This document shows positions 1 through 64,000 of a DNA stretch of 64,000 bases, piece by piece. Both the position numbers and the translations under genes were made by a program. The notes below the pieces were generated by a model, which was not told where the DNA came from, did no database searches, and saw nothing but the letters and a program-made list of their open reading frames with translations. The stretch comes from Metabacillus dongyingensis (GTDB lineage: Bacteria > Bacillota > Bacilli > Bacillales > Bacillaceae): positions 1,118,001 to 1,182,000 of the forward strand of contig NZ_CP082944.1 in assembly GCF_019933155.2 (NCBI RefSeq), given 5' to 3'. Every line of letters starts with the position of its first letter. Positions within the stretch are counted from its first letter, which is position 1.

Positions 1-709
1 TTCCCGAGCGGCCAAGTCCTGCCTGGATTTCGTCTGCCACATAAAGGACGCTGTTTTCTTTACAGATGTCATATGCAGCCTTCAGGAAGCCTTCTTCAGG
101 AATGTGAATGCCTGCTTCTCCCTGAATTGGTTCAAAAATGAAAGCGGCTGTATTTGGCGTAATTGCCTCTTTGAGCGCTTCTAAATTGCCGAATGGAATC
201 ACTTTAATGCCAGGAAGCATAGGGCCGAAGCCGCGTTTGTATTCTTCGCTTGAGCTCATTGATACCGCTGTCATTGTACGGCCATGGAAATTCTCCTCGC
301 ATACAATAATCTCTGCTTGATCTGACGGAACACCCTTTACATCGTAAGCCCAGCGGCGAACGGTTTTAACGGCTGTTTCGACTGCCTCTGCGCCTGTATT
401 CATTGGAAGAACCATTTCTTTTCCTGTAAGATTAGAAACCTTTTCATACCACGGACCAAGCTGATCGTTGTGGAAGGCTCTTGATGTTAAAGTGATTTTA
501 TCTGCCTGCTCCTTTAGAGCAGCAATAATTTTTGGATGACGGTGTCCTTGGTTTACAGCAGAATAGGCGCTGAGCATGTCCATATACTTGTTGCCTTCAG
601 GATCTTCTACCCAAACTCCTTCTGCCTTTGAAATCACGATTGGCAGCGGATGATAATTGTTTGCTCCATATTTTTCAGTCAGGTCGATGATTTGTACTGA
701 TTTTGACAC
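1..709 (-). CDS. rocD: Ornithine aminotransferase, N-terminal part (3' end outside window)
   Basis: About 236 N-terminal residues of a class-III PLP aminotransferase are visible; the gene runs off the left edge. The protein opens [20 protein letters not shown] and carries [13 protein letters not shown], the PLP-phosphate loop [13 protein letters not shown] and [13 protein letters not shown], a combination typical of ornithine-oxo-acid aminotransferase, which converts ornithine and 2-oxoglutarate to glutamate semialdehyde and glutamate in arginine catabolism. The GTG start at 709 follows GGAGGAG at proper spacing. Acetylornithine aminotransferase is the alternative, but that role is filled by argD further along, and this N-terminus is OAT-like. 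The PLP lysine lies outside the window. Confidence 0.88.
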
Positions 710-808
710 AATATCTCCTCCGAATACGATTAAGTCTGGAAATACATAAATCTAGCATTCCCTCATGTACTACAATATCCTACCTTTTTTAAGAAAACAA
801 TAGACAAG

Positions 809-822
809 TCAATGCGCTTACA
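809..822 (-). promoter_or_regulatory. Candidate cre (CcpA) site upstream of rocD
   Basis: On the minus strand TGTAAGCGCATTGA matches the cre consensus TGWAANCGNWNNCA except for one position. It lies about 100 bp before the rocD start and abuts a TTGACT hexamer. Catabolite control of a nitrogen/carbon catabolic gene is plausible, but a single one-mismatch site is weak evidence. Confidence 0.3.
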
Positions 823-890
823 TTTCATTTTTTATAGGCATTCATGATACTATATGGATGGGAAGTTATGAAAAAGAGGAGGATTTACCA

Positions 891-1250
891 ATGACTACAC
901 ACTTACATATTACGACATGGGTTGTCGCACTTATTCTATTTTTTGTCGCGAACTCCCTCTTTAAGTCGGGAAAAGAAAAACCTTTCAAAATTGTGCACAT
1001 GACTTTAAGACTTTTCTATTTATTGATCATCGCTTCAGGCCTGCAGCTATTACTCAGTTTGGCAGTTATCAGCGGCGAATATATCGGAAAAGCAATTCTT
1101 GGCATCTACGTGATTGCGATGATGGAAATGATCCTTGTTCGAGCTAAAAAGAGAAAGCCGACACGCGTTTTCTGGATTCAGTTTGTGATCGTTCTGATTG
1201 TCGTGATTTTGCTGGGACTGCGTTTGCCAATCGGTTTAAGATTATTTTAA
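891..1250 (+). CDS. yisL: YisL-family small membrane protein (DUF1516)
   Basis: A 119-residue protein with four hydrophobic segments (roughly 6-24, 38-60, 65-85, 95-115) joined by short basic loops such as KSGKEKP and RAKKRKP. Length and sequence resemble B. subtilis YisL, an integral membrane protein of unknown function, and the nearby asnO and yisN genes agree with B. subtilis order. The start at 891 follows GAGGAGG; an upstream in-frame ATG at 858 has no ribosome site. Role unknown. Confidence 0.85.
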   Translation: MTTHLHITTWVVALILFFVANSLFKSGKEKPFKIVHMTLRLFYLLIIASGLQLLLSLAVISGEYIGKAILGIYVIAMMEMILVRAKKRKPTRVFWIQFVIVLIVVILLGLRLPIGLRLF

Positions 1251-1255
1251 TGGAA

Positions 1256-1286
1256 AGAACCTCTGCCGGGTGCAGAGGTTCTTTTT
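1256..1286 (+). terminator. Rho-independent terminator after yisL
   Basis: A perfect 11-bp stem (AGAACCTCTGC with GCAGAGGTTCT) around a 5-nt loop, followed by TTTTT, directly after the yisL stop codon. Confidence 0.9.
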
Positions 1287-1344
1287 ATAGCTTGAATTTG
1301 TTTTCGGATAAGCAGAGATGAATAGAGCAAACCGTATTTTGCAG

Positions 1345-1911
1345 CTATTGCTGCATCTGTGTTAAAATCGCCCTTTTTCCCGTGCAAGTTGTAAATTCAA
1401 AACGGTCTTCATTCTTGCTGCCCCTAGAAAAGTGATGCTGTACTCCGCAAATGGCCTCTTCGTTGTCAAATTGAAAGAAAGAAACCCCTTTTTTATCCGT
1501 TTTTCCGTCCTGAAAAACCATATGATTATAGCTGTATATACAATCATGGATAGAGAATGACAAAGCATTCAGCTTAGCTGTAAAAGCAAGAAAAGAATCA
1601 TCACTGGATTCCTTCAGCATATATTCTAATGCGAAAGGCACCTTTTTTTGAATGCGCAGCGTATCATTTGTTTTCAATTGATGGATGCCCATCGGAATAG
1701 AAAGCTGTCCATCTTTTAAATAGTTGCCCGTATACCAGCTGTCATTCAGCAATATCTCCAATGATTCATCCTGTTTAAATTGCAGAATGGAAACCTCTTC
1801 ATGCACATCATCATAAAATAATAATTCCTGATCTTCGCCAATTTCAATTGAACCTGTGACGTGAGCCCGTTCCTGCCGCTCGAGCAGGCGGTGTTTTTGT
1901 TTTGAAAGCAC
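1345..1911 (-). CDS. yisN: DUF2777 family protein, YisN-like
   Basis: A soluble protein of 188 residues with no signal peptide or membrane segment. It starts MLSKQKHRLLERQERAHVTG and is rich in beta-strand-like sequence with many acidic residues. Position between yisL and asnO matches B. subtilis yisN, which belongs to a Bacillus-specific family of unknown function. The GTG start at 1911 is preceded by GGGAGG at nine bases. Family assignment rests on memory of sequence and synteny; no catalytic motif is visible. Confidence 0.65.
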   Translation of the reverse strand: MLSKQKHRLLERQERAHVTGSIEIGEDQELLFYDDVHEEVSILQFKQDESLEILLNDSWYTGNYLKDGQLSIPMGIHQLKTNDTLRIQKKVPFALEYMLKESSDDSFLAFTAKLNALSFSIHDCIYSYNHMVFQDGKTDKKGVSFFQFDNEEAICGVQHHFSRGSKNEDRFEFTTCTGKRAILTQMQQ

Positions 1912-2174
1912 CTGAATGAACCTCCCTTAAAATAGATTCTTTATCGTTCGTTTTTTCCATTAAGAGGGAAGTTTATTCAATACACCTTTTTATGGAAAGG
2001 GAATTTGTGATCGATTATTCACAGACATTCGGGCTAAACTTGCCAAAAGCACCCCTTTACAAATAAAAACGTGATACGGACAAATCAACTCTTCATAAGT
2101 TAAGCATAGGATAGGTACATCTTTTACTGTCTGAGTAAAACTCAGGCTGTTCAAATGGGGGAGATGATAGGCGG

Positions 2175-4025
2175 ATGTGTGGAATAACAGGCTGGGTTCA
2201 TTACCAGAAAGATCTGCAGCAGCATAAAAATGTCATAACAAATATGGCGGAATGCTTATCAAAGAGGGGACCGGATGATGCGAATGTGTGGGGAGAGCAG
2301 CACATTCTTTTTGGCCATAAACGTCTTGTAGTTGTCGATCCTGCAGGAGGAAGACAGCCGATGACCCGCAAAAAAGGAGAAAATACATTTACAATTTGCT
2401 ACAATGGCGAGCTATATAATACAGAAGATATCCGCCTGGAATTACTAAAGCGGGGGTATACCTTTGCAGGCCATTCTGACACAGAAGTTCTGCTGTCAGC
2501 GTACATGGAGTGGAAAGAAGAATGTGTGCATCATTTAAATGGTATTTTTGCCTTTGGGGTCTGGGACTCGGGTAGTGAAAAACTCTTCATTGCAAGAGAT
2601 CGATTAGGGGTAAAGCCGCTTTTTTATTCAGAGCAGAAGGCATCTCTAATTTTTGGCTCAGAACTGAAGGCAATCCTTGCACATCCTGATCAAAAGGCCG
2701 TTCTTGATCGGGAAGGATTAAGTGAGGTATTTGGACTTGGACCTTCCAGAACTCCTGGAATAGGCGTTTTTAAGGGAGTAAAGGAGCTCCGTCCTGCTCA
2801 TGCAATGACGTTTTCAAAAGAAGGGCTGAAGGTTTGGAGATATTGGAACGTGCAAAGCAGAAATCACCTTGATTCTTTTGATGAAACAGTCAGCCGCGTT
2901 GGATTTTTAGTCAATGATGCAGTGACTCGCCAGCTTGTTTCGGATGTTCCAGTGTGCACATTTCTTTCAGGAGGACTTGATTCAAGTGCGATCACCGCCA
3001 TTGCTGCAAAAGAGTTTGAAAAAGAAGGCAAGGGTCCCCTTCACACGTTTTCCATTGATTACGAAGATAATGATAAGTTTTTTAAAGCGAATGAATTTCA
3101 GCCAAACTCAGACGCTCCATGGATTGATAAAATGACGGATGCTTTTCAAACGGTTCACCACAGGTCAATCATCACACAGCAGCAGCTTGTTGATTACTTA
3201 ACGGAAGCCGTTGAAGTCAGAGATCTGCCTGGTATGGCGGATATTGATTCTTCTCTTCTATGGTTCTGCAAAGAAATTAAAAAAGATTTTGTCGTAGGAC
3301 TGTCAGGGGAATGTGCAGATGAAATATTCGGCGGATATCCGTGGTTTCACAGGCCGCAGGATTTATCCGAAGATGCATTTCCGTGGATGAGATCAACGGA
3401 TGCGAGGATGAATCTGCTTCGTACAGATTGGCAAAGCAAGCTGAATTTAAAAGAGTACGTGAAAACAAGATACCAGGAAACATTGAAAGAGACACCTCTT
3501 CTTGATGGTGAGTCTGAAACGGAATCTAAACGCAGGCAGCTGTTTTATCTCAATATTCTTTGGTTCATGACGACCTTGCTGGACCGGAAAGACCGCATGA
3601 GCATGGGAGCGAGTCTCGAAGTCCGTGTTCCGTTTGCGGACCATCGCCTCGTAGAGTATGTTTGGAACATTCCATGGGATATGAAAATGCATGGAAACCG
3701 GGAAAAAGGCATTCTCCGCAAAGCATTAGAAGGCGTGCTTCCGGAAGAAGTCCTTTACCGTAAAAAAAGCCCGTATCCAAAAACACATAATCCTCACTAT
3801 ACAAAAGCCGTAAAAACTTGGCTTCAGTCATTGACGAAAAACCAGGATTCTGCCCTTCACGTCTTTTTTGATAAAAAAGCGCTGAACGATATTATAGAAT
3901 CAGAAGGCAATGCGTTTCAGGCGCCTTGGTACGGACAGCTTATGACAGGTCCACAGCTGCTGGCACACCTTGCACAGATCCATGTCTGGTTTGAAAAGTA
4001 CAGAATCAATATCGAGGAATCTTAA
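2175..4025 (+). CDS. asnO: Glutamine-hydrolysing asparagine synthetase, AsnO type
   Basis: Class-II asparagine synthetase of 616 residues that makes asparagine from aspartate, ATP and glutamine. Cys2 is the N-terminal glutaminase nucleophile (MCGITGW); residues 1 to about 210 form the amidotransferase domain with RGPDD and CYNGELYN. The synthetase domain has the pyrophosphate loop SGGLDSS at 265-271 and the later LSGECADEIFGGYPWF and RVPFADHRLVEYVW motifs. Length matches B. subtilis AsnO (614), the paralogue needed for efficient sporulation, and the yisN neighbour supports that rather than AsnB or AsnH. I could not identify a convincing SigE promoter. A long repeat array follows the gene. Confidence 0.92.
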   Translation: MCGITGWVHYQKDLQQHKNVITNMAECLSKRGPDDANVWGEQHILFGHKRLVVVDPAGGRQPMTRKKGENTFTICYNGELYNTEDIRLELLKRGYTFAGHSDTEVLLSAYMEWKEECVHHLNGIFAFGVWDSGSEKLFIARDRLGVKPLFYSEQKASLIFGSELKAILAHPDQKAVLDREGLSEVFGLGPSRTPGIGVFKGVKELRPAHAMTFSKEGLKVWRYWNVQSRNHLDSFDETVSRVGFLVNDAVTRQLVSDVPVCTFLSGGLDSSAITAIAAKEFEKEGKGPLHTFSIDYEDNDKFFKANEFQPNSDAPWIDKMTDAFQTVHHRSIITQQQLVDYLTEAVEVRDLPGMADIDSSLLWFCKEIKKDFVVGLSGECADEIFGGYPWFHRPQDLSEDAFPWMRSTDARMNLLRTDWQSKLNLKEYVKTRYQETLKETPLLDGESETESKRRQLFYLNILWFMTTLLDRKDRMSMGASLEVRVPFADHRLVEYVWNIPWDMKMHGNREKGILRKALEGVLPEEVLYRKKSPYPKTHNPHYTKAVKTWLQSLTKNQDSALHVFFDKKALNDIIESEGNAFQAPWYGQLMTGPQLLAHLAQIHVWFEKYRINIEES

Positions 4026-4134
4026 AGAGTCAGCTGAAGTAAGCTGGCTTTTTGTTTTTGTGAGCGCGCAGAAATATAGCTGTAACCTATTAAACAGTAA
4101 GAAGATCTTTATAAAATGGATTAAGTTTGAAGGT

Positions 4135-5442
4135 TGTCCGCAGATCCAAGGAGTGAGCCAATATAGGGAAATCATACGCTCTCATTGAGTATCCAGATCC
4201 AGGATTGAGACTGTAAAGAGGAATCACAAGCACTCTATGAGTATCCAAAACCAGGATTGTGCCTGTTTAGGGGAAACATACGCACTCAATGAGTATCCAA
4301 AACCAGGATTGAGACTGTTTAGGGGAATCATGCGCACTCTATGAGTATCCAAAACCAAGTTTGAGACTGTTTAGGGGAATCATACGCACTCTATGAGTAT
4401 CCAAAATCAGGATTGAGACTGTAAAGAGGAATCATGCGCACTCTATGAGTATCCAAAACCAGGATTGAGACTGTTTAGGGGAATCATCCGCACTCTATGA
4501 GTATCCAAAACCAGGATTAAGCCTGTAAAGAGGAATCATACGCTTTCTATGAGTATCCAAATCCAGGATTAAGCCTGTAAAGATGAAACATACGCTCTTT
4601 ATGAGTATCCAAAACCAGGATTGAGACTGTAAAGAGGAATCATACGCACTCTATGAGTATCCAAAACCAGGATTATGACTGTAAAGAGGAATCACACGCA
4701 CTCTATGAGTATCCAAAATCAGGATTAAGCCTGTAAAGAGGAAACATACGCTCTTTATGAGTATCCAAAACCAGGATTGTGCCTGTTTAGGGGAAACATA
4801 CGCACTCTATGAGTATCCAAATCCAGGATTGTGCCTGTTTAGGGGAATCATACGCACTCTATGAGTATCCAAAACCAGGATTGAGACTGTAAAGAGGAAT
4901 CATACGCACTCTATGAGTATCCAAAACCAGGATTAAGCCTGTAAAGAGGAAACATACGCACTCTATGAGTATCCAAAACCAAGTTTGAGACTGTTTAGGG
5001 GAATCATACGCACTCTATGAGTATCCAAAACCAGGATTGAGACTGTAAAGAGGAATCATACGCACTCTGAGAGTATCCAAATCCAGGATTGAGACTGTAA
5101 AGAGGAATCACACGCACTCAATGAGTATCCAAAACCAAGTTTGAGACTGTTTAGGGGAATCATACGCACTCAATGAGTATCCAAAACCAGGATTAAGCCT
5201 GTAAAGAGGAATCATACGCACTCATTGAGTATCCAAAACCAGGATTGAGACTGTTTAGCGGAATCATACGCACTCTATGAGTATCCAAAACCAAGTTTGA
5301 GACTGTTTAGCGGAAACATACGCACTCTATGAGTATCCAAAACCAGGATTGAGCCTGTAAAGAGGAATCATACGCACTCTATGAGTATCCAAAACCAGGA
5401 TTGAGACTGTAAAGAGGAATCATACGCTCTCAATGAGTATCC
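4135..5442. repeat. Tandem array of 24 full 52-bp units, noncoding
   Basis: The octamer GAGTATCC occurs 25 times, at 4187, 4239, 4291 and every 52 bp to 5435, without a single insertion or deletion. This gives 24 complete units (4187-5434) plus a divergent left unit (4135-4186) that keeps only its right half, and a truncated right end. Each unit has conserved GAGTATCCA and ATACGCACTC blocks and variable inner words: AGGATT or AAGTTT, then CTGTAAAGAGG (14 units including one AAAGATG) or CTGTTTAG(G/C)GG (10). Unit junctions carry the palindrome ACTC-N3-GAGT. No frame is open through the array since 52 is not a multiple of three and units hold stops. It is not CRISPR because there are no spacers. 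Confidence 0.97.
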
Positions 5443-5610
5443 AAGATTTTCGGCTAGGCTAATAAGAGGGCATGTTAACTTAATAAAATGAGAAATCACA
5501 AAATACTGCGTTTTTCAGCTTAATCAAATAAGGGCATGGCAAAATCAAGTATTTATTAATAGATTCTTATTTGTCTGCATCACACTTTTTTGATTATTCT
5601 AAAATAATGA

Positions 5611-5639
5611 TTGACAGAATGAAGCTGTGAGTATATTAT
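5611..5639 (+). promoter_or_regulatory. SigA promoter of the metQ riboswitch transcript
   Basis: TTGACA at 5611-5616, a 17-bp spacer, then TATTAT at 5634-5639. Predicted start near 5646, about 20 bases before the S-box aptamer. Confidence 0.85.
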
Positions 5640-5663
5640 ACAGATATTCGAATTTAATAGCTT

Positions 5664-5769
5664 GCTTATCAAGAGAGACTGAGGGAACAGGCCCTGCGAA
5701 GTCCGGCAACCTCCTTAAATGGAACGGTGCTAAATCCTGCAGAATGATTATTCATTCTGGAAGATAAGT
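5664..5769 (+). promoter_or_regulatory. SAM-I (S-box) riboswitch aptamer upstream of metQ
   Basis: The P1 stem is CTTATC (5665-5670) with GATAAG (5763-5768). Between them are the conserved S-box blocks AAGAGAGACTGAGGGA, CAGGCCC and CCGGCAACC. In the known class, S-adenosylmethionine binding stabilises P1 and allows the downstream terminator, so expression is expected when SAM or methionine is low. Confidence 0.95.
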
Positions 5770-5782
5770 CGTCATACATACG

Positions 5783-5814
5783 ATTCCTCTTTCTGAATGA
5801 AAGGGGAATTTTTT
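5783..5814 (+). terminator. Riboswitch expression-platform terminator
   Basis: Stem ATTCCTCTTT/AAAGGGGAAT (one G-U pair) followed by TTTTTT, between the S-box aptamer and the metQ ribosome site. Confidence 0.88.
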
Positions 5815-5837
5815 GTGTAAAAAAAGGAGGAGAACAA

Positions 5838-6656
5838 ATGAAAAAAACAGTTTTAGCACTTATTGTACTTGTAATGGGAGTATTATCTGCATGCGGAGCA
5901 GAAGGCTCAAATGGAGAAAAGAAAAGCATCAAAATTGGAGCATCGGCAGGTCCGTACACGGATATGGTTGAACTGGCGATCAAACCGGGACTTGAGGAAA
6001 AAGGATACGAGGTTGAAGTTGTTCAGTTTAATGATTACATTCAGCCAAATCAGGCGCTCGGCAATGATGAGCTTGATGCCAATCTGTTTCAGCATAAAAT
6101 CTATATGGAAACCTTCGCAAAACAAAGCAAAATGGATTTATCTGAAGTGATTACGGTCCCTACTGCTCCGATGGGGATCTATTCTGACAAAGTCAAATCA
6201 CTCAGTGAAGTGAAAGTGGGCGCGACTGTCGCCATACCGAATGATCCAACGAACGCAGCGCGTGCGCTTCAGATTTTGAAAGATGGAGGGTTAGTTGAGC
6301 TGAATGAAGATGTGAGTCCTATCCAAGTATCTGAAAAAGATGTGACTGAAAATCCCAAAAAATTAACCTTCGTTCCAGTAGAAGCGGCCCAATTGCCAAG
6401 AGCGGTGGAAGATACGGACTTGTCAGCAGTACCGGGAAATTTCGCTTTAGCCGCGAAAATGAATCTTGCAGATGCCGTCCAGCTTGAGGATATGAATGAT
6501 GTGCATCGCAATCGTGTAGTGATGAATACGAAAGATGCAGATTCAGAGCTTGCTAAGGATATTAAAGAAGTTGTTGAATCTGAAGGATTTGAAGAAGAAA
6601 TTGATAAAAACTTTCAGGGATTCGGAAAACCCGATTGGATGGAACAGAAGAAATAA
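5838..6656 (+). CDS. metQ: Methionine-binding lipoprotein, MetQ/NlpA family
   Basis: A 272-residue substrate-binding lipoprotein for a methionine-type ABC importer. The signal peptide ends in a lipobox (LSACG, Cys near residue 20) and the mature protein starts IKIGASAGPYTDMVELAIKP, followed by the family blocks NDYIQPNQAL, DANLFQHKIYME, VGATVAIPNDPTN and VPGNFALAAKM. The start has AAGGAGGAG. The S-box upstream links it to methionine supply. The usual metN (ATPase) and metP/metI (permease) genes are absent on both sides, so this copy stands alone and probably works with a transporter encoded elsewhere. Confidence 0.92.
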   Translation: MKKTVLALIVLVMGVLSACGAEGSNGEKKSIKIGASAGPYTDMVELAIKPGLEEKGYEVEVVQFNDYIQPNQALGNDELDANLFQHKIYMETFAKQSKMDLSEVITVPTAPMGIYSDKVKSLSEVKVGATVAIPNDPTNAARALQILKDGGLVELNEDVSPIQVSEKDVTENPKKLTFVPVEAAQLPRAVEDTDLSAVPGNFALAAKMNLADAVQLEDMNDVHRNRVVMNTKDADSELAKDIKEVVESEGFEEEIDKNFQGFGKPDWMEQKK

Positions 6657-6661
6657 AGAGA

Positions 6662-6690
6662 AAAACCACTTCATGGGAAGTGGTTTTCTT
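6662..6690 (+). terminator. Terminator after metQ
   Basis: Perfect 10-bp stem AAAACCACTT/AAGTGGTTTT around a six-base loop, then a T-rich run, starting six bases after the metQ stop. Confidence 0.9.
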
Positions 6691-6750
6691 TATAAGAGCT
6701 GTTCAAGATCTTTTTGCTAAAGCCTCTCCTAAAATTATTCTCCTTTTCTT

Positions 6751-8034
6751 TCAAGCCGTAGTCTTTTTACCTGAATTGCTTTCTTCAACAGCTGCAAATG
6801 ATTCAGGATAGCCGTAGCTGCCATGTTCACTCATATCGAGTCCGATCATTTCTTCTTCTTCCGTTACGCGGATTGTGCCCATAACTTGTTTCATCACTTT
6901 TAAAATGACGTAGGAGATGACAAATGCGTAAGCAGCGCATGATACGATTCCAATCGCTTGAACACCAAGCTGAGTGAAACCTCCGCCGTAGAATAATCCT
7001 GCTAAACCGCCGTTTCGTTCTGCAAGTTCCGGAGTTGCAAAGAAGCCGGTCGATAATGTTCCCCAGATTCCGGCAGCACCATGAACAGACAGGGCGAAAA
7101 TCGGATCATCAATTTTAGCTTTATCAAATAGCTTCATGCTGAAATAGACAATGACCCCGCCGATTAATCCAATTACAACAGCTGCCCAAGGAGCAACAAA
7201 TGCACAGGATGCTGTAATAGCTACAAGACCTGCCAGTGCGCCATTCAAGGTTGTTGGAATATCCGCTTTTCCTGTCATCATTCGAACAACAATCATTGCA
7301 GCAACTGCACCTGCAGCAGCGGCTAGCTGAGTGTTTAATGCTACATAGCCAAAGAATCCGTCTGACACGCCAAATGTGCTTCCTGCGTTAAAACCAAACC
7401 ATCCAACCCAAAGGATCAGAACTCCTAATGCTGTATACACTTGATTGTGGCCGGATAATTGATTCGTTGTTCCGTCTTTCCCGTATTTCCCGAGCCTTGG
7501 TTTAAGGACGATTGTAGCTGCAAGAGCTGCCATTGCGCCAGTTAAATGAACAACAGTAGAGCCTGCAAAGTCCTGTTTGCCTAAATCCTTCAGCCAGCCT
7601 GCTCCCCAAATCCAGTGTGCGACAACAGGATAAACCAGGGCTGAAAATAGAACTGCGAAGATTACGTAAGCTGATAATTTAGCACGCTCTGCAAAGCCTC
7701 CGAAGGCAATTGTCAATGCAATTGCTGCGAATGCCAGCTGAAAAAAGAAATCAACCGAAGTCGTTAATCCGTCCTGTGCAGGTGCTGCATCTCCATAAAA
7801 GAAACTAGATAGACCGATGAATTTATTGCCATCCCCATAAATAAATCCATAGCCGACTGCCCAGAAGACAAGAGATGCAATTCCGATTGTGAAAATGGTT
7901 TTGCCGGCAATGTGGCCTGCGTTTTTCATCCGGGTAGAACCCGCTTCAAGTAAAATGAAGCCGCCTTGCATAAGCAGAACCAATATTCCTCCAATAATTA
8001 CCCACAAATTGTCCATTAACACTAAAGCATCCAT
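6751..8034 (-). CDS. amt: Ammonium transporter, Amt family
   Basis: A 427-residue Amt/Rh channel for ammonium uptake, with about eleven membrane helices after a short extracellular N-terminus. Family blocks are visible: GGFILLEAGSTRMKNAGH, GFNAGST, and the twin pore histidines in VVHLTGAMAAL and SVHGAAGIWG. The acidic C-terminal tail (EEEEMIGLDMSEHG) is cytosolic. Start at 8034 follows AAGGAG; a longer in-frame extension to 8262 has no ribosome site and would add an unrelated hydrophobic leader. The partner PII gene glnK/nrgB is not adjacent, unlike in B. subtilis nrgAB. A TnrA-type box upstream suggests induction in nitrogen limitation. Confidence 0.93.
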   Translation of the reverse strand: MDALVLMDNLWVIIGGILVLLMQGGFILLEAGSTRMKNAGHIAGKTIFTIGIASLVFWAVGYGFIYGDGNKFIGLSSFFYGDAAPAQDGLTTSVDFFFQLAFAAIALTIAFGGFAERAKLSAYVIFAVLFSALVYPVVAHWIWGAGWLKDLGKQDFAGSTVVHLTGAMAALAATIVLKPRLGKYGKDGTTNQLSGHNQVYTALGVLILWVGWFGFNAGSTFGVSDGFFGYVALNTQLAAAAGAVAAMIVVRMMTGKADIPTTLNGALAGLVAITASCAFVAPWAAVVIGLIGGVIVYFSMKLFDKAKIDDPIFALSVHGAAGIWGTLSTGFFATPELAERNGGLAGLFYGGGFTQLGVQAIGIVSCAAYAFVISYVILKVMKQVMGTIRVTEEEEMIGLDMSEHGSYGYPESFAAVEESNSGKKTTA

Positions 8035-8074
8035 AAAACACGCTCCTTCTTTCAAAATGGTGAACAAGAAATAA

Positions 8075-8125
8075 ATAAGACCAAAGACAGAGAGATGATT
8101 CAAAGTGATGTTAGGTAATATAACA
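8075..8125 (-). promoter_or_regulatory. amt promoter with TnrA/GlnR box
   Basis: Plus-strand TGTTAGGTAATATAACA (8109-8125) fits the TnrA/GlnR consensus TGTNANAWWWTMTNACA with one mismatch. On the minus strand it is followed after 5 bp by TTGAAT (-35, 8103-8098), a 17-bp spacer and TCTTAT (-10, 8080-8075), giving a start near 8068. The box is then centred at about -49, the position reported for TnrA activation of B. subtilis nrgAB. Confidence 0.75.
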
Positions 8126-8262
8126 CTTGTTGTTATGTTTATTATCATATGCCATGAATATGCAGAAATCAAGTATTTTTCTGAAAATTTAAATAAAAAA
8201 TATAGGGAGAAAAGACTATAAATAAATGAAGCGATTTCGTTTCCTGTTAATTTTTCTAACAT

Positions 8263-8291
8263 AAAAAAACCTGACTGATTAAGTCAGGTTT
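8263..8291 (-). terminator. Terminator of the MATE gene
   Basis: Perfect 10-bp stem (AAACCTGACT/AGTCAGGTTT, 8267-8291) with a 5-nt loop and a seven-T run on the minus strand. It starts inside the stop codon of the MATE gene. Confidence 0.9.
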
Positions 8292-9654
8292 ATGATACTG
8301 CTTTTTGTGATTGTAAAATAAATCCTTTATTCACCCATACTTTTGATCTCCATCGAATTAACATCAGGATGCCCCGAAGCCATTCATCAGCTATAAAAGC
8401 CACCCAGATTCCTGCAAGGCCTAATTCAAAATGTATTCCCAAAAGGTATGCGAGCGGAACGCTTATTCCCCACATCGACAGAATTCCCATATAGACAGGA
8501 AATTTGACATCTCCTGTTGCCCTTAAAGCGCTGATAATCACAAGATTAAATGCCCTGCCTGGTTCAAGAATAACCGTCAGCAGCAGAATGGTCGCGCCAA
8601 TTTGCAGAATTTCCGGATTGCTTGTAAAGATTCCGAATAAGAAATCAGTGGAAATACTGAATACAACAGCAATTGCAGTGGACATTCCAATCGCCCAATA
8701 AAGTGTATTGATACATCGTTTATAGGCTCTGTCATACTCCCGGGCGCCTGCCATTTGCCCGATAAGAATCTGATTTCCCTGACTGATGGCTAAGCTGAAA
8801 AGAAAAATGAACATCATTAAATTTTGAGCATAAACCTTTGTTGTTAACGCTTCAGCTCCAATCATTGTAATAAAAATGGTTATGACAATCTGCGATCCAT
8901 TGTATGACAAATGTTCACCAGCTGAAGGAACGCCGATTTTAAGCAGATTTTTAAGATGTGATACGGGGAGTTTGAAAACTTGCCGAAATTTTTGTTCAAA
9001 TGAAATTCGTTTTACAAGAAGATAAGAAATGACGATCAGTCCGATGAATCTAGAAGCAACAGTTGAAAATGCAACACCTTCAACACCAAGAACCGGCAGT
9101 CCAAAAGGCCCGTAGATAAAAATATAATTTCCAAAGATATGCAGAATATTCATGCCGATTGTAATGTACATCGTGTCTTTTGTGAAGCCGTAGCTTTTTA
9201 AAACGGCACCGATCGTCATAATCAAGGCCTGAATGAAGCATAACCCGCCTACTAAGCGAAGATAATAGTTAGCTTCTGGCAGCAAGTCTGCAGGAAGATT
9301 CATCATTTTCAGCATGGATTCGCTGAAAATGATCACAATCAATCCTACCGCAATGCCGAGAATCAAATTGGCTGCAATCGAAATTTGAGAAATCTCAAGC
9401 GCACTTTTATTGTTATTTGCACCTATATTTTGAGTGATTAGAACAATGGTGCCAGTTGCAATAAAACCAAACATGACAATCAGTACATTCAAGATCTGGT
9501 TAGCAACTCCGACAGCTGCAACAGAATGATCTGAGTATTGACTAAGCATGATGGTATCGGCGCTTCCCATCAGCATATGTAAAAATAATTCAATGAATAT
9601 AGGCCAAGTAAGAGCGAATAATGTCAATTTTCGATCTTTTATTTTTTGAGGCAA
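8290..9654 (-). CDS. MATE family multidrug/cation exporter
   Basis: Integral membrane protein of about 454 residues with twelve predicted helices in two related halves, opening with LTLFALTWPIFIELFLHMLMG, then GSADTIMLSQYSDHSVAAVGVANQI. This is the MATE/DinF pattern of Na+- or H+-driven exporters of cationic drugs. I prefer the TTG start at 9654, eight bases after GAAGGGAG; the GTG at 9663 overlaps that ribosome site. It is divergent from an AraC-type regulator gene, which may or may not control it. Substrate cannot be told. Confidence 0.88.
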   Translation of the reverse strand: MPQKIKDRKLTLFALTWPIFIELFLHMLMGSADTIMLSQYSDHSVAAVGVANQILNVLIVMFGFIATGTIVLITQNIGANNNKSALEISQISIAANLILGIAVGLIVIIFSESMLKMMNLPADLLPEANYYLRLVGGLCFIQALIMTIGAVLKSYGFTKDTMYITIGMNILHIFGNYIFIYGPFGLPVLGVEGVAFSTVASRFIGLIVISYLLVKRISFEQKFRQVFKLPVSHLKNLLKIGVPSAGEHLSYNGSQIVITIFITMIGAEALTTKVYAQNLMMFIFLFSLAISQGNQILIGQMAGAREYDRAYKRCINTLYWAIGMSTAIAVVFSISTDFLFGIFTSNPEILQIGATILLLTVILEPGRAFNLVIISALRATGDVKFPVYMGILSMWGISVPLAYLLGIHFELGLAGIWVAFIADEWLRGILMLIRWRSKVWVNKGFILQSQKAVS

Positions 9655-9779
9655 GCAGGGCACTCCCTTCTGAAAAACACTTATAAAATCATTACTAGTT
9701 TACATAGGATCTTATATAATAAAAAGAGATGATTTCGATCATTCTTGGAAAAATACGACCTGACAAAAGGGAGAACAGC

Positions 9780-10643
9780 ATGACTTACATTGGTTTTGAT
9801 ATTCCTCCGTTTCCTACTTTTATTACAGGAGGAGATGCCATATTTAAAAAAGGAACGAAACACTTTAAACGAGTATTTACCGTTTTTGATATGCTTTATG
9901 TTCAGTCGGGAGAGCTTTATATAACTGAAAATGAACAGCCATTTATAATAAAAGAGGGACAATATCTTATATTGATACCGGGGTTTGAGCATTATGGCCA
10001 TAAAGCCTGCAGGGAGGATACTAGAGTTTACTGGACTCATTTCAAAATGGAGGGCCCATTTTCTCTTTATGATAAAGGAAATGAAAACTGGGCAGATGTG
10101 CAAACCGTCGACGGGGATTTCGTGGAACCATCTAAATTTCATTTTAAGATTCCTGCTTTTGGGGAATGCATACATATAGACTTTGTAGAAAAGCTGTTTG
10201 ATAATTTGGTCAGCATGAATCATCAGACCCCTGATTATCCTTTAAGACAGCAGATCTACTTTGAAGAATTGATTCTTCATTTGCAAAAGGAGTCTCTGCA
10301 AATACCGAGTGCTGCCGAAAAAGTAGTGGAGGAAACTCTAAGGTTTCTAAGAAAGAATTATATGGAAGAGATCAAAATGGAGGATTTTGCGAGAGAGCTG
10401 CATTTTCATCCGGATTACATCACCCGGTGCATGCAGAAAACGATGGGGCTGACGCCAATTCAATACTTGACCCACTACCGGATGGAGCAGGCTAAGCGGC
10501 TGCTGTCGACTGCGGATCACAAAATTTCATCGATTGCAAAAGAAGTGGGAATCCCTGACGCTGCTTATTTCACTAAAATATTCAAACGTCTTGAAGGTGT
10601 ATCCCCGCTTGAGTACCGCAAAATTGTTTCAAGAAAGAAATGA
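9780..10643 (+). CDS. AraC-family transcriptional regulator
   Basis: A 287-residue regulator. The N-terminal half is a cupin-like sensing domain (IKEGQYLILIPGFEHYGHK, ligand probably a sugar or aromatic compound but unknown). The C-terminal hundred residues hold the double helix-turn-helix of the family (MEDFARELHFHPDYITRCMQ and the signature ISSIAKEVGIPDAAYFTKIF, then EGVSPLEYRK). Start at 9780 follows AAAGGGAG; a longer ORF from 9729 lacks a ribosome site. Divergent from the MATE gene and followed by a ferredoxin gene; neither neighbour fixes its target. Confidence 0.88.
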   Translation: MTYIGFDIPPFPTFITGGDAIFKKGTKHFKRVFTVFDMLYVQSGELYITENEQPFIIKEGQYLILIPGFEHYGHKACREDTRVYWTHFKMEGPFSLYDKGNENWADVQTVDGDFVEPSKFHFKIPAFGECIHIDFVEKLFDNLVSMNHQTPDYPLRQQIYFEELILHLQKESLQIPSAAEKVVEETLRFLRKNYMEEIKMEDFARELHFHPDYITRCMQKTMGLTPIQYLTHYRMEQAKRLLSTADHKISSIAKEVGIPDAAYFTKIFKRLEGVSPLEYRKIVSRKK

Positions 10644-10706
10644 AATTTTGATTAAATTGACGGATAATAGGTGAGGATGGTACTACTTTAAAATGGAGGA
10701 GATACA

Positions 10707-11027
10707 ATGCCGACAATACATGTTCCTGGGAAAGGCTCGTTTGAGACAGAAATGGGAAGAAAGCTCGTTTTAGCCCTTGAGGATAACGGAATTGACATTC
10801 TTCACCGCTGCGGCGGGAAAGCAAAATGCACATCCTGCCGAGTCGAAATTCTTGACGGTGATTTTGAGGATTTAACGAATGTAGAAAAAAACGCCTTTGC
10901 AGAAAAAGGCGTTGAAGACCATTTGCGTTTATCGTGTCAAATCCGTGTAAATGGCGATGTAACCTGCAGGCCGATTATGACCGTTGAAAGCAGAGGCATT
11001 GATGCCGGGCCGCGTCCCGAAGAGTGA
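10707..11027 (+). CDS. 2Fe-2S ferredoxin (plant/adrenodoxin-type fold)
   Basis: A 106-residue electron carrier with Cys35, Cys41, Cys44 and Cys77 in the CX5CX2C...C arrangement (HRCGGKAKCTSCRVEI and RLSCQIR) that binds one [2Fe-2S] cluster. No signal peptide or fused domain. Start is supported by TGGAGGAG. Family members of this kind occur as single genes in many Bacilli and their redox partners are usually unknown; none is evident here. Confidence 0.9.
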   Translation: MPTIHVPGKGSFETEMGRKLVLALEDNGIDILHRCGGKAKCTSCRVEILDGDFEDLTNVEKNAFAEKGVEDHLRLSCQIRVNGDVTCRPIMTVESRGIDAGPRPEE

Positions 11028-11040
11028 TTGATTGGATGGA

Positions 11041-11073
11041 AAGAAGGCAGGCTGATTAACAGCCTGCCTTCTT
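11041..11073. terminator. Shared terminator between convergent ferredoxin and permease genes
   Basis: Perfect 14-bp stem AAGAAGGCAGGCTG/CAGCCTGCCTTCTT with a 5-nt loop, between two convergent stop codons; likely works on both strands although T runs are short. Confidence 0.85.
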
Positions 11074-11083
11074 TCCTGAACAG

Positions 11084-12475
11084 TTAACTAATTTTATGAT
11101 CGGCATATGTTTTATCGTTTTTCTTGTGATACCCTTTGCCGTAATAAATCCCTACAAGAAGCAGGATCCATGCAGGTCCTACAATTAAGGCAATTCTCGT
11201 ATCAGGGAAAAATGCCATAAGCCCAACCACCAATACAAGAAATGCAAGTGAAAGGTATGAGGTGAAAGGATATAGCGGCAGTTTGTATTTTAACTTCTTC
11301 GATTCACCTGGTTTCAGTGATTTACGGAACTTCAGCTGAGAAAGCAGAATCATTGACCATGTCCAAATTGCACCGAATGTTGAGATGCTTGTTACATACA
11401 TAAATACCTTCTCAGGAACAAGATAGTTTAATACAACACCAATCAGTAATGCTCCTCCAGTTGCCATAATAGCAAAACCAGGAACGCCGCCTTTTGTGAG
11501 TTTTTCAAAAGATTTTGGAGCTTCGCCCTGTTCAGCTAGATTAAACAGCATCCGTCCAGTACTGAAGATTCCTCCATTACAAGATGATAATGCAGCAGTT
11601 AAAACAACGAAGTTAATAATGCCTGCTGCTGCAGGTATCCCGATTTTTTCAAAGGTTAAAACGAATGGACTTCCCTGTGTTCCAATTTGATCCCAAGGAT
11701 AAATGGACATAATAACAAACAGTGCGCCTACGTAGAAAATGAGAATTCTCCAAAAAACAGTATCGATTGCTTTTGTTAACGTTTTTTCTGGATTTTTTAC
11801 TTCTCCTGCAGTAACTCCAATGAGTTCAATGCCAAGATAAGCAAACATAACCATTTGGAGGGACATCAGGACACCTGTAAAGCCGTTAGGGAAGAATCCT
11901 CCATTTTCCCATAAGTTGCTGATGCCTGTCGCGACACCGCCGTTACCGAATCCGAACAAAATCATTCCAAATCCAACAATGATCATAAAAATGATTGCGA
12001 CTATTTTAATCATAGCAAACCAGAATTCGAGTTCACCGAAAAACTTTACAGCCAGAAAATTGACCGTTGTCATAATGGCAAGAGCAGCCAGAGCCCAGAT
12101 CCATCTTGGCACATCAGGATACCAGAATTCCATATAGATGCCGACAGCAGTGATTTCAGCCATACATGTAATCACCCATAAGAACCAGTAGTTCCACCCG
12201 GTAATGTATCCTGCGAGCGGTCCCAGATAGTTCCTGGCATATCTGCTGAATGAACCAGCTACAGGATTATGCACGGCCATCTCGCCTAGTGCTCTCATAA
12301 TAAAGAACATGATCATTCCGCTAAATGCATACGCAAGCAGAATCCCTGGGCCTGCCATTTGAATCGCCTTTGCAGAACCGTAAAACAGACCTACTCCGAT
12401 AGCAGCTCCCAAAGACATTAGTGAGATATGTCTTGGTTCAAGACCACGCTGAAGTTCTTGGTTGTGTTTACTCAT
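11084..12475 (-). CDS. Amino-acid permease, APC superfamily (AAT family)
   Basis: A proton-coupled amino-acid importer of 463 residues with twelve helices. It begins QRGLEPRHISLMSLGAAIG, the AAT-family signature, then GVGLFYGSAKAIQMAGPGIL, and has YFLWV and ELIGVTAGEVKNPEKTL in the central core. Length and sequence are close to B. subtilis YtnA/AapA/YbxG types; the substrate (proline, alanine/serine or threonine) cannot be decided from sequence alone. Start has AGGAGGA. A cre-like palindrome lies 36-49 bp upstream, suggesting carbon catabolite control. Confidence 0.9.
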   Translation of the reverse strand: MSKHNQELQRGLEPRHISLMSLGAAIGVGLFYGSAKAIQMAGPGILLAYAFSGMIMFFIMRALGEMAVHNPVAGSFSRYARNYLGPLAGYITGWNYWFLWVITCMAEITAVGIYMEFWYPDVPRWIWALAALAIMTTVNFLAVKFFGELEFWFAMIKIVAIIFMIIVGFGMILFGFGNGGVATGISNLWENGGFFPNGFTGVLMSLQMVMFAYLGIELIGVTAGEVKNPEKTLTKAIDTVFWRILIFYVGALFVIMSIYPWDQIGTQGSPFVLTFEKIGIPAAAGIINFVVLTAALSSCNGGIFSTGRMLFNLAEQGEAPKSFEKLTKGGVPGFAIMATGGALLIGVVLNYLVPEKVFMYVTSISTFGAIWTWSMILLSQLKFRKSLKPGESKKLKYKLPLYPFTSYLSLAFLVLVVGLMAFFPDTRIALIVGPAWILLLVGIYYGKGYHKKNDKTYADHKIS

Positions 12476-12510
12476 TTTTTAATCCTCCTATTGTTAAAAC
12501 TGCAGATGAA

Positions 12511-12524
12511 TGTGAACGCTTTCA
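12511..12524 (-). promoter_or_regulatory. Candidate cre site before the amino-acid permease
   Basis: Minus strand TGAAAGCGTTCACA fits the cre consensus TGWAARCGNTWNCA with one mismatch. Location just ahead of the coding region would allow roadblock or promoter-overlap repression by CcpA. Confidence 0.5.
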
Positions 12525-12674
12525 AAAGTTATTGAAAAAATAAAACATAATGGTTATTGAAAAGCATTACTCCATAAAGCTGATGAATGATAAAATCATA
12601 GCAAAAGAATCGATGAAAATCAAATATATTAATATAGTAAAATCTGCTTAATAAAGTCTAGTAATTCTATAGGG

Positions 12675-12714
12675 AAAGAAAAACTGGTAAAAATCATGAT
12701 GATTCTTACCAGTT
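12675..12714 (-). terminator. Terminator of the neopullulanase gene
   Basis: A 15-bp stem with one G-U pair (arms 12682-12696 and 12700-12714) and, on the minus strand, a TTTTTC run; starts six bases after the nplT stop codon. Confidence 0.9.
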
Positions 12715-12719
12715 ATCCA

Positions 12720-14570
<1,851 letters not shown>

Positions 14571-14622
14571 TCATCCTATTCTATTGATTACCTGCATTAG
14601 CCAAAATTTAGAATATGTACCC

Positions 14623-14650
14623 ATTATAAAACATTGGGAAAACGTTTGCA
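14623..14650 (-). promoter_or_regulatory. nplT promoter with overlapping operator O1
   Basis: A perfect TATAAT on the minus strand (14628-14623) with a poor -35 (ATGCAA, 14651-14646). The palindrome-like operator GGAAAACGTTTGCA (plus strand 14637-14650) covers the -35 and spacer. Its AACGTT centre fits LacI-family maltose regulators (MalR/MdxR type) and also cre (one mismatch). Confidence 0.65.
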
Positions 14651-14668
14651 TATATTTAGAAAAAAATA

Positions 14669-14727
14669 TTGACTTTTAATTCTGGCAATCTTAAAATAAA
14701 AATTAGTTAGTAGGGAAAACGTTTGCA
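14669..14727 (+). promoter_or_regulatory. mdxE promoter with downstream operator O2
   Basis: TTGACT (14669-14674), 17-bp spacer, TAAAAT (14692-14697); start near 14704. A second exact copy of GGAAAACGTTTGCA lies at 14714-14727, about +10 to +23, an ideal position for repression by a LacI-family protein or CcpA. Confidence 0.8.
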
Positions 14728-14782
14728 CAACTGATTGCAGACTGTGCTCACAAGTTGATTTCAGTTTTTTTTTGAGAATGAT

Positions 14783-14796
14783 AGGAAGCGTTTTCA
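14783..14796 (+). promoter_or_regulatory. Third operator/cre-like site O3 in the mdxE leader
   Basis: AGGAAGCGTTTTCA matches cre except at the first base. It lies about 80-90 bases into the predicted mdxE transcript, and its GCGTTTTC centre is more cre-like than the AACGTT centres of O1 and O2. It may be the CcpA site, leaving O1/O2 for the local regulator. Confidence 0.5.
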
Positions 14797-14893
14797 CTAT
14801 TGGACTATGAGACTTTGGTTTCAGTTGTGCGCATTGCCTTCGGGCACTAAGTGCAATGAAATAGATTACAACAAAATAAAAGGTGGGGAAATT

Positions 14894-16198
14894 ATGAGAA
14901 AGATTTTATCTTTATCTCTCATTGCTTTGTTGATGTTTGTTATGGTTGCATGCAGCAAGCCTAGCAGCCAAGAGCCGGCAAAAACAGAAGGCGGCGACAA
15001 AGAGGGCGGCAAAAAGACAGAAGAAAAAGTAGATTTAACACCTGAAGAAGGGGCAGAATTAGTCCTTTGGGATAACGCGGATTCAGAAGCTGAATGGGCA
15101 TCTTATGTAGCAGAAGAATTCACAAAGAAATACGATATCCCTGTTGAAGTACAAGAAGTAAACCACGTTGACGCTGCTGGAAAGCTTGAAGTTGACGGAC
15201 CTGCTGGCCTTGGTGCTGACGTATTCCACGCACCTCATGACCACGTAGGAAACATGGTTAAAGCTGGTCTTATTTATGAAAACGTTTTAGCAGATGAGTA
15301 CAAAGAAAGCTTCCTGCCTGCTGCAATCAGCGGTACTTCTTACACTGAAGAAGGCGGCGAATCTACTCTTTACGGATTCCCGATGGCAATTGAAACTTAT
15401 GCACTTTACTACAACAAAGATTTAGTAGACAAGCCTGCAGAAACTTTTGACGAAATTTTCGAGCAATCTAAAGGCTTTGCTGGAGACGGCAAATACGGCT
15501 TCATGATGGAGCCTGCAAACTTCTACTTTGCACATGCATTCTTCGCTGGATATGGCGGATACATCTTCGGAAACGAAAACACAGATGCATCTGATCTTGG
15601 GATTAACAATGAAGGCGCTGTTGCTTCAGGTGAATTCATGCAGCGCATGAATAAAGAACTTCTTCCATTGAAAAAAGAAGATATTACTGGTGACTTAATC
15701 AGTTCTTTCTTTAACGATAATAAATTGATGTACCGCATCTCAGGTCCATGGGATATTAAAAACCATGAAGAAGCAGGCATCAACTTCGGTATTGCTCCGC
15801 TTCCTAAATTAGACAACGGCGAAACTCCAAAAAGTTTCTCTGGAATCAAAGCTTACTATGTAAACTCTTACTCTAAATATCCAAAAGCTGCTACTTTGTT
15901 AGCACAATTCGCTACAAGCAAAGACATGCTTGAAAAACGCTTTGAAATGACAGGACAGCTTCCTCCTCAAACGGAATTAATTGAAAGCGAAGCTATCCAA
16001 AACAACGAAATCGCTTCAGCATTCTTAGAGCAGGCTGAATCAGCACTTCCAATGCCTAACATTCCTGAAATGCAATCTGTATGGGGTCCAATGGAGACAG
16101 CTTACACAACAATGTGGAATGATGGCACAGAACCTAAAAAGGCACTTGACGCAGCACTTCAGCAAATTGAAGATGCTATCTCTTCACAAACGAAGTAA
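14894..16198 (+). CDS. mdxE: Maltodextrin ABC transporter substrate-binding lipoprotein
   Basis: A 434-residue solute-binding lipoprotein for maltose/maltodextrins. Signal peptide with lipobox VACS (Cys about residue 20), a polar linker rich in Glu/Lys/Gly, then the MalE fold with ELVLWDNADSEAEW, GADVFHAPHDHVGNM and YGFPMAIETYALYYNKDLV. Start at 14894 follows AAAGGTGGGG; the upstream frame is unlikely. It heads an operon with mdxF and mdxG; the ATPase (MsmX type) is not encoded here, as in B. subtilis where MsmX serves several importers. Hairpins after the gene probably raise its level over the permeases. Confidence 0.93.
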   Translation: MRKILSLSLIALLMFVMVACSKPSSQEPAKTEGGDKEGGKKTEEKVDLTPEEGAELVLWDNADSEAEWASYVAEEFTKKYDIPVEVQEVNHVDAAGKLEVDGPAGLGADVFHAPHDHVGNMVKAGLIYENVLADEYKESFLPAAISGTSYTEEGGESTLYGFPMAIETYALYYNKDLVDKPAETFDEIFEQSKGFAGDGKYGFMMEPANFYFAHAFFAGYGGYIFGNENTDASDLGINNEGAVASGEFMQRMNKELLPLKKEDITGDLISSFFNDNKLMYRISGPWDIKNHEEAGINFGIAPLPKLDNGETPKSFSGIKAYYVNSYSKYPKAATLLAQFATSKDMLEKRFEMTGQLPPQTELIESEAIQNNEIASAFLEQAESALPMPNIPEMQSVWGPMETAYTTMWNDGTEPKKALDAALQQIEDAISSQTK

Positions 16199-16205
16199 TA
16201 GTCAG

Positions 16206-16240
16206 TTTGAGCCGATACCTATGGTATTGGCTCAAATTTT
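16206..16240 (+). terminator. Intercistronic terminator-like hairpin between mdxE and mdxF
   Basis: A 14-bp stem with one G-U pair (16206-16219 with 16223-16236) and loop TAT, followed by TTTTATA. The T run is short, so partial termination or 3'-end stabilisation is likely, giving more binding protein than permease. Confidence 0.75.
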
Positions 16241-16261
16241 ATACATTAACCTTTATTGGCA

Positions 16262-16322
16262 GGCAGCAGCCTCTACCTCTATGCGTATGGGATGCATGGA
16301 AAAGAGGTGCAGGCTAACTGCC
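16262..16322 (+). other. Second large stem-loop in the mdxE-mdxF gap
   Basis: Nested pairs: GGCAG (16262-16266) with CTGCC (16318-16322); 16269-16280 with 16303-16314 (10 of 12 pairs); inner ATGC with GCAT. No T run follows, so it is not a terminator. It could be an RNA-processing or stability element of the operon mRNA. Confidence 0.55.
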
Positions 16323-16417
16323 CGTAAATGGGGACAGCAAAGGGACAATGGGGTAAAAAACAAAATCAATTTTCTCAAGTGACACTACTTTCAAACAACG
16401 TGAGGAGGCCTGACATA

Positions 16418-17719
16418 ATGCGCGGACCAGCTAGAATAGGTGCATTACTATCATTTTTATTAATGGGGCTTGGACAAATTTACCACCGTCAATATCTTAA
16501 AGGAATTTTATTTATTCTTTTAGAAGTTTACCTTCTGGTATTCTGGTCTTTGCCTTTCAGATATGCAATGTGGGGCTTAACAACACTTGGCGACACTCCG
16601 CAATCAAGAAATGGATTTACAGTCGTACAAGGTGATCACTCCATTTTCTTAATGATCGAAGGAATTATTTTCTTAATATCCTTCCTGCTTTTCTTATGGG
16701 TTTACTACTTAAACATTCGTGATGCATATAAAGTAGGAAAAATGCGCGAGCGCGGCATTAAGCCAAACACAGCAAAAGAAACACTTACTAATGTATGGGA
16801 AAACGGTTTTCCTTACATCCTTTTAACACCATCGATTCTATTTACAATGTTTTTAACAATTCTTCCTCTGTTATTTGGAGTCATGATCGCATTCACAAAC
16901 TATTCCGGTCCAAATCATCTGCCGCCAAAGGCTTTGGTTGACTGGGTAGGATTTGATACTTTCTTAAACCTTTTCCAATTAAAAACATGGAGCACAACGT
17001 TCTACGGAGTTTTTGGCTGGACGGTTGTATGGGCGATTTTATCAACAGCGACTACATTCTTCCTGGGGTTGATCTTTGCTGTACTGATCAATCATAAAGG
17101 CATTAAGCTTAAGCGCTTATGGCGCAGCATCTATATTCTGCCATGGGCTATTCCTCAATTTGTCAGTATTTTAATCATGAGAAATATCTTCAACGGTGAA
17201 TTTGGACCGCTGAATCAATATTTAAAAGCACTTGGACTTGAGGCTATTCCATGGCTGTCTGATCCGATGTGGGCAAAAGTAACGCTTGTAACAGTTAACA
17301 TGTGGTTTGGATTCCCGTTCTGGATGGTTCTTATGAGCGGTGTTATGACTACGATTGATAAAGAAATGTTTGAAGCGGCAGATGTTGACGGGGCAACGCC
17401 TTGGAGCAAGTTCTGGAAGATTACAATGCCGATCGTTATGTTCTCAACAGCTCCGCTCCTAATCATGAGCTTTGCAGGCAACTTCAATAACTTCAACATT
17501 ATTTACCTATTAACTCAAGGTAATCCTGTTAACGTGAATTACAGCTATGCGGGATCAACGGATATCCTTATCAGCTGGATTTACAAAATGACGCTTGAAC
17601 AAAGTCAATTTGCTACCGCTTCTGTTGTATCGATCTTGATCTTTATCGTAGTAGCAACTCTTTCTATCTGGAATTTCAGAAAAACAAAAGCATTTAAGGA
17701 AGAGGATATGATGTCATGA
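16418..17719 (+). CDS. mdxF: Maltodextrin ABC transporter permease, MdxF/MalF
   Basis: A 433-residue permease with an N-terminal pair of helices, a hydrophilic stretch, and six C-terminal core helices. The ATPase-docking EAA loop reads EAADVDGATPWSKFWKITMP. Start at 16418 follows GAGGAGG; in-frame codons from 16328 precede that site and are not used. Length matches B. subtilis MdxF (435). The stop overlaps the mdxG start (ATGA), indicating translational coupling. Forms the membrane channel with MdxG. Confidence 0.93.
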   Translation: MRGPARIGALLSFLLMGLGQIYHRQYLKGILFILLEVYLLVFWSLPFRYAMWGLTTLGDTPQSRNGFTVVQGDHSIFLMIEGIIFLISFLLFLWVYYLNIRDAYKVGKMRERGIKPNTAKETLTNVWENGFPYILLTPSILFTMFLTILPLLFGVMIAFTNYSGPNHLPPKALVDWVGFDTFLNLFQLKTWSTTFYGVFGWTVVWAILSTATTFFLGLIFAVLINHKGIKLKRLWRSIYILPWAIPQFVSILIMRNIFNGEFGPLNQYLKALGLEAIPWLSDPMWAKVTLVTVNMWFGFPFWMVLMSGVMTTIDKEMFEAADVDGATPWSKFWKITMPIVMFSTAPLLIMSFAGNFNNFNIIYLLTQGNPVNVNYSYAGSTDILISWIYKMTLEQSQFATASVVSILIFIVVATLSIWNFRKTKAFKEEDMMS

Positions 17720-18555
17720 TGAATAAAAAATTAACTGATAAACTCGTCGTTGGCTTTATATACGCCATTTTAATCATAACAGCGATTCTTGTTCTTTATC
17801 CTGTTTATTTCATCCTGATCGGATCATTAAATCCAGGAGATTCATTGTTTGCAACTAAACTGATTCCTGAAGCATTAACTCTTGATCACTATCGTTATTT
17901 GTTTGAAGAAACAAAATATCTGACATGGTATCAAAATACGTTCAAAATTGCCTTTTTTAACATGCTGATTTCAACATTCCTTGTAGTAACTGCAGCATAT
18001 GCTTTTTCGCGCTTCCGTTTTCCGGGCCGCAAACAGGGATTGATGGCGATGCTTGTTCTGCAAATGTTCCCGAGCTTCATGGGGATGATTGCGATTTACA
18101 TTTTACTTCTTCAAATCGGCTTATTAGACAATCACTGGGGCCTTATCTTAGTGTATGCAGGCGGATCGATTCCTTTTGGAGCATGGCTTGTAAAAGGGTA
18201 CTTTGACGGCCTTCCAAGAAGTTTGGAAGAAGCAGCTAAAATGGACGGTGCCAGTCATACTACGATTTTCTTTAAAATTATGATGCCATTGTCAAAACCT
18301 ATCTTAGTATTTATTGCTGTTAATAACTTTATCGGACCTTGGATGGACTTCATTTTTGCCCGTCTGATTCTCCGTTCAAACGAGAACAAAACACTTGCAG
18401 TTGGTCTATTTGAATTCGTTACAGGCAGAACGAGCACTCAATTTACTACTTTTGCAGCCGGAGCGGTTTTAGTAGCTGTTCCAATAACGATTCTGTTCTT
18501 GATCTTCCAAAAGTACATTGTTGAAGGATTGACAGCCGGAGCGAATAAAGGGTAA
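17716..18555 (+). CDS. mdxG: Maltodextrin ABC transporter permease, MdxG/MalG
   Basis: Second permease subunit, 279 residues, six membrane helices, with the EAA loop EEAAKMDGASHTTIFFKIMMP. It pairs with MdxF and an external ATPase to import maltodextrins delivered by MdxE. Two adjacent ATG codons (17716 and 17719) are possible; the former overlaps the mdxF stop by four bases. Confidence 0.93.
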   Translation: MMNKKLTDKLVVGFIYAILIITAILVLYPVYFILIGSLNPGDSLFATKLIPEALTLDHYRYLFEETKYLTWYQNTFKIAFFNMLISTFLVVTAAYAFSRFRFPGRKQGLMAMLVLQMFPSFMGMIAIYILLLQIGLLDNHWGLILVYAGGSIPFGAWLVKGYFDGLPRSLEEAAKMDGASHTTIFFKIMMPLSKPILVFIAVNNFIGPWMDFIFARLILRSNENKTLAVGLFEFVTGRTSTQFTTFAAGAVLVAVPITILFLIFQKYIVEGLTAGANKG

Positions 18556-18609
18556 AATTCGGAAATCGATTTCATATTGAAATAAAAGACATAGTTTAAT
18601 AGTCTTATA

Positions 18610-18658
18610 CGTAAAGCTGTCTGGAATCCGCACTAATGGAGACGGGGCAGCTATTACG
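18610..18658 (+). other. Intercistronic stem-loop between mdxG and the amylase gene
   Basis: CGTAA-AGCTG (18610-18619) pairs with CAGCT-TTACG (18648-18658, one bulged A), and GTCT inside pairs with AGAC. No T run follows, so a processing, stability or partial-termination role is more likely than full termination. The amylase ribosome site (AAGGGGGG) lies right after it. Confidence 0.5.
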
Positions 18659-18677
18659 CAGTAAGGGGGGCTGAGGG

Positions 18678-20213
18678 ATGTATAAACGTATATTTCAAGT
18701 ACTGATCATCCCTTTTTTCCTTCTCTCAGGTTTTTCAGTAAACACTGTTCGGGCACAAGAGAAGGAAGAACGATCGTGGCAAGATGAAAGTATGTATTTT
18801 ATTATGATTGACCGTTTCAATAATGGAGATACAAGCAACGATTTTGAAGCAAATCCTAAAAATCCGAAGGCATATCATGGCGGTGATCTCCAGGGAATTA
18901 TCGATAAACTGGATTACATTCAGGAAATGGGGTTCACATCTATTTGGCTGACTCCGGTCTTTGATAATGAAGAAGGCGGATATCACGGATATTGGATTCG
19001 TGATTTTAAAAACGTTGATGAGAACTTCGGAACACTTGACGATTTTAAGACGCTTGTAAAAGAAGCGCATAAACGAGATTTGAAGGTCATGCTTGATTTT
19101 GTCGTCAATCATACTGGCTATAAGCATCCATGGCTGAATGATCCGGAAAAGAATGACTGGTTCCATGAAAAAAAGGACATTGCCAACTGGCAAAATCAAG
19201 AGGAAGTAGAAAATGGCTGGCTGTTTGGATTGCCTGATTTAAACACCGAAAATCCTGAAACGAAAGCCTATTTAATGGATGCTGCCAAATGGTGGATTAC
19301 CGAGACAGACATCGACGGATATCGCCTGGATACTGTTCGTCATGTACCAAAAGCCTTTTGGGAGGAATTTTCAAAAGAAGTAAAATCAGTAAAGAAAGAT
19401 TTCTTTCTGATGGGAGAGGTATGGGATAAAGATCCGCGCTACGTAGCGGGTTATACGGAATCAGGACTAGATTCTGTGGTTGATTATCCTTTTTATGAAG
19501 ATGCTTCCAATGTGTTTTCAAAAGCAGGAGGCTCAACAGGCATGCTTGCCAACGTGTTTAAGCGCAATCAAGTTCTTTATAAGGATCCTTATCTATTAGG
19601 AAATTTTATTGATAATCATGATAATGAACGATTTACAAGGAAAGCTATTACAAATAATCAAAATCCGGTTACCCGGCTGAAAATGGCATTGACGTACATG
19701 TATTCTGCACCTGGTATGCCGATTGTGTATTATGGGACAGAGATTGCGATGGATGGCGGCAATGATCCGGACAATCGCCGGATGATGAACTTCCGTGCCA
19801 ATGATGATCTCATCAAGTATGTGTCAAAGCTTGGGAAAATCCGCTCTGAATTTCCATCTTTAAGACGCGGTGACCTGGATGTTTTATATGATGAAAAAGG
19901 AATGACCATTCTTAAAAGATCCTATAAGAACGAGGTAACTGTTATTGCCCTAAATAACTCCGCTGAATCAAGAAATGCTATTGTCCCTGCAAAAGCTCTT
20001 GATGAAAATAAAGAATTGCTCGGGTTGCTCACAGGCGATATAACGGAAGAAAAGAATGGAGAGTATGAATTTATTCTCGACCGTGAAACTGCTGAGATCT
20101 TTGAGGTTGGGGAAAAAACAGGCCCAAACTTTCCGCTGATCAGTGTATTCGTGGCAGTTCCAGCAGTATTTGCGGGATTCTTATATATGAACAGAAGAAA
20201 GAAGCAAGCATAA
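18678..20213 (+). CDS. Membrane-anchored extracellular alpha-amylase (GH13)
   Basis: A 511-residue secreted GH13 enzyme. An N-terminal signal peptide (about 1-26, ending VRA) is followed by the barrel with Asp218 (DGYRLD), Glu247 (MGEVWD) and Asp315 (FIDNHD) as catalytic triad and a C-terminal beta domain. The last 25 residues are one hydrophobic helix (FPLISVFVAVPAVFAGFLYM) plus NRRKKQA, which should hold the enzyme on the outer face of the membrane; there is no LPXTG motif. It resembles the B. megaterium-type amylases. Its position after mdxG fits a surface enzyme that supplies maltodextrins to the importer. Confidence 0.9.
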   Translation: MYKRIFQVLIIPFFLLSGFSVNTVRAQEKEERSWQDESMYFIMIDRFNNGDTSNDFEANPKNPKAYHGGDLQGIIDKLDYIQEMGFTSIWLTPVFDNEEGGYHGYWIRDFKNVDENFGTLDDFKTLVKEAHKRDLKVMLDFVVNHTGYKHPWLNDPEKNDWFHEKKDIANWQNQEEVENGWLFGLPDLNTENPETKAYLMDAAKWWITETDIDGYRLDTVRHVPKAFWEEFSKEVKSVKKDFFLMGEVWDKDPRYVAGYTESGLDSVVDYPFYEDASNVFSKAGGSTGMLANVFKRNQVLYKDPYLLGNFIDNHDNERFTRKAITNNQNPVTRLKMALTYMYSAPGMPIVYYGTEIAMDGGNDPDNRRMMNFRANDDLIKYVSKLGKIRSEFPSLRRGDLDVLYDEKGMTILKRSYKNEVTVIALNNSAESRNAIVPAKALDENKELLGLLTGDITEEKNGEYEFILDRETAEIFEVGEKTGPNFPLISVFVAVPAVFAGFLYMNRRKKQA

Positions 20214-20223
20214 TGCAAGTGTT

Positions 20224-20251
20224 CCAAAGGGAATGATCTAAGTCCCTTTGG
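20224..20251 (+). terminator. Probable terminator after the amylase gene
   Basis: Perfect 9-bp stem CCAAAGGGA/TCCCTTTGG with a 10-nt loop, ten bases after the stop. The following T run is poor (TTAT), so readthrough into the regulator gene is possible. Confidence 0.6.
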
Positions 20252-20268
20252 TTATAAAGTCTTTAAAC

Positions 20269-20282
20269 TGAATGCGTTTACA
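20269..20282 (+). promoter_or_regulatory. Candidate cre/operator before the LacI-family gene
   Basis: TGAATGCGTTTACA matches cre with one mismatch, 96 bp before the regulator start. It could serve CcpA control or autoregulation. Confidence 0.45.
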
Positions 20283-20377
20283 AAATTGGCTATTTTAATA
20301 AAATATGTTAAATTAGACTTTTCAATTTGGAGAAAAAACGGCTCCAAACAAGTTGAAAGTAAGAGAGGGATGGGATT

Positions 20378-21421
20378 GTGGCAACAATAAAAGATGTCGC
20401 AAGGTTAGCAAATGTAGCTCCATCAACTGTTTCGAGAGTGATTGCTAATAACCCGCGTATAAGTGAGAAAACAAAAGAAAGAGTAAGAGAAGCAATGACT
20501 GAGCTTGGATATCATCCTAATTTCATTGCCAGAAGTCTTGCAAATCAATCAACTCAGGCAATTGGAATTGTGATTCCAGGTTCTGCTGACAAAGCGTTTT
20601 TAAATCCCTTCTTCCCAGAAGTCATTCGCGGCATCAGTAAAGGAGCCCACCAGAAACATTATGCCCTGCATATGTCAACTGGTGAAACCGATGCAGAAAT
20701 TATGGAAGGTGTCGTGCAGATGGTTGAAGGAAAACGGGTCGACGGCATTGTTCTCTTATATTCACAAGTAGATGATAAACTGACTAAATATCTTCTTTTG
20801 AAAAATTTCCCGTTTGTAATCGTTGGAAAACCATTTAAGGACGTTGAGTTAATCACACACGTAGACAACGATAATTACCGGGCTGCAAAAGAAGTAACAG
20901 AACATCTGATAGAACTTGGACACGAACGAGTTGCATTTATTGGCGGTAATCTCAAGCTGGTGGTAACCGTTGAACGCCTTTTAGGCTATGAAAAGGCCAT
21001 ACGCAATGCAGGTTTGGAATACCGCGATGACTATATTGTACATGCTCAATTTCTTAAAGAAGGCGGACAGGCTGCGGTTCAGGAATTGTTTAAATTGAAT
21101 GAGCCGCCAACTGCACTTGTCGTAGCCGATGATCTGATGGCACTCGGAGTGCTGAACATGCTTGATGACATGGGCATCAATGTTCCTAATGATGTCTCTG
21201 TTGTATCGTTTAATAACGTAATGCTGTCAGAAGTTTCAAGACCGCCGCTTACGACTGTGGATATTAATATTTTTCAATTAGGCTATGAAGCTGCCAAGCA
21301 TGTGATCCAGCTGGTTGAAGATCCACTGGACCCGATAAAACGGATTATCATTCCTCATAAATTGATGAAGCGTCAATCCTGTATAGAATATCACTCAAAG
21401 AAAAAACTGCACCAGGAATAA
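20378..21421 (+). CDS. LacI-family regulator of the maltodextrin operon
   Basis: A 347-residue repressor. Residues 2-22 (TIKDVARLANVAPSTVSRVI) form the LacI helix-turn-helix and residues 45-60 the hinge; the rest is a periplasmic-binding-like sugar domain (GIVIPGSADKAFLNPFFPEV). GTG start after GAGAGG. The gene ends the locus and is the obvious candidate to bind the AACGTT-centred palindromes in the nplT-mdxE region. It is probably the functional equivalent of B. subtilis MdxR (YvdE) or streptococcal MalR, with maltose or maltodextrin as inducer; the inducer is inference. Confidence 0.88.
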   Translation: MATIKDVARLANVAPSTVSRVIANNPRISEKTKERVREAMTELGYHPNFIARSLANQSTQAIGIVIPGSADKAFLNPFFPEVIRGISKGAHQKHYALHMSTGETDAEIMEGVVQMVEGKRVDGIVLLYSQVDDKLTKYLLLKNFPFVIVGKPFKDVELITHVDNDNYRAAKEVTEHLIELGHERVAFIGGNLKLVVTVERLLGYEKAIRNAGLEYRDDYIVHAQFLKEGGQAAVQELFKLNEPPTALVVADDLMALGVLNMLDDMGINVPNDVSVVSFNNVMLSEVSRPPLTTVDINIFQLGYEAAKHVIQLVEDPLDPIKRIIIPHKLMKRQSCIEYHSKKKLHQE

Positions 21422-21430
21422 TGGTTAGAG

Positions 21431-21464
21431 GCTGCCCGGAAAATTTCAGGCGGCTTTTTTCTTT
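21431..21464 (+). terminator. Terminator after the LacI-family gene
   Basis: GCTGCC/GGCGGC stem (one G-U) with further inner pairing, followed by TTTTTTCTTTT. Confidence 0.78.
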
Positions 21465-21685
21465 TATCGGATGACGGGAACTAATTTCAATCATTCCCAA
21501 ACTGCATTTAGTTGGAAGTGAATTTTTATTAGCGGAAATGTTGAATTATTTAGCCAAAGACGGTAATTTTTTATCCAAGCCCTCATTTATAAACATTTTG
21601 TATCATTAATATGGAACATTTCGCAGGAAATGAAGTAAATTCGTCAGCCGCAGCCGACAAAAAAATCTTCAAAGCTAACATCCTG
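21465..21685. other. Intergenic stretch with no recognised feature
   Basis: Between two convergent genes. AT-rich, with no open frame, promoter or stem of note. Confidence 0.5.
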
Positions 21686-21721
21686 AATAAAAACAGACAG
21701 CATGCAAAGGCATGATGTCTG
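21686..21721 (-). terminator. Terminator of the penicillin-acylase gene
   Basis: Minus-strand 12-bp stem (arms 21721-21710 and 21705-21694, one mismatch) followed by TTTTTATT. Confidence 0.85.
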
Positions 21722-21736
21722 CTCTTATCATTCCGG

Positions 21737-24121
21737 TCATTTCTCCGGCAATAATGTCAATTTCTCTCCCGCATGCTCAGGCTGTATATCCGTCACATGA
21801 TAAGTACCGTTTACCCAATCCTGAAGCTGATCCTGATACCAGCTGCTTCTGACATGACCTGACTGGCCCGGTCCGACAATGTGATGTCCTTTGGCGAGGT
21901 CTGCTGCATCAATGACAAACCTCCAAGAAGCGCCGTGGTCCACAATTCCCTCTTCATTGTAATTTGCTGCGCCCACCGTAATTTGGCTGCCGCCGACAGG
22001 CACTGGTTTCTCATGATTAAACAGCCATTTTAAAACTGGGGAGGCATTTGAGAGAGGGTGTCCGAAATAAAGCTGATGATAGTCACCCCATTTCCATGCC
22101 TTAGGGTTATCCCCGTATTCTTCTTTAAGAGAAACTACCACATTCTCAAAAGAAGTGAGCAATACTTGATCAAGGCCGCCCTTATCTGAGAACCACTCAG
22201 ATTCATCGCCGTTAAATGCACGTCTAAGGAGTTCATCAACGATTCCCTGTTTTCCTTCAAATAAGTCATCCATTTCATTTGGTACAGCATCCTTAAAAAG
22301 GGTGAGCGGAATTTCTTTCATCAGCAAGTGAAAGAGAAGAGGAGCTGCCAAGTCTTTATCATCTGTCATATTCCATTTTGAAAGCAAATTCACAGAAGCT
22401 TTTTCGGCCTTATTCAGATCACCCGCTCTAATCCTTTCAAGAATAAAAGGCAAAAATTCTTCGGCATATAAATTCCGCTGATCCATCTGCAGTTTTTTCA
22501 TATCATTTAAAGTGAACTTTTCTTCTTTCTCTAAAACCTCTTTTATCCTCATATACCGATAAGGCTGGGCCCAATGATGACTGAGATGGTAAGGGTAAGA
22601 ATCATCAATCACCTTATTGTTTGCCGTAGCAACAAACCCTTCTTCGGGATTGACCGAACGGGGAAGCTCGTCATAGGGGATGAATCCTTCCCATTCATAT
22701 TCATCTGTCCAGCCCGGTACAGGAATCATGCCGTCTCCTTTTTTCCTGATTGGAATTTTCCCGTTGGCTTTATAGGCAATCGTTCCGTCTGCCCCGGCAA
22801 AAACAAAATTTTGCGTTGGAACGTGAAAATCTTCAAGTGCCTGTTCGAATTCGTTCCAATCTTTAGCTTTGTTCATTGAGAGCACTGCCTGGAATTCTGT
22901 TGACGGCATAAGGGCTGTCCATTTCATTGAGAGTGCTGTATTCTGTTTTTTATCAAATGCAAATTCAGACATAATCGGACCGTGTCTTGTTTCAATAACC
23001 TCATATTCAAGTGTCTTTTCATCCTTAACCGCAATTGGCTCTTTAAACACTTTCGCATCTTCCCATTTGTTGTTATATAAAAATTGGTGCGGATTAACCG
23101 GATTTCGTTTTTCAATATATAAATCCTGTACATCTGGTCCTGTATTTGTCACCCCCCAGGCAATATGATCATTGTGTCCAAGAATAATTCCCGGGACCCC
23201 GGCAAAGACAACGCCGCTGACATTCATGCTGTCACTTTGCAGATGCATCTGATACCAAATCGACGGTGTGGCGAGTGAAAGATGGGGATCATCTGCAAGC
23301 AGCGGCTTTCCGCTTTCGCTTTTTTCACCGCTTACAACCCAGTTGTTGCTTCCGTTAAATTCAGGTGGAATAACGGCACTTGCAAAACTTTTTTCCAAGT
23401 TCATATCCACTTCCTCATAAGCGGACAGAATTTCAGGTGCATCCTTTGGATAGGAAGGGAATAAGTCATATGCTTTCTCTTTTGAAAACGTACCTAAAGC
23501 CCAGTAGCGAAACGCCTGCCCGGACCAGTGACCGCCTAAATCAAAAGCCATGTATTTACCGATTGTAAGTGAATCGATTGGTGTCCATTCTGCCGGCTCA
23601 TATTTCAGCAGTTTAAATTCAAGAGGCAGCGTACCTTCTGCTTTTGCTTCTTTCATAAAAACATTTACACCGTCTGCAAACCACTGCATAGCATCTCTGG
23701 AGGATTGATCATACTCAGGATATGAAGCTTCAGCTGCCCTTCTTAAGCCCAGCGTTCTGAAAAACTTGTCCTTATCAATAGTGGCCGCGCCTACCACTTC
23801 ACTCAGCATTCCTGATGCCTGTCTCCTGCTTAAATCCATCTGGAAGAGGCGATCCTGAGCCTGTACATATCCCTGCGCGATGTATAAATCCTTTTCAGAT
23901 TGCGCGGTAATATGCGGAACTCCATTTTTATCCCTGGTTACTTCAACTGCATTGGTCATTCCGCTTACAATTACTTCTCCCTTTAGTTGGGGAAGACTTT
24001 TCTCAATGAAAAGGTTTACAAAAATAAATGCACTTATTAATAGAAAGAGAAGTGCACCAAGTCCAATCCATAAACTCCTTCGCCGCTTAGGTTCAAATCT
24101 TCGTTCAGCCTTTGCCTCCAT
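21737..24121 (-). CDS. Penicillin acylase family N-terminal-nucleophile hydrolase
   Basis: A 794-residue member of the penicillin G/AHL acylase family (peptidase S45). After a basic cytosolic start and one membrane anchor (about 16-40) comes the alpha-chain region with VEVTRDKNGVPHITAQS. The spacer ends before Ser258 (GSNNWVVSG), the expected nucleophile exposed by autocleavage, followed by LADDPHLSLATPSIWYQMH. It would hydrolyse amide bonds outside the membrane; substrate (penicillin side chains, acyl-homoserine lactones or peptides) is unknown. ATG at 24121 is favoured because the GTG at 24130 overlaps the TGGAGTG ribosome site. Stands alone. Confidence 0.88.
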   Translation of the reverse strand: MEAKAERRFEPKRRRSLWIGLGALLFLLISAFIFVNLFIEKSLPQLKGEVIVSGMTNAVEVTRDKNGVPHITAQSEKDLYIAQGYVQAQDRLFQMDLSRRQASGMLSEVVGAATIDKDKFFRTLGLRRAAEASYPEYDQSSRDAMQWFADGVNVFMKEAKAEGTLPLEFKLLKYEPAEWTPIDSLTIGKYMAFDLGGHWSGQAFRYWALGTFSKEKAYDLFPSYPKDAPEILSAYEEVDMNLEKSFASAVIPPEFNGSNNWVVSGEKSESGKPLLADDPHLSLATPSIWYQMHLQSDSMNVSGVVFAGVPGIILGHNDHIAWGVTNTGPDVQDLYIEKRNPVNPHQFLYNNKWEDAKVFKEPIAVKDEKTLEYEVIETRHGPIMSEFAFDKKQNTALSMKWTALMPSTEFQAVLSMNKAKDWNEFEQALEDFHVPTQNFVFAGADGTIAYKANGKIPIRKKGDGMIPVPGWTDEYEWEGFIPYDELPRSVNPEEGFVATANNKVIDDSYPYHLSHHWAQPYRYMRIKEVLEKEEKFTLNDMKKLQMDQRNLYAEEFLPFILERIRAGDLNKAEKASVNLLSKWNMTDDKDLAAPLLFHLLMKEIPLTLFKDAVPNEMDDLFEGKQGIVDELLRRAFNGDESEWFSDKGGLDQVLLTSFENVVVSLKEEYGDNPKAWKWGDYHQLYFGHPLSNASPVLKWLFNHEKPVPVGGSQITVGAANYNEEGIVDHGASWRFVIDAADLAKGHHIVGPGQSGHVRSSWYQDQLQDWVNGTYHVTDIQPEHAGEKLTLLPEK

Positions 24122-24295
24122 GATTCTCACACTCCAAATATCAGTTAAGTGAATATATTACACTCTGTTCGTGAAAATCCTGTATGCTAAAAAAATTTTG
24201 AACTAATCCTCTTTTTTCGGAGGAAAACGTATCATTCAATCTTTTTTAAATCCATATATATAACCAACTGACAATAGAAAATAGGTGGATTCATA

Positions 24296-25231
24296 ATGAA
24301 AAAGATTTTACTGTTTGCAGATCCCGGCATTGATGATTCTTTAGCTATTATCTATGCTTTATTAAGCCCCGAGATTGAGCTGTTAGGCATTGTTACAAGT
24401 TATGGAAATGTAACGAAACAGCAGGCAACGGAAAACGCAGCATATCTGCTTAAGCTCGCAGGAAGAGAAGATATTCCAGTGATAGAGGGGGCGACCTTTC
24501 CTTTGAGCGGCGAGGTTTCGGTCTATTATCCTGAAATACATGGAGAAGAAGGACTGGGCCCGATTAGACCTCCAAAGGGATTGAATGTAGTTGTGAGGGA
24601 TTTTAGTTATATTTTCGATATCATTAAACAAAACAAAGATATCACCATAGTTGATACCGGCAGAACTACCTCTCTGTCTAATGCATTTAATTTAAAACTT
24701 GAATTGATGAAAGAAATCAAAGAAATCTATTTAATGGGAGGTGCTTTTTTTGTACCGGGAAATGTAACCCCTCTTGCAGAAGCAAATTTTTATGGAGATC
24801 CAATAGCAGTTAATGTTGTCTTAGACTATGCAAACGAAGTCTATATCACACCTTTAAACGTCACCAACCGAGCTATTGTTACAAGAGAAATTGCTAATTA
24901 TATTTATTCAATAGCCTCAAATCCTTTCAAAGAGCTTATTCCGTCCATAACAAACTATTATGCAGATGCTTATGCTAAACTGAGGCCTGGAGGGAGAGGG
25001 GCCTCTATCCATGACGTGTTTACGCTTTACTATATGCTGAATAAAGACAAGATTTATTCTGTTACTAAAGATGTAGAGGTATCTGTCTTAGAAACGGCAA
25101 GAGGACTCAGCTATGCTGATTTTCGCACTAATCAGATGCAGCCAGGTGCAAGGCATACCATTGCCCTTAATTTTCAGTATCAGGACTTCCTGGCTGATTT
25201 TATTAAAGTTATGTCTTCACCGCTTAGGTAA
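24296..25231 (+). CDS. Inosine-uridine-type nucleoside hydrolase
   Basis: A 311-residue calcium-dependent N-ribohydrolase that splits nucleosides into base and ribose. The N-terminal DPGIDDSLAI matches the DPGxDDxxA metal-binding signature, GIVTSYGNVT follows, and YLMGGAFFVPGNVTPLAEANFYGDP is the substrate-site block; the late Asp lies in SIHDVFTLY. ATG follows TAGGTGG. It is a single-gene unit with its own terminator. Base specificity cannot be read. Confidence 0.88.
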   Translation: MKKILLFADPGIDDSLAIIYALLSPEIELLGIVTSYGNVTKQQATENAAYLLKLAGREDIPVIEGATFPLSGEVSVYYPEIHGEEGLGPIRPPKGLNVVVRDFSYIFDIIKQNKDITIVDTGRTTSLSNAFNLKLELMKEIKEIYLMGGAFFVPGNVTPLAEANFYGDPIAVNVVLDYANEVYITPLNVTNRAIVTREIANYIYSIASNPFKELIPSITNYYADAYAKLRPGGRGASIHDVFTLYYMLNKDKIYSVTKDVEVSVLETARGLSYADFRTNQMQPGARHTIALNFQYQDFLADFIKVMSSPLR

Positions 25232-25250
25232 GCAAATTGTATGCTCTGAT

Positions 25251-25286
25251 AACCTGCATATTGTACTTGGTGTGCAGGTTTTTTTA
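25251..25286 (+). terminator. Terminator after the nucleoside hydrolase gene
   Basis: AACCTGCA/TGCAGGTT core stem extended by G-U pairs, then TTTTTTTATT. Confidence 0.85.
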
Positions 25287-25375
25287 TTAGAAAAAAACGG
25301 CTTACAAACTATATAAAACAAAGTATATTTAAAGAGAAGAAATTTACATTCTGAATAATCTGGCGAGGGGTAAAA

Positions 25376-28300
25376 ATGAAGATTTCATACATAGAAGAAA
25401 TGCTGAAAAAACATGACTATTCTGCTGCAATCCGTCACTTTTTAGAAGGATACAGGGAAGTCGCGGAGGAGAATAAGCTTACGCGTTTCCGCGGTTTCAT
25501 CCGGTCATTCCTGGATGAAAGCCAACTAAAATACTTGCTTCAAGTTTTAGATGCATCATTAATGGACCAGCTAAGCGGTATCATTATAAGAGACAGTTAC
25601 CGCAGATTAAAATCTCCTCAAACGGCTCTATGGTATTGCGAGCAGCTGATTGATGAGAACAAGCTGATTGAGGCAGAAGAACTTTTAAAGGAATTAGAAG
25701 AGCAGGAACTACCCGGTGAACTGAGGGAAAAGCTTTATTTTACAATGGCAAGTGCACTTATTGGGATGCGGCGATTAAAGGCTGCCGAGGCTTATCTGAA
25801 GAAGTGCGAATCTGCAGCAGGTGATCCGATGGATACACGCTGGGCGTACTTTTATTTGCAGACCGGAGAATGGGACAAGGCTGTTTCATACTTAGAAGCA
25901 GGTACAAAAGATAAAAAAGATGGTGTGATCGCTTATTTGCTGCTTGTTCAGCATTATGCCATTCAAGGCGAAGCCGGAAAGTCACAGACTCTATTGGAAG
26001 AAGGACTATTACTTTATCCAGCCTATCCAAAACTGATCCTTGAAAAAATTAGACTTAGCTATAAACAGAAGCGCTGGACGGAGATGGAGAAAGCAATCTC
26101 AGACTTAAATCAGCTGGCTCCTTTTCATGAATATAAAAGAATGGCAGAGTATTACACGGCTGATTCCTTATATGACCAGAAAGAATTTGAGAAACTTCAA
26201 GCATTTTTGGCAGAGCATAGTGAATTTAAAAAAGAATCCCATTATAAAAATTTTACTGGCCGAACGGACGATGCTGCTAAAATGCTGAACTTTAAGCCGG
26301 TTGTACAAAAATATAATTATTGTGTCCCGGCATGTGCCGAAATGATTTTCAGCATGTACAGCAAATCATATAAACAGGATGAAATCGCAGACTTTGTTTA
26401 TTCAGTTTCAGGTTCAAAACTCTCCAAAATGATCGAGTATTTTGAAGAAAAAGAGTTTGCAGGCAAATACTTTTTTGGAAATCCCGACGTTTTCAAAACC
26501 CTGATTGACCAAAATACGGCTGTTATGATTAATATCGACTTTCCAACGACATCCCATGTTCAATTTCTTGCGGGCTACGATGACAATTTACAAGTCTTCC
26601 ACGTTCAGGATCCTAATCTCAGAGACACACATGAAGTGATGTATGAGGACCTTGAACGGGAGTATGGGAACAACGGAGCTTTGTCATTAGCTATTCTTCC
26701 TGAAAATGAAACTGCAAAATTGGAGGTTTTGTCTGACAATGAACACGAATTAGCAATCAAACTCTTTTCATTGACCGAGATCTCTCACGGGCAGCTGAGT
26801 GATTCTGAACAATCCTTTTTAAAAGAAAATCTTCACAATATGGCTGTCTCTGCCTATATCATTAAATATCTTCCTGATTTAGTAGCAGAAGAGATTTTGG
26901 ATGCAGCGGCAAAGCATGTTTTTGAGCATTCGAAGGAGTCAGAATACCGCAGCCTCTCTGCAGCCATGGCGTATTTCAGCGTAAAAAACAATGACCGCGC
27001 AGTGGAATACTTGGAACAAATTCCTTTTAGGCATAACCTTGCTGCTTATTGGTATGCAAAAGGCAGATTATGCTATAACAAGGATGACTATGACAGTGCT
27101 TTTACGGCATTTACTGAAGCCTTGAAATTTGAACCGGATGACCATATTCTTTGGGGCTATCTTGCTCTGACTGAACTAAATAGAGACCGTGTAAAGGAAG
27201 CTTTGAGATATTCGGAGATTGCGATGGATATTAATGAGGAAGATGGGTTTTCACAAATCAACCATGGAATTATTCTAATGGATATGAACGAGCATGAAAA
27301 AGCGAGAAACCTCTTCCACACTTTCTTGAAAAGAGAAAAGCAGGACGGGTATGTATGGTTTCAGCGGGCGTTGTGCGATAAAGAATTAGGCAGATACCAT
27401 CTTGCAAGGAGAGGATTTCAGACTGCTATTGCACTGGAGCCGGAAACACCGCTTGGATATAAAGAGCTTGCAGGGCTTTATGAATTTGTATATGAGGATG
27501 TTCCTGCAGCGAAAGAGATACTTGAGCAGGGGATTAAAGCTGCTGAAGATAAACAGATGCTGATCCATGAAGCGGGAGATTTATTTGAGCGTGCCGGAGA
27601 ATTTGATCAAGCAAGGCGATTCTATCAACAGGCAGCTGAGCTGAACCCGAAAGATGTGTATGCTCGTATTTCCCTTGCAGCTCTTTATAAAGACGAAGGT
27701 AAAACAGATCAATTTTTCAAGACCATTCACCTTGATTTTGAACAATTTCAAAAGGACAGTGAATTTCTAATCAATGCCGGAAAGCTTATGTTTGCTGCTA
27801 GTGTTGAAATGGAAGAAAAGGATTCATATATGGACCTGGCACTTTCTTATGTAGAAAAAGGAGTTTTATATGCAGATTCAAATATAGGGGAAGCCGTTGA
27901 GATTTATGTTGATCTGGTGTCTGAAACGCCATATTCACGCCGAGGGGTGGAGTTTTTAGAAAGCTTGAAAGAAGGAAAAAAAGACGAATTTTTTCTTATC
28001 AGCTATATCGGCTGTTTATATGAGTCTCAGGGTCTTTTGGATAAAGCAAAGCAGTATTTAAAGCAGGCTATTTCCTTAAATAATGATGATGTTCTTCCGT
28101 TTTACCGGCTTGGGGAGATCGCCTTAAAACAAGAAAATTTTGTTGAGGCAGAAAAACAGTACAAACGGGTGCTCGCGCTTGATCCTGCACATGAGCAGGC
28201 GATGCTGGATCTCGCTTCCATAGCAAATGCCAGAGAGGACAGGGAAGCAGAAAAAGAATACCTGATGTCTGCATTTAAACTCGATCCATATTGCATTTCT

Positions 28301-29602
28301 GCAGAAGCAGTCCTTGGAGTACTGGAGTCTGAGCAGGAAGTTGAAGCGTTTAAAGCTCTTCTGATGAGCGTGAAAGTTGAGAAAGCTTTCCTCTATGATA
28401 CTCTTGCCTATATACACGGAAAGCTTGGAAATCTGAAAGAAGAGGAAGAAAACTTGATTAAAGCGTTTGAACTTGCGCCATCCCAATTCCAGATCCTGCA
28501 TCATCAAGTCAAACTCTGGATAAAGCAGGGAAAAACGAAACAAGCAAAATCCCAGCTTCACACGCTGCTTATGGAAAACAAAGAGAATAAAATTCTTTAT
28601 GATACATGGATTGAATTGATGCTGAGCACAAAGTCCATGCATAAAATTGAGACTGAAATTAAAAAAATGAAGCTTTCCAATAAAGAGAAAAGCGTAGTCT
28701 TTATGAATGCAGCAGCTGCATATGAACGTCAAATGCAATCCATGCGTGATGCCTGCGAAGAAATGGAAGAACAAAAAGGATGGCTGAAGAGGTTCACGAA
28801 TTTTTCAAAGATGAGTCTGAAATTCGGTATGGTAATTGGACTATATGAAGAGGCGATGAAGCATGACCGTGAAAATGTAACAGCCGTTATGTGGTACGTC
28901 GATTTTCATTTAGAGGCAGGATTAGCAGAGGATGCCATTAAAATTCTGGAACAGTGGCTCCGCTATCAGTGGGAGCCTGATGTTGCCTCCAGGCTTGCTG
29001 TTCTTTATGTAAATGAATTTGAAAATGTTCCAGAGAAAAAAGCAGTTAAGTATTTGTCAGGAGCATGCAGCCTAATTGAAACGCTGCTTGAAGAAAACGA
29101 GGATCCAGACTATCTCATTTTGCTTGGAATGGCTTTACTTGAACTTGGCGAATATGAAGAATCAGAAAAAGCTCTCATGCGTGCATTAGAAATTGAGCCT
29201 GCTGTGGAAAAAGGATACTTTCACCTGGCTAGAGTCTATGAAGCTATAGATAAATACAGCAAAGCAGAAGAGGCAATCCGGCAAGCAATCGCTGTAAATC
29301 CAGACGATCATGACAACTATAATCAGCTCGGCCTGATTTATAGACATCAAAATAAACTAAAACCGGCACTAGAAGCAGTTGAGAAAGCTATTTCAATGGA
29401 GCCGGAGGATTTAATCAATTTATATAACAGGGCTTGTTATCTTTCAGCTTTGGGCAGATACAAAGAATCTGGCGAGCAGCTTGAATCTCTATACGAGCTT
29501 GATGAAACATTTATTTTCACTGAGATGGCAGAGGAAGACGAAGATTTAGAACCGTTGAAGGAAGCGGGATATTTTCCAATGAATCCGCTTCTGAAGAGAT
29601 AA
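25376..29602 (+). CDS. Giant TPR protein with an embedded C39-like cysteine protease domain
   Basis: A 1408-residue protein without signal peptide or membrane helix. Residues 1-295 and about 450-1400 are tetratricopeptide-type helical repeats (for example YWYAKGRLCYNKDDYDSAF). Residues 303-445 form a peptidase_C39_2-like domain with Cys316 (YNYCVPACAEMIF), His394 (TSHVQFLAGY) and Asp412 (VQDPN), the usual Cys-His-Asp order, so it may be active. Such domains normally cut Gly-Gly leaders in exporters or act on bacteriocin precursors; inside a cytosolic TPR scaffold the target is unknown. Start follows GAGGGG. Codon use is like its neighbours. A decayed kinase gene follows after two bases, suggesting an old two-gene operon. 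Confidence 0.85.
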   Translation: MKISYIEEMLKKHDYSAAIRHFLEGYREVAEENKLTRFRGFIRSFLDESQLKYLLQVLDASLMDQLSGIIIRDSYRRLKSPQTALWYCEQLIDENKLIEAEELLKELEEQELPGELREKLYFTMASALIGMRRLKAAEAYLKKCESAAGDPMDTRWAYFYLQTGEWDKAVSYLEAGTKDKKDGVIAYLLLVQHYAIQGEAGKSQTLLEEGLLLYPAYPKLILEKIRLSYKQKRWTEMEKAISDLNQLAPFHEYKRMAEYYTADSLYDQKEFEKLQAFLAEHSEFKKESHYKNFTGRTDDAAKMLNFKPVVQKYNYCVPACAEMIFSMYSKSYKQDEIADFVYSVSGSKLSKMIEYFEEKEFAGKYFFGNPDVFKTLIDQNTAVMINIDFPTTSHVQFLAGYDDNLQVFHVQDPNLRDTHEVMYEDLEREYGNNGALSLAILPENETAKLEVLSDNEHELAIKLFSLTEISHGQLSDSEQSFLKENLHNMAVSAYIIKYLPDLVAEEILDAAAKHVFEHSKESEYRSLSAAMAYFSVKNNDRAVEYLEQIPFRHNLAAYWYAKGRLCYNKDDYDSAFTAFTEALKFEPDDHILWGYLALTELNRDRVKEALRYSEIAMDINEEDGFSQINHGIILMDMNEHEKARNLFHTFLKREKQDGYVWFQRALCDKELGRYHLARRGFQTAIALEPETPLGYKELAGLYEFVYEDVPAAKEILEQGIKAAEDKQMLIHEAGDLFERAGEFDQARRFYQQAAELNPKDVYARISLAALYKDEGKTDQFFKTIHLDFEQFQKDSEFLINAGKLMFAASVEMEEKDSYMDLALSYVEKGVLYADSNIGEAVEIYVDLVSETPYSRRGVEFLESLKEGKKDEFFLISYIGCLYESQGLLDKAKQYLKQAISLNNDDVLPFYRLGEIALKQENFVEAEKQYKRVLALDPAHEQAMLDLASIANAREDREAEKEYLMSAFKLDPYCISAEAVLGVLESEQEVEAFKALLMSVKVEKAFLYDTLAYIHGKLGNLKEEEENLIKAFELAPSQFQILHHQVKLWIKQGKTKQAKSQLHTLLMENKENKILYDTWIELMLSTKSMHKIETEIKKMKLSNKEKSVVFMNAAAAYERQMQSMRDACEEMEEQKGWLKRFTNFSKMSLKFGMVIGLYEEAMKHDRENVTAVMWYVDFHLEAGLAEDAIKILEQWLRYQWEPDVASRLAVLYVNEFENVPEKKAVKYLSGACSLIETLLEENEDPDYLILLGMALLELGEYEESEKALMRALEIEPAVEKGYFHLARVYEAIDKYSKAEEAIRQAIAVNPDDHDNYNQLGLIYRHQNKLKPALEAVEKAISMEPEDLINLYNRACYLSALGRYKESGEQLESLYELDETFIFTEMAEEDEDLEPLKEAGYFPMNPLLKR

Positions 29603-29604
29603 TA

Positions 29605-29824
29605 ATGAATGAGATGGACATTGTCGGCGAAGGCTCTACAGCCATTATATATTCTTATGGAAAAGATAAGGCTGTGAAGATTTATAGAGTTCATTCACCT
29701 GATATTCACTGTGAATTTCAAGTGAACAGCTACTTGAATCAGCATTCCGGAAGCTTATGAGCTTGTGGCTTTTGGAACTGCCTTTAGCTGCAGCCAGACT
29801 TTCAGTGCCAACTCCGCAACATGA
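29605..29824 (+). pseudogene. Frameshifted and truncated APH/choline-kinase-type phosphotransferase remnant
   Basis: An ATG two bases after the TPR-protein stop begins MNEMDIVGEGSTAIIYSYG, then KAVKIYRV, the glycine-rich loop and lysine strand of aminoglycoside-phosphotransferase-like kinases. The frame stops at 29760 after 51 codons. The +1 frame from 29738 continues with ISIPEAYELVAFG, which matches the next strand of the same fold, until a stop at 29822-29824. The catalytic HGD and DFG-like motifs are absent. A frameshift and loss of the rest of the gene explain this best. Confidence 0.7.
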
Positions 29825-30015
29825 AATGCAACAGCTGCCTGTAATCATAAGACCACACTTGAAAAAGTAAGCAAAACGGTTAATAATAAAGTGTATCTTC
29901 AAATAAACTTAAAAAAATAGACAGTAAACGGCACAATTTTCTGTTAAAATAAGAAAATATACGCCCTTTGATGCGGCAAAAAATCTATAGTATTTACAGC
30001 AAAGGAGTTTTTTAG

Positions 30016-30954
30016 ATGGAAAAAGTTTTAATCTTTGGTCATAAAAATCCCGATACAGATACAATTTGCTCTGCAATTGCGTATGCTGATCTTAAAACAA
30101 AACTAGGATTAAATGCTGAACCGGTGCGCTTAGGTGAAATCAACGGTGAAACTCAATTCGCATTAAATGCATTTGGAATCGAAACTCCCCGCCTTGTAGA
30201 AACGGTGGCAAATGAAGTAAGCGGGGTTATTTTAGTTGATCATAACGAGCGTCAGCAAAGTGTAAGTGACATTGATGATGTCCGAGTACTTGAAGTTATT
30301 GACCATCATCGCATTGCCAATTTTGAGACAAGCGATCCATTGTACTATCGTGCAGAGCCAGTTGGCTGCACAGCTACCATTTTAAACAAAATGTACAAAG
30401 AAAATGGCGTAAGCATTTCTAAAGAAATTGCTGGATTGATGCTTTCTGCCATTATTTCAGATTCTTTATTATTTAAATCTCCTACATGTACAGAGCAAGA
30501 TATTGCAGCAGCCCGCGAATTAGCGGAAATTGCAGGCGTTGATCCGGAGGTCTACGGCCTTGATATGCTTAAAGCAGGTGCAGACTTAAGCGACAAAACA
30601 GTAGCTGAGCTGATTTCACTTGATGCTAAGGAATTTTCTATGGGTAACTATAAAGTAGAAATAGCGCAAGTAAACGCTGTAGATCCAAACGATGTATTAA
30701 TTCATAAAGAAGAAATTGAAGCATTGATTTCTGCTGTTATCGCTGAAAAAGAATTGGATTTATTCATCTTCGTTGTAACAGACATTTTAATTAATGATTC
30801 CGTAGCATTGGCTCTTGGACGCGAAACACGTGCTGTAGAACAGGCATATGATGTAAAGCTTGTGGATAACACAGCTGTTTTAAAAGGTGTCGTTTCCCGC
30901 AAAAAACAAATCGTGCCAGTCATTACAGACATTTTAACAAGTACACAAGTTTAA
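30016..30954 (+). CDS. ppaC: Manganese-dependent inorganic pyrophosphatase (family II)
   Basis: A 312-residue cytosolic DHH-family enzyme that hydrolyses pyrophosphate to phosphate and so drives biosynthesis. Motifs: [18 protein letters not shown] (metal ligands His and Asp), [10 protein letters not shown], the DHH motif in [10 protein letters not shown], and the C-terminal DHHA2 substrate lid with [14 protein letters not shown] follows AAGGAG. Length agrees with B. subtilis PpaC (309). Single-gene unit. Confidence 0.96.
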
Positions 30955-30958
30955 TATG

Positions 30959-30994
30959 AAAACGCATGGATTCTAATCAATTCATGCGTTTTTT
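30959..30994 (+). terminator. Terminator after ppaC
   Basis: Fourteen-bp stem with one mismatch (30959-30972 with 30979-30992), T run TTTTTT. Confidence 0.9.
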
Positions 30995-31010
30995 CTATAT
31001 GGAAAATCAG

Positions 31011-31038
31011 AAACGGCTTACCTATAAGGCAAGCCGTT
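31011..31038 (-). terminator. Terminator of the YjcZ-type gene
   Basis: Stem AACGGCTT/AAGCCGTT with inner CC/GG pairs directly after the small gene on the minus strand. The T run is imperfect. Confidence 0.65.
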
Positions 31039-31047
31039 CATTTGTTA

Positions 31048-31182
31048 TTAGCAGCAGCCGTGGCCGCCGTAGTCAGCTCCGCCGACAAAAGAAGCACCGA
31101 TGATGATCAATAAAATAAACAATACGATAATTAACGCGAAACCGTTATTGTAGCCGCCGCCGCAATTTCCATCTTTACTCAT
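31048..31182 (-). CDS. YjcZ-family tiny membrane protein (sporulation-associated)
   Basis: A 44-residue protein: polar Gly/Asn/Cys-rich head ([14 protein letters not shown]), one very hydrophobic helix ([20 protein letters not shown]) and tail [11 protein letters not shown]. This layout is the YjcZ/YhgD-like sporulation small-protein family of Bacilli, often present in many copies per genome. Start has AGGAGGA at ideal spacing. Function unknown; membrane or spore-envelope location is inferred. Confidence 0.85.
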
Positions 31183-31300
31183 TAAAAATTCCTCCTAATT
31201 TTAAATCGAGATGATGAGCATTTTCATGACTCAAAGTTAAGGTATGCCAGATAAAGAATTATGTTAGCCTATTTATGGTTTAGTCAAAAGCTTCAATATG

Positions 31301-31340
31301 TATAAAAAAAAGACCGGCAATCCAATTGCCGGCCAAAAAA
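31301..31340. terminator. Terminator downstream of the 61-residue membrane protein gene
   Basis: GACCGGCAAT/ATTGCCGGCC hairpin with A-rich and T-rich flanks on both strands, five bases from the stop codon of the minus-strand gene. Confidence 0.85.
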
Positions 31341-31345
31341 CATGA

Positions 31346-31531
31346 CTACTTATTAAATAAGCTTTTAACGCCGTGAAAGATTAGAACAAAAGAAAAAACT
31401 AAAATTGCTAAAACGCCCACGACAGTTGTGAAAGGCTCAATGCTTGCCAAGAATGTACCTGCTAACGGCATTTCAACTAAAGCAAAGCCGGCAAGAATAG
31501 CAGCTAAGAATAAGAAGATTAATCGATCCAT
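31346..31531 (-). CDS. Small two-helix membrane protein, unknown function
   Basis: A 61-residue protein with two hydrophobic helices (about 3-28 and 35-54) separated by ASIEPFTT and ending KSLFNK. Start supported by GGAAGGGGGG; its own terminator follows. I do not recognise the family. Context (between YjcZ-like and stress dehydrogenase genes) gives no clear role. Confidence 0.7.
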   Translation of the reverse strand: MDRLIFLFLAAILAGFALVEMPLAGTFLASIEPFTTVVGVLAILVFSFVLIFHGVKSLFNK

Positions 31532-31623
31532 GATTTTCCCCCCTTCCTAGTACATTATATGTAAACGCTTCCAAAAAAGTATTAGTCATTCACACATTTT
31601 ATAGAGGGGGAAAATAAAATTTC

Positions 31624-31660
31624 AAACAAAAAAACGCCTGAATCTTCAAACTCAGGCGTT
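31624..31660 (-). terminator. Terminator of the SDR gene
   Basis: Perfect 9-bp stem AACGCCTGA/TCAGGCGTT followed on the minus strand by TTTTTTGTTT. Confidence 0.88.
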
Positions 31661-31673
31661 CCTGAAACTAGGT

Positions 31674-32543
31674 TTATCCGTTAATGATTTTTCCGCCATT
31701 TACGTGAATCATCTGACCCGTTATATAAGTAGAATCGTTGCTGGCAAGGAAAACGTAGCTTGGAGCAAGTTCATCAGGCTGGCCGGGACGCCCCATAGGA
31801 GTGTCAGCCCCAAATTCCGAAACTTTTTTTGCATCAAAGGTAGATGGAATGAGAGGGGTCCAAATTGGGCCAGGGGCCACTCCGTTTACCCTTATACCTT
31901 TTTTTACAAGGGACATGGAAAGAGATCTTGTAAATGTTGTAATTGCACCTTTCGTTGATGAATAATCAATCAGCTGCTCATTGCCCGCATATGCTGTAAT
32001 GGAGGACGTATTGATTATACTGCTTCCTTTTTTCAGATGAGGAAGTGCTGCTTTCACCATATAAAAAAAGGAGAAGATATTCGTTTTGAACGTCCGTTCG
32101 AGCTGTTCTTTTGATATCTCTTCAATTCCTGCCTGAGGATGCTGCTCTGCGGCATTATTTACAAGGATATCGAGTTTTCCAAGCTGATTGATGGTTTCTG
32201 AAACAATTTGTCCGCAAAAAGATTCTTCGCCTATATCTCCCGGCATAAGAATACATCTTCGGCCTTCTTGTTCAATAAGCCGTTTCGTTTCATTTGCATC
32301 CTCATGCTCGTCTAAGTAAGAAATGACGACATCTGCGCCCTCCTTTGCGTAATGGATTGCAACTGCCCGTCCAATTCCTGAATCTCCTCCTGTAATAATA
32401 GCCACTTTATCAAGCAGCTTCTCACTGCCCTTATATTGAAGTGCATCAAATTCAGGCAGAGGGTTCATTAAGTTCTCATGTCCCGGCTGTACATCCTGAT
32501 GCTGTGCTGGCATTGTTTTTTTGCTTTGATTATCTTGACTCAT
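31674..32543 (-). CDS. Short-chain dehydrogenase, YhdF/YhxC-like general stress oxidoreductase
   Basis: A 289-residue classical SDR. The Rossmann motif TGGDSGIGRA binds NAD(P); NNAAEQHP is the structural NNAG-type motif; catalysis uses Ser (NTSSITAY) and Tyr-x3-Lys (YSSTKGA). The long N-terminal extension (QPGHENLMNPLPEFDALQY) is typical of the YhdF/YhxC/YdaD group, often called glucose or ribitol dehydrogenase-like. Start follows GGAGGGA. A SigB-type promoter sits 75 bp upstream, which agrees with the known SigB membership of yhdF and ydaD in B. subtilis. Physiological substrate unknown. Confidence 0.9.
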   Translation of the reverse strand: MSQDNQSKKTMPAQHQDVQPGHENLMNPLPEFDALQYKGSEKLLDKVAIITGGDSGIGRAVAIHYAKEGADVVISYLDEHEDANETKRLIEQEGRRCILMPGDIGEESFCGQIVSETINQLGKLDILVNNAAEQHPQAGIEEISKEQLERTFKTNIFSFFYMVKAALPHLKKGSSIINTSSITAYAGNEQLIDYSSTKGAITTFTRSLSMSLVKKGIRVNGVAPGPIWTPLIPSTFDAKKVSEFGADTPMGRPGQPDELAPSYVFLASNDSTYITGQMIHVNGGKIING

Positions 32544-32618
32544 CCAAATCCCTCCATGGTTTAATCATGATTAGTATGGTGAAAAGTATGTTGAATATGT
32601 AGCTGTTCTTTAGAATAT

Positions 32619-32643
32619 ATTCCCTGAATAAATGAGATGAAAC
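32619..32643 (-). promoter_or_regulatory. SigB-type promoter of the SDR gene
   Basis: On the minus strand GTTTCA (32643-32638), 13-bp spacer, GGGAAT (32624-32619), close to the SigB consensus GTTTAA-N12-14-GGGTAT. Predicted start is about 70 bases before the coding region. Confidence 0.65.
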
Positions 32644-32681
32644 GTAAAAATCCCCATAAAAAAAGAACTAAAACCTAAGTT

Positions 32682-35600
32682 TTAGTTCAATACATTGAAA
32701 TATCTTGCTTCTGGATGGGCAACAACGAGTGCCGTTACTGACGCTTCCGGCTCCATCATGAAGCCTTCAGTCAGGTTCACGCCGATATCTTCCGGAGATA
32801 TGAGGTCAAATAATTTAGCCTGGTCATCCAGATTCGGACAGGCCGGGTATCCGAAAGAAAAACGCTGACCCTGATATTTCGCAGAAAAGCGCTGATCCAT
32901 AGTAAAATCCGGAGGATCAGGAAAGCCCCACTGGTCACGGATCAGCTGGTGAGTCCGTTCTGCAAGGCCTTCGGCAAGCTCAAGTGCCAGTGCCTGTACA
33001 ACATGGCTCTTTAAATAATCTCCCTGCTCTTTAAAACGGTTGGCAATTTCCCTTACTTTTTTTCCGGCGGTTACCGCAAAGAAGGAGACATAATCTCTTT
33101 GTTTGTTCTCATCTTTTGGACGGATATAATCAGATATGCAGCGGTGCGGCAGCTTTGATTGCCTTGGGAATTCAAATGTCTGCAAGGTTTTTTCCGTTTC
33201 GGGATCCAGAATATGAAGCATATTGCCATCTGACTCTGCAGGGAAAAATTGATAAACGGCTGCAGGCTGGAACCATTTTTCCGCGTAGCCCTGTTTAAGA
33301 AGCTCATCTATTGTTTCTTTTAAGGCAACAGCTTTCGGATCTTTATTTTTAAGCATTTCCTTTACTTTTCCTTTTAGGCCAAGATGATGGCCAATCAGCA
33401 TCTGCATGTTAATGTAAGGAATCAGATGTGACAGTTCGATATCTTTAATAATATGCCGCCTGCAATCCTCTGGCACAAAATAAGGAGAGGGAGTGAGTGC
33501 AGCCCTTTTTTCCAGCAGCTCTATTACTGCCGGAATTGCTTTCTTTTCAGCAGATCTTTCAGGAACGGCTTCTTTTTTCTTAAATTGTGTAGGATCTATT
33601 CTGATTCTGTTTGCAAGGGACAGTCCATCCATTGCATCCTTGGCGTAAATGACAGGTCCGCCGTACTGTGGAGCAATTTTTCCGTCAGCAAATTTTCTGG
33701 ATAAGGCAGCACCGCCAACCATGATTGGCACGGAGATTTCAGCTTCTTTTAAATCCTGTGCAGTCAATACCATTTGCTGGGCGGATTTTACGAGAAGACC
33801 CGAAAGTCCGACGATATCGGGATTTTCTTTTTTGACAGCCAGAATTAAGTCCTGAGGTGTCACTTTTATGCCTAAGTCTACAACCTTGTAGCCATTGTTG
33901 CTCAAGATGATATCGACTAGATTTTTGCCGATATCATGAACGTCTCCTTTTACCGTAGCAAGCAGAATTTTGCCTTTCCCGCTGTCATCCTTTTTTTCCA
34001 TGTGTGGCTCTAAAAAGGAGACGGATGCTTTCATGACTTCTGCGCTTTGCAGCACTTCGGCAACAATAAGCTGGTTTGTATTAAACAGCTCTCCTACCTC
34101 AGCCATGCCTTTCATAAGTGGACCGTTTATTATATCCAGCGGTGTTGCGTACTCTTTTAAGGCAATCTCAAGATCTGCAAGCAGTCCTTCTTTCGTACCC
34201 TCGACCACATATTGAGCAAGGCGTTCTTCTAGAGGAAGAGACTGAACCGGTTTTTTTACGGTTTTCTTTTTGCCTCTGTAGTGATTTGTAAAGGCAGCCA
34301 ATGTTTCGTCATTCGTATTGAAAAGAAGAGTTTCTGACATTTCAATTTCTTCTTTTGGAATCGATGCAAATCGTTCGAGTTTCTCCGTATTGACGATTGC
34401 ATAATCAAGTCCTGCCTGAGTGCAATGATACAAATAAACGGCGTTCAGTACTTCGCGTCCAACAGGCGGAAGGCCGAAGGATACATTGCTGACTCCAAGG
34501 ATTGTCAGGCATTCCGGCAAGCGTTCTTTAATTAAACGGATGCCCTTTATCGTTTCTTCTGCCGAGCCGATATATTGCGCGTCTCCTGTTCCGACAGGGA
34601 ATACGAGCGGATCAAAGATGATATCTGATGGATTTAACCCGTATTTTTGAGTCAGCAGCTCGAAGGAACGGACTGCGATATCAAGCTTTTGCTCAGCAGT
34701 CAGCGCCATTCCTTTTTCATCAATCGTTCCAACAACAACAGCTGCCCCGTATTTGTGAATGAGCGGGACGACTGCTTCAAATCTCTCTTCACCGTCTTCT
34801 AAGTTGATGGAATTGATGATCACTTTCCCTTGAGAATAGGAAAGTGCCTTTTCAATGACTAACTCATCCGTTGAATCTATGACAAGAGGTGCCTTTACTT
34901 TTTTCGTAATCTCTTTTATGAAGGCTTCCATATCTTCTACTTCTTCGCGGTCAGGATCAGCCAGACAAATATCGATTACATGGGCGCCATTCTTAACTTG
35001 AGCTCGGGCAATTTCAGCTGCTTCTTCAAATTTCCCCTCCGCTATTAGTCGTTTAAACTTTCTGGAGCCAATTACATTTGTCCGTTCTCCGACGAAGAGA
35101 GGCCGCATGGAATCATCATAAATAAGCGGCTCGATGCCAGAAACAGTATGAGCCGGATCACGTTCCGGAACGGAGCGGGGCTCGAGTTCACCTACAGCAT
35201 CAGCAATGGCGGTAATATGTGCAGGTGTAGTCCCGCAGCAGCCTCCGACAATGTTCAGCCAGCCCTGTTCTGCAAATCCTTTTACTTTCTGAGCAAGAGA
35301 ACGGGGAGATTCATGATAATTTCCTTCCTCATCAGGCAGGCCGGCATTAGGATAGCAGCTGACAGCTGTATGGGCCATGCCTGATAGCGTCCGGATGTGG
35401 TCGGTCATGAATTCTGGCCCTGTTGCACAGTTTAGACCTACAGATAAAGGCTTCATGTGCTCAAGCGAGATGAAAAAGGCTTCGATATCCTGGCCGGCAA
35501 GCGTCGTTCCCATAGGTTCAATTGTCCCTGATATCATCAGCGGAATTTCTTTGCCTGCTTGTTCAAAGGCGCGTTTAATGCCGAGAAAGCCTGCTTTCAC

Positions 35601-36101
35601 ATTTAATAAGTCCTGGCTCGTTTCAAGAAGAAGCAAATCAGCTCCGCCTGCAAGCAGGCCGAGTGTCTGTTCTTCGTAATTTTGAATAAGCTCTTCAAAC
35701 GTTGCTCCGCCTGTAACAGAAAGTGTTTTTGTCGTAGGGCCCATTGAGCCCGCAACATAACGCGGCCAGTCAGGAGTTGAATATTTTTCAGCTGCCTTTT
35801 TGGCGATCTCCGCCGCTTTTTTATTTAACTCAAAAGCGAGGTGACCGAGATTATATTCATCAAGAACAATCTTGGTAGCGCCAAATGTGTTGGTTTCAAT
35901 AATATCTGCTTTAGCGTCCAGGTAAGCATCATGAATGGATTCGATGACTTCTGGTGCAGTAATCGTTAAATACTCATTGCAGCCCTCGTATTCTTCTCCG
36001 CCGAAATCATCTGCAGAAAGATTTGCATCCTGTATCATGGTGCCCATCGCTCCGTCCAGAACGAGGATTTTTTTCTCAAGCTGCTTTTTTATATCAGACA
36101 T
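32682..36101 (-). CDS. metH: Cobalamin-dependent methionine synthase
   Basis: An 1139-residue modular enzyme that transfers a methyl group from methyl-THF to homocysteine. Order: homocysteine-binding barrel ([10 protein letters not shown], zinc ligands near [10 protein letters not shown]), pterin-binding domain ([18 protein letters not shown]), B12 cap and cobalamin domain ([11 protein letters not shown] is the DxHxxG motif holding the cobalt-ligand His), and a C-terminal SAM-dependent activation domain. Start at 36101 follows AAAGGAAG; it overlaps the yitJ stop by 8 bp. B. subtilis uses cobalamin-independent MetE, so MetH here implies access to B12. Controlled with yitJ by the S-box upstream. 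Confidence 0.95.
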
Positions 36102-37947
36102 GCGTAATCTTCCTTTCATTGACCTCAATTTGTTTCTTGTGAATGTAATTTGTCAGTTCAACGGTTAATTCATAGTTTAAAAATGGTGTAATTAAGTAGA
36201 TTCCATTAAATAAGTCAAAGGCAGCATCGATCAGTCTTTTAGAAATCGCCAATCCTTCCTGATAGGCTTTCTCCCGATTGTCGCCTGCCCGGGCCATTCT
36301 TTCACGAATACTGTCAGAAAGAGTAATGCCCGGAATTTCGTTATGGATAAATTCTGCATTGCGGCTGCTTGTGAGCGGCATAATGCCGATATAAATCGGA
36401 ACGGTTAAGTGCTTCGTTTCCTCATAAACATCAATCAGCTGTTTTTCTGAGTAAATTGGCTGTGAAATGAAATAATCTGCACCGCAGGCAATTTTCTTCT
36501 CCAGTCTTTTTACCGCTTTATCTAGATATTTAACATTGGGATTAAACGCAGCGGCAACTGAAAAATTGGTTTTTTCCCCAAGAGGTTTTCCTGAATAAGA
36601 AAGACCATCGTTAAATTGTTTAATTAAGCTGATCAAATCAAATGATGAAAGATCATAAACGGAAGTAGCTCCCGGAAAATCCCCGATTTTTGATGGATCG
36701 CCCGTAATCGCCAGCACATCCGTAAGTCCCAGCGTATGAAGACCCATTAAATGAGATTGAAGGCCAATTAAGTTGCGGTCGCGGCATGTAATATGAATTA
36801 AGGACCTGAGTCCAAGTGTTTGCTGAACGATGGACCCTACAGCCACATTGCTTATTCTCGGTGATGCAAGTGAGTTGTCTGCAAGTGTTAAGGCATCGAT
36901 TCCAGCAGCTTGCAGTGCTTTTGCACCTTTTATAAATTTGTCCAGCCCAAGCTTTTTAGGAGGATCGAGTTCTACAATCAGAGAGCGCTTTTTATTGACT
37001 ATTTCCGGCAGGGGAGGGTACTTTCTTTCCGCTGCAGACGTGACAGAAATCTCTTTCTTTCTTATTTTAACTTTCTTTTCTGTAACTGGAGGGAGTCCTT
37101 TAAGCGCTGCTGCCATTGCTTCGATGTGGATTGGGGTTGTGCCGCAGCAGCCTCCAATTAGTCTTGCTCCCTGATTTCTGAAGGCTAGAGCGCTTTCTGC
37201 AAAATATTTTTCTCCAGAGCCATAGACAAGTCTTCCTTCTTCAAGAGTAGGCAAGCTGCTGTTGGGATAAACAGATAAGAACGCTCTTTCCGGGAGCGGA
37301 ATTTCTTCAAGTGATGAAAGCATATGGTAAGGACCAAGTCTGCAATTCAGACCGACAACGTCAGCACCAAGGGCCTCAAGCTGAGAAAGGCCTTCTTGCA
37401 GGGGTGTTCCATCCTGCAAGACTCCAATTTCGTGAAGGGAGATGTTTGTAATAATCGGGATATTCGTTTCTTTTCTGGCGATCTCTAATACGGTTTTAAT
37501 TTCTTCAAGATCATAATAGGTTTCAAGCAGCAGACCGCTTACCTCTTCACTGAGCATAAGGTAAAGCTGTTCTCTGAAATTTCGTTTAATGTCCTCAAGG
37601 GAATAGGCATTTTTCTTGAAAGCACGGATGCCGCCTATTGTTCCAAGAACATAGGTGTTATTGCCGGCTGCTGCTTTTTTAGCAATCTGAACGGCAGTAC
37701 GGTTAATTGCTCTCACTTCATCTTCAAGTCCATATCTTGATAGTTTAATATAGTTTGCACCGTAAGTATTTGTCTGAATGACATCTGCACCGGCTGCAAT
37801 ATACGCCTTATGAACATTTAATATTTCATCAGGCTTCGATAAATTCAATTCTTCAAAACACCTGTCAACTCCGTGTGAGTAAAGCAATGTTCCCATTGCT
37901 CCGTCGCCAATCAGGATCTTCTTCTGTAAATCGTTTAAAAGTGTCAA
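36094..37947 (-). CDS. yitJ: Bifunctional homocysteine S-methyltransferase / methylene-THF reductase
   Basis: A 617-residue fusion. Residues 1 to about 290 are a homocysteine methyltransferase domain ([16 protein letters not shown], zinc site [10 protein letters not shown]); residues about 320-610 are a MetF-like flavin reductase ([32 protein letters not shown]). It supplies 5-methyl-THF to MetH, encoded next, and may methylate homocysteine itself. The TTG start at 37947 follows AAGGAGG; the frame before it lacks a ribosome site. Similar to B. subtilis YitJ (612), which is also S-box controlled. Confidence 0.93.
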
Positions 37948-37974
37948 ACTCCAAACCTCCTTAGTGCAATAAAA

Positions 37975-38025
37975 AAACAAAAAAAGCCTTCCAAGAAGAA
38001 GACTTTTGAACGTTCAGGACTTCTT
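37975..38025 (-). terminator. Expression-platform terminator of the yitJ S-box
   Basis: On the minus strand AAGAAGAAG pairs with CTTCTTCTT across an inner AACGTT-centred pairing, followed after a few bases by TTTTTTT. Exact stem boundaries are uncertain. Confidence 0.7.
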
Positions 38026-38154
38026 CTTATCGTTCGATGGATGCATCGCTGGAATTAGCACCTTGGATTGAAATCTCTGATGAAGACAGATGATTTCATT
38101 ATGCCAGGTTGCTGAAGCTTCAAAGGGCCAGTCCCTCAGCTTCTCTAGATAAGA
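38026..38154 (-). promoter_or_regulatory. SAM-I (S-box) riboswitch of yitJ-metH
   Basis: Read on the minus strand: P1 CTTATC (38153-38148) pairs with GATAAG (38031-38026); the conserved blocks AGAGAAGCTGAGGGA, CTGGCCC and CAGCAACC lie between. A TATAAT box on the same strand at 38190-38185 with a weak -35 probably starts the transcript. Expected to switch the operon off when SAM is high. Confidence 0.94.
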
Positions 38155-38296
38155 ATGGTGAAATATGAAATTTTAGAAAAAGATATTATATCTAATTTAC
38201 ATGTTTTTTCGGATAGATTCAATACAAAAATAAAACTTTTCTGAATAGACGGGGAATTTGTTGAGGGGAAATCGAAGCAGATACTTGCAGAACAAC

Positions 38297-38332
38297 GAAA
38301 AAAACACTCAGCAGAGGATAGCCCGAGTGTTT
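38297..38332 (-). terminator. Terminator of the yajQ-family gene
   Basis: AAACACTC/GAGTGTTT stem with a 15-nt loop, T run of seven on the minus strand, eight bases from the stop codon. Confidence 0.8.
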
Positions 38333-38339
38333 GTTCACT

Positions 38340-38831
38340 TTATCTGAAATTAATGAATTGAACATCTATCGGCAGGTCGGCTCCGCGAACGGCTGCGATC
38401 ACCTGCTGAAGGTCGTCCTTATTTTTGCCGGTCACACGGACCTGATCGTCCTGAACCTGGGTTTTTACTTTTAATCCGGAATTTTTAATAATGGCATTAA
38501 TCTTTTTTGCATTATCCTTATCAATACCCTGAATGAGCTTAGCGCGCTGGCGAATCGTTCCGCCCGATGCACCTTCGATTTTTCCGTAATCAATATTTCG
38601 TGTCGCTACATTGCGCTTTATCAATTTAGAAATAAAAACATCCTTTAACTGATCCATTTTAAACTCATCATCTGAAACTAAAACAATCTCTTCTTTTTCA
38701 AGAGAAATGCTGCTTTTGCTCCCTTTAAAATCATAGCGGGTGCCAATTTCCTTCATTGTCATCGTAATTGCATTCGTCACCTCAGGCATATCCACCTTTG
38801 AAACAATATCAAAAGAACTGTCTTTCGCCAT
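38340..38831 (-). CDS. yitK: YajQ-family nucleotide-binding protein
   Basis: A 163-residue cytosolic protein with two ferredoxin-like (RNP-type) folds. It opens [18 protein letters not shown] and contains RYDFKGSK, the family signature, and [18 protein letters not shown]. YajQ homologues bind c-di-GMP or RNA/tRNA; in Bacillus the role is unknown. Start follows GGGAGGA. Position between yitJ and yitL matches B. subtilis yitK. Confidence 0.9.
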
Positions 38832-38915
38832 AAGAATCCTCCCAAAAGTTTATATTATCTATAGATTATAGTAGAATGAACAGGGGATAACAACTAACGA
38901 AGTGCGGAATCGCCC

Positions 38916-39015
38916 GTTTAGCTCCGACAGACAGATAAGAATTCCGCCGAAAAGTCCGGGTTTGACTTTTTGGGGGAATTTGTTCTGGCCGAGGAGTTGG
39001 GCGATGGAGCCGGAC
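38916..39015 (-). repeat. Dispersed intergenic repeat, copy A (inverted to copy B)
   Basis: Read on the minus strand this 100-bp stretch starts GTCCGGCTCCATCG and ends GGAGCTAAAC. It aligns along its whole length with 42931-43027 on the plus strand, with a nearly identical core CAAAAAGTCAAACCCG then ACTTTTC and ATTCTTATC. The rest of the 38832-39180 gap holds no gene that I can support. Confidence 0.8.
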
Positions 39016-39180
39016 AATACGAAGTACAAAACGTAAAAGTTGGAGTAGTCTGCAGCAATTAAGCACCCGATTAGCCCAGGAGATTAGCCGTTTAGCTGCG
39101 CATTCATACATAAATGTCCGCTTCAATTTGAAAACTAACAGCAGATGCAACCTGCAAAAGAAAGGAACGAAATACAATTG

Positions 39181-40035
39181 ATGAATCCAGGAACGTTTAT
39201 GACGCTTTCGATAGATGAAAAATTAGATTATGGCTATTATTTAACAGATGGGGAAAGCCGTGTGCTCCTTCATAAAACGGAAATCACGGAACCGATTGAT
39301 GACAAAGAAGAAGTAGAGGTTTATTTAATTGTTGATCATGAAGACCGTCTTGCTGCAACAATGAAGAAACCGAAAATTACCGAGGATCATTACGACTGGG
39401 TTGAAGTTGTAAGCGTAAGAGAAGACATGGGAGCGTTTGTTGATATTGGTTTATCCAAGGATGCCCTAGTAGCAAACGATATCCTTCCAGCGTTTATCGA
39501 GGTTTGGCCTGAAGAGGGGGACATGCTTTATTGTTCTTTGAAGGTAACGAAAAATGGCAGGTTTTTCACGAAGCTTGCAACGGAAGATGTCATGCAGGAG
39601 AATATCGTATCAGCAGAAGGTGCAGCCAACAATCAAACTGTGACAGGCAGAGTTTACAGAATGATTATTGCCGGCTCATATATTATTACAGAAGAAGGCT
39701 ACAAAGGATTTATTCACTCTTCGCAGCGTAAAAGAGAGCCTCGTTTAGGCGAGCTGGTAACAGGACGTGTAATTGAAGTGAAAGACGATGGAACAATCAA
39801 CGTATCTCTGCTTCCCAGAAAGCATGAAGCATTGGATGAGGATGCACAGCAGCTTTATGATTACATGGAATCAAGAGGCGGAGCGATGCCATTTTTCGAT
39901 AAGAGCGACCCAGAGGATATTAAAGAACGCTTTAACATGAGCAAAGGCGCGTTCAAGCGTGCAATCGGATCATTAATGAAAGCTGGGAAAGTTTATCAGG
40001 AAGACGGCTGGACATATTTCAAAAAGGAACAGTAA
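39181..40035 (+). CDS. cvfB: S1-domain RNA-binding protein, CvfB/YitL family
   Basis: A 284-residue protein made of several S1-type OB folds and a C-terminal winged helix (FNMSKGAFKRAIGSLMKAGK), as in the crystal structure of pneumococcal CvfB. The S1 block DMGAFVDIGLSKDALV is typical. Family members bind RNA and affect virulence gene expression in staphylococci. Start is ATG 39181 or TTG 39178, both at long spacing from AAAGGA. Corresponds to B. subtilis yitL. A terminator overlaps its stop codon. Confidence 0.9.
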   Translation: MNPGTFMTLSIDEKLDYGYYLTDGESRVLLHKTEITEPIDDKEEVEVYLIVDHEDRLAATMKKPKITEDHYDWVEVVSVREDMGAFVDIGLSKDALVANDILPAFIEVWPEEGDMLYCSLKVTKNGRFFTKLATEDVMQENIVSAEGAANNQTVTGRVYRMIIAGSYIITEEGYKGFIHSSQRKREPRLGELVTGRVIEVKDDGTINVSLLPRKHEALDEDAQQLYDYMESRGGAMPFFDKSDPEDIKERFNMSKGAFKRAIGSLMKAGKVYQEDGWTYFKKEQ

Positions 40036-40062
40036 GCGAGTTGATCGCTTGCTGTTTTTTTT
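40028..40062 (+). terminator. Terminator of cvfB
   Basis: Twelve-bp stem with one G-U (40028-40039 with 40045-40056) then TTTTTTTT, overlapping the last codons. Confidence 0.92.
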
Positions 40063-40230
40063 GAGCAATTTCAGGTTTTTTGCGGATAAATTCTGAAATT
40101 TAATTAATATCATTATGCGTCTCAGTTATCTCAAAAAAAATTTACTCGCTTTACCCTTCCTGCAATAAAGATTTCCGTAAATCAGTCGATATGACATGAG
40201 GAGATACTTTTAAAGGGGAGAATACATCAA

Positions 40231-41199
40231 ATGAAAAGAAAACATATTGCTGTGCTGCTTTCATTTTGCATCACGATTTTGCTTGCAGGCTGCGGACAAG
40301 CTGCAATGGAAAGCAATGCAGATGAAAAGATAAAGGTTGGGATTATGCTGTCTGACGTCGGACTGGGAGATCAGTCATTTAGTGATTCAGCATTTGGCGG
40401 ACTAATTAAATCCCGTGATGAGCTTGGAATCTTATTTGATTATAGGGAAATTAAAGATACTGGCACCTATGAAAAGGGGTTGACTGAATTAGTTGAAGAA
40501 GGCAATGACCTTGTTATCGGACTGGGTTTTATGGTTCAGGAGGATCTTGAGAAGACGGCGAAAAAATATCCGAAACAGAAATTTATATTAATTGATGCGA
40601 TTTCAGAGCTGGATAACATCACGTCGATTACGTTTAAAGAGGATGAGGGAAGCTTTTTGGCAGGAGTTGTTGCCGCCATGACATCAAAATCGAATACTGT
40701 AGGATTTATTGGAGGAGCGGATGTTCCGCTTATCAATAAGTTTGCAGATGGATTTTCAGAAGGTGCTAAAGCGGTTAAACCGGATATTGCCATTATCACG
40801 GAATATGCCAATGATTTCGGCAACGATAAACTTGGCAGTGAAATAGCGAAAAAAATGATTGGCAATAAGGCTGATGTTTTATATGCTGCTGCTGGCTTTA
40901 CCGGAGTAGGGGCACTAAAAGCAGCACAAGAAAGCCGTATTTACGCAATTGGAGTTGACAGCGATCAGTATTTTTACGCTGAGAAATCAGTGATAACCTC
41001 TATGCTCAAGAATGTAGACGTGGGTATCTACCAGCTGCTTAAGGAGTATGCAAGAGAAAATAAGGTTCCTGAAGGACATATAGAATTAGGTTTAAAAGAC
41101 AATGGTGTTCAGCTGGCGCCAATCCGCGTTATTTCGCTTACGGATGAACAGCGGAAAACTCTTGATGAATGGCAGAAAAAATTAGCAGAAGGCAACTAG
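40231..41199 (+). CDS. BMP-family (Med-like) substrate-binding lipoprotein
   Basis: A 322-residue lipoprotein with lipobox LAGCG (Cys21) and a basic-membrane-protein fold: KVGIMLSDVGLGDQSFSDSAFGG-type start, later FLAGVVAAM and VGFIGGADVP, AAAGFTGVGAL and IGVDSDQYF. BMP proteins bind purine nucleosides in known cases. It is a paralogue of med in this window. No ABC transporter follows; instead a chemoreceptor gene begins 12 bp after the stop, so it may serve as the ligand-binding partner of that receptor. Start has AAAGGGGAG. Confidence 0.85.
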   Translation: MKRKHIAVLLSFCITILLAGCGQAAMESNADEKIKVGIMLSDVGLGDQSFSDSAFGGLIKSRDELGILFDYREIKDTGTYEKGLTELVEEGNDLVIGLGFMVQEDLEKTAKKYPKQKFILIDAISELDNITSITFKEDEGSFLAGVVAAMTSKSNTVGFIGGADVPLINKFADGFSEGAKAVKPDIAIITEYANDFGNDKLGSEIAKKMIGNKADVLYAAAGFTGVGALKAAQESRIYAIGVDSDQYFYAEKSVITSMLKNVDVGIYQLLKEYARENKVPEGHIELGLKDNGVQLAPIRVISLTDEQRKTLDEWQKKLAEGN

Positions 41200-41210
41200 G
41201 GGGATGACTT

Positions 41211-42863
41211 GTGTCACTTAAGAAAAAACTTTTGCTGAATTCACTCAGCATCATTATTATGGCAACTTTGATGATTGGTTTTATTATCGTGAATATGCTT
41301 TCCATTCAATCATCTAATCAAAATGAGGTTCCTGTTCTGCTAAATATTGAAAAGCTGCAGGGAGAGCTTACTGTAACAAAACAAAGTCTGAACAACTTTG
41401 CCTTTTCATTGACAGATGCTCAAAAAGAAGAGACTCTTCAATCACTTCAGAGAAATGAAAAACTGATTGAAGAAATAAATCAAACCGCGAAGGATAAAAA
41501 TACAAAACAAGCATTTCAAAAGGCTTCAATTAAATTTAAAGCTTTTAAAGAAGAAACAGGCCAGGCTCTGAATCAAAAAAATCAAGCAGAAGCCAAGCGC
41601 CAGTCTGTTCGTGTTGATGGGATTTCCAATGATGTGCACTTGATGAATTTTTATTCGAATGAACGATATGAGATGCTTCAGGAGAACTTGAAAAAACAAA
41701 TCGAATTCGTTATATTATCGGCAATAATCGGTACAGCTCTTTTAATTTTATTATCTTCTTATATTGTGATTCGAATGACAAATGCCATTACAAAGCCTCT
41801 CAAAGGGCTTTCCCATCAGGCAAGTGAAATTGCAAATGGAAATTTGGCAGTGGCTGCTATTTCCTATAAGGGAAAAGATGAAATAGCAGCACTGAATGAT
41901 TCTTTCACTTCAATGACACATCAGCTTAAAGGACTTCTATTCTCAATCGACAGCGTGAGTAAAGAAGTAGAAGGTTTTGCAAAAGATCTCGAGGGAGAGA
42001 ACAGAGCATTAACTGAAATCAGTAATCAGGTAGCTGTTTCTACAGATGAATTATCTGCAGGATCACAATCGATCTCCTCCGATCTTCAAGATGCGGTTAC
42101 TTTGATTGAGAGAATGGATTTTGATTTCAGCGTAAATGTAACCCGGTCTGAGCAATCCGTTCAATATGGAAAAGAAACGGTGAATGCCATCACATCAGGA
42201 CAGAGCGCGATTAAAGCACAGCGGCTGCTTATTCAGGAGAATATGAATACGACCCGGCAAATTGAAGAATCAACAAGAACATTTATTGGGTATATGACGA
42301 AAATAGAAGATATGGCTAAGGTTGTTTCAAATATTGCGGATCAGACGAATCTGCTCGCTTTAAATGCCGCCATTGAGGCTGCGCGTGCCGGTGAGGCAGG
42401 CAAAGGTTTTGCTGTTGTTGCTGCTGAAGTGAGAAAGCTTGCAGAAGAATCCACCGGTGCAACATCTCAAATATTTGAAATGGTAAGTTTAATTCAGTCA
42501 GGAATATCCAGTATTTCAGAATCTGTTGTGAATGGGGTATCGATTGCTCAAAAACAGCAGAACGGAATGGATCATACAACAAGTGCTTTTGAAGCTATCG
42601 ATCATAAAGTAAAAGGAATTACATCCGAATTGAATGATTTAAAATCAGGTATATTGAATTCCAAGAAACTTGGAGAACAAGTGCTGCAAAATGTAGAAAG
42701 CATCAGTGCCGTTGTAGAAGAGACAGCAGCAGGAAGCGAGCAAATTTCTGCTTCGACAACTGAACAGCTCCTCGCATTCGAAAAAATGGTGGAAAAAGTG
42801 ATTGAACTCAGACAGCTGACAGATGATTTAAATCAGACGCTTTCGAAGTTTAAGCTTCAATAA
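41211..42863 (+). CDS. Methyl-accepting chemotaxis protein
   Basis: A 550-residue chemoreceptor. Membrane helix 1 at about 8-30, an extracellular four-helix-bundle-like domain to 163, helix 2 at about 164-188, HAMP domain to about 240, then the coiled-coil signalling domain with hairpin tip [20 protein letters not shown]. The sensor domain has no PAS or Cache motif. GTG start at 41211 follows AGGGGGATG. Co-transcription with the BMP lipoprotein suggests indirect sensing through a tethered binding protein. Confidence 0.9.
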
Positions 42864-42866
42864 AAC

Positions 42867-42898
42867 AAAAACAGCAGCGGAAAATCGCTGCTGTTTTT
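42867..42898 (+). terminator. Terminator after the chemoreceptor gene
   Basis: Thirteen-bp perfect stem around GAAAAT with T run inside and after the right arm. Confidence 0.92.
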
Positions 42899-42930
42899 AT
42901 ATAAGAAATTAAGAAATTTTGCGCATTTAT

Positions 42931-43027
42931 GTCTAGCTTCAGGCCTAATTCCCAGGTCAGAAAGGATCCGCCGCAAAAAAGTCAAACCCGAACTTTTCCA
43001 GCAGATTCTTATCCTTTCAGAGCAAAC
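42931..43027 (+). repeat. Dispersed intergenic repeat, copy B
   Basis: Starts GTCTAGCTTCAGGCC and ends AGAGCAAAC; aligns with copy A in inverted orientation 3.9 kb away. The GTCTAGCT start resembles intergenic repeats I have seen in other Bacillaceae. A possible degraded third copy near 45695-45765 shares only GGATCTGCC and CTTATC. Confidence 0.75.
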
Positions 43028-43046
43028 CAGGCCGCTTTTGCTTCTC

Positions 43047-43178
43047 TTATAAACGGTCGGTCTTTTTAGAATATTGTCTTTCGCCTTTTTGGCGGTTTTT
43101 CTCGCGCATCATGTTTCTTTCATGTTCTTTGGCATTATTGTCTTTTGCTTTTTTGTCGTTATCGCTTGTATGCGGCAT
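43047..43178 (-). CDS. Small basic/charged protein, DUF3941-like
   Basis: A 43-residue very hydrophilic protein beginning MPHTSDNDKKAKDNNAKEH and ending RQYSKKTDRL. I recall this sequence pattern as DUF3941, found as single copies in Bacilli. GGGAG lies eight bases before the ATG at 43178; a second ATG at 43181 is one codon upstream. Function unknown; charge and lack of structure suggest nucleic-acid or spore-related roles, which is inference. Confidence 0.75.
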   Translation of the reverse strand: MPHTSDNDKKAKDNNAKEHERNMMREKNRQKGERQYSKKTDRL

Positions 43179-43232
43179 CATAAAAACTCCCTTACTGAAA
43201 AGATACGTTTATGTTGCCCTGTAAGTATAATA

Positions 43233-44093
43233 TTATGAGATCGGTTTGTTTGAAAAGAAAATGGCAATCGTGCCAGGTCCGGAATGCGCTCCAACTGAAC
43301 AGCCGACTGTGTTTATATATACTTCTTTCGGATGAAATTCAGTTTCAATCATTGCTTTTATTTCCTTGGCGGAGACCTCATCATCCCCGTGACTGATGGC
43401 GATGGTCTGACTTTCAAGATTTACGCCCCGCTCTTTCATCAGCTCGATGACCCTTCGGAAAACTTTTTTCCGGCCTCTTAGTTTTTCAAGCGGAATCAGC
43501 TTGCCGCCTTCAACATGCAGAAGCGGTTTGATGTTGAGAAGACCGCCTACAAAGGCAGATGCTTTGCTGATTCTGCCGCCTCTTGCTAAATATTCTAAGT
43601 TGTCGACGGTGAAGATGTGCTCTGTATGTTCACAAAAGTCTTTTACAGAAGCTTCAATTTCTTGCAGAGTGTTTCCTTTACTGGCCAGGTCAACTGCATA
43701 TTTAACTGAAAGTCCAAGGCCAAGGGAAGCACATTTGGAATCCACAATGGAAAGCTCAAAATCAGGATATTCTTCTTTGACTTCGTTTCCAATCATGACA
43801 GCAGTCTGATAGGTTCCGGAAAGCTCCGATGAAAAAGCAACATACAATACCGGCACTTTTTTCTTAGCAAATTCAGTGAATGTCTCTTTTACATCAAGAG
43901 GAGAGATTTGAGTCGTTTTAGCTATTTTCCCTTCACGCATCGCGTCGTATACTTCTTTAGGGGAAATCGTGACTAAATCGCGATAGTCATTTTCCTCAAT
44001 ATGTACACCAAGAGGGAGAAGTGTTACGCCGTGTTTCTCATAAAATTCAAGCGGCAGATCGCATGCGCTGTCTGCGACGATATGGACCGTCAT
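43233..44093 (-). CDS. yitS: DegV-family fatty-acid-binding protein
   Basis: A 286-residue two-domain protein. Signature MTVHIVADSACDLP at the N-terminus, AFSSELSGTYQTA in the EDD/DegV fold and NLEYLARGGRISKA before the C-terminal domain. Homologues (FakB) bind a fatty acid and present it to the kinase FakA for use in phospholipid synthesis. B. subtilis YitS lies at the same position before yitT. Start follows TGAGGTG. Confidence 0.92.
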   Translation of the reverse strand: MTVHIVADSACDLPLEFYEKHGVTLLPLGVHIEENDYRDLVTISPKEVYDAMREGKIAKTTQISPLDVKETFTEFAKKKVPVLYVAFSSELSGTYQTAVMIGNEVKEEYPDFELSIVDSKCASLGLGLSVKYAVDLASKGNTLQEIEASVKDFCEHTEHIFTVDNLEYLARGGRISKASAFVGGLLNIKPLLHVEGGKLIPLEKLRGRKKVFRRVIELMKERGVNLESQTIAISHGDDEVSAKEIKAMIETEFHPKEVYINTVGCSVGAHSGPGTIAIFFSNKPIS

Positions 44094-44290
44094 TTTGACA
44101 CCTCATTTCATCTGGTTTTACCCGCAAAACGGGATAATAGCCTCATATATAGTTCTAAATTAGCACTTAGCCAAAAAGAAGTAAAGAATGTTACGCTGTC
44201 CTAAAACACAATATTTGTATTGATCTGCAAGAAATTGGGGTAAATCAGAAATACTATCATTATCTTATAGCCCGGGAGGATTTTCTGCAA

Positions 44291-45133
44291 ATGGTTTATG
44301 ATGAAGTAAAAAAAACGGTTGTCGTTATTTTTGGAGCGCTGCTGAATGCTGTCGGCCTGAATTTATTCATGATTCCTGCTGATGTTTATGCGAGCGGATT
44401 TACCGGCATCGCCCAGCTTTTATCAAGTGTAATTAAAGAATACACCCCCCTTTACATATCGACAGGGGTGCTTCTGCTCCTTCTTAACATTCCAGTAGCC
44501 ATTCTCGGATGGAGAAAAGTTGGGAAATCGTTCACGCTGTACAGTTTACTTAGTGTAGCAGCCACCACAGTATTCTTATCAATCGTCCCTTTATATCCTT
44601 TGTCGGAGGATATTTTGCTTAACGCTGTATTTGGAGGCGTCATTGTTGCGATTGGCGTAGGCATTACGCTTAAATATGGTGCTTCAACAGGCGGACTCGA
44701 TATTGTAGCTATGATCCTTTCGAGAATGAAGGATAAACCTGTCGGCACTTATTTCTTTATCTTAAACGGAATTATCATTTTTACAGCGGGATTGCTATAT
44801 GGATGGGAAAAAGCGCTTTACACTCTTGTTACGCTTTATGCTTCAACACGTGTTATTGATACAATTCATACACGACATGAAAAATTGACAGCCATGATCA
44901 TTACAAAAAAAGCTGATGATCTAAAAAAGGCCATTCATGCTAAAATGGTAAGAGGGATTACAATGGTTCCTGCTAAAGGTGCTTTTACAAACGAGCAAAA
45001 GGACCTGCTGATGATTGTGATCACACGCTATGAGCTTTATGATTTAGAAAAAATCATTAAGGAAGTTGATCCAAAGGCATTTACAAATATCATTCAAACA
45101 ACAGGAATCTTTGGTTTCTTCCGCAAAGAATAG
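44291..45133 (+). CDS. yitT: YitT-family membrane protein
   Basis: A 280-residue protein with five or six N-terminal helices (YitT_membrane domain; FMIPADVYASGFTGIAQLLS and GASTGGLDIVA) and a soluble DUF2179 domain from about residue 210 (RGITMVPAKGAFTNEQKDLL). Same length as B. subtilis YitT. Function unknown, though homologues are widespread in Firmicutes. Start follows GGGAGGA. Confidence 0.92.
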   Translation: MVYDEVKKTVVVIFGALLNAVGLNLFMIPADVYASGFTGIAQLLSSVIKEYTPLYISTGVLLLLLNIPVAILGWRKVGKSFTLYSLLSVAATTVFLSIVPLYPLSEDILLNAVFGGVIVAIGVGITLKYGASTGGLDIVAMILSRMKDKPVGTYFFILNGIIIFTAGLLYGWEKALYTLVTLYASTRVIDTIHTRHEKLTAMIITKKADDLKKAIHAKMVRGITMVPAKGAFTNEQKDLLMIVITRYELYDLEKIIKEVDPKAFTNIIQTTGIFGFFRKE

Positions 45134-45147
45134 GAGACGTGCACGAT

Positions 45148-45624
45148 ATGAAAAAGCTTGTATTCATTATGCTGGGCTTATTATTTCTTGTCGGCTGCGG
45201 TCAAACTGCTGAAAATAAGGATGAAGCGGAAGAGGTGTCCGGTGACGTGGAAACGAAAGAAGTTCAATTAGCTGTTGAGACGAAGGAAAGCCCTGAAAGT
45301 GTGCAAATCAATATCACTCTAAAAAACAATACAGATGAAGAAAAGAATTTCGAGTTCTCATCAGGACAGAAATATGAAATTATCATTACAGATCCAAACG
45401 GAGCAGAAGTGTACAAATATTCAAAGGGAAGAATGTTCACTCAAGCACTGCAGTATCTAAAGCTGCCTTCAGGAGAGAGTCAAACCTGGCAGGAAACATG
45501 GGACAAGAAAAGTGCAGGGAATAAAATTGAAGCCGGTGAATACACAGTAAAGGTTTTATTAACCGGAAAAGCAGAAGGTGTAAAAGCCTTAGAAGCAAAA
45601 GCTAAATTCACGGTAACTGAATAA
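45148..45624 (+). CDS. Lipoprotein with BsuPI-like proteinase-inhibitor domain
   Basis: A 158-residue protein with a lipoprotein signal (FLVGCG, Cys about 16), an acidic linker and a beta-sandwich of the BsuPI type (FEFSSGQKYEIIITDPNGAEV, KYSKGRMFTQAL). B. subtilis encodes the intracellular proteinase inhibitor ipi at the same place after yitT; this version is exported and lipid-anchored. ATG at 45148 is better placed from AGGAG than the GTG at 45139. Fifteen bases after yitT, so probably cotranscribed. Confidence 0.82.
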   Translation: MKKLVFIMLGLLFLVGCGQTAENKDEAEEVSGDVETKEVQLAVETKESPESVQINITLKNNTDEEKNFEFSSGQKYEIIITDPNGAEVYKYSKGRMFTQALQYLKLPSGESQTWQETWDKKSAGNKIEAGEYTVKVLLTGKAEGVKALEAKAKFTVTE

Positions 45625-45629
45625 AGAGA

Positions 45630-45660
45630 AAAGCTGCGGAAAATTCCGCAGCTTTTTTAT
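45630..45660 (+). terminator. Terminator after the BsuPI-like lipoprotein gene
   Basis: AAAGCTGCGGAA/TTCCGCAGCTTT, nearly perfect palindrome, then TTTTTT. Confidence 0.9.
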
Positions 45661-45730
45661 TACTATGGGCTAATCATGATGCCCTGCTTCATTGCTGACA
45701 TCTCGGTGCGAACGGATCTGCCAGTAAAGA

Positions 45731-45771
45731 AAAACGGCTATTTCTGCTTATCTGCTAACCGGCCGTTTTAG
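45731..45771 (-). terminator. Possible terminator of the DUF3813 operon
   Basis: On the minus strand AAAACGGC pairs with GCCGTTTT across a 24-nt loop and is followed by a T-rich stretch. Confidence 0.5.
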
Positions 45772-45780
45772 CCCTTTTTA

Positions 45781-46083
45781 CTACATATTCTTCAATTCGT
45801 CTTGAAGTTCGCTTAGCTGTTTTTGTTCCGCAGGAGAAGCGTTTGCAAAGGCGGACATGAGTGCACCTTCTGCTTTTGCTTTTGCGTCTGCATCTACGCC
45901 CTGGTGGCTGTTCTGTGCGCCATTTTGGCTTTGGTGCTGACTTGAATACTGATTTTGCTGACTGTCATCATGCTGGCTGAATTGGTTCTGCTGATGATTA
46001 TGATCGTCATTCATCTTGCCGCTTAAAACCTCGCCAGCCTTTTCTACCGCTTTTCTTGCTGCCTGAAATAGTTGATTGCCCAT
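45781..46083 (-). CDS. DUF3813-like small protein
   Basis: A 100-residue soluble protein with an amphipathic N-terminus (MGNQLFQAARKAVEKAGEVL), a Gln/His/Asn/Ser-rich middle (about 27-62) and a C-terminal helix pair (AEGALMSAFANASPAEQKQL). The ends resemble the DUF3813 family found next to yitU in Bacillus; the glutamine-histidine stretch looks like a lineage-specific insertion. Start follows GGAGG in the tail of the preceding small gene, with one base between stop and start. Confidence 0.65.
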   Translation of the reverse strand: MGNQLFQAARKAVEKAGEVLSGKMNDDHNHQQNQFSQHDDSQQNQYSSQHQSQNGAQNSHQGVDADAKAKAEGALMSAFANASPAEQKQLSELQDELKNM

Positions 46084-46084
46084 A

Positions 46085-46234
46085 TTAAAAGCCTCCTAAA
46101 GAGGATTTTTCTGCCATTTGAGCTTTGCGCTCTTCTGACTCAGCCATTGTTGTGTGATAAGGGAAACGTTCATCATGTTTCGTAACGGAATCTTTACCTT
46201 GCTGTACAAAGCGTTTAGATTTATTGCTGCTCAT
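46085..46234 (-). CDS. Small hydrophilic protein, 49 residues, unknown
   Basis: Encodes MSSNKSKRFVQQGKDSVTKH, continuing DERFPYHTTMAESEERKAQM and ending LGGF. The ATG at 46234 follows TTAGGGGGA. The stop is one base before the next start, so it forms an operon with the DUF3813-like gene. No membrane segment. I do not recognise a named family. An overlapping plus-strand frame is a shadow. Confidence 0.7.
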   Translation of the reverse strand: MSSNKSKRFVQQGKDSVTKHDERFPYHTTMAESEERKAQMAEKSSLGGF

Positions 46235-46330
46235 GCGAAATTCCCCCTAAAAGAATATTTGCTGACGCTGCTGATGCGTCTTCTTTATTTTGTCTCATTG
46301 GGGTTTGTTCTATGGATGGTAATCTTCACT

Positions 46331-46366
46331 AAAAAAGGACGCCCTTATAGCGACAAGGTGTCCTTT
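46331..46366 (-). terminator. Terminator of yitU
   Basis: AAAGGAC with GTCCTTT plus inner CCTT/AAGG pairs, and TTTTTT on the minus strand; overlaps the last codons of yitU. Confidence 0.85.
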
Positions 46367-47157
46367 AAGTAAATGGCAATGCCATCCTCTTCATTTGTTT
46401 TCGTTTCTCTGTTCGCAACCTTCTTGAGTTCAGGAATGGCATTACCCATTGCAACACCCTGACCAGCATATTTCAGCATTTCAAGATCATTGTCTTCATC
46501 GCCGAATGCAATGATTCTTTCTGCGGGAATGTTGTACGAATCAGCAATTTTTTTTAATCCCACGGCTTTATTCATTCCGTGCTTGATGATCTCAATAACG
46601 TGCCACGGGGCAGCCCAGCGTCTGTGATCGACAAGCTCAGCATGAACATCTGATAAGTAGTTGCGGATATTGTCCACTTCTTCCTCAGAAGCATGGATTA
46701 GAATACTTGTTACATCATCTCCAAGATTTTTACGCAGGTCTCCAACTGTGATGTCTGAAGTATTCATTGTGAAAATATCCAGAAGTTTTTCGTCGTGATA
46801 ATGGAAATACACATGATCCATTACTTCAGCAAGTATATTATTGACGTTGTGCTTTTCGCACACTTCAACGATTTGCTTTACAACATCTAAGGAAAGAGTT
46901 GTGTGAAACGCTCCCCACTTATCATCTTTTGGATGATGGACGAATGCTCCGTTAAAGTTGACGATTGGCGTATCGAGTCCAAGCTCCTCGTAATACATTG
47001 AACTGGCACGATACGGCCGTCCTGTTGAAATGCAGACAATATGTCCTGCTTCTTTTGCTTTTTTAATGATTTCTTTTGAATAAGCAGAAATCGTTTTATC
47101 ATCTTTTAATAAAGTACCATCTAAATCAAGGGCGATTAAATAAGGTTTTGTTGTCAT
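46345..47157 (-). CDS. yitU: HAD-superfamily Cof-type sugar/nucleotide phosphatase
   Basis: A 270-residue HAD phosphatase. Motif I ALDLDGTLLKDD with the nucleophile Asp, motif II ISTGRPY, a C2B cap in the middle, motif III Lys region and motif IV IAFGDEDNDLEML. B. subtilis YitU has the same length and acts on flavin precursor phosphate (ARPP phosphatase activity is reported for YitU). Start follows AAGGAG. Convergent with the small-protein operon and divergent from yitV. Confidence 0.9.
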   Translation of the reverse strand: MTTKPYLIALDLDGTLLKDDKTISAYSKEIIKKAKEAGHIVCISTGRPYRASSMYYEELGLDTPIVNFNGAFVHHPKDDKWGAFHTTLSLDVVKQIVEVCEKHNVNNILAEVMDHVYFHYHDEKLLDIFTMNTSDITVGDLRKNLGDDVTSILIHASEEEVDNIRNYLSDVHAELVDHRRWAAPWHVIEIIKHGMNKAVGLKKIADSYNIPAERIIAFGDEDNDLEMLKYAGQGVAMGNAIPELKKVANRETKTNEEDGIAIYLKDTLSL

Positions 47158-47273
47158 AGAAGCTCCTTTATTCTTTGAATTAAAAAACCAGTCCTACTAA
47201 CAGTGTATCTTTTTTCCAAGATTATTGTCTACATGTTACACTTAAGATAAAGAAAAAGAGGGAGGCATAAAAC

Positions 47274-48053
47274 ATGATCGCTGTTGAAAAAATGAATGCA
47301 GCAGGTATTCCATTACTTCATGTGGTAAAGGATTCTGCCAAAAATGAAAAAACGCCGTTTGTCATTTTTGTCCACGGTTTTACAAGCGCGAAGGAACATA
47401 ACCTGCACTATGCCTACCTGCTTGCTGAAAAAGGAATTCGTGTTGTACTGCCGGATGCCCTGCATCACGGAGAAAGAAGTGAAAATCTTGCAGGACTAGA
47501 GTTAAATATGCAATTTTGGAGCATTGTAATAAATGAAATTAATGAATTGCAGATAATTAAGGACTATTTTGAAAATGAAAAACTGATTGATCCCGGTCAA
47601 ATCGGTGTTGCAGGAACTTCCATGGGCGGGATTGTGACCCTTGGAGCATTGACGCAATACAAATGGATCAAAGCAGCTGCAAGCTTAATGGGAAGTCCTT
47701 ATTATGAACAGTTTTCCCGGCAGCAAATACAATATATACAAAAAATGGGCATTAAAGTTCCGCTCACTGATGAAGAGCTTGAGCAGCACTTCTTAAGTCT
47801 GCAGGCTTATGATTTAAGTATACATACTGAAAAGCTCGCAGCACGTCCATTATTATTCTGGCACGGTAAGAAGGATCAGGTCGTTCCTTTTGATCCGACC
47901 TACACGTTTTTCCAGGAAATCAAATCGTCCTATGAGGAAAAGCCTGAATATCTGAAATTTATCGCAGATACTAATGCAGATCATAAAGTTTCAAGAGAAG
48001 GACTTATTGCAACTGTCGACTGGTTTGCCGATTTTTTACTTGAAAGCAGATAA
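47274..48053 (+). CDS. yitV: Alpha/beta-hydrolase esterase, YitV-like
   Basis: A 259-residue serine hydrolase with nucleophile elbow GTSMGG, oxyanion region VHGFTSAKEHN and late Asp/His in HGKKDQVVPF and DHKVSREG. Family (prolyl-oligopeptidase-like) and position match B. subtilis YitV. No signal peptide. Start follows GGGAGG. Substrate unknown. Confidence 0.9.
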   Translation: MIAVEKMNAAGIPLLHVVKDSAKNEKTPFVIFVHGFTSAKEHNLHYAYLLAEKGIRVVLPDALHHGERSENLAGLELNMQFWSIVINEINELQIIKDYFENEKLIDPGQIGVAGTSMGGIVTLGALTQYKWIKAAASLMGSPYYEQFSRQQIQYIQKMGIKVPLTDEELEQHFLSLQAYDLSIHTEKLAARPLLFWHGKKDQVVPFDPTYTFFQEIKSSYEEKPEYLKFIADTNADHKVSREGLIATVDWFADFLLESR

Positions 48054-48104
48054 TTTCAGATTGCTGCATGGTTTCGATATACTTTGCTATGAGGAGTGAT
48101 TGCT

Positions 48105-48413
48105 ATGGAAGAAGCATTAAAAGAAAATATATATGGAGCGCTTGAACTTGTCGTTGACCCGGAGCTTGGTGTTGACATTGTGAATCTTGGACTTGTTTAT
48201 GATGTAGAGCTTGACGAGAACGGCACAGCGCTTGTCACGATGACCTTAACTTCAATGGGCTGTCCGCTTGCCGGGACAATCATTGATCAAGTAAAAACAG
48301 CCTTGCGTGATATTCCTGAAATTAAAGAAACAGAAGTAAACATCGTCTGGAATCCGCCTTGGACAAAAGACAGAATGAGCCGAATCGCAAAAATAGCATT
48401 AGGCGTGCAGTGA
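48105..48413 (+). CDS. yitW: MIP18/SufT-like iron-sulfur assembly factor (DUF59)
   Basis: A 102-residue protein: VVDPELGVDIVNLGLVYDV, the SMGCPLAG motif with the conserved Cys, and VNIVWNPPWTKDRMS, all hallmarks of the DUF59/PaaD/MIP18 group that helps mature Fe-S proteins. ATG at 48105 lies nine bases after GAGGAG. Corresponds to B. subtilis yitW just before the arg operon. Has its own terminator. Confidence 0.92.
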   Translation: MEEALKENIYGALELVVDPELGVDIVNLGLVYDVELDENGTALVTMTLTSMGCPLAGTIIDQVKTALRDIPEIKETEVNIVWNPPWTKDRMSRIAKIALGVQ

Positions 48414-48418
48414 GAGTA

Positions 48419-48460
48419 AATTCCAGTTCTATATTTATAGGGCTGGGATTTTTTTTTTTT
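48419..48460 (+). terminator. Strong terminator after yitW
   Basis: Fifteen-bp stem with G-U pairs (48419-48433 with 48436-48450) followed by ten T residues. Confidence 0.92.
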
Positions 48461-48591
48461 GAAATCGGGAATCATCTGAAGCTATTTAGACTCGTCCAGA
48501 CTGGATTTATTCCAAATTGCCAAAATCTTCTGAATCGGCATATTTCGGAATTTGTTCTTTTCCTTTTCGCAATCAATCTATAAAACTTAAA

Positions 48592-48637
48592 AATATTTAA
48601 ATATACAATTGATTTTATTTTTATGCAGTATTATAAT
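48592..48637 (+). promoter_or_regulatory. argC promoter with tandem AhrC (ArgR) boxes
   Basis: TTGATT (48609-48614), 17-bp spacer, TATAAT (48632-48637). Two 18-bp ARG boxes fit WNTGNATWWWWATNCANW: 48592-48609 (two mismatches, right half perfect ATACAAT) and 48612-48629 (one mismatch, right half ATGCAGT), separated by 2 bp. The second covers the promoter spacer, so AhrC with arginine would block RNA polymerase. Confidence 0.75.
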
Positions 48638-48685
48638 GGGTACTAATTCAAACAGCAGAACGATATAAATTAAAGGGTGATACAT

Positions 48686-49723
48686 TTGAATGTAGGTATT
48701 ATAGGCGCAACGGGCTACGGAGGCAATGAGTTATACCGGCTTCTCACAAAACATCCAAAAGTGAATAAATGTATTCTTTATACATCTTCTGAAGAAGGAA
48801 AGCCATACAGGGAATCTTATCCGCATTTAACCGGCATCAGTGATGAATTACTGGTCAGTATAGACAGTAAAAGGATTGAAAAAGAGGTTGATACCCTTTT
48901 TATGGCTTCTCCGCCTGGAGCTGCTGCTGAGATTTTGCCTCAAATCAACCTGGATGAGGTAAAGGTAATTGATTTATCAGGAGATTTGAGATTAAAAGAT
49001 TCTGCTTTATACGAGAAATGGTATAAACGAAAGGCTGCAGACCAGAGGATTGTTGATGAAGCGGTATATGGTCTTTCTGAGCTGAATAAACCATCCATTA
49101 TGAACGCATCCATTCTGTCAAATCCAGGCTGCTTTCCGACAGCTTCCATCCTCGGCCTTGCGCCGGCTGTATCTAGTGAGCTGATCAAGGAAACTTCCAT
49201 TATTATAGATGCGAAAACAGGTGTTTCCGGTGCAGGCCGAAAAGCAGGCGCAGGTGTTCATTATTCAGAAGTAAATGAAAACTTGAAAGTCTACAAAGTG
49301 AATGAACATCAGCATATTCCTGAAATTGAACAAGCGCTTCAGTGCATGAATGAAAACATTTCAGCTATTACCTTTCAAACGCATTTAGTTCCAATGACAA
49401 GGGGTATAATGGCAACCATCTACGCGAATACAAAAGGAAAAATGAGTTCAGAGGAATTACTTGCATGCTATCAAGCTTTTTACAGAGATTCCTATTTTGT
49501 AAGAGTGAGGCCGCTTGGGGAATTTCCATCAACTAAAGAGGTATACGGTTCAAATTTTTGTGACATCGGTCTTTCTTATGATGAGCGGACAGAAAGAATC
49601 ACGATCGTTTCAGTGATTGATAACTTAATGAAGGGCGCTGCAGGCCAGGCAGTGCAAAACTTTAATATTATGAATGGATATCAAGAAACAATGGGACTTG
49701 AGCTCACACCGCTATATCCATAG
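48686..49723 (+). CDS. argC: N-acetyl-gamma-glutamyl-phosphate reductase
   Basis: Third step of arginine synthesis: NADPH reduction of N-acetylglutamyl phosphate to the semialdehyde. Rossmann motif [17 protein letters not shown], catalytic Cys in [11 protein letters not shown], late His block [12 protein letters not shown] start at 48686 follows AAAGGGTG and gives 345 residues, the length of B. subtilis ArgC; a GTG at 48677 overlaps the ribosome site. First gene of a seven-gene operon. Confidence 0.95.
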
Positions 49724-49734
49724 GAGGTTGTATT

Positions 49735-50961
49735 ATGCTGAAAGTTAAAGAGTCAATCGGGCTCCGGAAAATAGATGAAGGATCGGTTACATCGCCTGCT
49801 GGATTTACGGCAGATGGCGTACATACCGGGTTGCGATATGCAAAAAAAGATTTAGGCGTTTTGATAAGCGAAGTTCCGGCAAGCTGTGCTGCAGTTTACA
49901 CGCAAAGTCATTTTCAGGCAGCTCCGCTGAAAATAACACAAGAAAGCATTGAAATGGATCACAAACTGCAGGCACTTATAGTGAACAGTGCGATTGCCAA
50001 TGCATGTACAGGAGAGCAGGGATTAAAAGATGCATATGAGATGAGAGCTTTGTGCGCGAATTCTTTTGCATTAAAAGAAGAGCATGTGGCTGTTGCTTCA
50101 ACAGGAGTTATCGGAGAATACTTGAAAATGGACTGCATTCGGAATGGTGTGGATGATATTTCTCCTTCAAAAGACGGGTCACCGGCTTTTCAAGAGGCGA
50201 TTTTAACGACCGATACAGTGACGAAGAAAACATGCTATGAGATGACGATTGACGGAAGAAAAGTCACAATCGGCGGCTGTGCAAAAGGCTCAGGGATGAT
50301 CCATCCCAACATGGCGACAATGCTTGCATTTGTTACAACTGATGCCTCCATAGAAAGCAGTGTTCTGCAGCAGGCCCTCAGTGAATTAACAGATGTATCT
50401 TTCAATCAAATTACGGTCGATGGCGAAACTTCAACGAACGATATGGTTTTAGTCATGGCAAACGGTTTGGCGAATAATGAACCTCTGACACCGCAGCATG
50501 ATGATTGGGTTACCTTCAAACAAGGCCTTAAACTTGTATGCGAGGATCTTGCAAAGAGCATAGCAAGAGACGGTGAAGGCGCTACGAAGCTGATTGAAGT
50601 GACAGTTGAGGGAGCAGCAAATGATGCGGAGGCCAGAATTACAGCAAAAAAAGTGGTAGGTTCAAGTCTTGTTAAAACAGCCGTTTATGGATCTGATGCA
50701 AACTGGGGAAGAATTATCGGTGCAATCGGCCACAGCAGCGCAGAAGTGAATCCTGATAAAATCGGCATCTTTTTAGGTGATCAATGTCTGTATCATAATG
50801 GCCAGCCTCAGAATTTTTCAGAAGATAAGGCAAAAGAAGTGCTGGACAAAAACACAGTGAATATTCATATTGACCTCCGAATCGGAAACGGAGAGGGAAA
50901 AGCCTGGGGCTGTGACCTGACATATGATTATGTCAAAATTAACGCAAGCTACAGAACGTAA
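49735..50961 (+). CDS. argJ: Glutamate N-acetyltransferase / amino-acid acetyltransferase
   Basis: A 408-residue bifunctional ArgJ: transfers acetyl from N-acetylornithine to glutamate and can use acetyl-CoA. It self-cleaves before Thr195 in the conserved [16 protein letters not shown] segment, giving alpha and beta chains. ATG follows TAGGAGG; 11 bp after argC. Makes the pathway cyclic, so argE is not required. Confidence 0.95.
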
Positions 50962-50971
50962 GGAGAGAATC

Positions 50972-51751
50972 ATGAGCAAAGTTGTCGTGTTGAAGTGCGG
51001 AGGAAGTATTGTTGATGAACTGTCTGAGGCTTTTTTCGGAAGCCTGCACGAGCTGAAAAAACAAGGCTATAAAGTCGTCATTGTCCATGGCGGCGGACCT
51101 GCAATCAACAGCGTTCTCAAAAGCATGAACGTTCAGACTCAATTCATTAATGGGCAGAGAAAAACAACAAAGCAGGTCCTGAATATCGCTGAAATGGTGC
51201 TTGCAGGCCAAATCAATAAGCAGATTGTAAGAGCTTTGGAACAAAATAATCTCATGTCAGCAGGAATTGCGGGCTCTGATGGCGGAATGCTGACTGCCGA
51301 GTTTTTGAATGAAACAGAACTTGGGTACGTCGGAAAAATTTCTAACGTCCATACTCACCTGATTAAAACTCTGATTGACGGCGACTACGTACCTGTCATC
51401 GCCCCGATAGCGAGAACAGAAGATCATCAAACTCTTAATGTTAACGCTGATACAGCAGCTGCAGCTATAGCAAGTGCACTTGGTGCCCAAAAACTGCTGT
51501 TTGTTACAGATGTGCCAGGCATTTTGAAGGAAAAACAAGTAATTAATCATACAACGCCAGATGAAATCGAAGAAATGATTGGTGCAGGCATTATTAACGG
51601 CGGGATGATTCCTAAAGTCCAGGCAGCGATGAAGTCATTGTCTCAGTCTTTAAAAGAAGTGATGATTGTCAGCGGTCAATCAATGTTTGTTGCAGAACAA
51701 TCCATCTTGGGAACAAAAATTACCATAAACAAGGAGGCTGCATTAAAATGA
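50972..51751 (+). CDS. argB: Acetylglutamate kinase
   Basis: A 259-residue amino-acid kinase: [20 protein letters not shown] and the late [11 protein letters not shown] motif. Phosphorylates N-acetylglutamate. ATG at 50972 follows AAGGAGAG, 10 bp after the argJ stop; the longer frame lies inside argJ. Overlaps argD by four bases. No long N-terminal helix of the arginine-inhibited hexameric type is evident. Confidence 0.95.
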
Positions 51752-52908
51752 GTCATGTATTTCCTACATATGCGCGATGGGATTTGGAGATAAAGGAAGC
51801 AAACGGTTCAGTCGCCACCGATCAAAATGGCAAAACCTATCTTGATTTTATCTCTGGAATTGCTGTTTGTAATTTAGGCCATGGAGATAAAGATGTGAAG
51901 CAGGCTGTTCAAGATCAGCTTGATAAAGTCTGGCACGTTTCCAATCTTTTTCAGCATTCATTGCAAGAGGAAGTTGCGGAAATTCTCACAGCAAACAGCT
52001 GCGGTGATGCAGTATTTTTTTGCAACAGCGGCGCTGAAGCAAATGAAGCTGCGATAAAGCTTGCGAGAAAGCACACGGGCAAAACGAAGATTGTTACCTT
52101 TAAGCAATCGTTTCATGGAAGAACATTTGCTACGATGTCTGCAACAGGCCAGTCCAAAATTCATGATGGCTTCGGACCATTATTGCCGCAGTTTGAATAT
52201 TTGCCTTATAACGATACAGAGTCTCTTCAGCAATTAGAAGGAGATGGTTATGCTGCTATTATGCTTGAGGTTATTCAGGGAGAGGGAGGAGTCGTACCGG
52301 CAGAAGCCTCTTTTATAGAAGAAGTAAAAAAGACATGTGAACGTCTTTCCGCCCTCCTGATTATTGACGAAGTGCAGACTGGCATTGGACGGACGGGACT
52401 ACCGTTTGCTTATCAGCATTTTCAAATTGAGCCTGATATTATTACAGCAGCCAAAGGACTCGGCAGCGGATTTCCTGTTGGAGCCATGATCGGAAAAAAA
52501 GAATTGATTGCATCCTTTCAGCCAGGCTCACATGGGACGACGTTTGGGGGAAATCCACTTGCTATGGCTGCAGCAAAAGCCACGCTCACAAAGATTTTTC
52601 AGCCCCAATTCTTGCATGAAGTTGTGAAAAAATCAGAGAAAATGGCCGATTTGCTTAAAGATTCATTGCTTCATGCTCCTGCTGTAACTGAGATTAGAGG
52701 TAAAGGCTTTATGATCGGTATTCAATTAAATCAAGAATCAGCCCCAATTATTTCTGAACTGAGAAGCAATGGTTTATTAACACTCCCTGCAGGTCCTGAT
52801 GTAATCCGTCTTCTTCCTCCGCTTACTGTAACGGCTGATGAGATAGATGAAGCGATTGCTATCATTGAAAAAACGATCAAGCACACAGCACTGACAGTAA
52901 GTCAGTAA
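51748..52908 (+). CDS. argD: Acetylornithine aminotransferase
   Basis: A 386-residue PLP aminotransferase of class [19 protein letters not shown] holds the phosphate site, [15 protein letters not shown] the PLP-ring Asp, and [15 protein letters not shown] the Schiff-base Lys. Converts N-acetylglutamate semialdehyde to N-acetylornithine. Start overlaps argB (ATGA), with AAGGAGG upstream. A paralogue of the rocD protein at the left edge. Confidence 0.95.
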
Positions 52909-52932
52909 CATAAATTTTTTTGTGATAAATTG

Positions 52933-52966
52933 TATAATTATACTTATATATTAATAAAAATTCATT
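52933..52966 (+). promoter_or_regulatory. ARG box and possible internal promoter before carA
   Basis: TATTAATAAAAATTCATT (52949-52966) fits the 18-bp ARG box with one mismatch. A TATAAT lies just upstream at 52933-52938 but its -35 is poor. A second AhrC target inside the operon would give carAB-argF separate control. Confidence 0.5.
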
Positions 52967-52981
52967 ACGAGGTGAATGAAA

Positions 52982-54031
52982 ATGAGCGGTTACCTGCTTC
53001 TTGAGGATGGCACAAGCTACAAAGGAAATCTGAACGGTGGCGACAGTGAGGGCGAGATCGTATTTTATACAGGCATGACAGGCTATCAAGAGGTGCTGAC
53101 AGACCCTTCCTATCAAAATCAAATCATCGTATTTACTTATCCTTTGATCGGCAATTACGGCATTAATGCAGTTGATTTTGAAAGTGAGAGACCGCAAGTA
53201 AAAGGTGCCGTTTTTTATGAATGCTGTGAACATTTCTCTCATTATGAGGCCGCTTATAGTGTTAAAGAATACTTAAGCAAATGGAATATTCCATTTATCA
53301 GTCATGTTGATACTAGATCCATCGTCAAGCAGATCCGCAAAAACGGGACGATGAAAGCACAGCTCTCGGCGGATTATTCAAACCTAATACAGAGTCAGCC
53401 GATAAAGAAGAAATTGCCTGAAATCGAACAGGGGATCACTACTCTTGGAGAAGGATCCATCCACATTGCATTACTTGATTTCGGATTCAAAAAATCAATC
53501 CTGCAATCTTTTCTGAAGAGAAACTGCAAAGTAACAATTATTCCTTATACAGAGCTGAAGGAACTTGAACGTATTCAGCCTGATGCAGTGGTTCTTTCAA
53601 ATGGTCCTGGAGATCCGAAAGAACTTGAAAACTATTTGCCTGAAATAAACAAGATTGCCGGCAGCTATCCAACTCTCGGCATTTGTCTTGGGCATCAGCT
53701 CATTGCTCTAGCTTATGGAGGAGACACGATGAAGCTGCCGTTTGGTCATAGAGGAGCAAATCACCCTGTCATGGACCGGAAAAAAGGAAAAGTCTTTATG
53801 ACATCCCAAAATCACAGCTATGTGGTGACGTCGGGTCATCATAAAGAGTTCGGAGTCAGGTTTGTGAATGTGAATGATCAGTCGGTTGAGGGCATGTTTC
53901 ATCAGACACTTCCGATTCTATCTGTTCAATTTCATCCAGAAGCACATCCCGGACCTGCCGAAAGTGAATATATCTTTGATGAATTTCTGGAAATGGTTCT
54001 AAACACAAGGAGAGAAATGGTATATGCCTAA
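52982..54031 (+). CDS. carA: Carbamoyl-phosphate synthase small subunit (arginine-type)
   Basis: A 349-residue glutaminase subunit. N-terminal CarA domain (LEDGTSYKG, GEIVFYTGMTGYQEVLTDPSY) and a C-terminal class-I amidotransferase with nucleophile Cys in LGICLGHQL and His/Glu in QFHPEA. Provides ammonia to CarB. ATG 52982 has good spacing from GAGGTG; the ATG at 52976 is too close. Being inside the arg operon, it is the arginine-controlled paralogue; a pyrimidine copy (pyrAA) is expected elsewhere. Confidence 0.95.
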   Translation: MSGYLLLEDGTSYKGNLNGGDSEGEIVFYTGMTGYQEVLTDPSYQNQIIVFTYPLIGNYGINAVDFESERPQVKGAVFYECCEHFSHYEAAYSVKEYLSKWNIPFISHVDTRSIVKQIRKNGTMKAQLSADYSNLIQSQPIKKKLPEIEQGITTLGEGSIHIALLDFGFKKSILQSFLKRNCKVTIIPYTELKELERIQPDAVVLSNGPGDPKELENYLPEINKIAGSYPTLGICLGHQLIALAYGGDTMKLPFGHRGANHPVMDRKKGKVFMTSQNHSYVVTSGHHKEFGVRFVNVNDQSVEGMFHQTLPILSVQFHPEAHPGPAESEYIFDEFLEMVLNTRREMVYA

Positions 54032-57000
54032 ACGTCATGATATAAATAGCATCTTAGTAATCGGCTCTGGCCCAATTATCATTGGCCAGGCTGCAGAGTT
54101 TGATTATTCGGGGACCCAGGGCTGTATTGCCTTGAAAGAAGAAGGCTACAAGGTCGTTCTTGTGAACAACAATCCGGCAACAATTATGACGGATCATCAA
54201 TATGCAGATGAGGTCTACTTTGAACCATTAACGGTAAAGAGCCTCACGAAAATTATTGAAAAAGAAAAACCGGATGGCCTGCTTGCAACTCTTGGAGGTC
54301 AAACGGGACTCAATTTGGCTGTAAAGCTTCATGAAGCCGGTGTCCTGCAAAAACATAACGTGCAAGTTCTCGGTACATCCGTCCAGTCGATCCAAATGGG
54401 AGAAGACAGAGAAAAATTCAGAAAACTGATGTATGATCTGAAACAGCCTGTACCTGCGAGCGAAATTGTAACAGGTGCACAAGAAGCGTTGGCCTTTGCA
54501 AAGGAAATCGGCTACCCGATCATCGTCCGCCCAGCTTACACACTTGGCGGTAAGGGAGGCGGAATTGCGGATAACGAGAAGGAATTGATTGAATTGATGA
54601 AAAGCGGGTTAAGTGCAAGTCCGATTCATCAATGCCTAGTTGAAAAAAGCATCGCAGGCTTTAAAGAGGTTGAATACGAAGTCATGAGGGATGCAGCCAA
54701 TACGTGTATAACTGTATGCAATATGGAAAATATCGATCCTGTCGGGATTCACACTGGGGATTCAATTGTTGTAGCTCCTTCACAAACTTTGACTGATCAT
54801 GAATATCAAATGCTCCGGAGTGCTTCATTAACCATCATTTCTGCTTTAAATGTAGTTGGGGGCTGCAACATACAGTTTGCTCTAGATCCGGTAAGCAAGC
54901 AATATTACGTCATAGAGGTGAATCCGCGTGTCAGCCGTTCATCAGCTCTTGCCTCAAAGGCGACTGGCTACCCAATCGCAAAACTTGCAGCAAAACTTGC
55001 AGTTGGCTATGCGTTAAGCGAGCTTAAAAACCCATTGACACAGTCTACATTTGCAAGCTTTGAGCCTGCTCTTGATTATGTGGTCGTGAAATTTCCAAGA
55101 TGGCCTTTTGATAAATTTAAAGACGCTGACCGCACACTTGGCACCAAGATGAAAGCAACCGGTGAAGTGATGGCGATTGAGAGAAATCTCGAAGCGGCTA
55201 TTCAAAAAGCAGTATCATCACTTGAACTCGGAAATATAGGAATATACTTTGAAGAGATATCACTGCTGTCAGATCTTCAACTTTTAAATATTATTAAAAA
55301 GGCAACAGATCAGCGGTTCTTTGCCATTATAGAGCTGTTAAGAAGAGGAGAAAGCTTAAACCTCATTCATAATGAAACAGGAATTGATTATTATTTCCTA
55401 AACAGCTTTCTCTCACTTGTCACATTGGAAAAACAGCTTAAATCAGAAACATTGCATCAGTTGACAAAAGACCTCCTTTCATATGCAAAGGAAAAAGGCT
55501 GTTCAGATGAGTACCTCGCACATTGTTTAAATGAAGATGAATCAGCTGTTAGAACTCTGAGAAAATCATACGGCATCACAGCTAAATTTAAGCTGGTTGA
55601 TACATGTGCAGCGGAATTTGAAGCAAGAACCAATTATTATTATTCGACTTATTTCGGAGAATGCGAGCTTGAAAAAGCTGCAAACCCAAGAAAAAAAGCA
55701 CTGGTCCTTGGATCAGGTCCTATCCGCATCGGACAGGGAGTTGAGTTCGATTACAGCGCTGTGCAAGGAATACAAGCCTTGCAGAAGCTTGGCTATGAAG
55801 CGATTATGATCAACAATAATCCTGAAACAGTCAGCACAGATTTTGAAACTGGAGACCGTCTGTACTTTGAGCCGCTGACAGTCGAACACGTACTGAATGT
55901 GATTGAAGCTGAACAGATAGACGTAACGATCGTGCAATTTGGAGGGCAAACCGCCATCAATCTTGCAGCTGGACTTGAGGAAAGCGGAGCAGTCCTTCTC
56001 GGAACAGATTCAGAAACACTTGATATTCTTGAAGAACGGGAGAAATTTTATCACCTATTAGACGAATTAGATATTGCTCATCTTCCGGGGACAACTGCCC
56101 ATAACGCAGATGAAGCTATCATGGAAGCAGAAATAATCGGCTATCCTGTGTTAATCAGACCTTCTTACGTCATCGGGGGGAAAGGCATGATTGTGCTTGA
56201 GAATAAAGAGCAGCTTAAGAAACAGGTTGAAAAAGCCGGCAATCAATCTTATCCCATCTTAATTGACCGCTATGTCTTAGGCCAGGAAGCAGAAATTGAT
56301 CTCGTTGCAGATGGGGAAAGCATCCTTATTCCAGCAGTGATGGAGCATATTGAACCAGCTGGTGTGCATTCAGGAGACAGCATGGCGATTATCCCTTCCA
56401 AGAATATAAGTGACGAGTTGAAGCAAGAAATGCATCTTGCGGCTAAGAAGATTGTGAAGCAGCTTGGCTTTAAAGGAATCATGAATATTCAGTTCCTGAT
56501 TCAAAATGAAAAGCTGTATGTTCTGGAAGTCAATCCAAGAGCAAGCCGGACAGCACCGATTGTCAGCAAGGTGATGAATGTCCCTATGATTGAACTAGCA
56601 GCTGGGATGCTGAATGGCGAAAAGCTGACACATGTTTATATAGAAGACGAAAGACCATATACGGCTGTAAAATATCCCGTTTTTTCCAGTCATGCCCTTC
56701 AGAATGTAGATCTTAAGCTAAGTCCTGAAATGAGATCAACAGGGGAAGGCTTGTGCCTTGCACCTACATTGAAGGAAGCACTCGGAAAAGTATTTGATGA
56801 AGATCGTGATAAAAGCAGCATCAGTATTTTTATGGATGAAATCGATTATTCCCTGCTTCAAAAAGCAGAAGCCGCTGGACTGAAAACAGAAACTGAATCC
56901 TTTGAAAAATGGGCTGACACTGCTGAGAACGGTGTGTTTGTCAGTCTGAAAAGTGAAGAATCCAGAGAAAAACGCCTGCTTGCTGCTGAAAAAGGAATAA

Positions 57001-57107
57001 AGGTGTTTTCAGATGCATCATCCTTTAAGGCTTACTTGAAAGCGGCACCTGACTACGAGGTTTATTCAATCAGAGAATTAACAAGAACGGGAGTGAACAT
57101 GATATGA
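54024..57107 (+). CDS. carB: Carbamoyl-phosphate synthase large subunit (arginine-type)
   Basis: A 1027-residue ATP-dependent synthetase with two homologous halves, each with a GSGPI-type start ([38 protein letters not shown]) and an ATP-grasp fold ([33 protein letters not shown]). The C-terminal regulatory domain from about residue 930 is short, fitting the arginine-specific enzyme of Bacillus (about 1030). Overlaps carA by 8 bp and argF by 4 bp. Confidence 0.95.
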
Positions 57108-58054
57108 GTTCTGTAAAAGTGGCACAAACTAAATCTGCACTATTGGGAAAAGATTGTTTGACCCTGCTTGATTATACGACTGAGGAAATTCTGCATCTTG
57201 TTGAAGAAGGCATACAAATGAAGAAATTTCCCATTCAATCCATTCTGTCCGGAAAAATATTGGCAATGATTTTTGAAAAATCGTCAACTCGGACTCGGGT
57301 TTCGTTTGAAGCGGGAATGCAGCAGCTTGGAGGCAGCGCGCTCTTTTTAAGCAGTCAGGATCTTCAATTGGGCCGGGGAGAAAGCGTAGCTGATACAGCC
57401 AAAGTCCTGTCAGGTTATGTAGATGCCATTATGATCCGCACGTTTGAGCATGAAAAAGTAGAGGAGCTTGCACTGCATGCTTCGATTCCTGTTATTAATG
57501 GACTGACAGATACCTTCCATCCATGCCAGGCCCTTGCAGATTTAATGACGATTCTGCAGCTGAAAAAATCGTTTAAAGGAACAAAGGTAGCTTACGTTGG
57601 CGATGGAAATAATGTTGCGCACTCTTTACTAATTGCATGTGCGAAGGTAGGAATGGATGCAGTCATTGCTCATCCAGAAGGTTATGGGCCAGATCACCAA
57701 GTGATGGGAAAAATAGCTGAGATCTGCAAACAGACAGGTGCTGTGATCACAGCCGTAACGAATCCGCAAGAGGCTGTTCATCAAGCAGATATCGTGTATT
57801 CAGATGTATGGACGAGTATGGGGCAGGAAAAAGAAAATGAAATCCGCCTCTCGGCTTTTAACGCCTATCAAATTAACGAAGAGCTAATGAGCTTCGCCAA
57901 AAAAGACAGTCATTTTCTTCACTGTCTGCCGGCTCATCGGGGAGAAGAAGTTACAGCGGAAATTATTGACGGAAGCCAATCTGCCGTCTTTCAGCAGGCC
58001 GAAAACCGTCTGCATGTTCAAAAAGCGCTCCTGAAAGAGCTGCTGATCGGGTAG
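57104..58054 (+). CDS. argF: Ornithine carbamoyltransferase
   Basis: A 316-residue enzyme forming citrulline. Carbamoyl-phosphate loop [15 protein letters not shown], ornithine-binding [15 protein letters not shown], and [12 protein letters not shown] with the catalytic Cys. Last gene of argCJBD-carAB-argF; argG and argH are not in the window. Start overlaps the carB stop. Its own terminator follows. Confidence 0.96.
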
Positions 58055-58105
58055 TTACTTCTAGGCTGTCATTGAAATGTAATTTTGAAATAGCACCCTG
58101 CAAAT

Positions 58106-58143
58106 AAAAAACGGATGGATCAGCGGTCTGATCCATCCGTTTT
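58106..58143 (+). terminator. Terminator of the arg operon
   Basis: Fifteen-bp perfect stem (58108-58122 with 58129-58143) around GCGGTC, with A-rich left and T-rich right flanks. Confidence 0.9.
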
Positions 58144-58259
58144 GTCATGCGAGAACATTAAAAGCAGCCTTGCAGGTTAAATTTCTATTTCAAATTACAT
58201 GTAATCATAAGAGATTTGCCATACTAGTTAAAGAAGGAACCTTAAGGAGGGATCTTATT

Positions 58260-58439
58260 TTGGGGCAGCAGCATCGCTTTAGATCAGGTCAAAAAGCACC
58301 TAATAATGGCATCTACGTAGAAGTTGGAGAAACAGGTTCAATGGTCAAAAATCCTCAAAAAATTAAGCTTCAGGCAGGAGATCGTTTCCCTGAAACGTCA
58401 AATGATGACCGGCACTGGACGTATCAAAGAAAACCTTAA
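58260..58439 (+). CDS. yjzC: YjzC-family small protein
   Basis: A 59-residue basic protein starting GQQHRFRSGQKAPNNGIYVE, with GETGSMVKNPQKIKLQAGDRF and a C-terminal WTYQRKP. This is the YjzC family of Bacilli, function unknown, located after argF as in B. subtilis. TTG start nine bases after AAGGAGG; the longer frame has no ribosome site. Confidence 0.88.
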   Translation: MGQQHRFRSGQKAPNNGIYVEVGETGSMVKNPQKIKLQAGDRFPETSNDDRHWTYQRKP

Positions 58440-58452
58440 TAGTGAAACCAAA

Positions 58453-58484
58453 AAAAAACCCTACTATCTATAGTAGGGTTTTTT
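58453..58484. terminator. Bidirectional terminator between yjzC and yjzD
   Basis: AAAACCCTACTA with TAGTAGGGTTTT, A-run before and T-run after; serves both convergent genes. Confidence 0.9.
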
Positions 58485-58508
58485 GTGTGCAGAGTCGAAA
58501 ATTAGGTA

Positions 58509-58694
58509 TTAATGATGTCCATCTGCAGTTCGGTCCGGCACAACTTCCCCGAGGATCAGGATGAGAACGGTTGCAACAACAGCAAGAATAGAAGCAGTAA
58601 CAAAGTTATATGCAACACCTGTCATTGAAGAAACGACGTAAGCCATCATTTGCATTAATAAAAACGTCCAAAAAAATGTCCAAAAATAGCGCAA
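58509..58694 (-). CDS. yjzD: YjzD-family membrane protein (DUF2929)
   Basis: A 61-residue protein with two hydrophobic helices (about 2-22 and 30-50) and a His/Asp tail GEVVPDRTADGHH. Matches the YjzD family at the syntenic place. TTG at 58694 lies six bases after GAGGTG and is preferred over upstream GTG/TTG codons in the same frame. Function unknown. Confidence 0.82.
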   Translation of the reverse strand: MRYFWTFFWTFLLMQMMAYVVSSMTGVAYNFVTASILAVVATVLILILGEVVPDRTADGHH

Positions 58695-58897
58695 TCTGTT
58701 CACCTCATTCTTCAAACAATTCTATGTCCATATTATCATACATAGATTGTGGAATAAAAGCTTTATTTACCCTTAATGTTGACTATTTCTTGAACGTTCA
58801 TTGCTGAATAATTAGGTATATATCCATTCGCTTTCACATGACCGAACATATCTTATATAAAGTGCTCAAAGTACGAATGAAAGGTGGTGGGCAAAAG

Positions 58898-59629
58898 ATG
58901 GGAATTACAAAGCGGTTTTTTCAGCTGGAATCAGAATGGAACGTCATCCATTACCCTTATAAACCAAATGGATTCGCGGTCTTTATCTTAGGCGACAAAA
59001 CGCATTTTGTGGATGGAGAAACGAGCTTTTGGCTGCAGCATTACGGCAGAAATCAGCTCCTTTCAATCTTGCTTGACGCAGGCTATACAGTTTTCACATC
59101 TAATCTTTACGGTGCGAATTGGGGCAGTCCAAAAGCGCTGAATCTTACAATGAAGATTTATCATATAGTCATGAAAAAAGAAATTTTAAATGAGCGGGTT
59201 CATATTCTTTGTGAAGGAATGGGAGCTCTGATAGCAAAAGAATTTATGAAGCTTTCAAACGAAAAAATTCGTTCTGTCGCAATGTTTAATCCATGTTTAA
59301 ATCTGCAAGCCCACCTTGAAAAAGAAAGAGAGAATATGTTTTTTTATAAGAGACTGACGAAAGAAATAGCTAATGCATATGAGATAGACTCAAAAAAGAT
59401 TAAAGACTGCAGTTTTGAATCAAGCTTCGACTGCTCAAACCTCCCCGTTCATATATGGCAGAGAATGAACAGCATCACATACCCTTATCATGATCACAGC
59501 AAAATTTATGAAGACTTCAGAAGCAAGCAGGGCTCCCCGATCGACTTGACCTTTCACCTGGCTGATAACCAATACAGGCTAAATCATTCCGTAGTGAAAT
59601 TTTTCAAAGAGAATGAAAAAAAATTATAA
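58898..59629 (+). CDS. yjaU: Alpha/beta-hydrolase-like protein, YjaU type
   Basis: A 243-residue protein with a degenerate hydrolase fold. The elbow reads CEGMGA, so the usual Ser of GxSxG is replaced by Met and catalysis by the normal triad is doubtful. DNQYRLNHSVVKFF at the end could hold a remnant His. ATG at 58898 follows AAAGGTGGTG. Synteny (yjzD-yjaU-yjaV-med) supports the name. Likely a non-enzymatic or altered hydrolase; role unknown. Confidence 0.75.
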   Translation: MGITKRFFQLESEWNVIHYPYKPNGFAVFILGDKTHFVDGETSFWLQHYGRNQLLSILLDAGYTVFTSNLYGANWGSPKALNLTMKIYHIVMKKEILNERVHILCEGMGALIAKEFMKLSNEKIRSVAMFNPCLNLQAHLEKERENMFFYKRLTKEIANAYEIDSKKIKDCSFESSFDCSNLPVHIWQRMNSITYPYHDHSKIYEDFRSKQGSPIDLTFHLADNQYRLNHSVVKFFKENEKKL

Positions 59630-59631
59630 AC

Positions 59632-59666
59632 GAATCGTTCCTGATGATACTGGGGACGATTCTTTT
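59632..59666 (+). terminator. Terminator after yjaU
   Basis: GAATCGT with ACGATTC and inner CC/GG pairs, then TTTT. Confidence 0.75.
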
Positions 59667-59721
59667 GTGCTGAAATGCTGCATACGATACTATAACGCTT
59701 TCTAAAAGGAGGAAAGGAATT

Positions 59722-60573
59722 ATGCGAAAAGCATTAATTGCAGGATTCGGACAATTTGTAGGTTTTGCTCTATGCAGCCGTCTGCTCGAAGAGGGCATCG
59801 GGGTTGATGGATATATGAATAAGTATCAAGATGATCAAGAACAAAAAATAGCCGAAGAAAAAATGATGCTGATTGGCAGAAACGCTTTGTTTGAAAATAT
59901 ATCCTCAATCACAGAAGCGAAAGAAAATGATGTCATATTTTATTGCATTCAGGATCCAACAGATCAGGAGAATAGACTCGATTTGAATTTATTAAGGGAT
60001 TGTGCTGATCTTTCTATTAAACAAAAAATCCCATTTATTCTCATATCATCTGCTGAAGTATTCGGCGAGATGCAAAAGGAGATTGAAAAGGACACAGTTC
60101 CCGTTCCTTCAACCGAAAATGGGAAGGCACATCTGAAGCAGGAGTCAGAAATCAGAGAGCTCTTTGGAGAATCGGAGCAATTTAAGATTGTCAGGATTCC
60201 TGGACTTTATGGACCATGGCAGCCGCAGTCAAGCTTTATTCACCAGTCCATCATTTCAGAGTTAACGGGAAAAAAATCAGCAGCTGATGCAAACGAAGAA
60301 AAAAGAGATATTCTTTACATCGATGATGCTGTCAGAACTCTATTGGATATTGCAGCCACATCTCCTTTTAAGGAACCAGTTGTTCACCTCTCATCCATGA
60401 AAGAGGGCCAGTGGAGTGAAATAGTTGAATTATTTTCTGAAAAGGCCGAGAGAAACCCTTCTTATAAGTTATCGAAGGATATCATCCACCCAGTTAAAAA
60501 TAGTGTTTCATTAGAAAGAGGAATACAGATACAAACAGAATGGGTCAAGCAAAACCTGTATATTTACCAATAA
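59722..60573 (+). CDS. yjaV: NAD(P)-dependent epimerase/dehydratase-like protein, YjaV type
   Basis: A 283-residue Rossmann-fold protein. ALIAGFGQFVGFALCSRLL is a GxGxxxG dinucleotide site, ISSAEVFGE and IPGLYGPWQPQSSFIHQ are extended-SDR-like blocks, and DILYIDDAVRTLLDIA resembles the epimerase C-terminal region. The Tyr-x3-Lys pair is not clear, so activity is uncertain. Starts after AAAGGAGG. Position before med matches B. subtilis yjaV. Confidence 0.8.
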   Translation: MRKALIAGFGQFVGFALCSRLLEEGIGVDGYMNKYQDDQEQKIAEEKMMLIGRNALFENISSITEAKENDVIFYCIQDPTDQENRLDLNLLRDCADLSIKQKIPFILISSAEVFGEMQKEIEKDTVPVPSTENGKAHLKQESEIRELFGESEQFKIVRIPGLYGPWQPQSSFIHQSIISELTGKKSAADANEEKRDILYIDDAVRTLLDIAATSPFKEPVVHLSSMKEGQWSEIVELFSEKAERNPSYKLSKDIIHPVKNSVSLERGIQIQTEWVKQNLYIYQ

Positions 60574-60630
60574 TTTTAGATAAAATTCAAGTTTTAATCG
60601 TTATTGGGAAATATATCCTTGTGCGATGAA

Positions 60631-60659
60631 TTGATTACAGTCTAAAATATAGGTGTAAT
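60631..60659 (+). promoter_or_regulatory. med-comZ promoter
   Basis: TTGATT (60631-60636), 17-bp spacer, TGTAAT (60654-60659), start near 60666. Confidence 0.6.
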
Positions 60660-60693
60660 CATGACTTGCACAAGCCAAAAGGAGTTGCTTGTA

Positions 60694-61644
60694 ATGCTGA
60701 AGAAAAGTATTCTTTTTGCCATATGCCTTTTTTTTCTGACAGGATGCGGACAACCAAGGCAGAATGAACTTGAGAAAGTGGGCTTGCTTGTCCCGGATAC
60801 AATCAGCGATCAAGTATGGGGCACGAAGGGATACAAAGGATTATTAAAAATACAATCACGTTACGGTATTGAAGTTTTTTATAAAGAAGGGATGAATAAC
60901 CAAGAAGTAGTTAGAGAAGCGGTAAAAGAGTTTTCGGGAAAAGGCGTCAATCTCATTTTCGGTCATGGCAGTGAATATGAAACTTTTTTTGCAGAATTGA
61001 ATGAAGAATATGATGATATTCATTTTGTCTTTTTCAATGGAGAGGCAAAGGGAGATAATATGACAAGCCTTAATTTTGACTCAAATGCTATGGGTTTTTT
61101 CGGGGGGATGATTGCCGGTGAAATGACAAAGACAAATAAAGTCGGTATACTGGCAGCTTATGAATGGCAGCCTGAAATTGATGGTTTTTATGAGGGTGCG
61201 AACTATCAGAATCCTGATGTTCAGGTTGAAATCCAGTATGTGCAAAGCTGGGATGATGTAAAAAGCGCCCTTAATCATACAGATGAAATGCTTGCAGAAG
61301 GCATAGATGTTGTATATCCTGCAGGCGATGGGTATAATGTACCTGTCATTGAGCGGATAAAAGAGAAAGGTTTGTATGCAATTGGTTTTGTTTCCGACCA
61401 GTCAGATCTTGGCGAAGCAACTGTCCTTACAAGTACGATCCAGCATGTAGACCTTTTATATGAGCTTGTTGCTGAAAAATATTTGAATGGTGAGCTTGAA
61501 AGCGGAAATTTGTATTTTGATTTTCAGGATGATGTCATTGAACTCGGCAAGTACAGTCCAAATGTGGACAAGTCCTTTCAAAATAAAATCCAAGAGCATA
61601 TAGAAATATACAGGCAGACAGATAAGCTGCCTAATCAATTTTAA
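60694..61644 (+). CDS. med: Med, BMP-family lipoprotein, positive regulator of competence
   Basis: A 316-residue lipoprotein (lipobox LTGCG, Cys about 17) of the basic-membrane-protein family: KVGLLVPDTISDQVWGTKGY, FFGGMIAGEM and GFVSDQSDLGEATVLTS. B. subtilis Med has 317 residues and raises comK expression. ATG at 60694 follows AAAGGAG; the frame to 60661 is not needed. Fifteen bases before comZ, the same pair as in B. subtilis. Ligand unknown; BMP relatives bind nucleosides. Confidence 0.9.
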   Translation: MLKKSILFAICLFFLTGCGQPRQNELEKVGLLVPDTISDQVWGTKGYKGLLKIQSRYGIEVFYKEGMNNQEVVREAVKEFSGKGVNLIFGHGSEYETFFAELNEEYDDIHFVFFNGEAKGDNMTSLNFDSNAMGFFGGMIAGEMTKTNKVGILAAYEWQPEIDGFYEGANYQNPDVQVEIQYVQSWDDVKSALNHTDEMLAEGIDVVYPAGDGYNVPVIERIKEKGLYAIGFVSDQSDLGEATVLTSTIQHVDLLYELVAEKYLNGELESGNLYFDFQDDVIELGKYSPNVDKSFQNKIQEHIEIYRQTDKLPNQF

Positions 61645-61659
61645 AAAAGGAGAATACAT

Positions 61660-61845
61660 ATGAACAACGAACCTAAAACATTAGAATTTATGCAAATCGC
61701 CATGAAATATCTTCCGGAAGCCAAAGCAAAGCTTGATGAAGCAGGCATAGAAATTACGGCTGACCATCTTCAGCCGATGATGGAACTGCTCACAAAAGTT
61801 ATGAATGATGCTTACGAATTAGGAAAAAATGAAGCAGGCAAATAA
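61660..61845 (+). CDS. comZ: ComZ, negative regulator of comG
   Basis: A 61-residue acidic helical protein, NNEPKTLEFMQIAMKYLPEA then a leucine-rich helix LQPMMELLTKVMNDAYEL. B. subtilis ComZ (63 residues, leucine-zipper-like) represses the late competence operon comG. Same operon as med. Start has AAAGGAG. Confidence 0.9.
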   Translation: MNNEPKTLEFMQIAMKYLPEAKAKLDEAGIEITADHLQPMMELLTKVMNDAYELGKNEAGK

Positions 61846-61851
61846 TGAATG

Positions 61852-61878
61852 AACCGCAGCAGAACATGCTGCGGTTTT
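61852..61878 (+). terminator. Terminator of med-comZ
   Basis: AACCGCAGC/GCTGCGGTT stem with TTTT after it. Confidence 0.85.
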
Positions 61879-61886
61879 AATATGTA

Positions 61887-61912
61887 ATAAAACCGGATAT
61901 GCTATCCGGTTT
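61887..61912 (-). terminator. Terminator of the rsgA paralogue
   Basis: AAACCGGATA/TATCCGGTTT perfect stem; minus-strand T run TTTTATTA. Confidence 0.82.
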
Positions 61913-61918
61913 CATAGA

Positions 61919-62926
61919 TTATTTCTTATTTGCTTTTTTTCGCTCTTTTTTCTCTATATAGGCGAGTTCTCTTTGCAGCTTGCGATAGCTTTGAAGTCTG
62001 GAGGCAGTTAAATTCCCTTCCTCTATTGCCTGGTTAATGGCGCATTTAGGTTCGTTCTGATGGCCGCAGTCTCTGAAGTAACAGGCTGAAGCAAGTGACT
62101 CAATGTCTTCAAAGCTATGCTGAAGTGATTCTGAATCCCAAAGCTGCAATTCTCTCATACCAGGTGTGTCGATCAGAAGTCCTTTTTTTGGAACGGCTAT
62201 TAATTCGCGGTACGTTGTTGTATGCCGGCCGCGGCTATCGTCTGCCCTCACTTCTCCGGTCTGCTGCCTTTCTGTTCCTATTAAGGCATTTATCAATGTT
62301 GATTTACCTGCACCTGACGAACCAACAAAAGCAGAGGTGGAACCTTCGGTAAGATAAGTTGAAAGCTGTTCAATACCGCTTCTTTCAAGCGCGCTTACCG
62401 GATGTACCGGGACTCCGAACGCTATACTTTCCGCAGAACTGACAAGTTCGTTAAGTTTACTGCAAAGATCTGATTTAGTTAATAAGATAACAGGGTTTGC
62501 CCCGCTTTCCCACGCCATGACGAGGTAACGCTCAAGTCTTCTTAGGTTAAAATCATGATTCAAAGCCATAACAATGAAGAGATTATTAATATTTGAGGCT
62601 ATTAATTGCTCCCTCCCGCTTGTTCCTGCAGCTTTTCTCGATAGCTTGCTGAATCTTGGCAGCACGTGATGTATCGTAGCCTTCATTTCTTCTCTCATTG
62701 ATAGGGCTACCCAATCCCCGACTGCCGGATAATCCTCCTCCGAATAAACTTCAAACCGGAACTTACCGGATAAAGACGCTAAAACCTCACCATGAGCAGT
62801 CATTACTCGATATAAGTGTTTGTGTTCTAATGAGATCCGCCCGAATATAAGCGGCTGATAAGAAACACTTATTTCCTCAAAATAATCGTTCCAGCCCAAA
62901 TGCTGTTTGCCATTGAATAAATTCAT
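61919..62926 (-). CDS. RsgA-type ribosome-associated GTPase (paralogue)
   Basis: A 335-residue circularly permuted GTPase. N-terminal OB fold (about 40-95), then permuted G motifs: LTKSDL (G4), VSALE (G5-like), GSSGAGKSTLINAL (G1), T in GRHTTTYR (G2) and DTPGMRE (G3), followed by a zinc-knuckle CYFRDCGHQNEPKCAI. RsgA matures the 30S subunit. This copy is not in the prpC-prkC-rsgA cluster and stands between comZ and fabH, so it is probably a second paralogue. ATG 62926 follows AGGAGGA; a leader-peptide attenuator precedes it. Confidence 0.9.
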   Translation of the reverse strand: MNLFNGKQHLGWNDYFEEISVSYQPLIFGRISLEHKHLYRVMTAHGEVLASLSGKFRFEVYSEEDYPAVGDWVALSMREEMKATIHHVLPRFSKLSRKAAGTSGREQLIASNINNLFIVMALNHDFNLRRLERYLVMAWESGANPVILLTKSDLCSKLNELVSSAESIAFGVPVHPVSALERSGIEQLSTYLTEGSTSAFVGSSGAGKSTLINALIGTERQQTGEVRADDSRGRHTTTYRELIAVPKKGLLIDTPGMRELQLWDSESLQHSFEDIESLASACYFRDCGHQNEPKCAINQAIEEGNLTASRLQSYRKLQRELAYIEKKERKKANKK

Positions 62927-62956
62927 ATTGTTCCTCCTGAACTGTTTTTGAATATG

Positions 62957-63052
62957 AAAAAAAACCATGAGCAGACACAGCCCATAGTTCCTTGATCAAT
63001 CAATTCAGGTAGAAAATGATCATCATTCCGGAAGATGAACAGCGGGCTGTGT
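62957..63052 (-). promoter_or_regulatory. Transcription attenuator upstream of the rsgA paralogue
   Basis: On the minus strand CTATGGGC (62987-62980) pairs with GCTCATGG (62972-62965, two G-U) and is followed by eight T residues (62964-62957): a terminator ahead of the gene. A competing pair forms between ACACAGCCC (63052-63044) and GGGCTGTGT (62983-62975), nine perfect pairs that would break the terminator. The first arm lies inside a 22-codon leader frame, the layout of ribosome-mediated attenuators. Confidence 0.7.
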
Positions 63053-63091
63053 ATATGAAATTAACGGCATCAGTACAATTAACATTTTCAT
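63023..63091 (-). CDS. Predicted 22-residue leader peptide of the rsgA attenuator
   Basis: ATG at 63091 after GAGGG encodes MKMLIVLMPLISYTQPAVHL and ends PE before TGA. It overlaps the antiterminator arm ACACAGCCC (codons for Tyr-Thr-Gln-Pro). No homologue known to me; support comes from ribosome site, position and RNA structure. Confidence 0.55.
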   Translation of the reverse strand: MKMLIVLMPLISYTQPAVHLPE

Positions 63092-63158
63092 AAAACATCC
63101 CTCGCTCTCTCTTGGATAATAATTCCATAATATGAAAATAATTCGGGTTTGTAAACGT

Positions 63159-63416
63159 TTATTTTAATTTTTGTTTGAAATAGTCCAAAATAGGAGAAAA
63201 TTCCTTTATCACTGGCTTTAATTCTTTTAAAGAGTCCATAATATCATCAATTTGCATAAAAATCTGAAAAAAATCAGTCCCTGACTGAGGTTCCTGCTCA
63301 TCTAGAGCGGGGCTTTCTTCAGCTTCCTCCTGTTTTATGCTCCGCTCTCTTTTTTCTCCAAACATAAAGGATGAAAAGAAATCTCCTGACTCTTCAGATC
63401 GTCTTTTTTCGCTCAA
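63159..63416 (-). CDS. Small acidic protein, YjzB position, unknown function
   Basis: About 85 residues, hydrophilic and Glu-rich, with KRRSEESGDFFSSFMFGEKR near the start and an amphipathic C-terminal helix (FFQIFMQIDDIMDSLKELKP, then DYFKQKLK). TTG at 63416 is eight bases after GAGG; GTG codons at 63419 and 63425 are alternatives. B. subtilis has the unrelated-looking small gene yjzB in the same interval; homology is not established. The FxxF-rich ends suggest a coat- or membrane-surface protein, but that is a guess. Confidence 0.65.
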   Translation of the reverse strand: MSEKRRSEESGDFFSSFMFGEKRERSIKQEEAEESPALDEQEPQSGTDFFQIFMQIDDIMDSLKELKPVIKEFSPILDYFKQKLK

Positions 63417-63499
63417 CACAAACACCTCGCTTATTCTTCCTTATTCATACTGTATGTTTTGTTTAATAACTTGTACGGGGCATGTGCACAGATTTTTGA

Positions 63500-63545
63500 T
63501 TGAAATTTTAAAATAGATAGGATAAAATTAGTACCAGGTAATAAT
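63500..63545 (+). promoter_or_regulatory. fabH promoter with FapR operator
   Basis: TTGAAA (63500-63505), 17-bp spacer, TAAAAT (63523-63528), start near 63535. ATTAGTACCAGGTAATAAT (63527-63545) is a near-perfect FapR palindrome overlapping the -10 and start site, so malonyl-CoA-responsive repression is expected. Confidence 0.88.
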
Positions 63546-63582
63546 AATTGATTCTAAATACAAGATTAAAGGAGCTGCGTAT

Positions 63583-64000
63583 ATGAGTGCAGGGATAATT
63601 GGAATCGGACGGTATAATCCAGAACGCGTTGTAACAAATGCGGATTTGGAGAAAATAATGGATACGTCGGATGAATGGATACGCACACGGACTGGTATTG
63701 AAGAGCGAAGACTTGCAAATGATGAAACAGATACTTCTGATATGGCCTATTATGCCGCAAAAAAAGCAATTGAGAATGCGGGAATAACAGCTGAAGATAT
63801 AGATATGATCTTGGTGGCTACTGTCACACCTGATCAGGCCTTCCCATCTGTAGCGTGTATGCTTCAAGAAAAATTGGGAGCAAAAAAAGTGGCTGCGATG
63901 GATTTGAGCGCAGCATGCGCGGGCTTTATGTATGGATTAATTACGGCCCAGCAATTTATTGAAACAGGTGCTTATCAAAATGTTCTTGTAGTAGGAGTAG
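63583..64000 (+). CDS. fabH: Beta-ketoacyl-ACP synthase III, N-terminal part
   Basis: The first 139 residues of FabH are visible; the gene runs off the right edge. It begins the fatty-acid cycle by condensing acyl-CoA with malonyl-[16 protein letters not shown] and the active-site Cys112 in [13 protein letters not shown] are diagnostic; the catalytic His and Asn lie outside. ATG follows AAAGGAG. Synteny (after comZ) points to the fabHA-fabF operon of B. subtilis. Confidence 0.95.

Follow-up and report, generated by a model that had tools for sequence, protein, structure and literature searches.

What is the tandem array of 52-bp units that lies between an asnO-like gene and a gene for a MetQ/NlpA-family lipoprotein in Metabacillus dongyingensis, and is it read by a protein? 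The window, i. e. the stretch of 64,000 nucleotides that was analysed here, contains a very regular array: The anchor GAGTATCC occurs 25 times from 4187 to 5435 with 24 of 24 intervals of exactly 52 bp, and Tandem Repeats Finder (TRF) reports a period of 52 from 4170 to 5444, with 24.5 copies, 88% matches and 0% indels. The 25 anchors and the 52-bp phase free of indels over 24 units that an earlier note had read from this DNA are thus confirmed. Its extent of 4135..5442 starts slightly early as compared to the edges scored with the consensus (4149-5444). The linkage of inner words also held when it was rechecked over 24 units: AAGTTT goes with TTTAG in 4/4 cases, GTGCCTGT with TTTAGGGG in 3/3, and AAGCCTGT with AAAGA(G/T)G in 5/5. 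The only other tandem repeat found by TRF in the 64 kb is a 12-bp repeat of 2.1 copies. Inside the array there is neither an Rfam match nor an open frame of at least 70 amino acids, and a unit of 52 bp is not divisible by three. The features are collected in Table 1; a second SAM riboswitch of the window is located at 38024-38155 on the reverse strand.

Table 1. Coordinates of the array, its first unit and its neighbours (window positions), and of two tandem repeats on the second contig (locus positions)
Feature	Position	Strand	Basis
52-bp tandem array, 25 anchors	4149..5444		anchors, TRF, consensus scoring
Site A footprint, first unit (unit positions -10..+4; TCATA inside), recurs every 52 bp	4162..4176		phase from anchors and unit alignment
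7-bp linker separating sites A and B, first unit; length constant, letters variable	4177..4183		unit alignments
Site B footprint, first unit (+12..+26; TTGAGTATCC inside, TATGAGTATCC in most units)	4184..4198		anchors and unit alignment
asnO-like glutamine-hydrolysing asparagine synthase gene, upstream of array	2175..4025	+	TIGR01536, 548.9 bits over its cut-off; PF00733
SAM riboswitch RF00162, downstream of array, separate from it	5663..5770	+	Rfam match
MetQ/NlpA-family lipoprotein gene, downstream, separate from array	5838..6656	+	PF03180, 246.9 bits; NCBIfam MetQ models below cut-offs
Tandem repeat, 481 bp, second contig	L228:14980-16893		unguided repeat-finding
Tandem repeat, 95 bp, second contig	L234:3275-3659		unguided repeat-finding

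Each unit consists of two sites of about 15 bp that are mirrored over 7 bp. The distances between the palindrome centres are 21 and 31 bp, which add up to 52 bp, and at 10.4 bp per turn these three lengths correspond to two, three and five helical turns. The core TCAWA-N7-TWTGA is present once per aligned unit; in its exact form it is found nine times in the window, eight times within the array (shuffled mean 1.17), and the looser core used for the consensus set gives 11 for this array. The ninth exact occurrence, at 23709-23725, is about at chance level. In the M. dongyingensis genome, site A resembles TTTGAGTACTCAWA or TTTGRGGAATCAWA and site B TWTGAGTAYYCAAA or TATGATTCCYC. The earlier note had regarded ACTC-N3-GAGT, a palindrome at the unit junctions, as the common element. 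This word extends into the 7-bp linker, the letters of which vary between arrays, and what the other arrays have in common is TCAWA-N7-TWTGA with its flanking arms. The operators of GlnR and TnrA, TGTNA-N7-TNACA, have the same 5-7-5 inverted-repeat layout; however, their letters differ, and they are single operators rather than 52-bp arrays.

The array has many relatives on the same chromosome. A 104-base query gave 148 matches in 21 places of the genome, and the 20 places besides the window, together with the window itself, harbour 22 arrays, with copy numbers from 6 to 31 and a linker sequence particular to each. TRF assigns a period of 52 to 21 of them, the exception being L035 (53, with 8% indels). 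The search of this and related genomes that had been proposed in the earlier note was rewarding: Query, profile searches and unguided repeat-finding together reveal at least 32 array positions in M. dongyingensis, and there are patchy related arrays in other Bacillales. Unguided repeat-finding in 1.0 Mb of the chromosome returned 11 loci above the score limit, five with a period-52 row and one with period 51; the remaining loci have periods of 228, 42, 30, 33 and 21 bp. The second contig, of which 0.2 Mb were read, gave no period-52 array but two repeats with periods of 481 and 95 bp. The 228-bp repeat (L197:12189-14109, chromosome about 4.866 Mb; 8.4 copies, 95% matches) contains, by eye, similar words about 21 bp apart. 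Moreover, a period-51 array at L199:3519-4029 (about 2.0235 Mb) has an apparent 6-bp core gap, TCATA-ACTTAG-TTTGA, as judged by eye from the TRF unit, and the arrays L046:5157-5656 and L192:16072-16902 share a variant with TATGC in place of TATGA.

All 22 arrays are located between larger open reading frames (tolerance 100 bp; 88 bp of the L031 array reach into the end of a 130-aa frame). Inside or across arrays, there are some smaller frames of less than 100 aa. If neighbouring frames of at least 120 aa are considered, 11 arrays are in co-directional, eight in convergent and three in divergent settings. No neighbour gene is common to most array loci: The largest gene cluster spans 14 loci. 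Among 228 strict sites in the genome sequence read, only three do not have at least two neighbours in phase, and each of these lies inside the array L035 or L047; thus, the sites are not scattered operators. The edges of the arrays are spread over the phases of the unit. As judged by eye, their orientation with respect to replication has no clear bias. Coordinate 1 of the chromosome is, by eye, the start of a dnaA-like frame, and the GC skew switches its sign there. The origin-proximal half holds 23 of the 32 array positions (p=0.010; the position list is incomplete) and 19 of 26 (p=0.014) after removal of the six positions that come from the unguided reading alone, i. e. there is a modest origin bias.

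Irregular spacing at many loci, which the earlier note had set against phased sites, is the opposite of what we observed: The distances between neighbouring cores are exact multiples of 52 bp in 273 of 311 cases in M. dongyingensis, in 100 of 128 cases in the same genus, and in 302 of 345 cases in other genomes, the last figure being biased since those loci had been picked with a 52-bp pattern. The scan of named genomes required two cores 52 bp apart, and the distance counts omit L062 and L064. The exceptions are mostly 1 bp off. The few large offsets are close to whole turns in M. dongyingensis (p about 0.05) and in the same genus (p about 0.27), in neither case significantly, and this closeness to whole turns is absent from the other genomes. 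The pattern GGGAATCAWA-N{4,14}-TWTGATTCCC, searched in 397 genomes of the order, matched in four genomes (129 forward matches), and among the matches listed the gap is exactly 7 in 19 of 19 distinct places, with lengths from 4 to 14 allowed. The loci of these places have a period of 52, some of 51; L280, L284 and L285 are lone sites without an array. Arrays differ in their linker letters, and even within one genome in their arm letters: Geometry, not letters, is the common property of the arrays across genomes.

The family is rare. The two-unit pattern was present in six of 100 relatives and in four of 398 genomes of a class sample, so that the family seems to be dispensable. A profile search gave matches in 11 of 60 relatives, with at least 20 matches each in G000 (M. 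dongyingensis itself), G001, G002, G005, G006, G010 and G069 and a single one in each of four others. Among the matches listed, the genera are Metabacillus, Cytobacillus, Neobacillus, Sutcliffiella, Ammoniphilus, Schinkia, Lysinibacillus and Aquibacillus, all Bacillales. Seven single matches outside of this order (L058, L065, L072, L078, L099, L134 and L135) are taken as chance and are omitted from the neighbour-gene and core-distance counts: In five of them no tandem repeat passed the limit, L078 has an unrelated 48-bp repeat and L058 a two-copy 52-bp duplication. Array loci were also seen in the records of Pseudomonas sp. ISL-84 (L101, L122) and Paenibacillus bovis DE0126 (L066, L097); judging by the arrays, these records may be mislabelled Bacillaceae. 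Phage, plasmid and viral collections, from which records very near to this genome may be absent, gave no match. We are thus dealing with a real repeat family that keeps its geometry in several genera of the Bacillales. Repeat arrays between genes are known from bacteria; we know of no others that retain their period, gap and site geometry across genera while most letters change, and no description of such arrays was found in the literature searched, in which subscription journals are thinly covered.

The variation within arrays is unevenly distributed over the unit, in M. dongyingensis as well as in the other genomes: Two footprints of about 15 bp (-10 to +4 and +12 to +26) vary little, the 7-bp linker and the longer spacer strongly. 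In M. dongyingensis, 19 of 19 arrays have a lower variability in the footprints than in the linkers (mean entropy 0.308 vs 0.547 over 343 units), and the same holds for 44 of 47 arrays from other genomes (0.508 vs 0.777 over 564 units). With the core columns removed, this is still the case for 19 of 19 and 42 of 47 arrays, respectively, and no circular shift of the footprint mask outperforms the actual placement. Taken by itself, the window array shows a small difference (0.283 vs 0.362). The variability of the 47 arrays from other genomes has a 10.4-bp component (R2 0.49, 0/2000 permutations, p<0.0005; best period 10.8), which is retained without the core columns (R2 0.32, p=0.003) with a free fit that then prefers 6.9 bp. 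This component is less pronounced in M. dongyingensis (p=0.023 with a best period of 11.2; p=0.165 without the core columns). Arrays with an indel-broken 52-bp lattice are omitted from the entropy and helical tests (22 reduced to 19 and 49 to 47), and arrays with fewer than two cores (eight listed) from the footprint, covariation and folding counts. Five loci with a period near 52 or 104 have at most one TCAWW-N7-WWTGA core (L060:1057-1589, L081:5072-5359, L131:6337-6816, L137:1819-2297 and L189:18434-19168); they are either diverged relatives or period-52 arrays with a different site.

The equal period and inner geometry in arrays of unlike sequence, the two footprints of low variation and the whole-turn spacings support the idea, which we prefer to the other readings and regard as somewhat probable, that the array belongs to a dispersed chromosomal family of protein-binding arrays, i. 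e. that it is a scaffold of paired dimer sites for a putative binder. In this respect, the earlier proposal of phased binding sites gains support, with the exception of ACTC-N3-GAGT as the common site. Each 52-bp unit would provide two sites of about 15 bp for a dimeric DNA-binding protein, mirrored over 7 bp, and centres 21 and 31 bp apart would bring all sites to one face of the helix. An array of some 6 to 31 such units would then form a long one-sided platform, on which dimers bound side by side might wrap, bridge or anchor the chromosome, and unequal exchange in 52-bp steps would homogenise the units of an array. We infer that the bound protein constrains the arrays and that exchange keeps the 52-bp register; that the role is in nucleoid organisation or anchoring is a guess.

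The comparison of related genomes suggests that arrays are gained, lost, diverge or are replaced, and presence and absence between relatives is seen at the very locus studied here: G005, the closest relative examined (MetQ 97% identical), has 46 bp of unrelated sequence in the asnO-metQ region where M. dongyingensis has 1.31 kb with the array. By their flanks, six of 20 loci from G005, G006 and G001, which were compared with a part of the M. dongyingensis sequence, match its array loci. In the pair L033/L269 the array is kept (consensus identical at 50/52 positions), and in L032/L270 it is more diverged (43/52) than the flanks, which are about 95% identical. For L036/L267 (flanks about 90-96%), no array-joining alignment of at least 250 bp was obtained at E 1e-30; the printed units of L035 and L267 are unreliable due to their indel-broken lattice. 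Linkers are more similar within arrays than between them (identity 0.77 vs 0.54). The unit of the window array and that of L049 on the other replichore are 96% identical, and the flanks are unrelated. When the window array was compared with the four arrays most closely related to it, no long register of high identity was found that would point to block copying (best 0.90 over 285 bp).

Such arrays might be a selfish or neutral satellite family without a role for the host, the units of which are spread to new intergenic places by recombination, with core and period inherited from one ancestor and kept by in-register exchange. This would fit well with the presence or absence of the asnO-metQ array between close relatives, the patchy distribution, the kinship of the window and L049 units, and the fact that divergent gene pairs are the rarest setting (3/22). 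However, the footprints, but not the linkers, are alike within arrays and between genera, and this needs selection of some kind. Moreover, the lengths of 7 and 52 bp are kept despite the turnover of linker letters, and some loci are kept in related species. We consider a satellite without any function unlikely. What does hold of the satellite that the earlier note had offered as its second alternative is that units resemble each other more closely inside one array than across arrays, and that arrays are present, absent or diverged at orthologous places; both alternatives look partly right together.

The arms of the sites vary in concert, as a palindrome around one centre, outside of M. dongyingensis. 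Over 61 consensuses of arrays from other genomes, positions in the arms outside of the core are paired in 144 of 244 cases as compared to 97.7+-6.4 with shuffled partners (0/2000), and a second arm comparison gave 116 of 244 vs 81.6+-6.5 (0/2000), figures that overstate the evidence since arrays of one genome are not independent. Excess pairing is absent from the 7-bp linker, the spacer and shifted centres of these consensuses. In M. dongyingensis, the arms are anti-correlated (46/88 vs 56.0+-3.5): Most units pair one ATTCC-type arm with one AGTAY-type arm. Here, the single sites are closer to palindromes (pairing of 61% in site A as compared to 18% elsewhere). The covarying arms, and z values below -2 on at least one strand for 14 of 22 M. 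dongyingensis arrays and 72% of 54 others, might suggest that the arrays act as RNA, i. e. as transcripts with one hairpin per unit. This seems highly improbable to us: Neither strand of the window array is structured (z +0.5 and +0.9), the arms are anti-correlated in its own genome, every orientation to the neighbour genes is found, there is no Rfam match in the array, and among the rows listed most structured arrays fold well on both strands, as a DNA palindrome would. RNA structure is not common to the arrays.

A central region of 7 bp and constant length between inverted arms, together with the expansion, movement and exchange of the arrays, is also compatible with target sites of a recombinase or integrase that catalyses exchange between units, in the style of the neisserial NIMEs with their dRS3 elements. 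Like the arrays studied here, NIMEs are intergenic arrays, of 200-2700 bp, composed of short inverted repeats and spacers (PMC3898611, available in part). However, dRS3 is ATTCCC-N8-GGGAAT, whereas our arrays have a fixed period of 52 and a 7-bp gap. This dRS3 pattern was not found in 305 fetched loci, and within two mismatches it occurs four times in the window (3.2 expected) and not in the array. Such a target would need to match its partner in the centre, but the 7-bp centre belongs to the parts that vary most within arrays; the phage, plasmid and viral collections are without a match, and array-rich and array-poor members of the genus cannot be told apart by their numbers of tyrosine recombinases. 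We regard recombination targets as improbable.

For the scaffold reading, the question arises which protein might bind. RacA was taken as a candidate since its sites in Bacillus subtilis are dense near the replication origin (PMC6593407, available in part), which resembles the moderate origin bias of the arrays. RacA is present in 52 of 60 relatives and does not follow the arrays; strong matches (59-60% identity, E about 1e-20) were obtained in 7/7 members of the genus, array-rich and array-poor, two of them with one array match each. Moreover, the ram motif is absent from the array (up to three mismatches: two in the window, 0.91 expected). A second Lrp/AsnC paralog appeared to track the arrays inside the genus. 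Among the 60 relatives, however, there are close orthologs in genomes without an array match, such as G009, G025 and G061 (78-81%). Of the array-bearing genomes, G069 offers no more than a match of 28%, and in G010 the match is partial and contains a stop. The best NCBIfam match of this paralog, below the cut-off, is a chromate-efflux regulator. Lrp-type dimers bind clustered semi-palindromic sites with centres two or three helical turns apart on the same face of the DNA, which is wrapped (PMC2995911, available in part). The arrays may work in a similar way, as they too have semi-palindromic sites two or three turns apart (21 and 31 bp; the helical test is mixed). The Lrp/AsnC clusters differ in that they are located in gene control regions, whereas our arrays are intergenic, with some 6-31 tandem units in dozens of places, and the single paralog checked does not follow them.

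The scaffold reading gains further support from the 7-bp gap in all 19 listed places, from the arm covariation in the 61 arrays of other genomes, and from the two- or three-turn spacing on one face that is used by Lrp-type dimers (PMC2995911, available in part). It is weakened by the failure of RacA, the one Lrp paralog and the tyrosine-recombinase counts to follow the arrays, by the weak helical component in M. dongyingensis and the 6.9-bp free fit elsewhere without the core columns, and by the small difference between footprints and linkers in the window array. The anti-correlated arms in this genome, the rarity and patchiness of the family, and arm letters that differ between arrays of one genome, which is unexpected for one protein of fixed specificity, also argue against it. 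It is tempting to go one step further and to speculate, tentatively and with considerable doubt, on a bacterial chromatin-scaffold system: tens of origin-biased arrays in which the information would be the geometry (five turns, two mirrored sites, two plus three turns) rather than the sequence, and a putative binder the specificity of which would drift alongside, as for eukaryotic centromere satellites and their binder. If no protein reads the arrays, they would be a clear bacterial case of dispersing satellite DNA. If a protein does, they would provide a natural multi-copy system, polymorphic for presence and absence, for chromosome folding or anchoring, and also for the co-evolution of a binder and its satellite.
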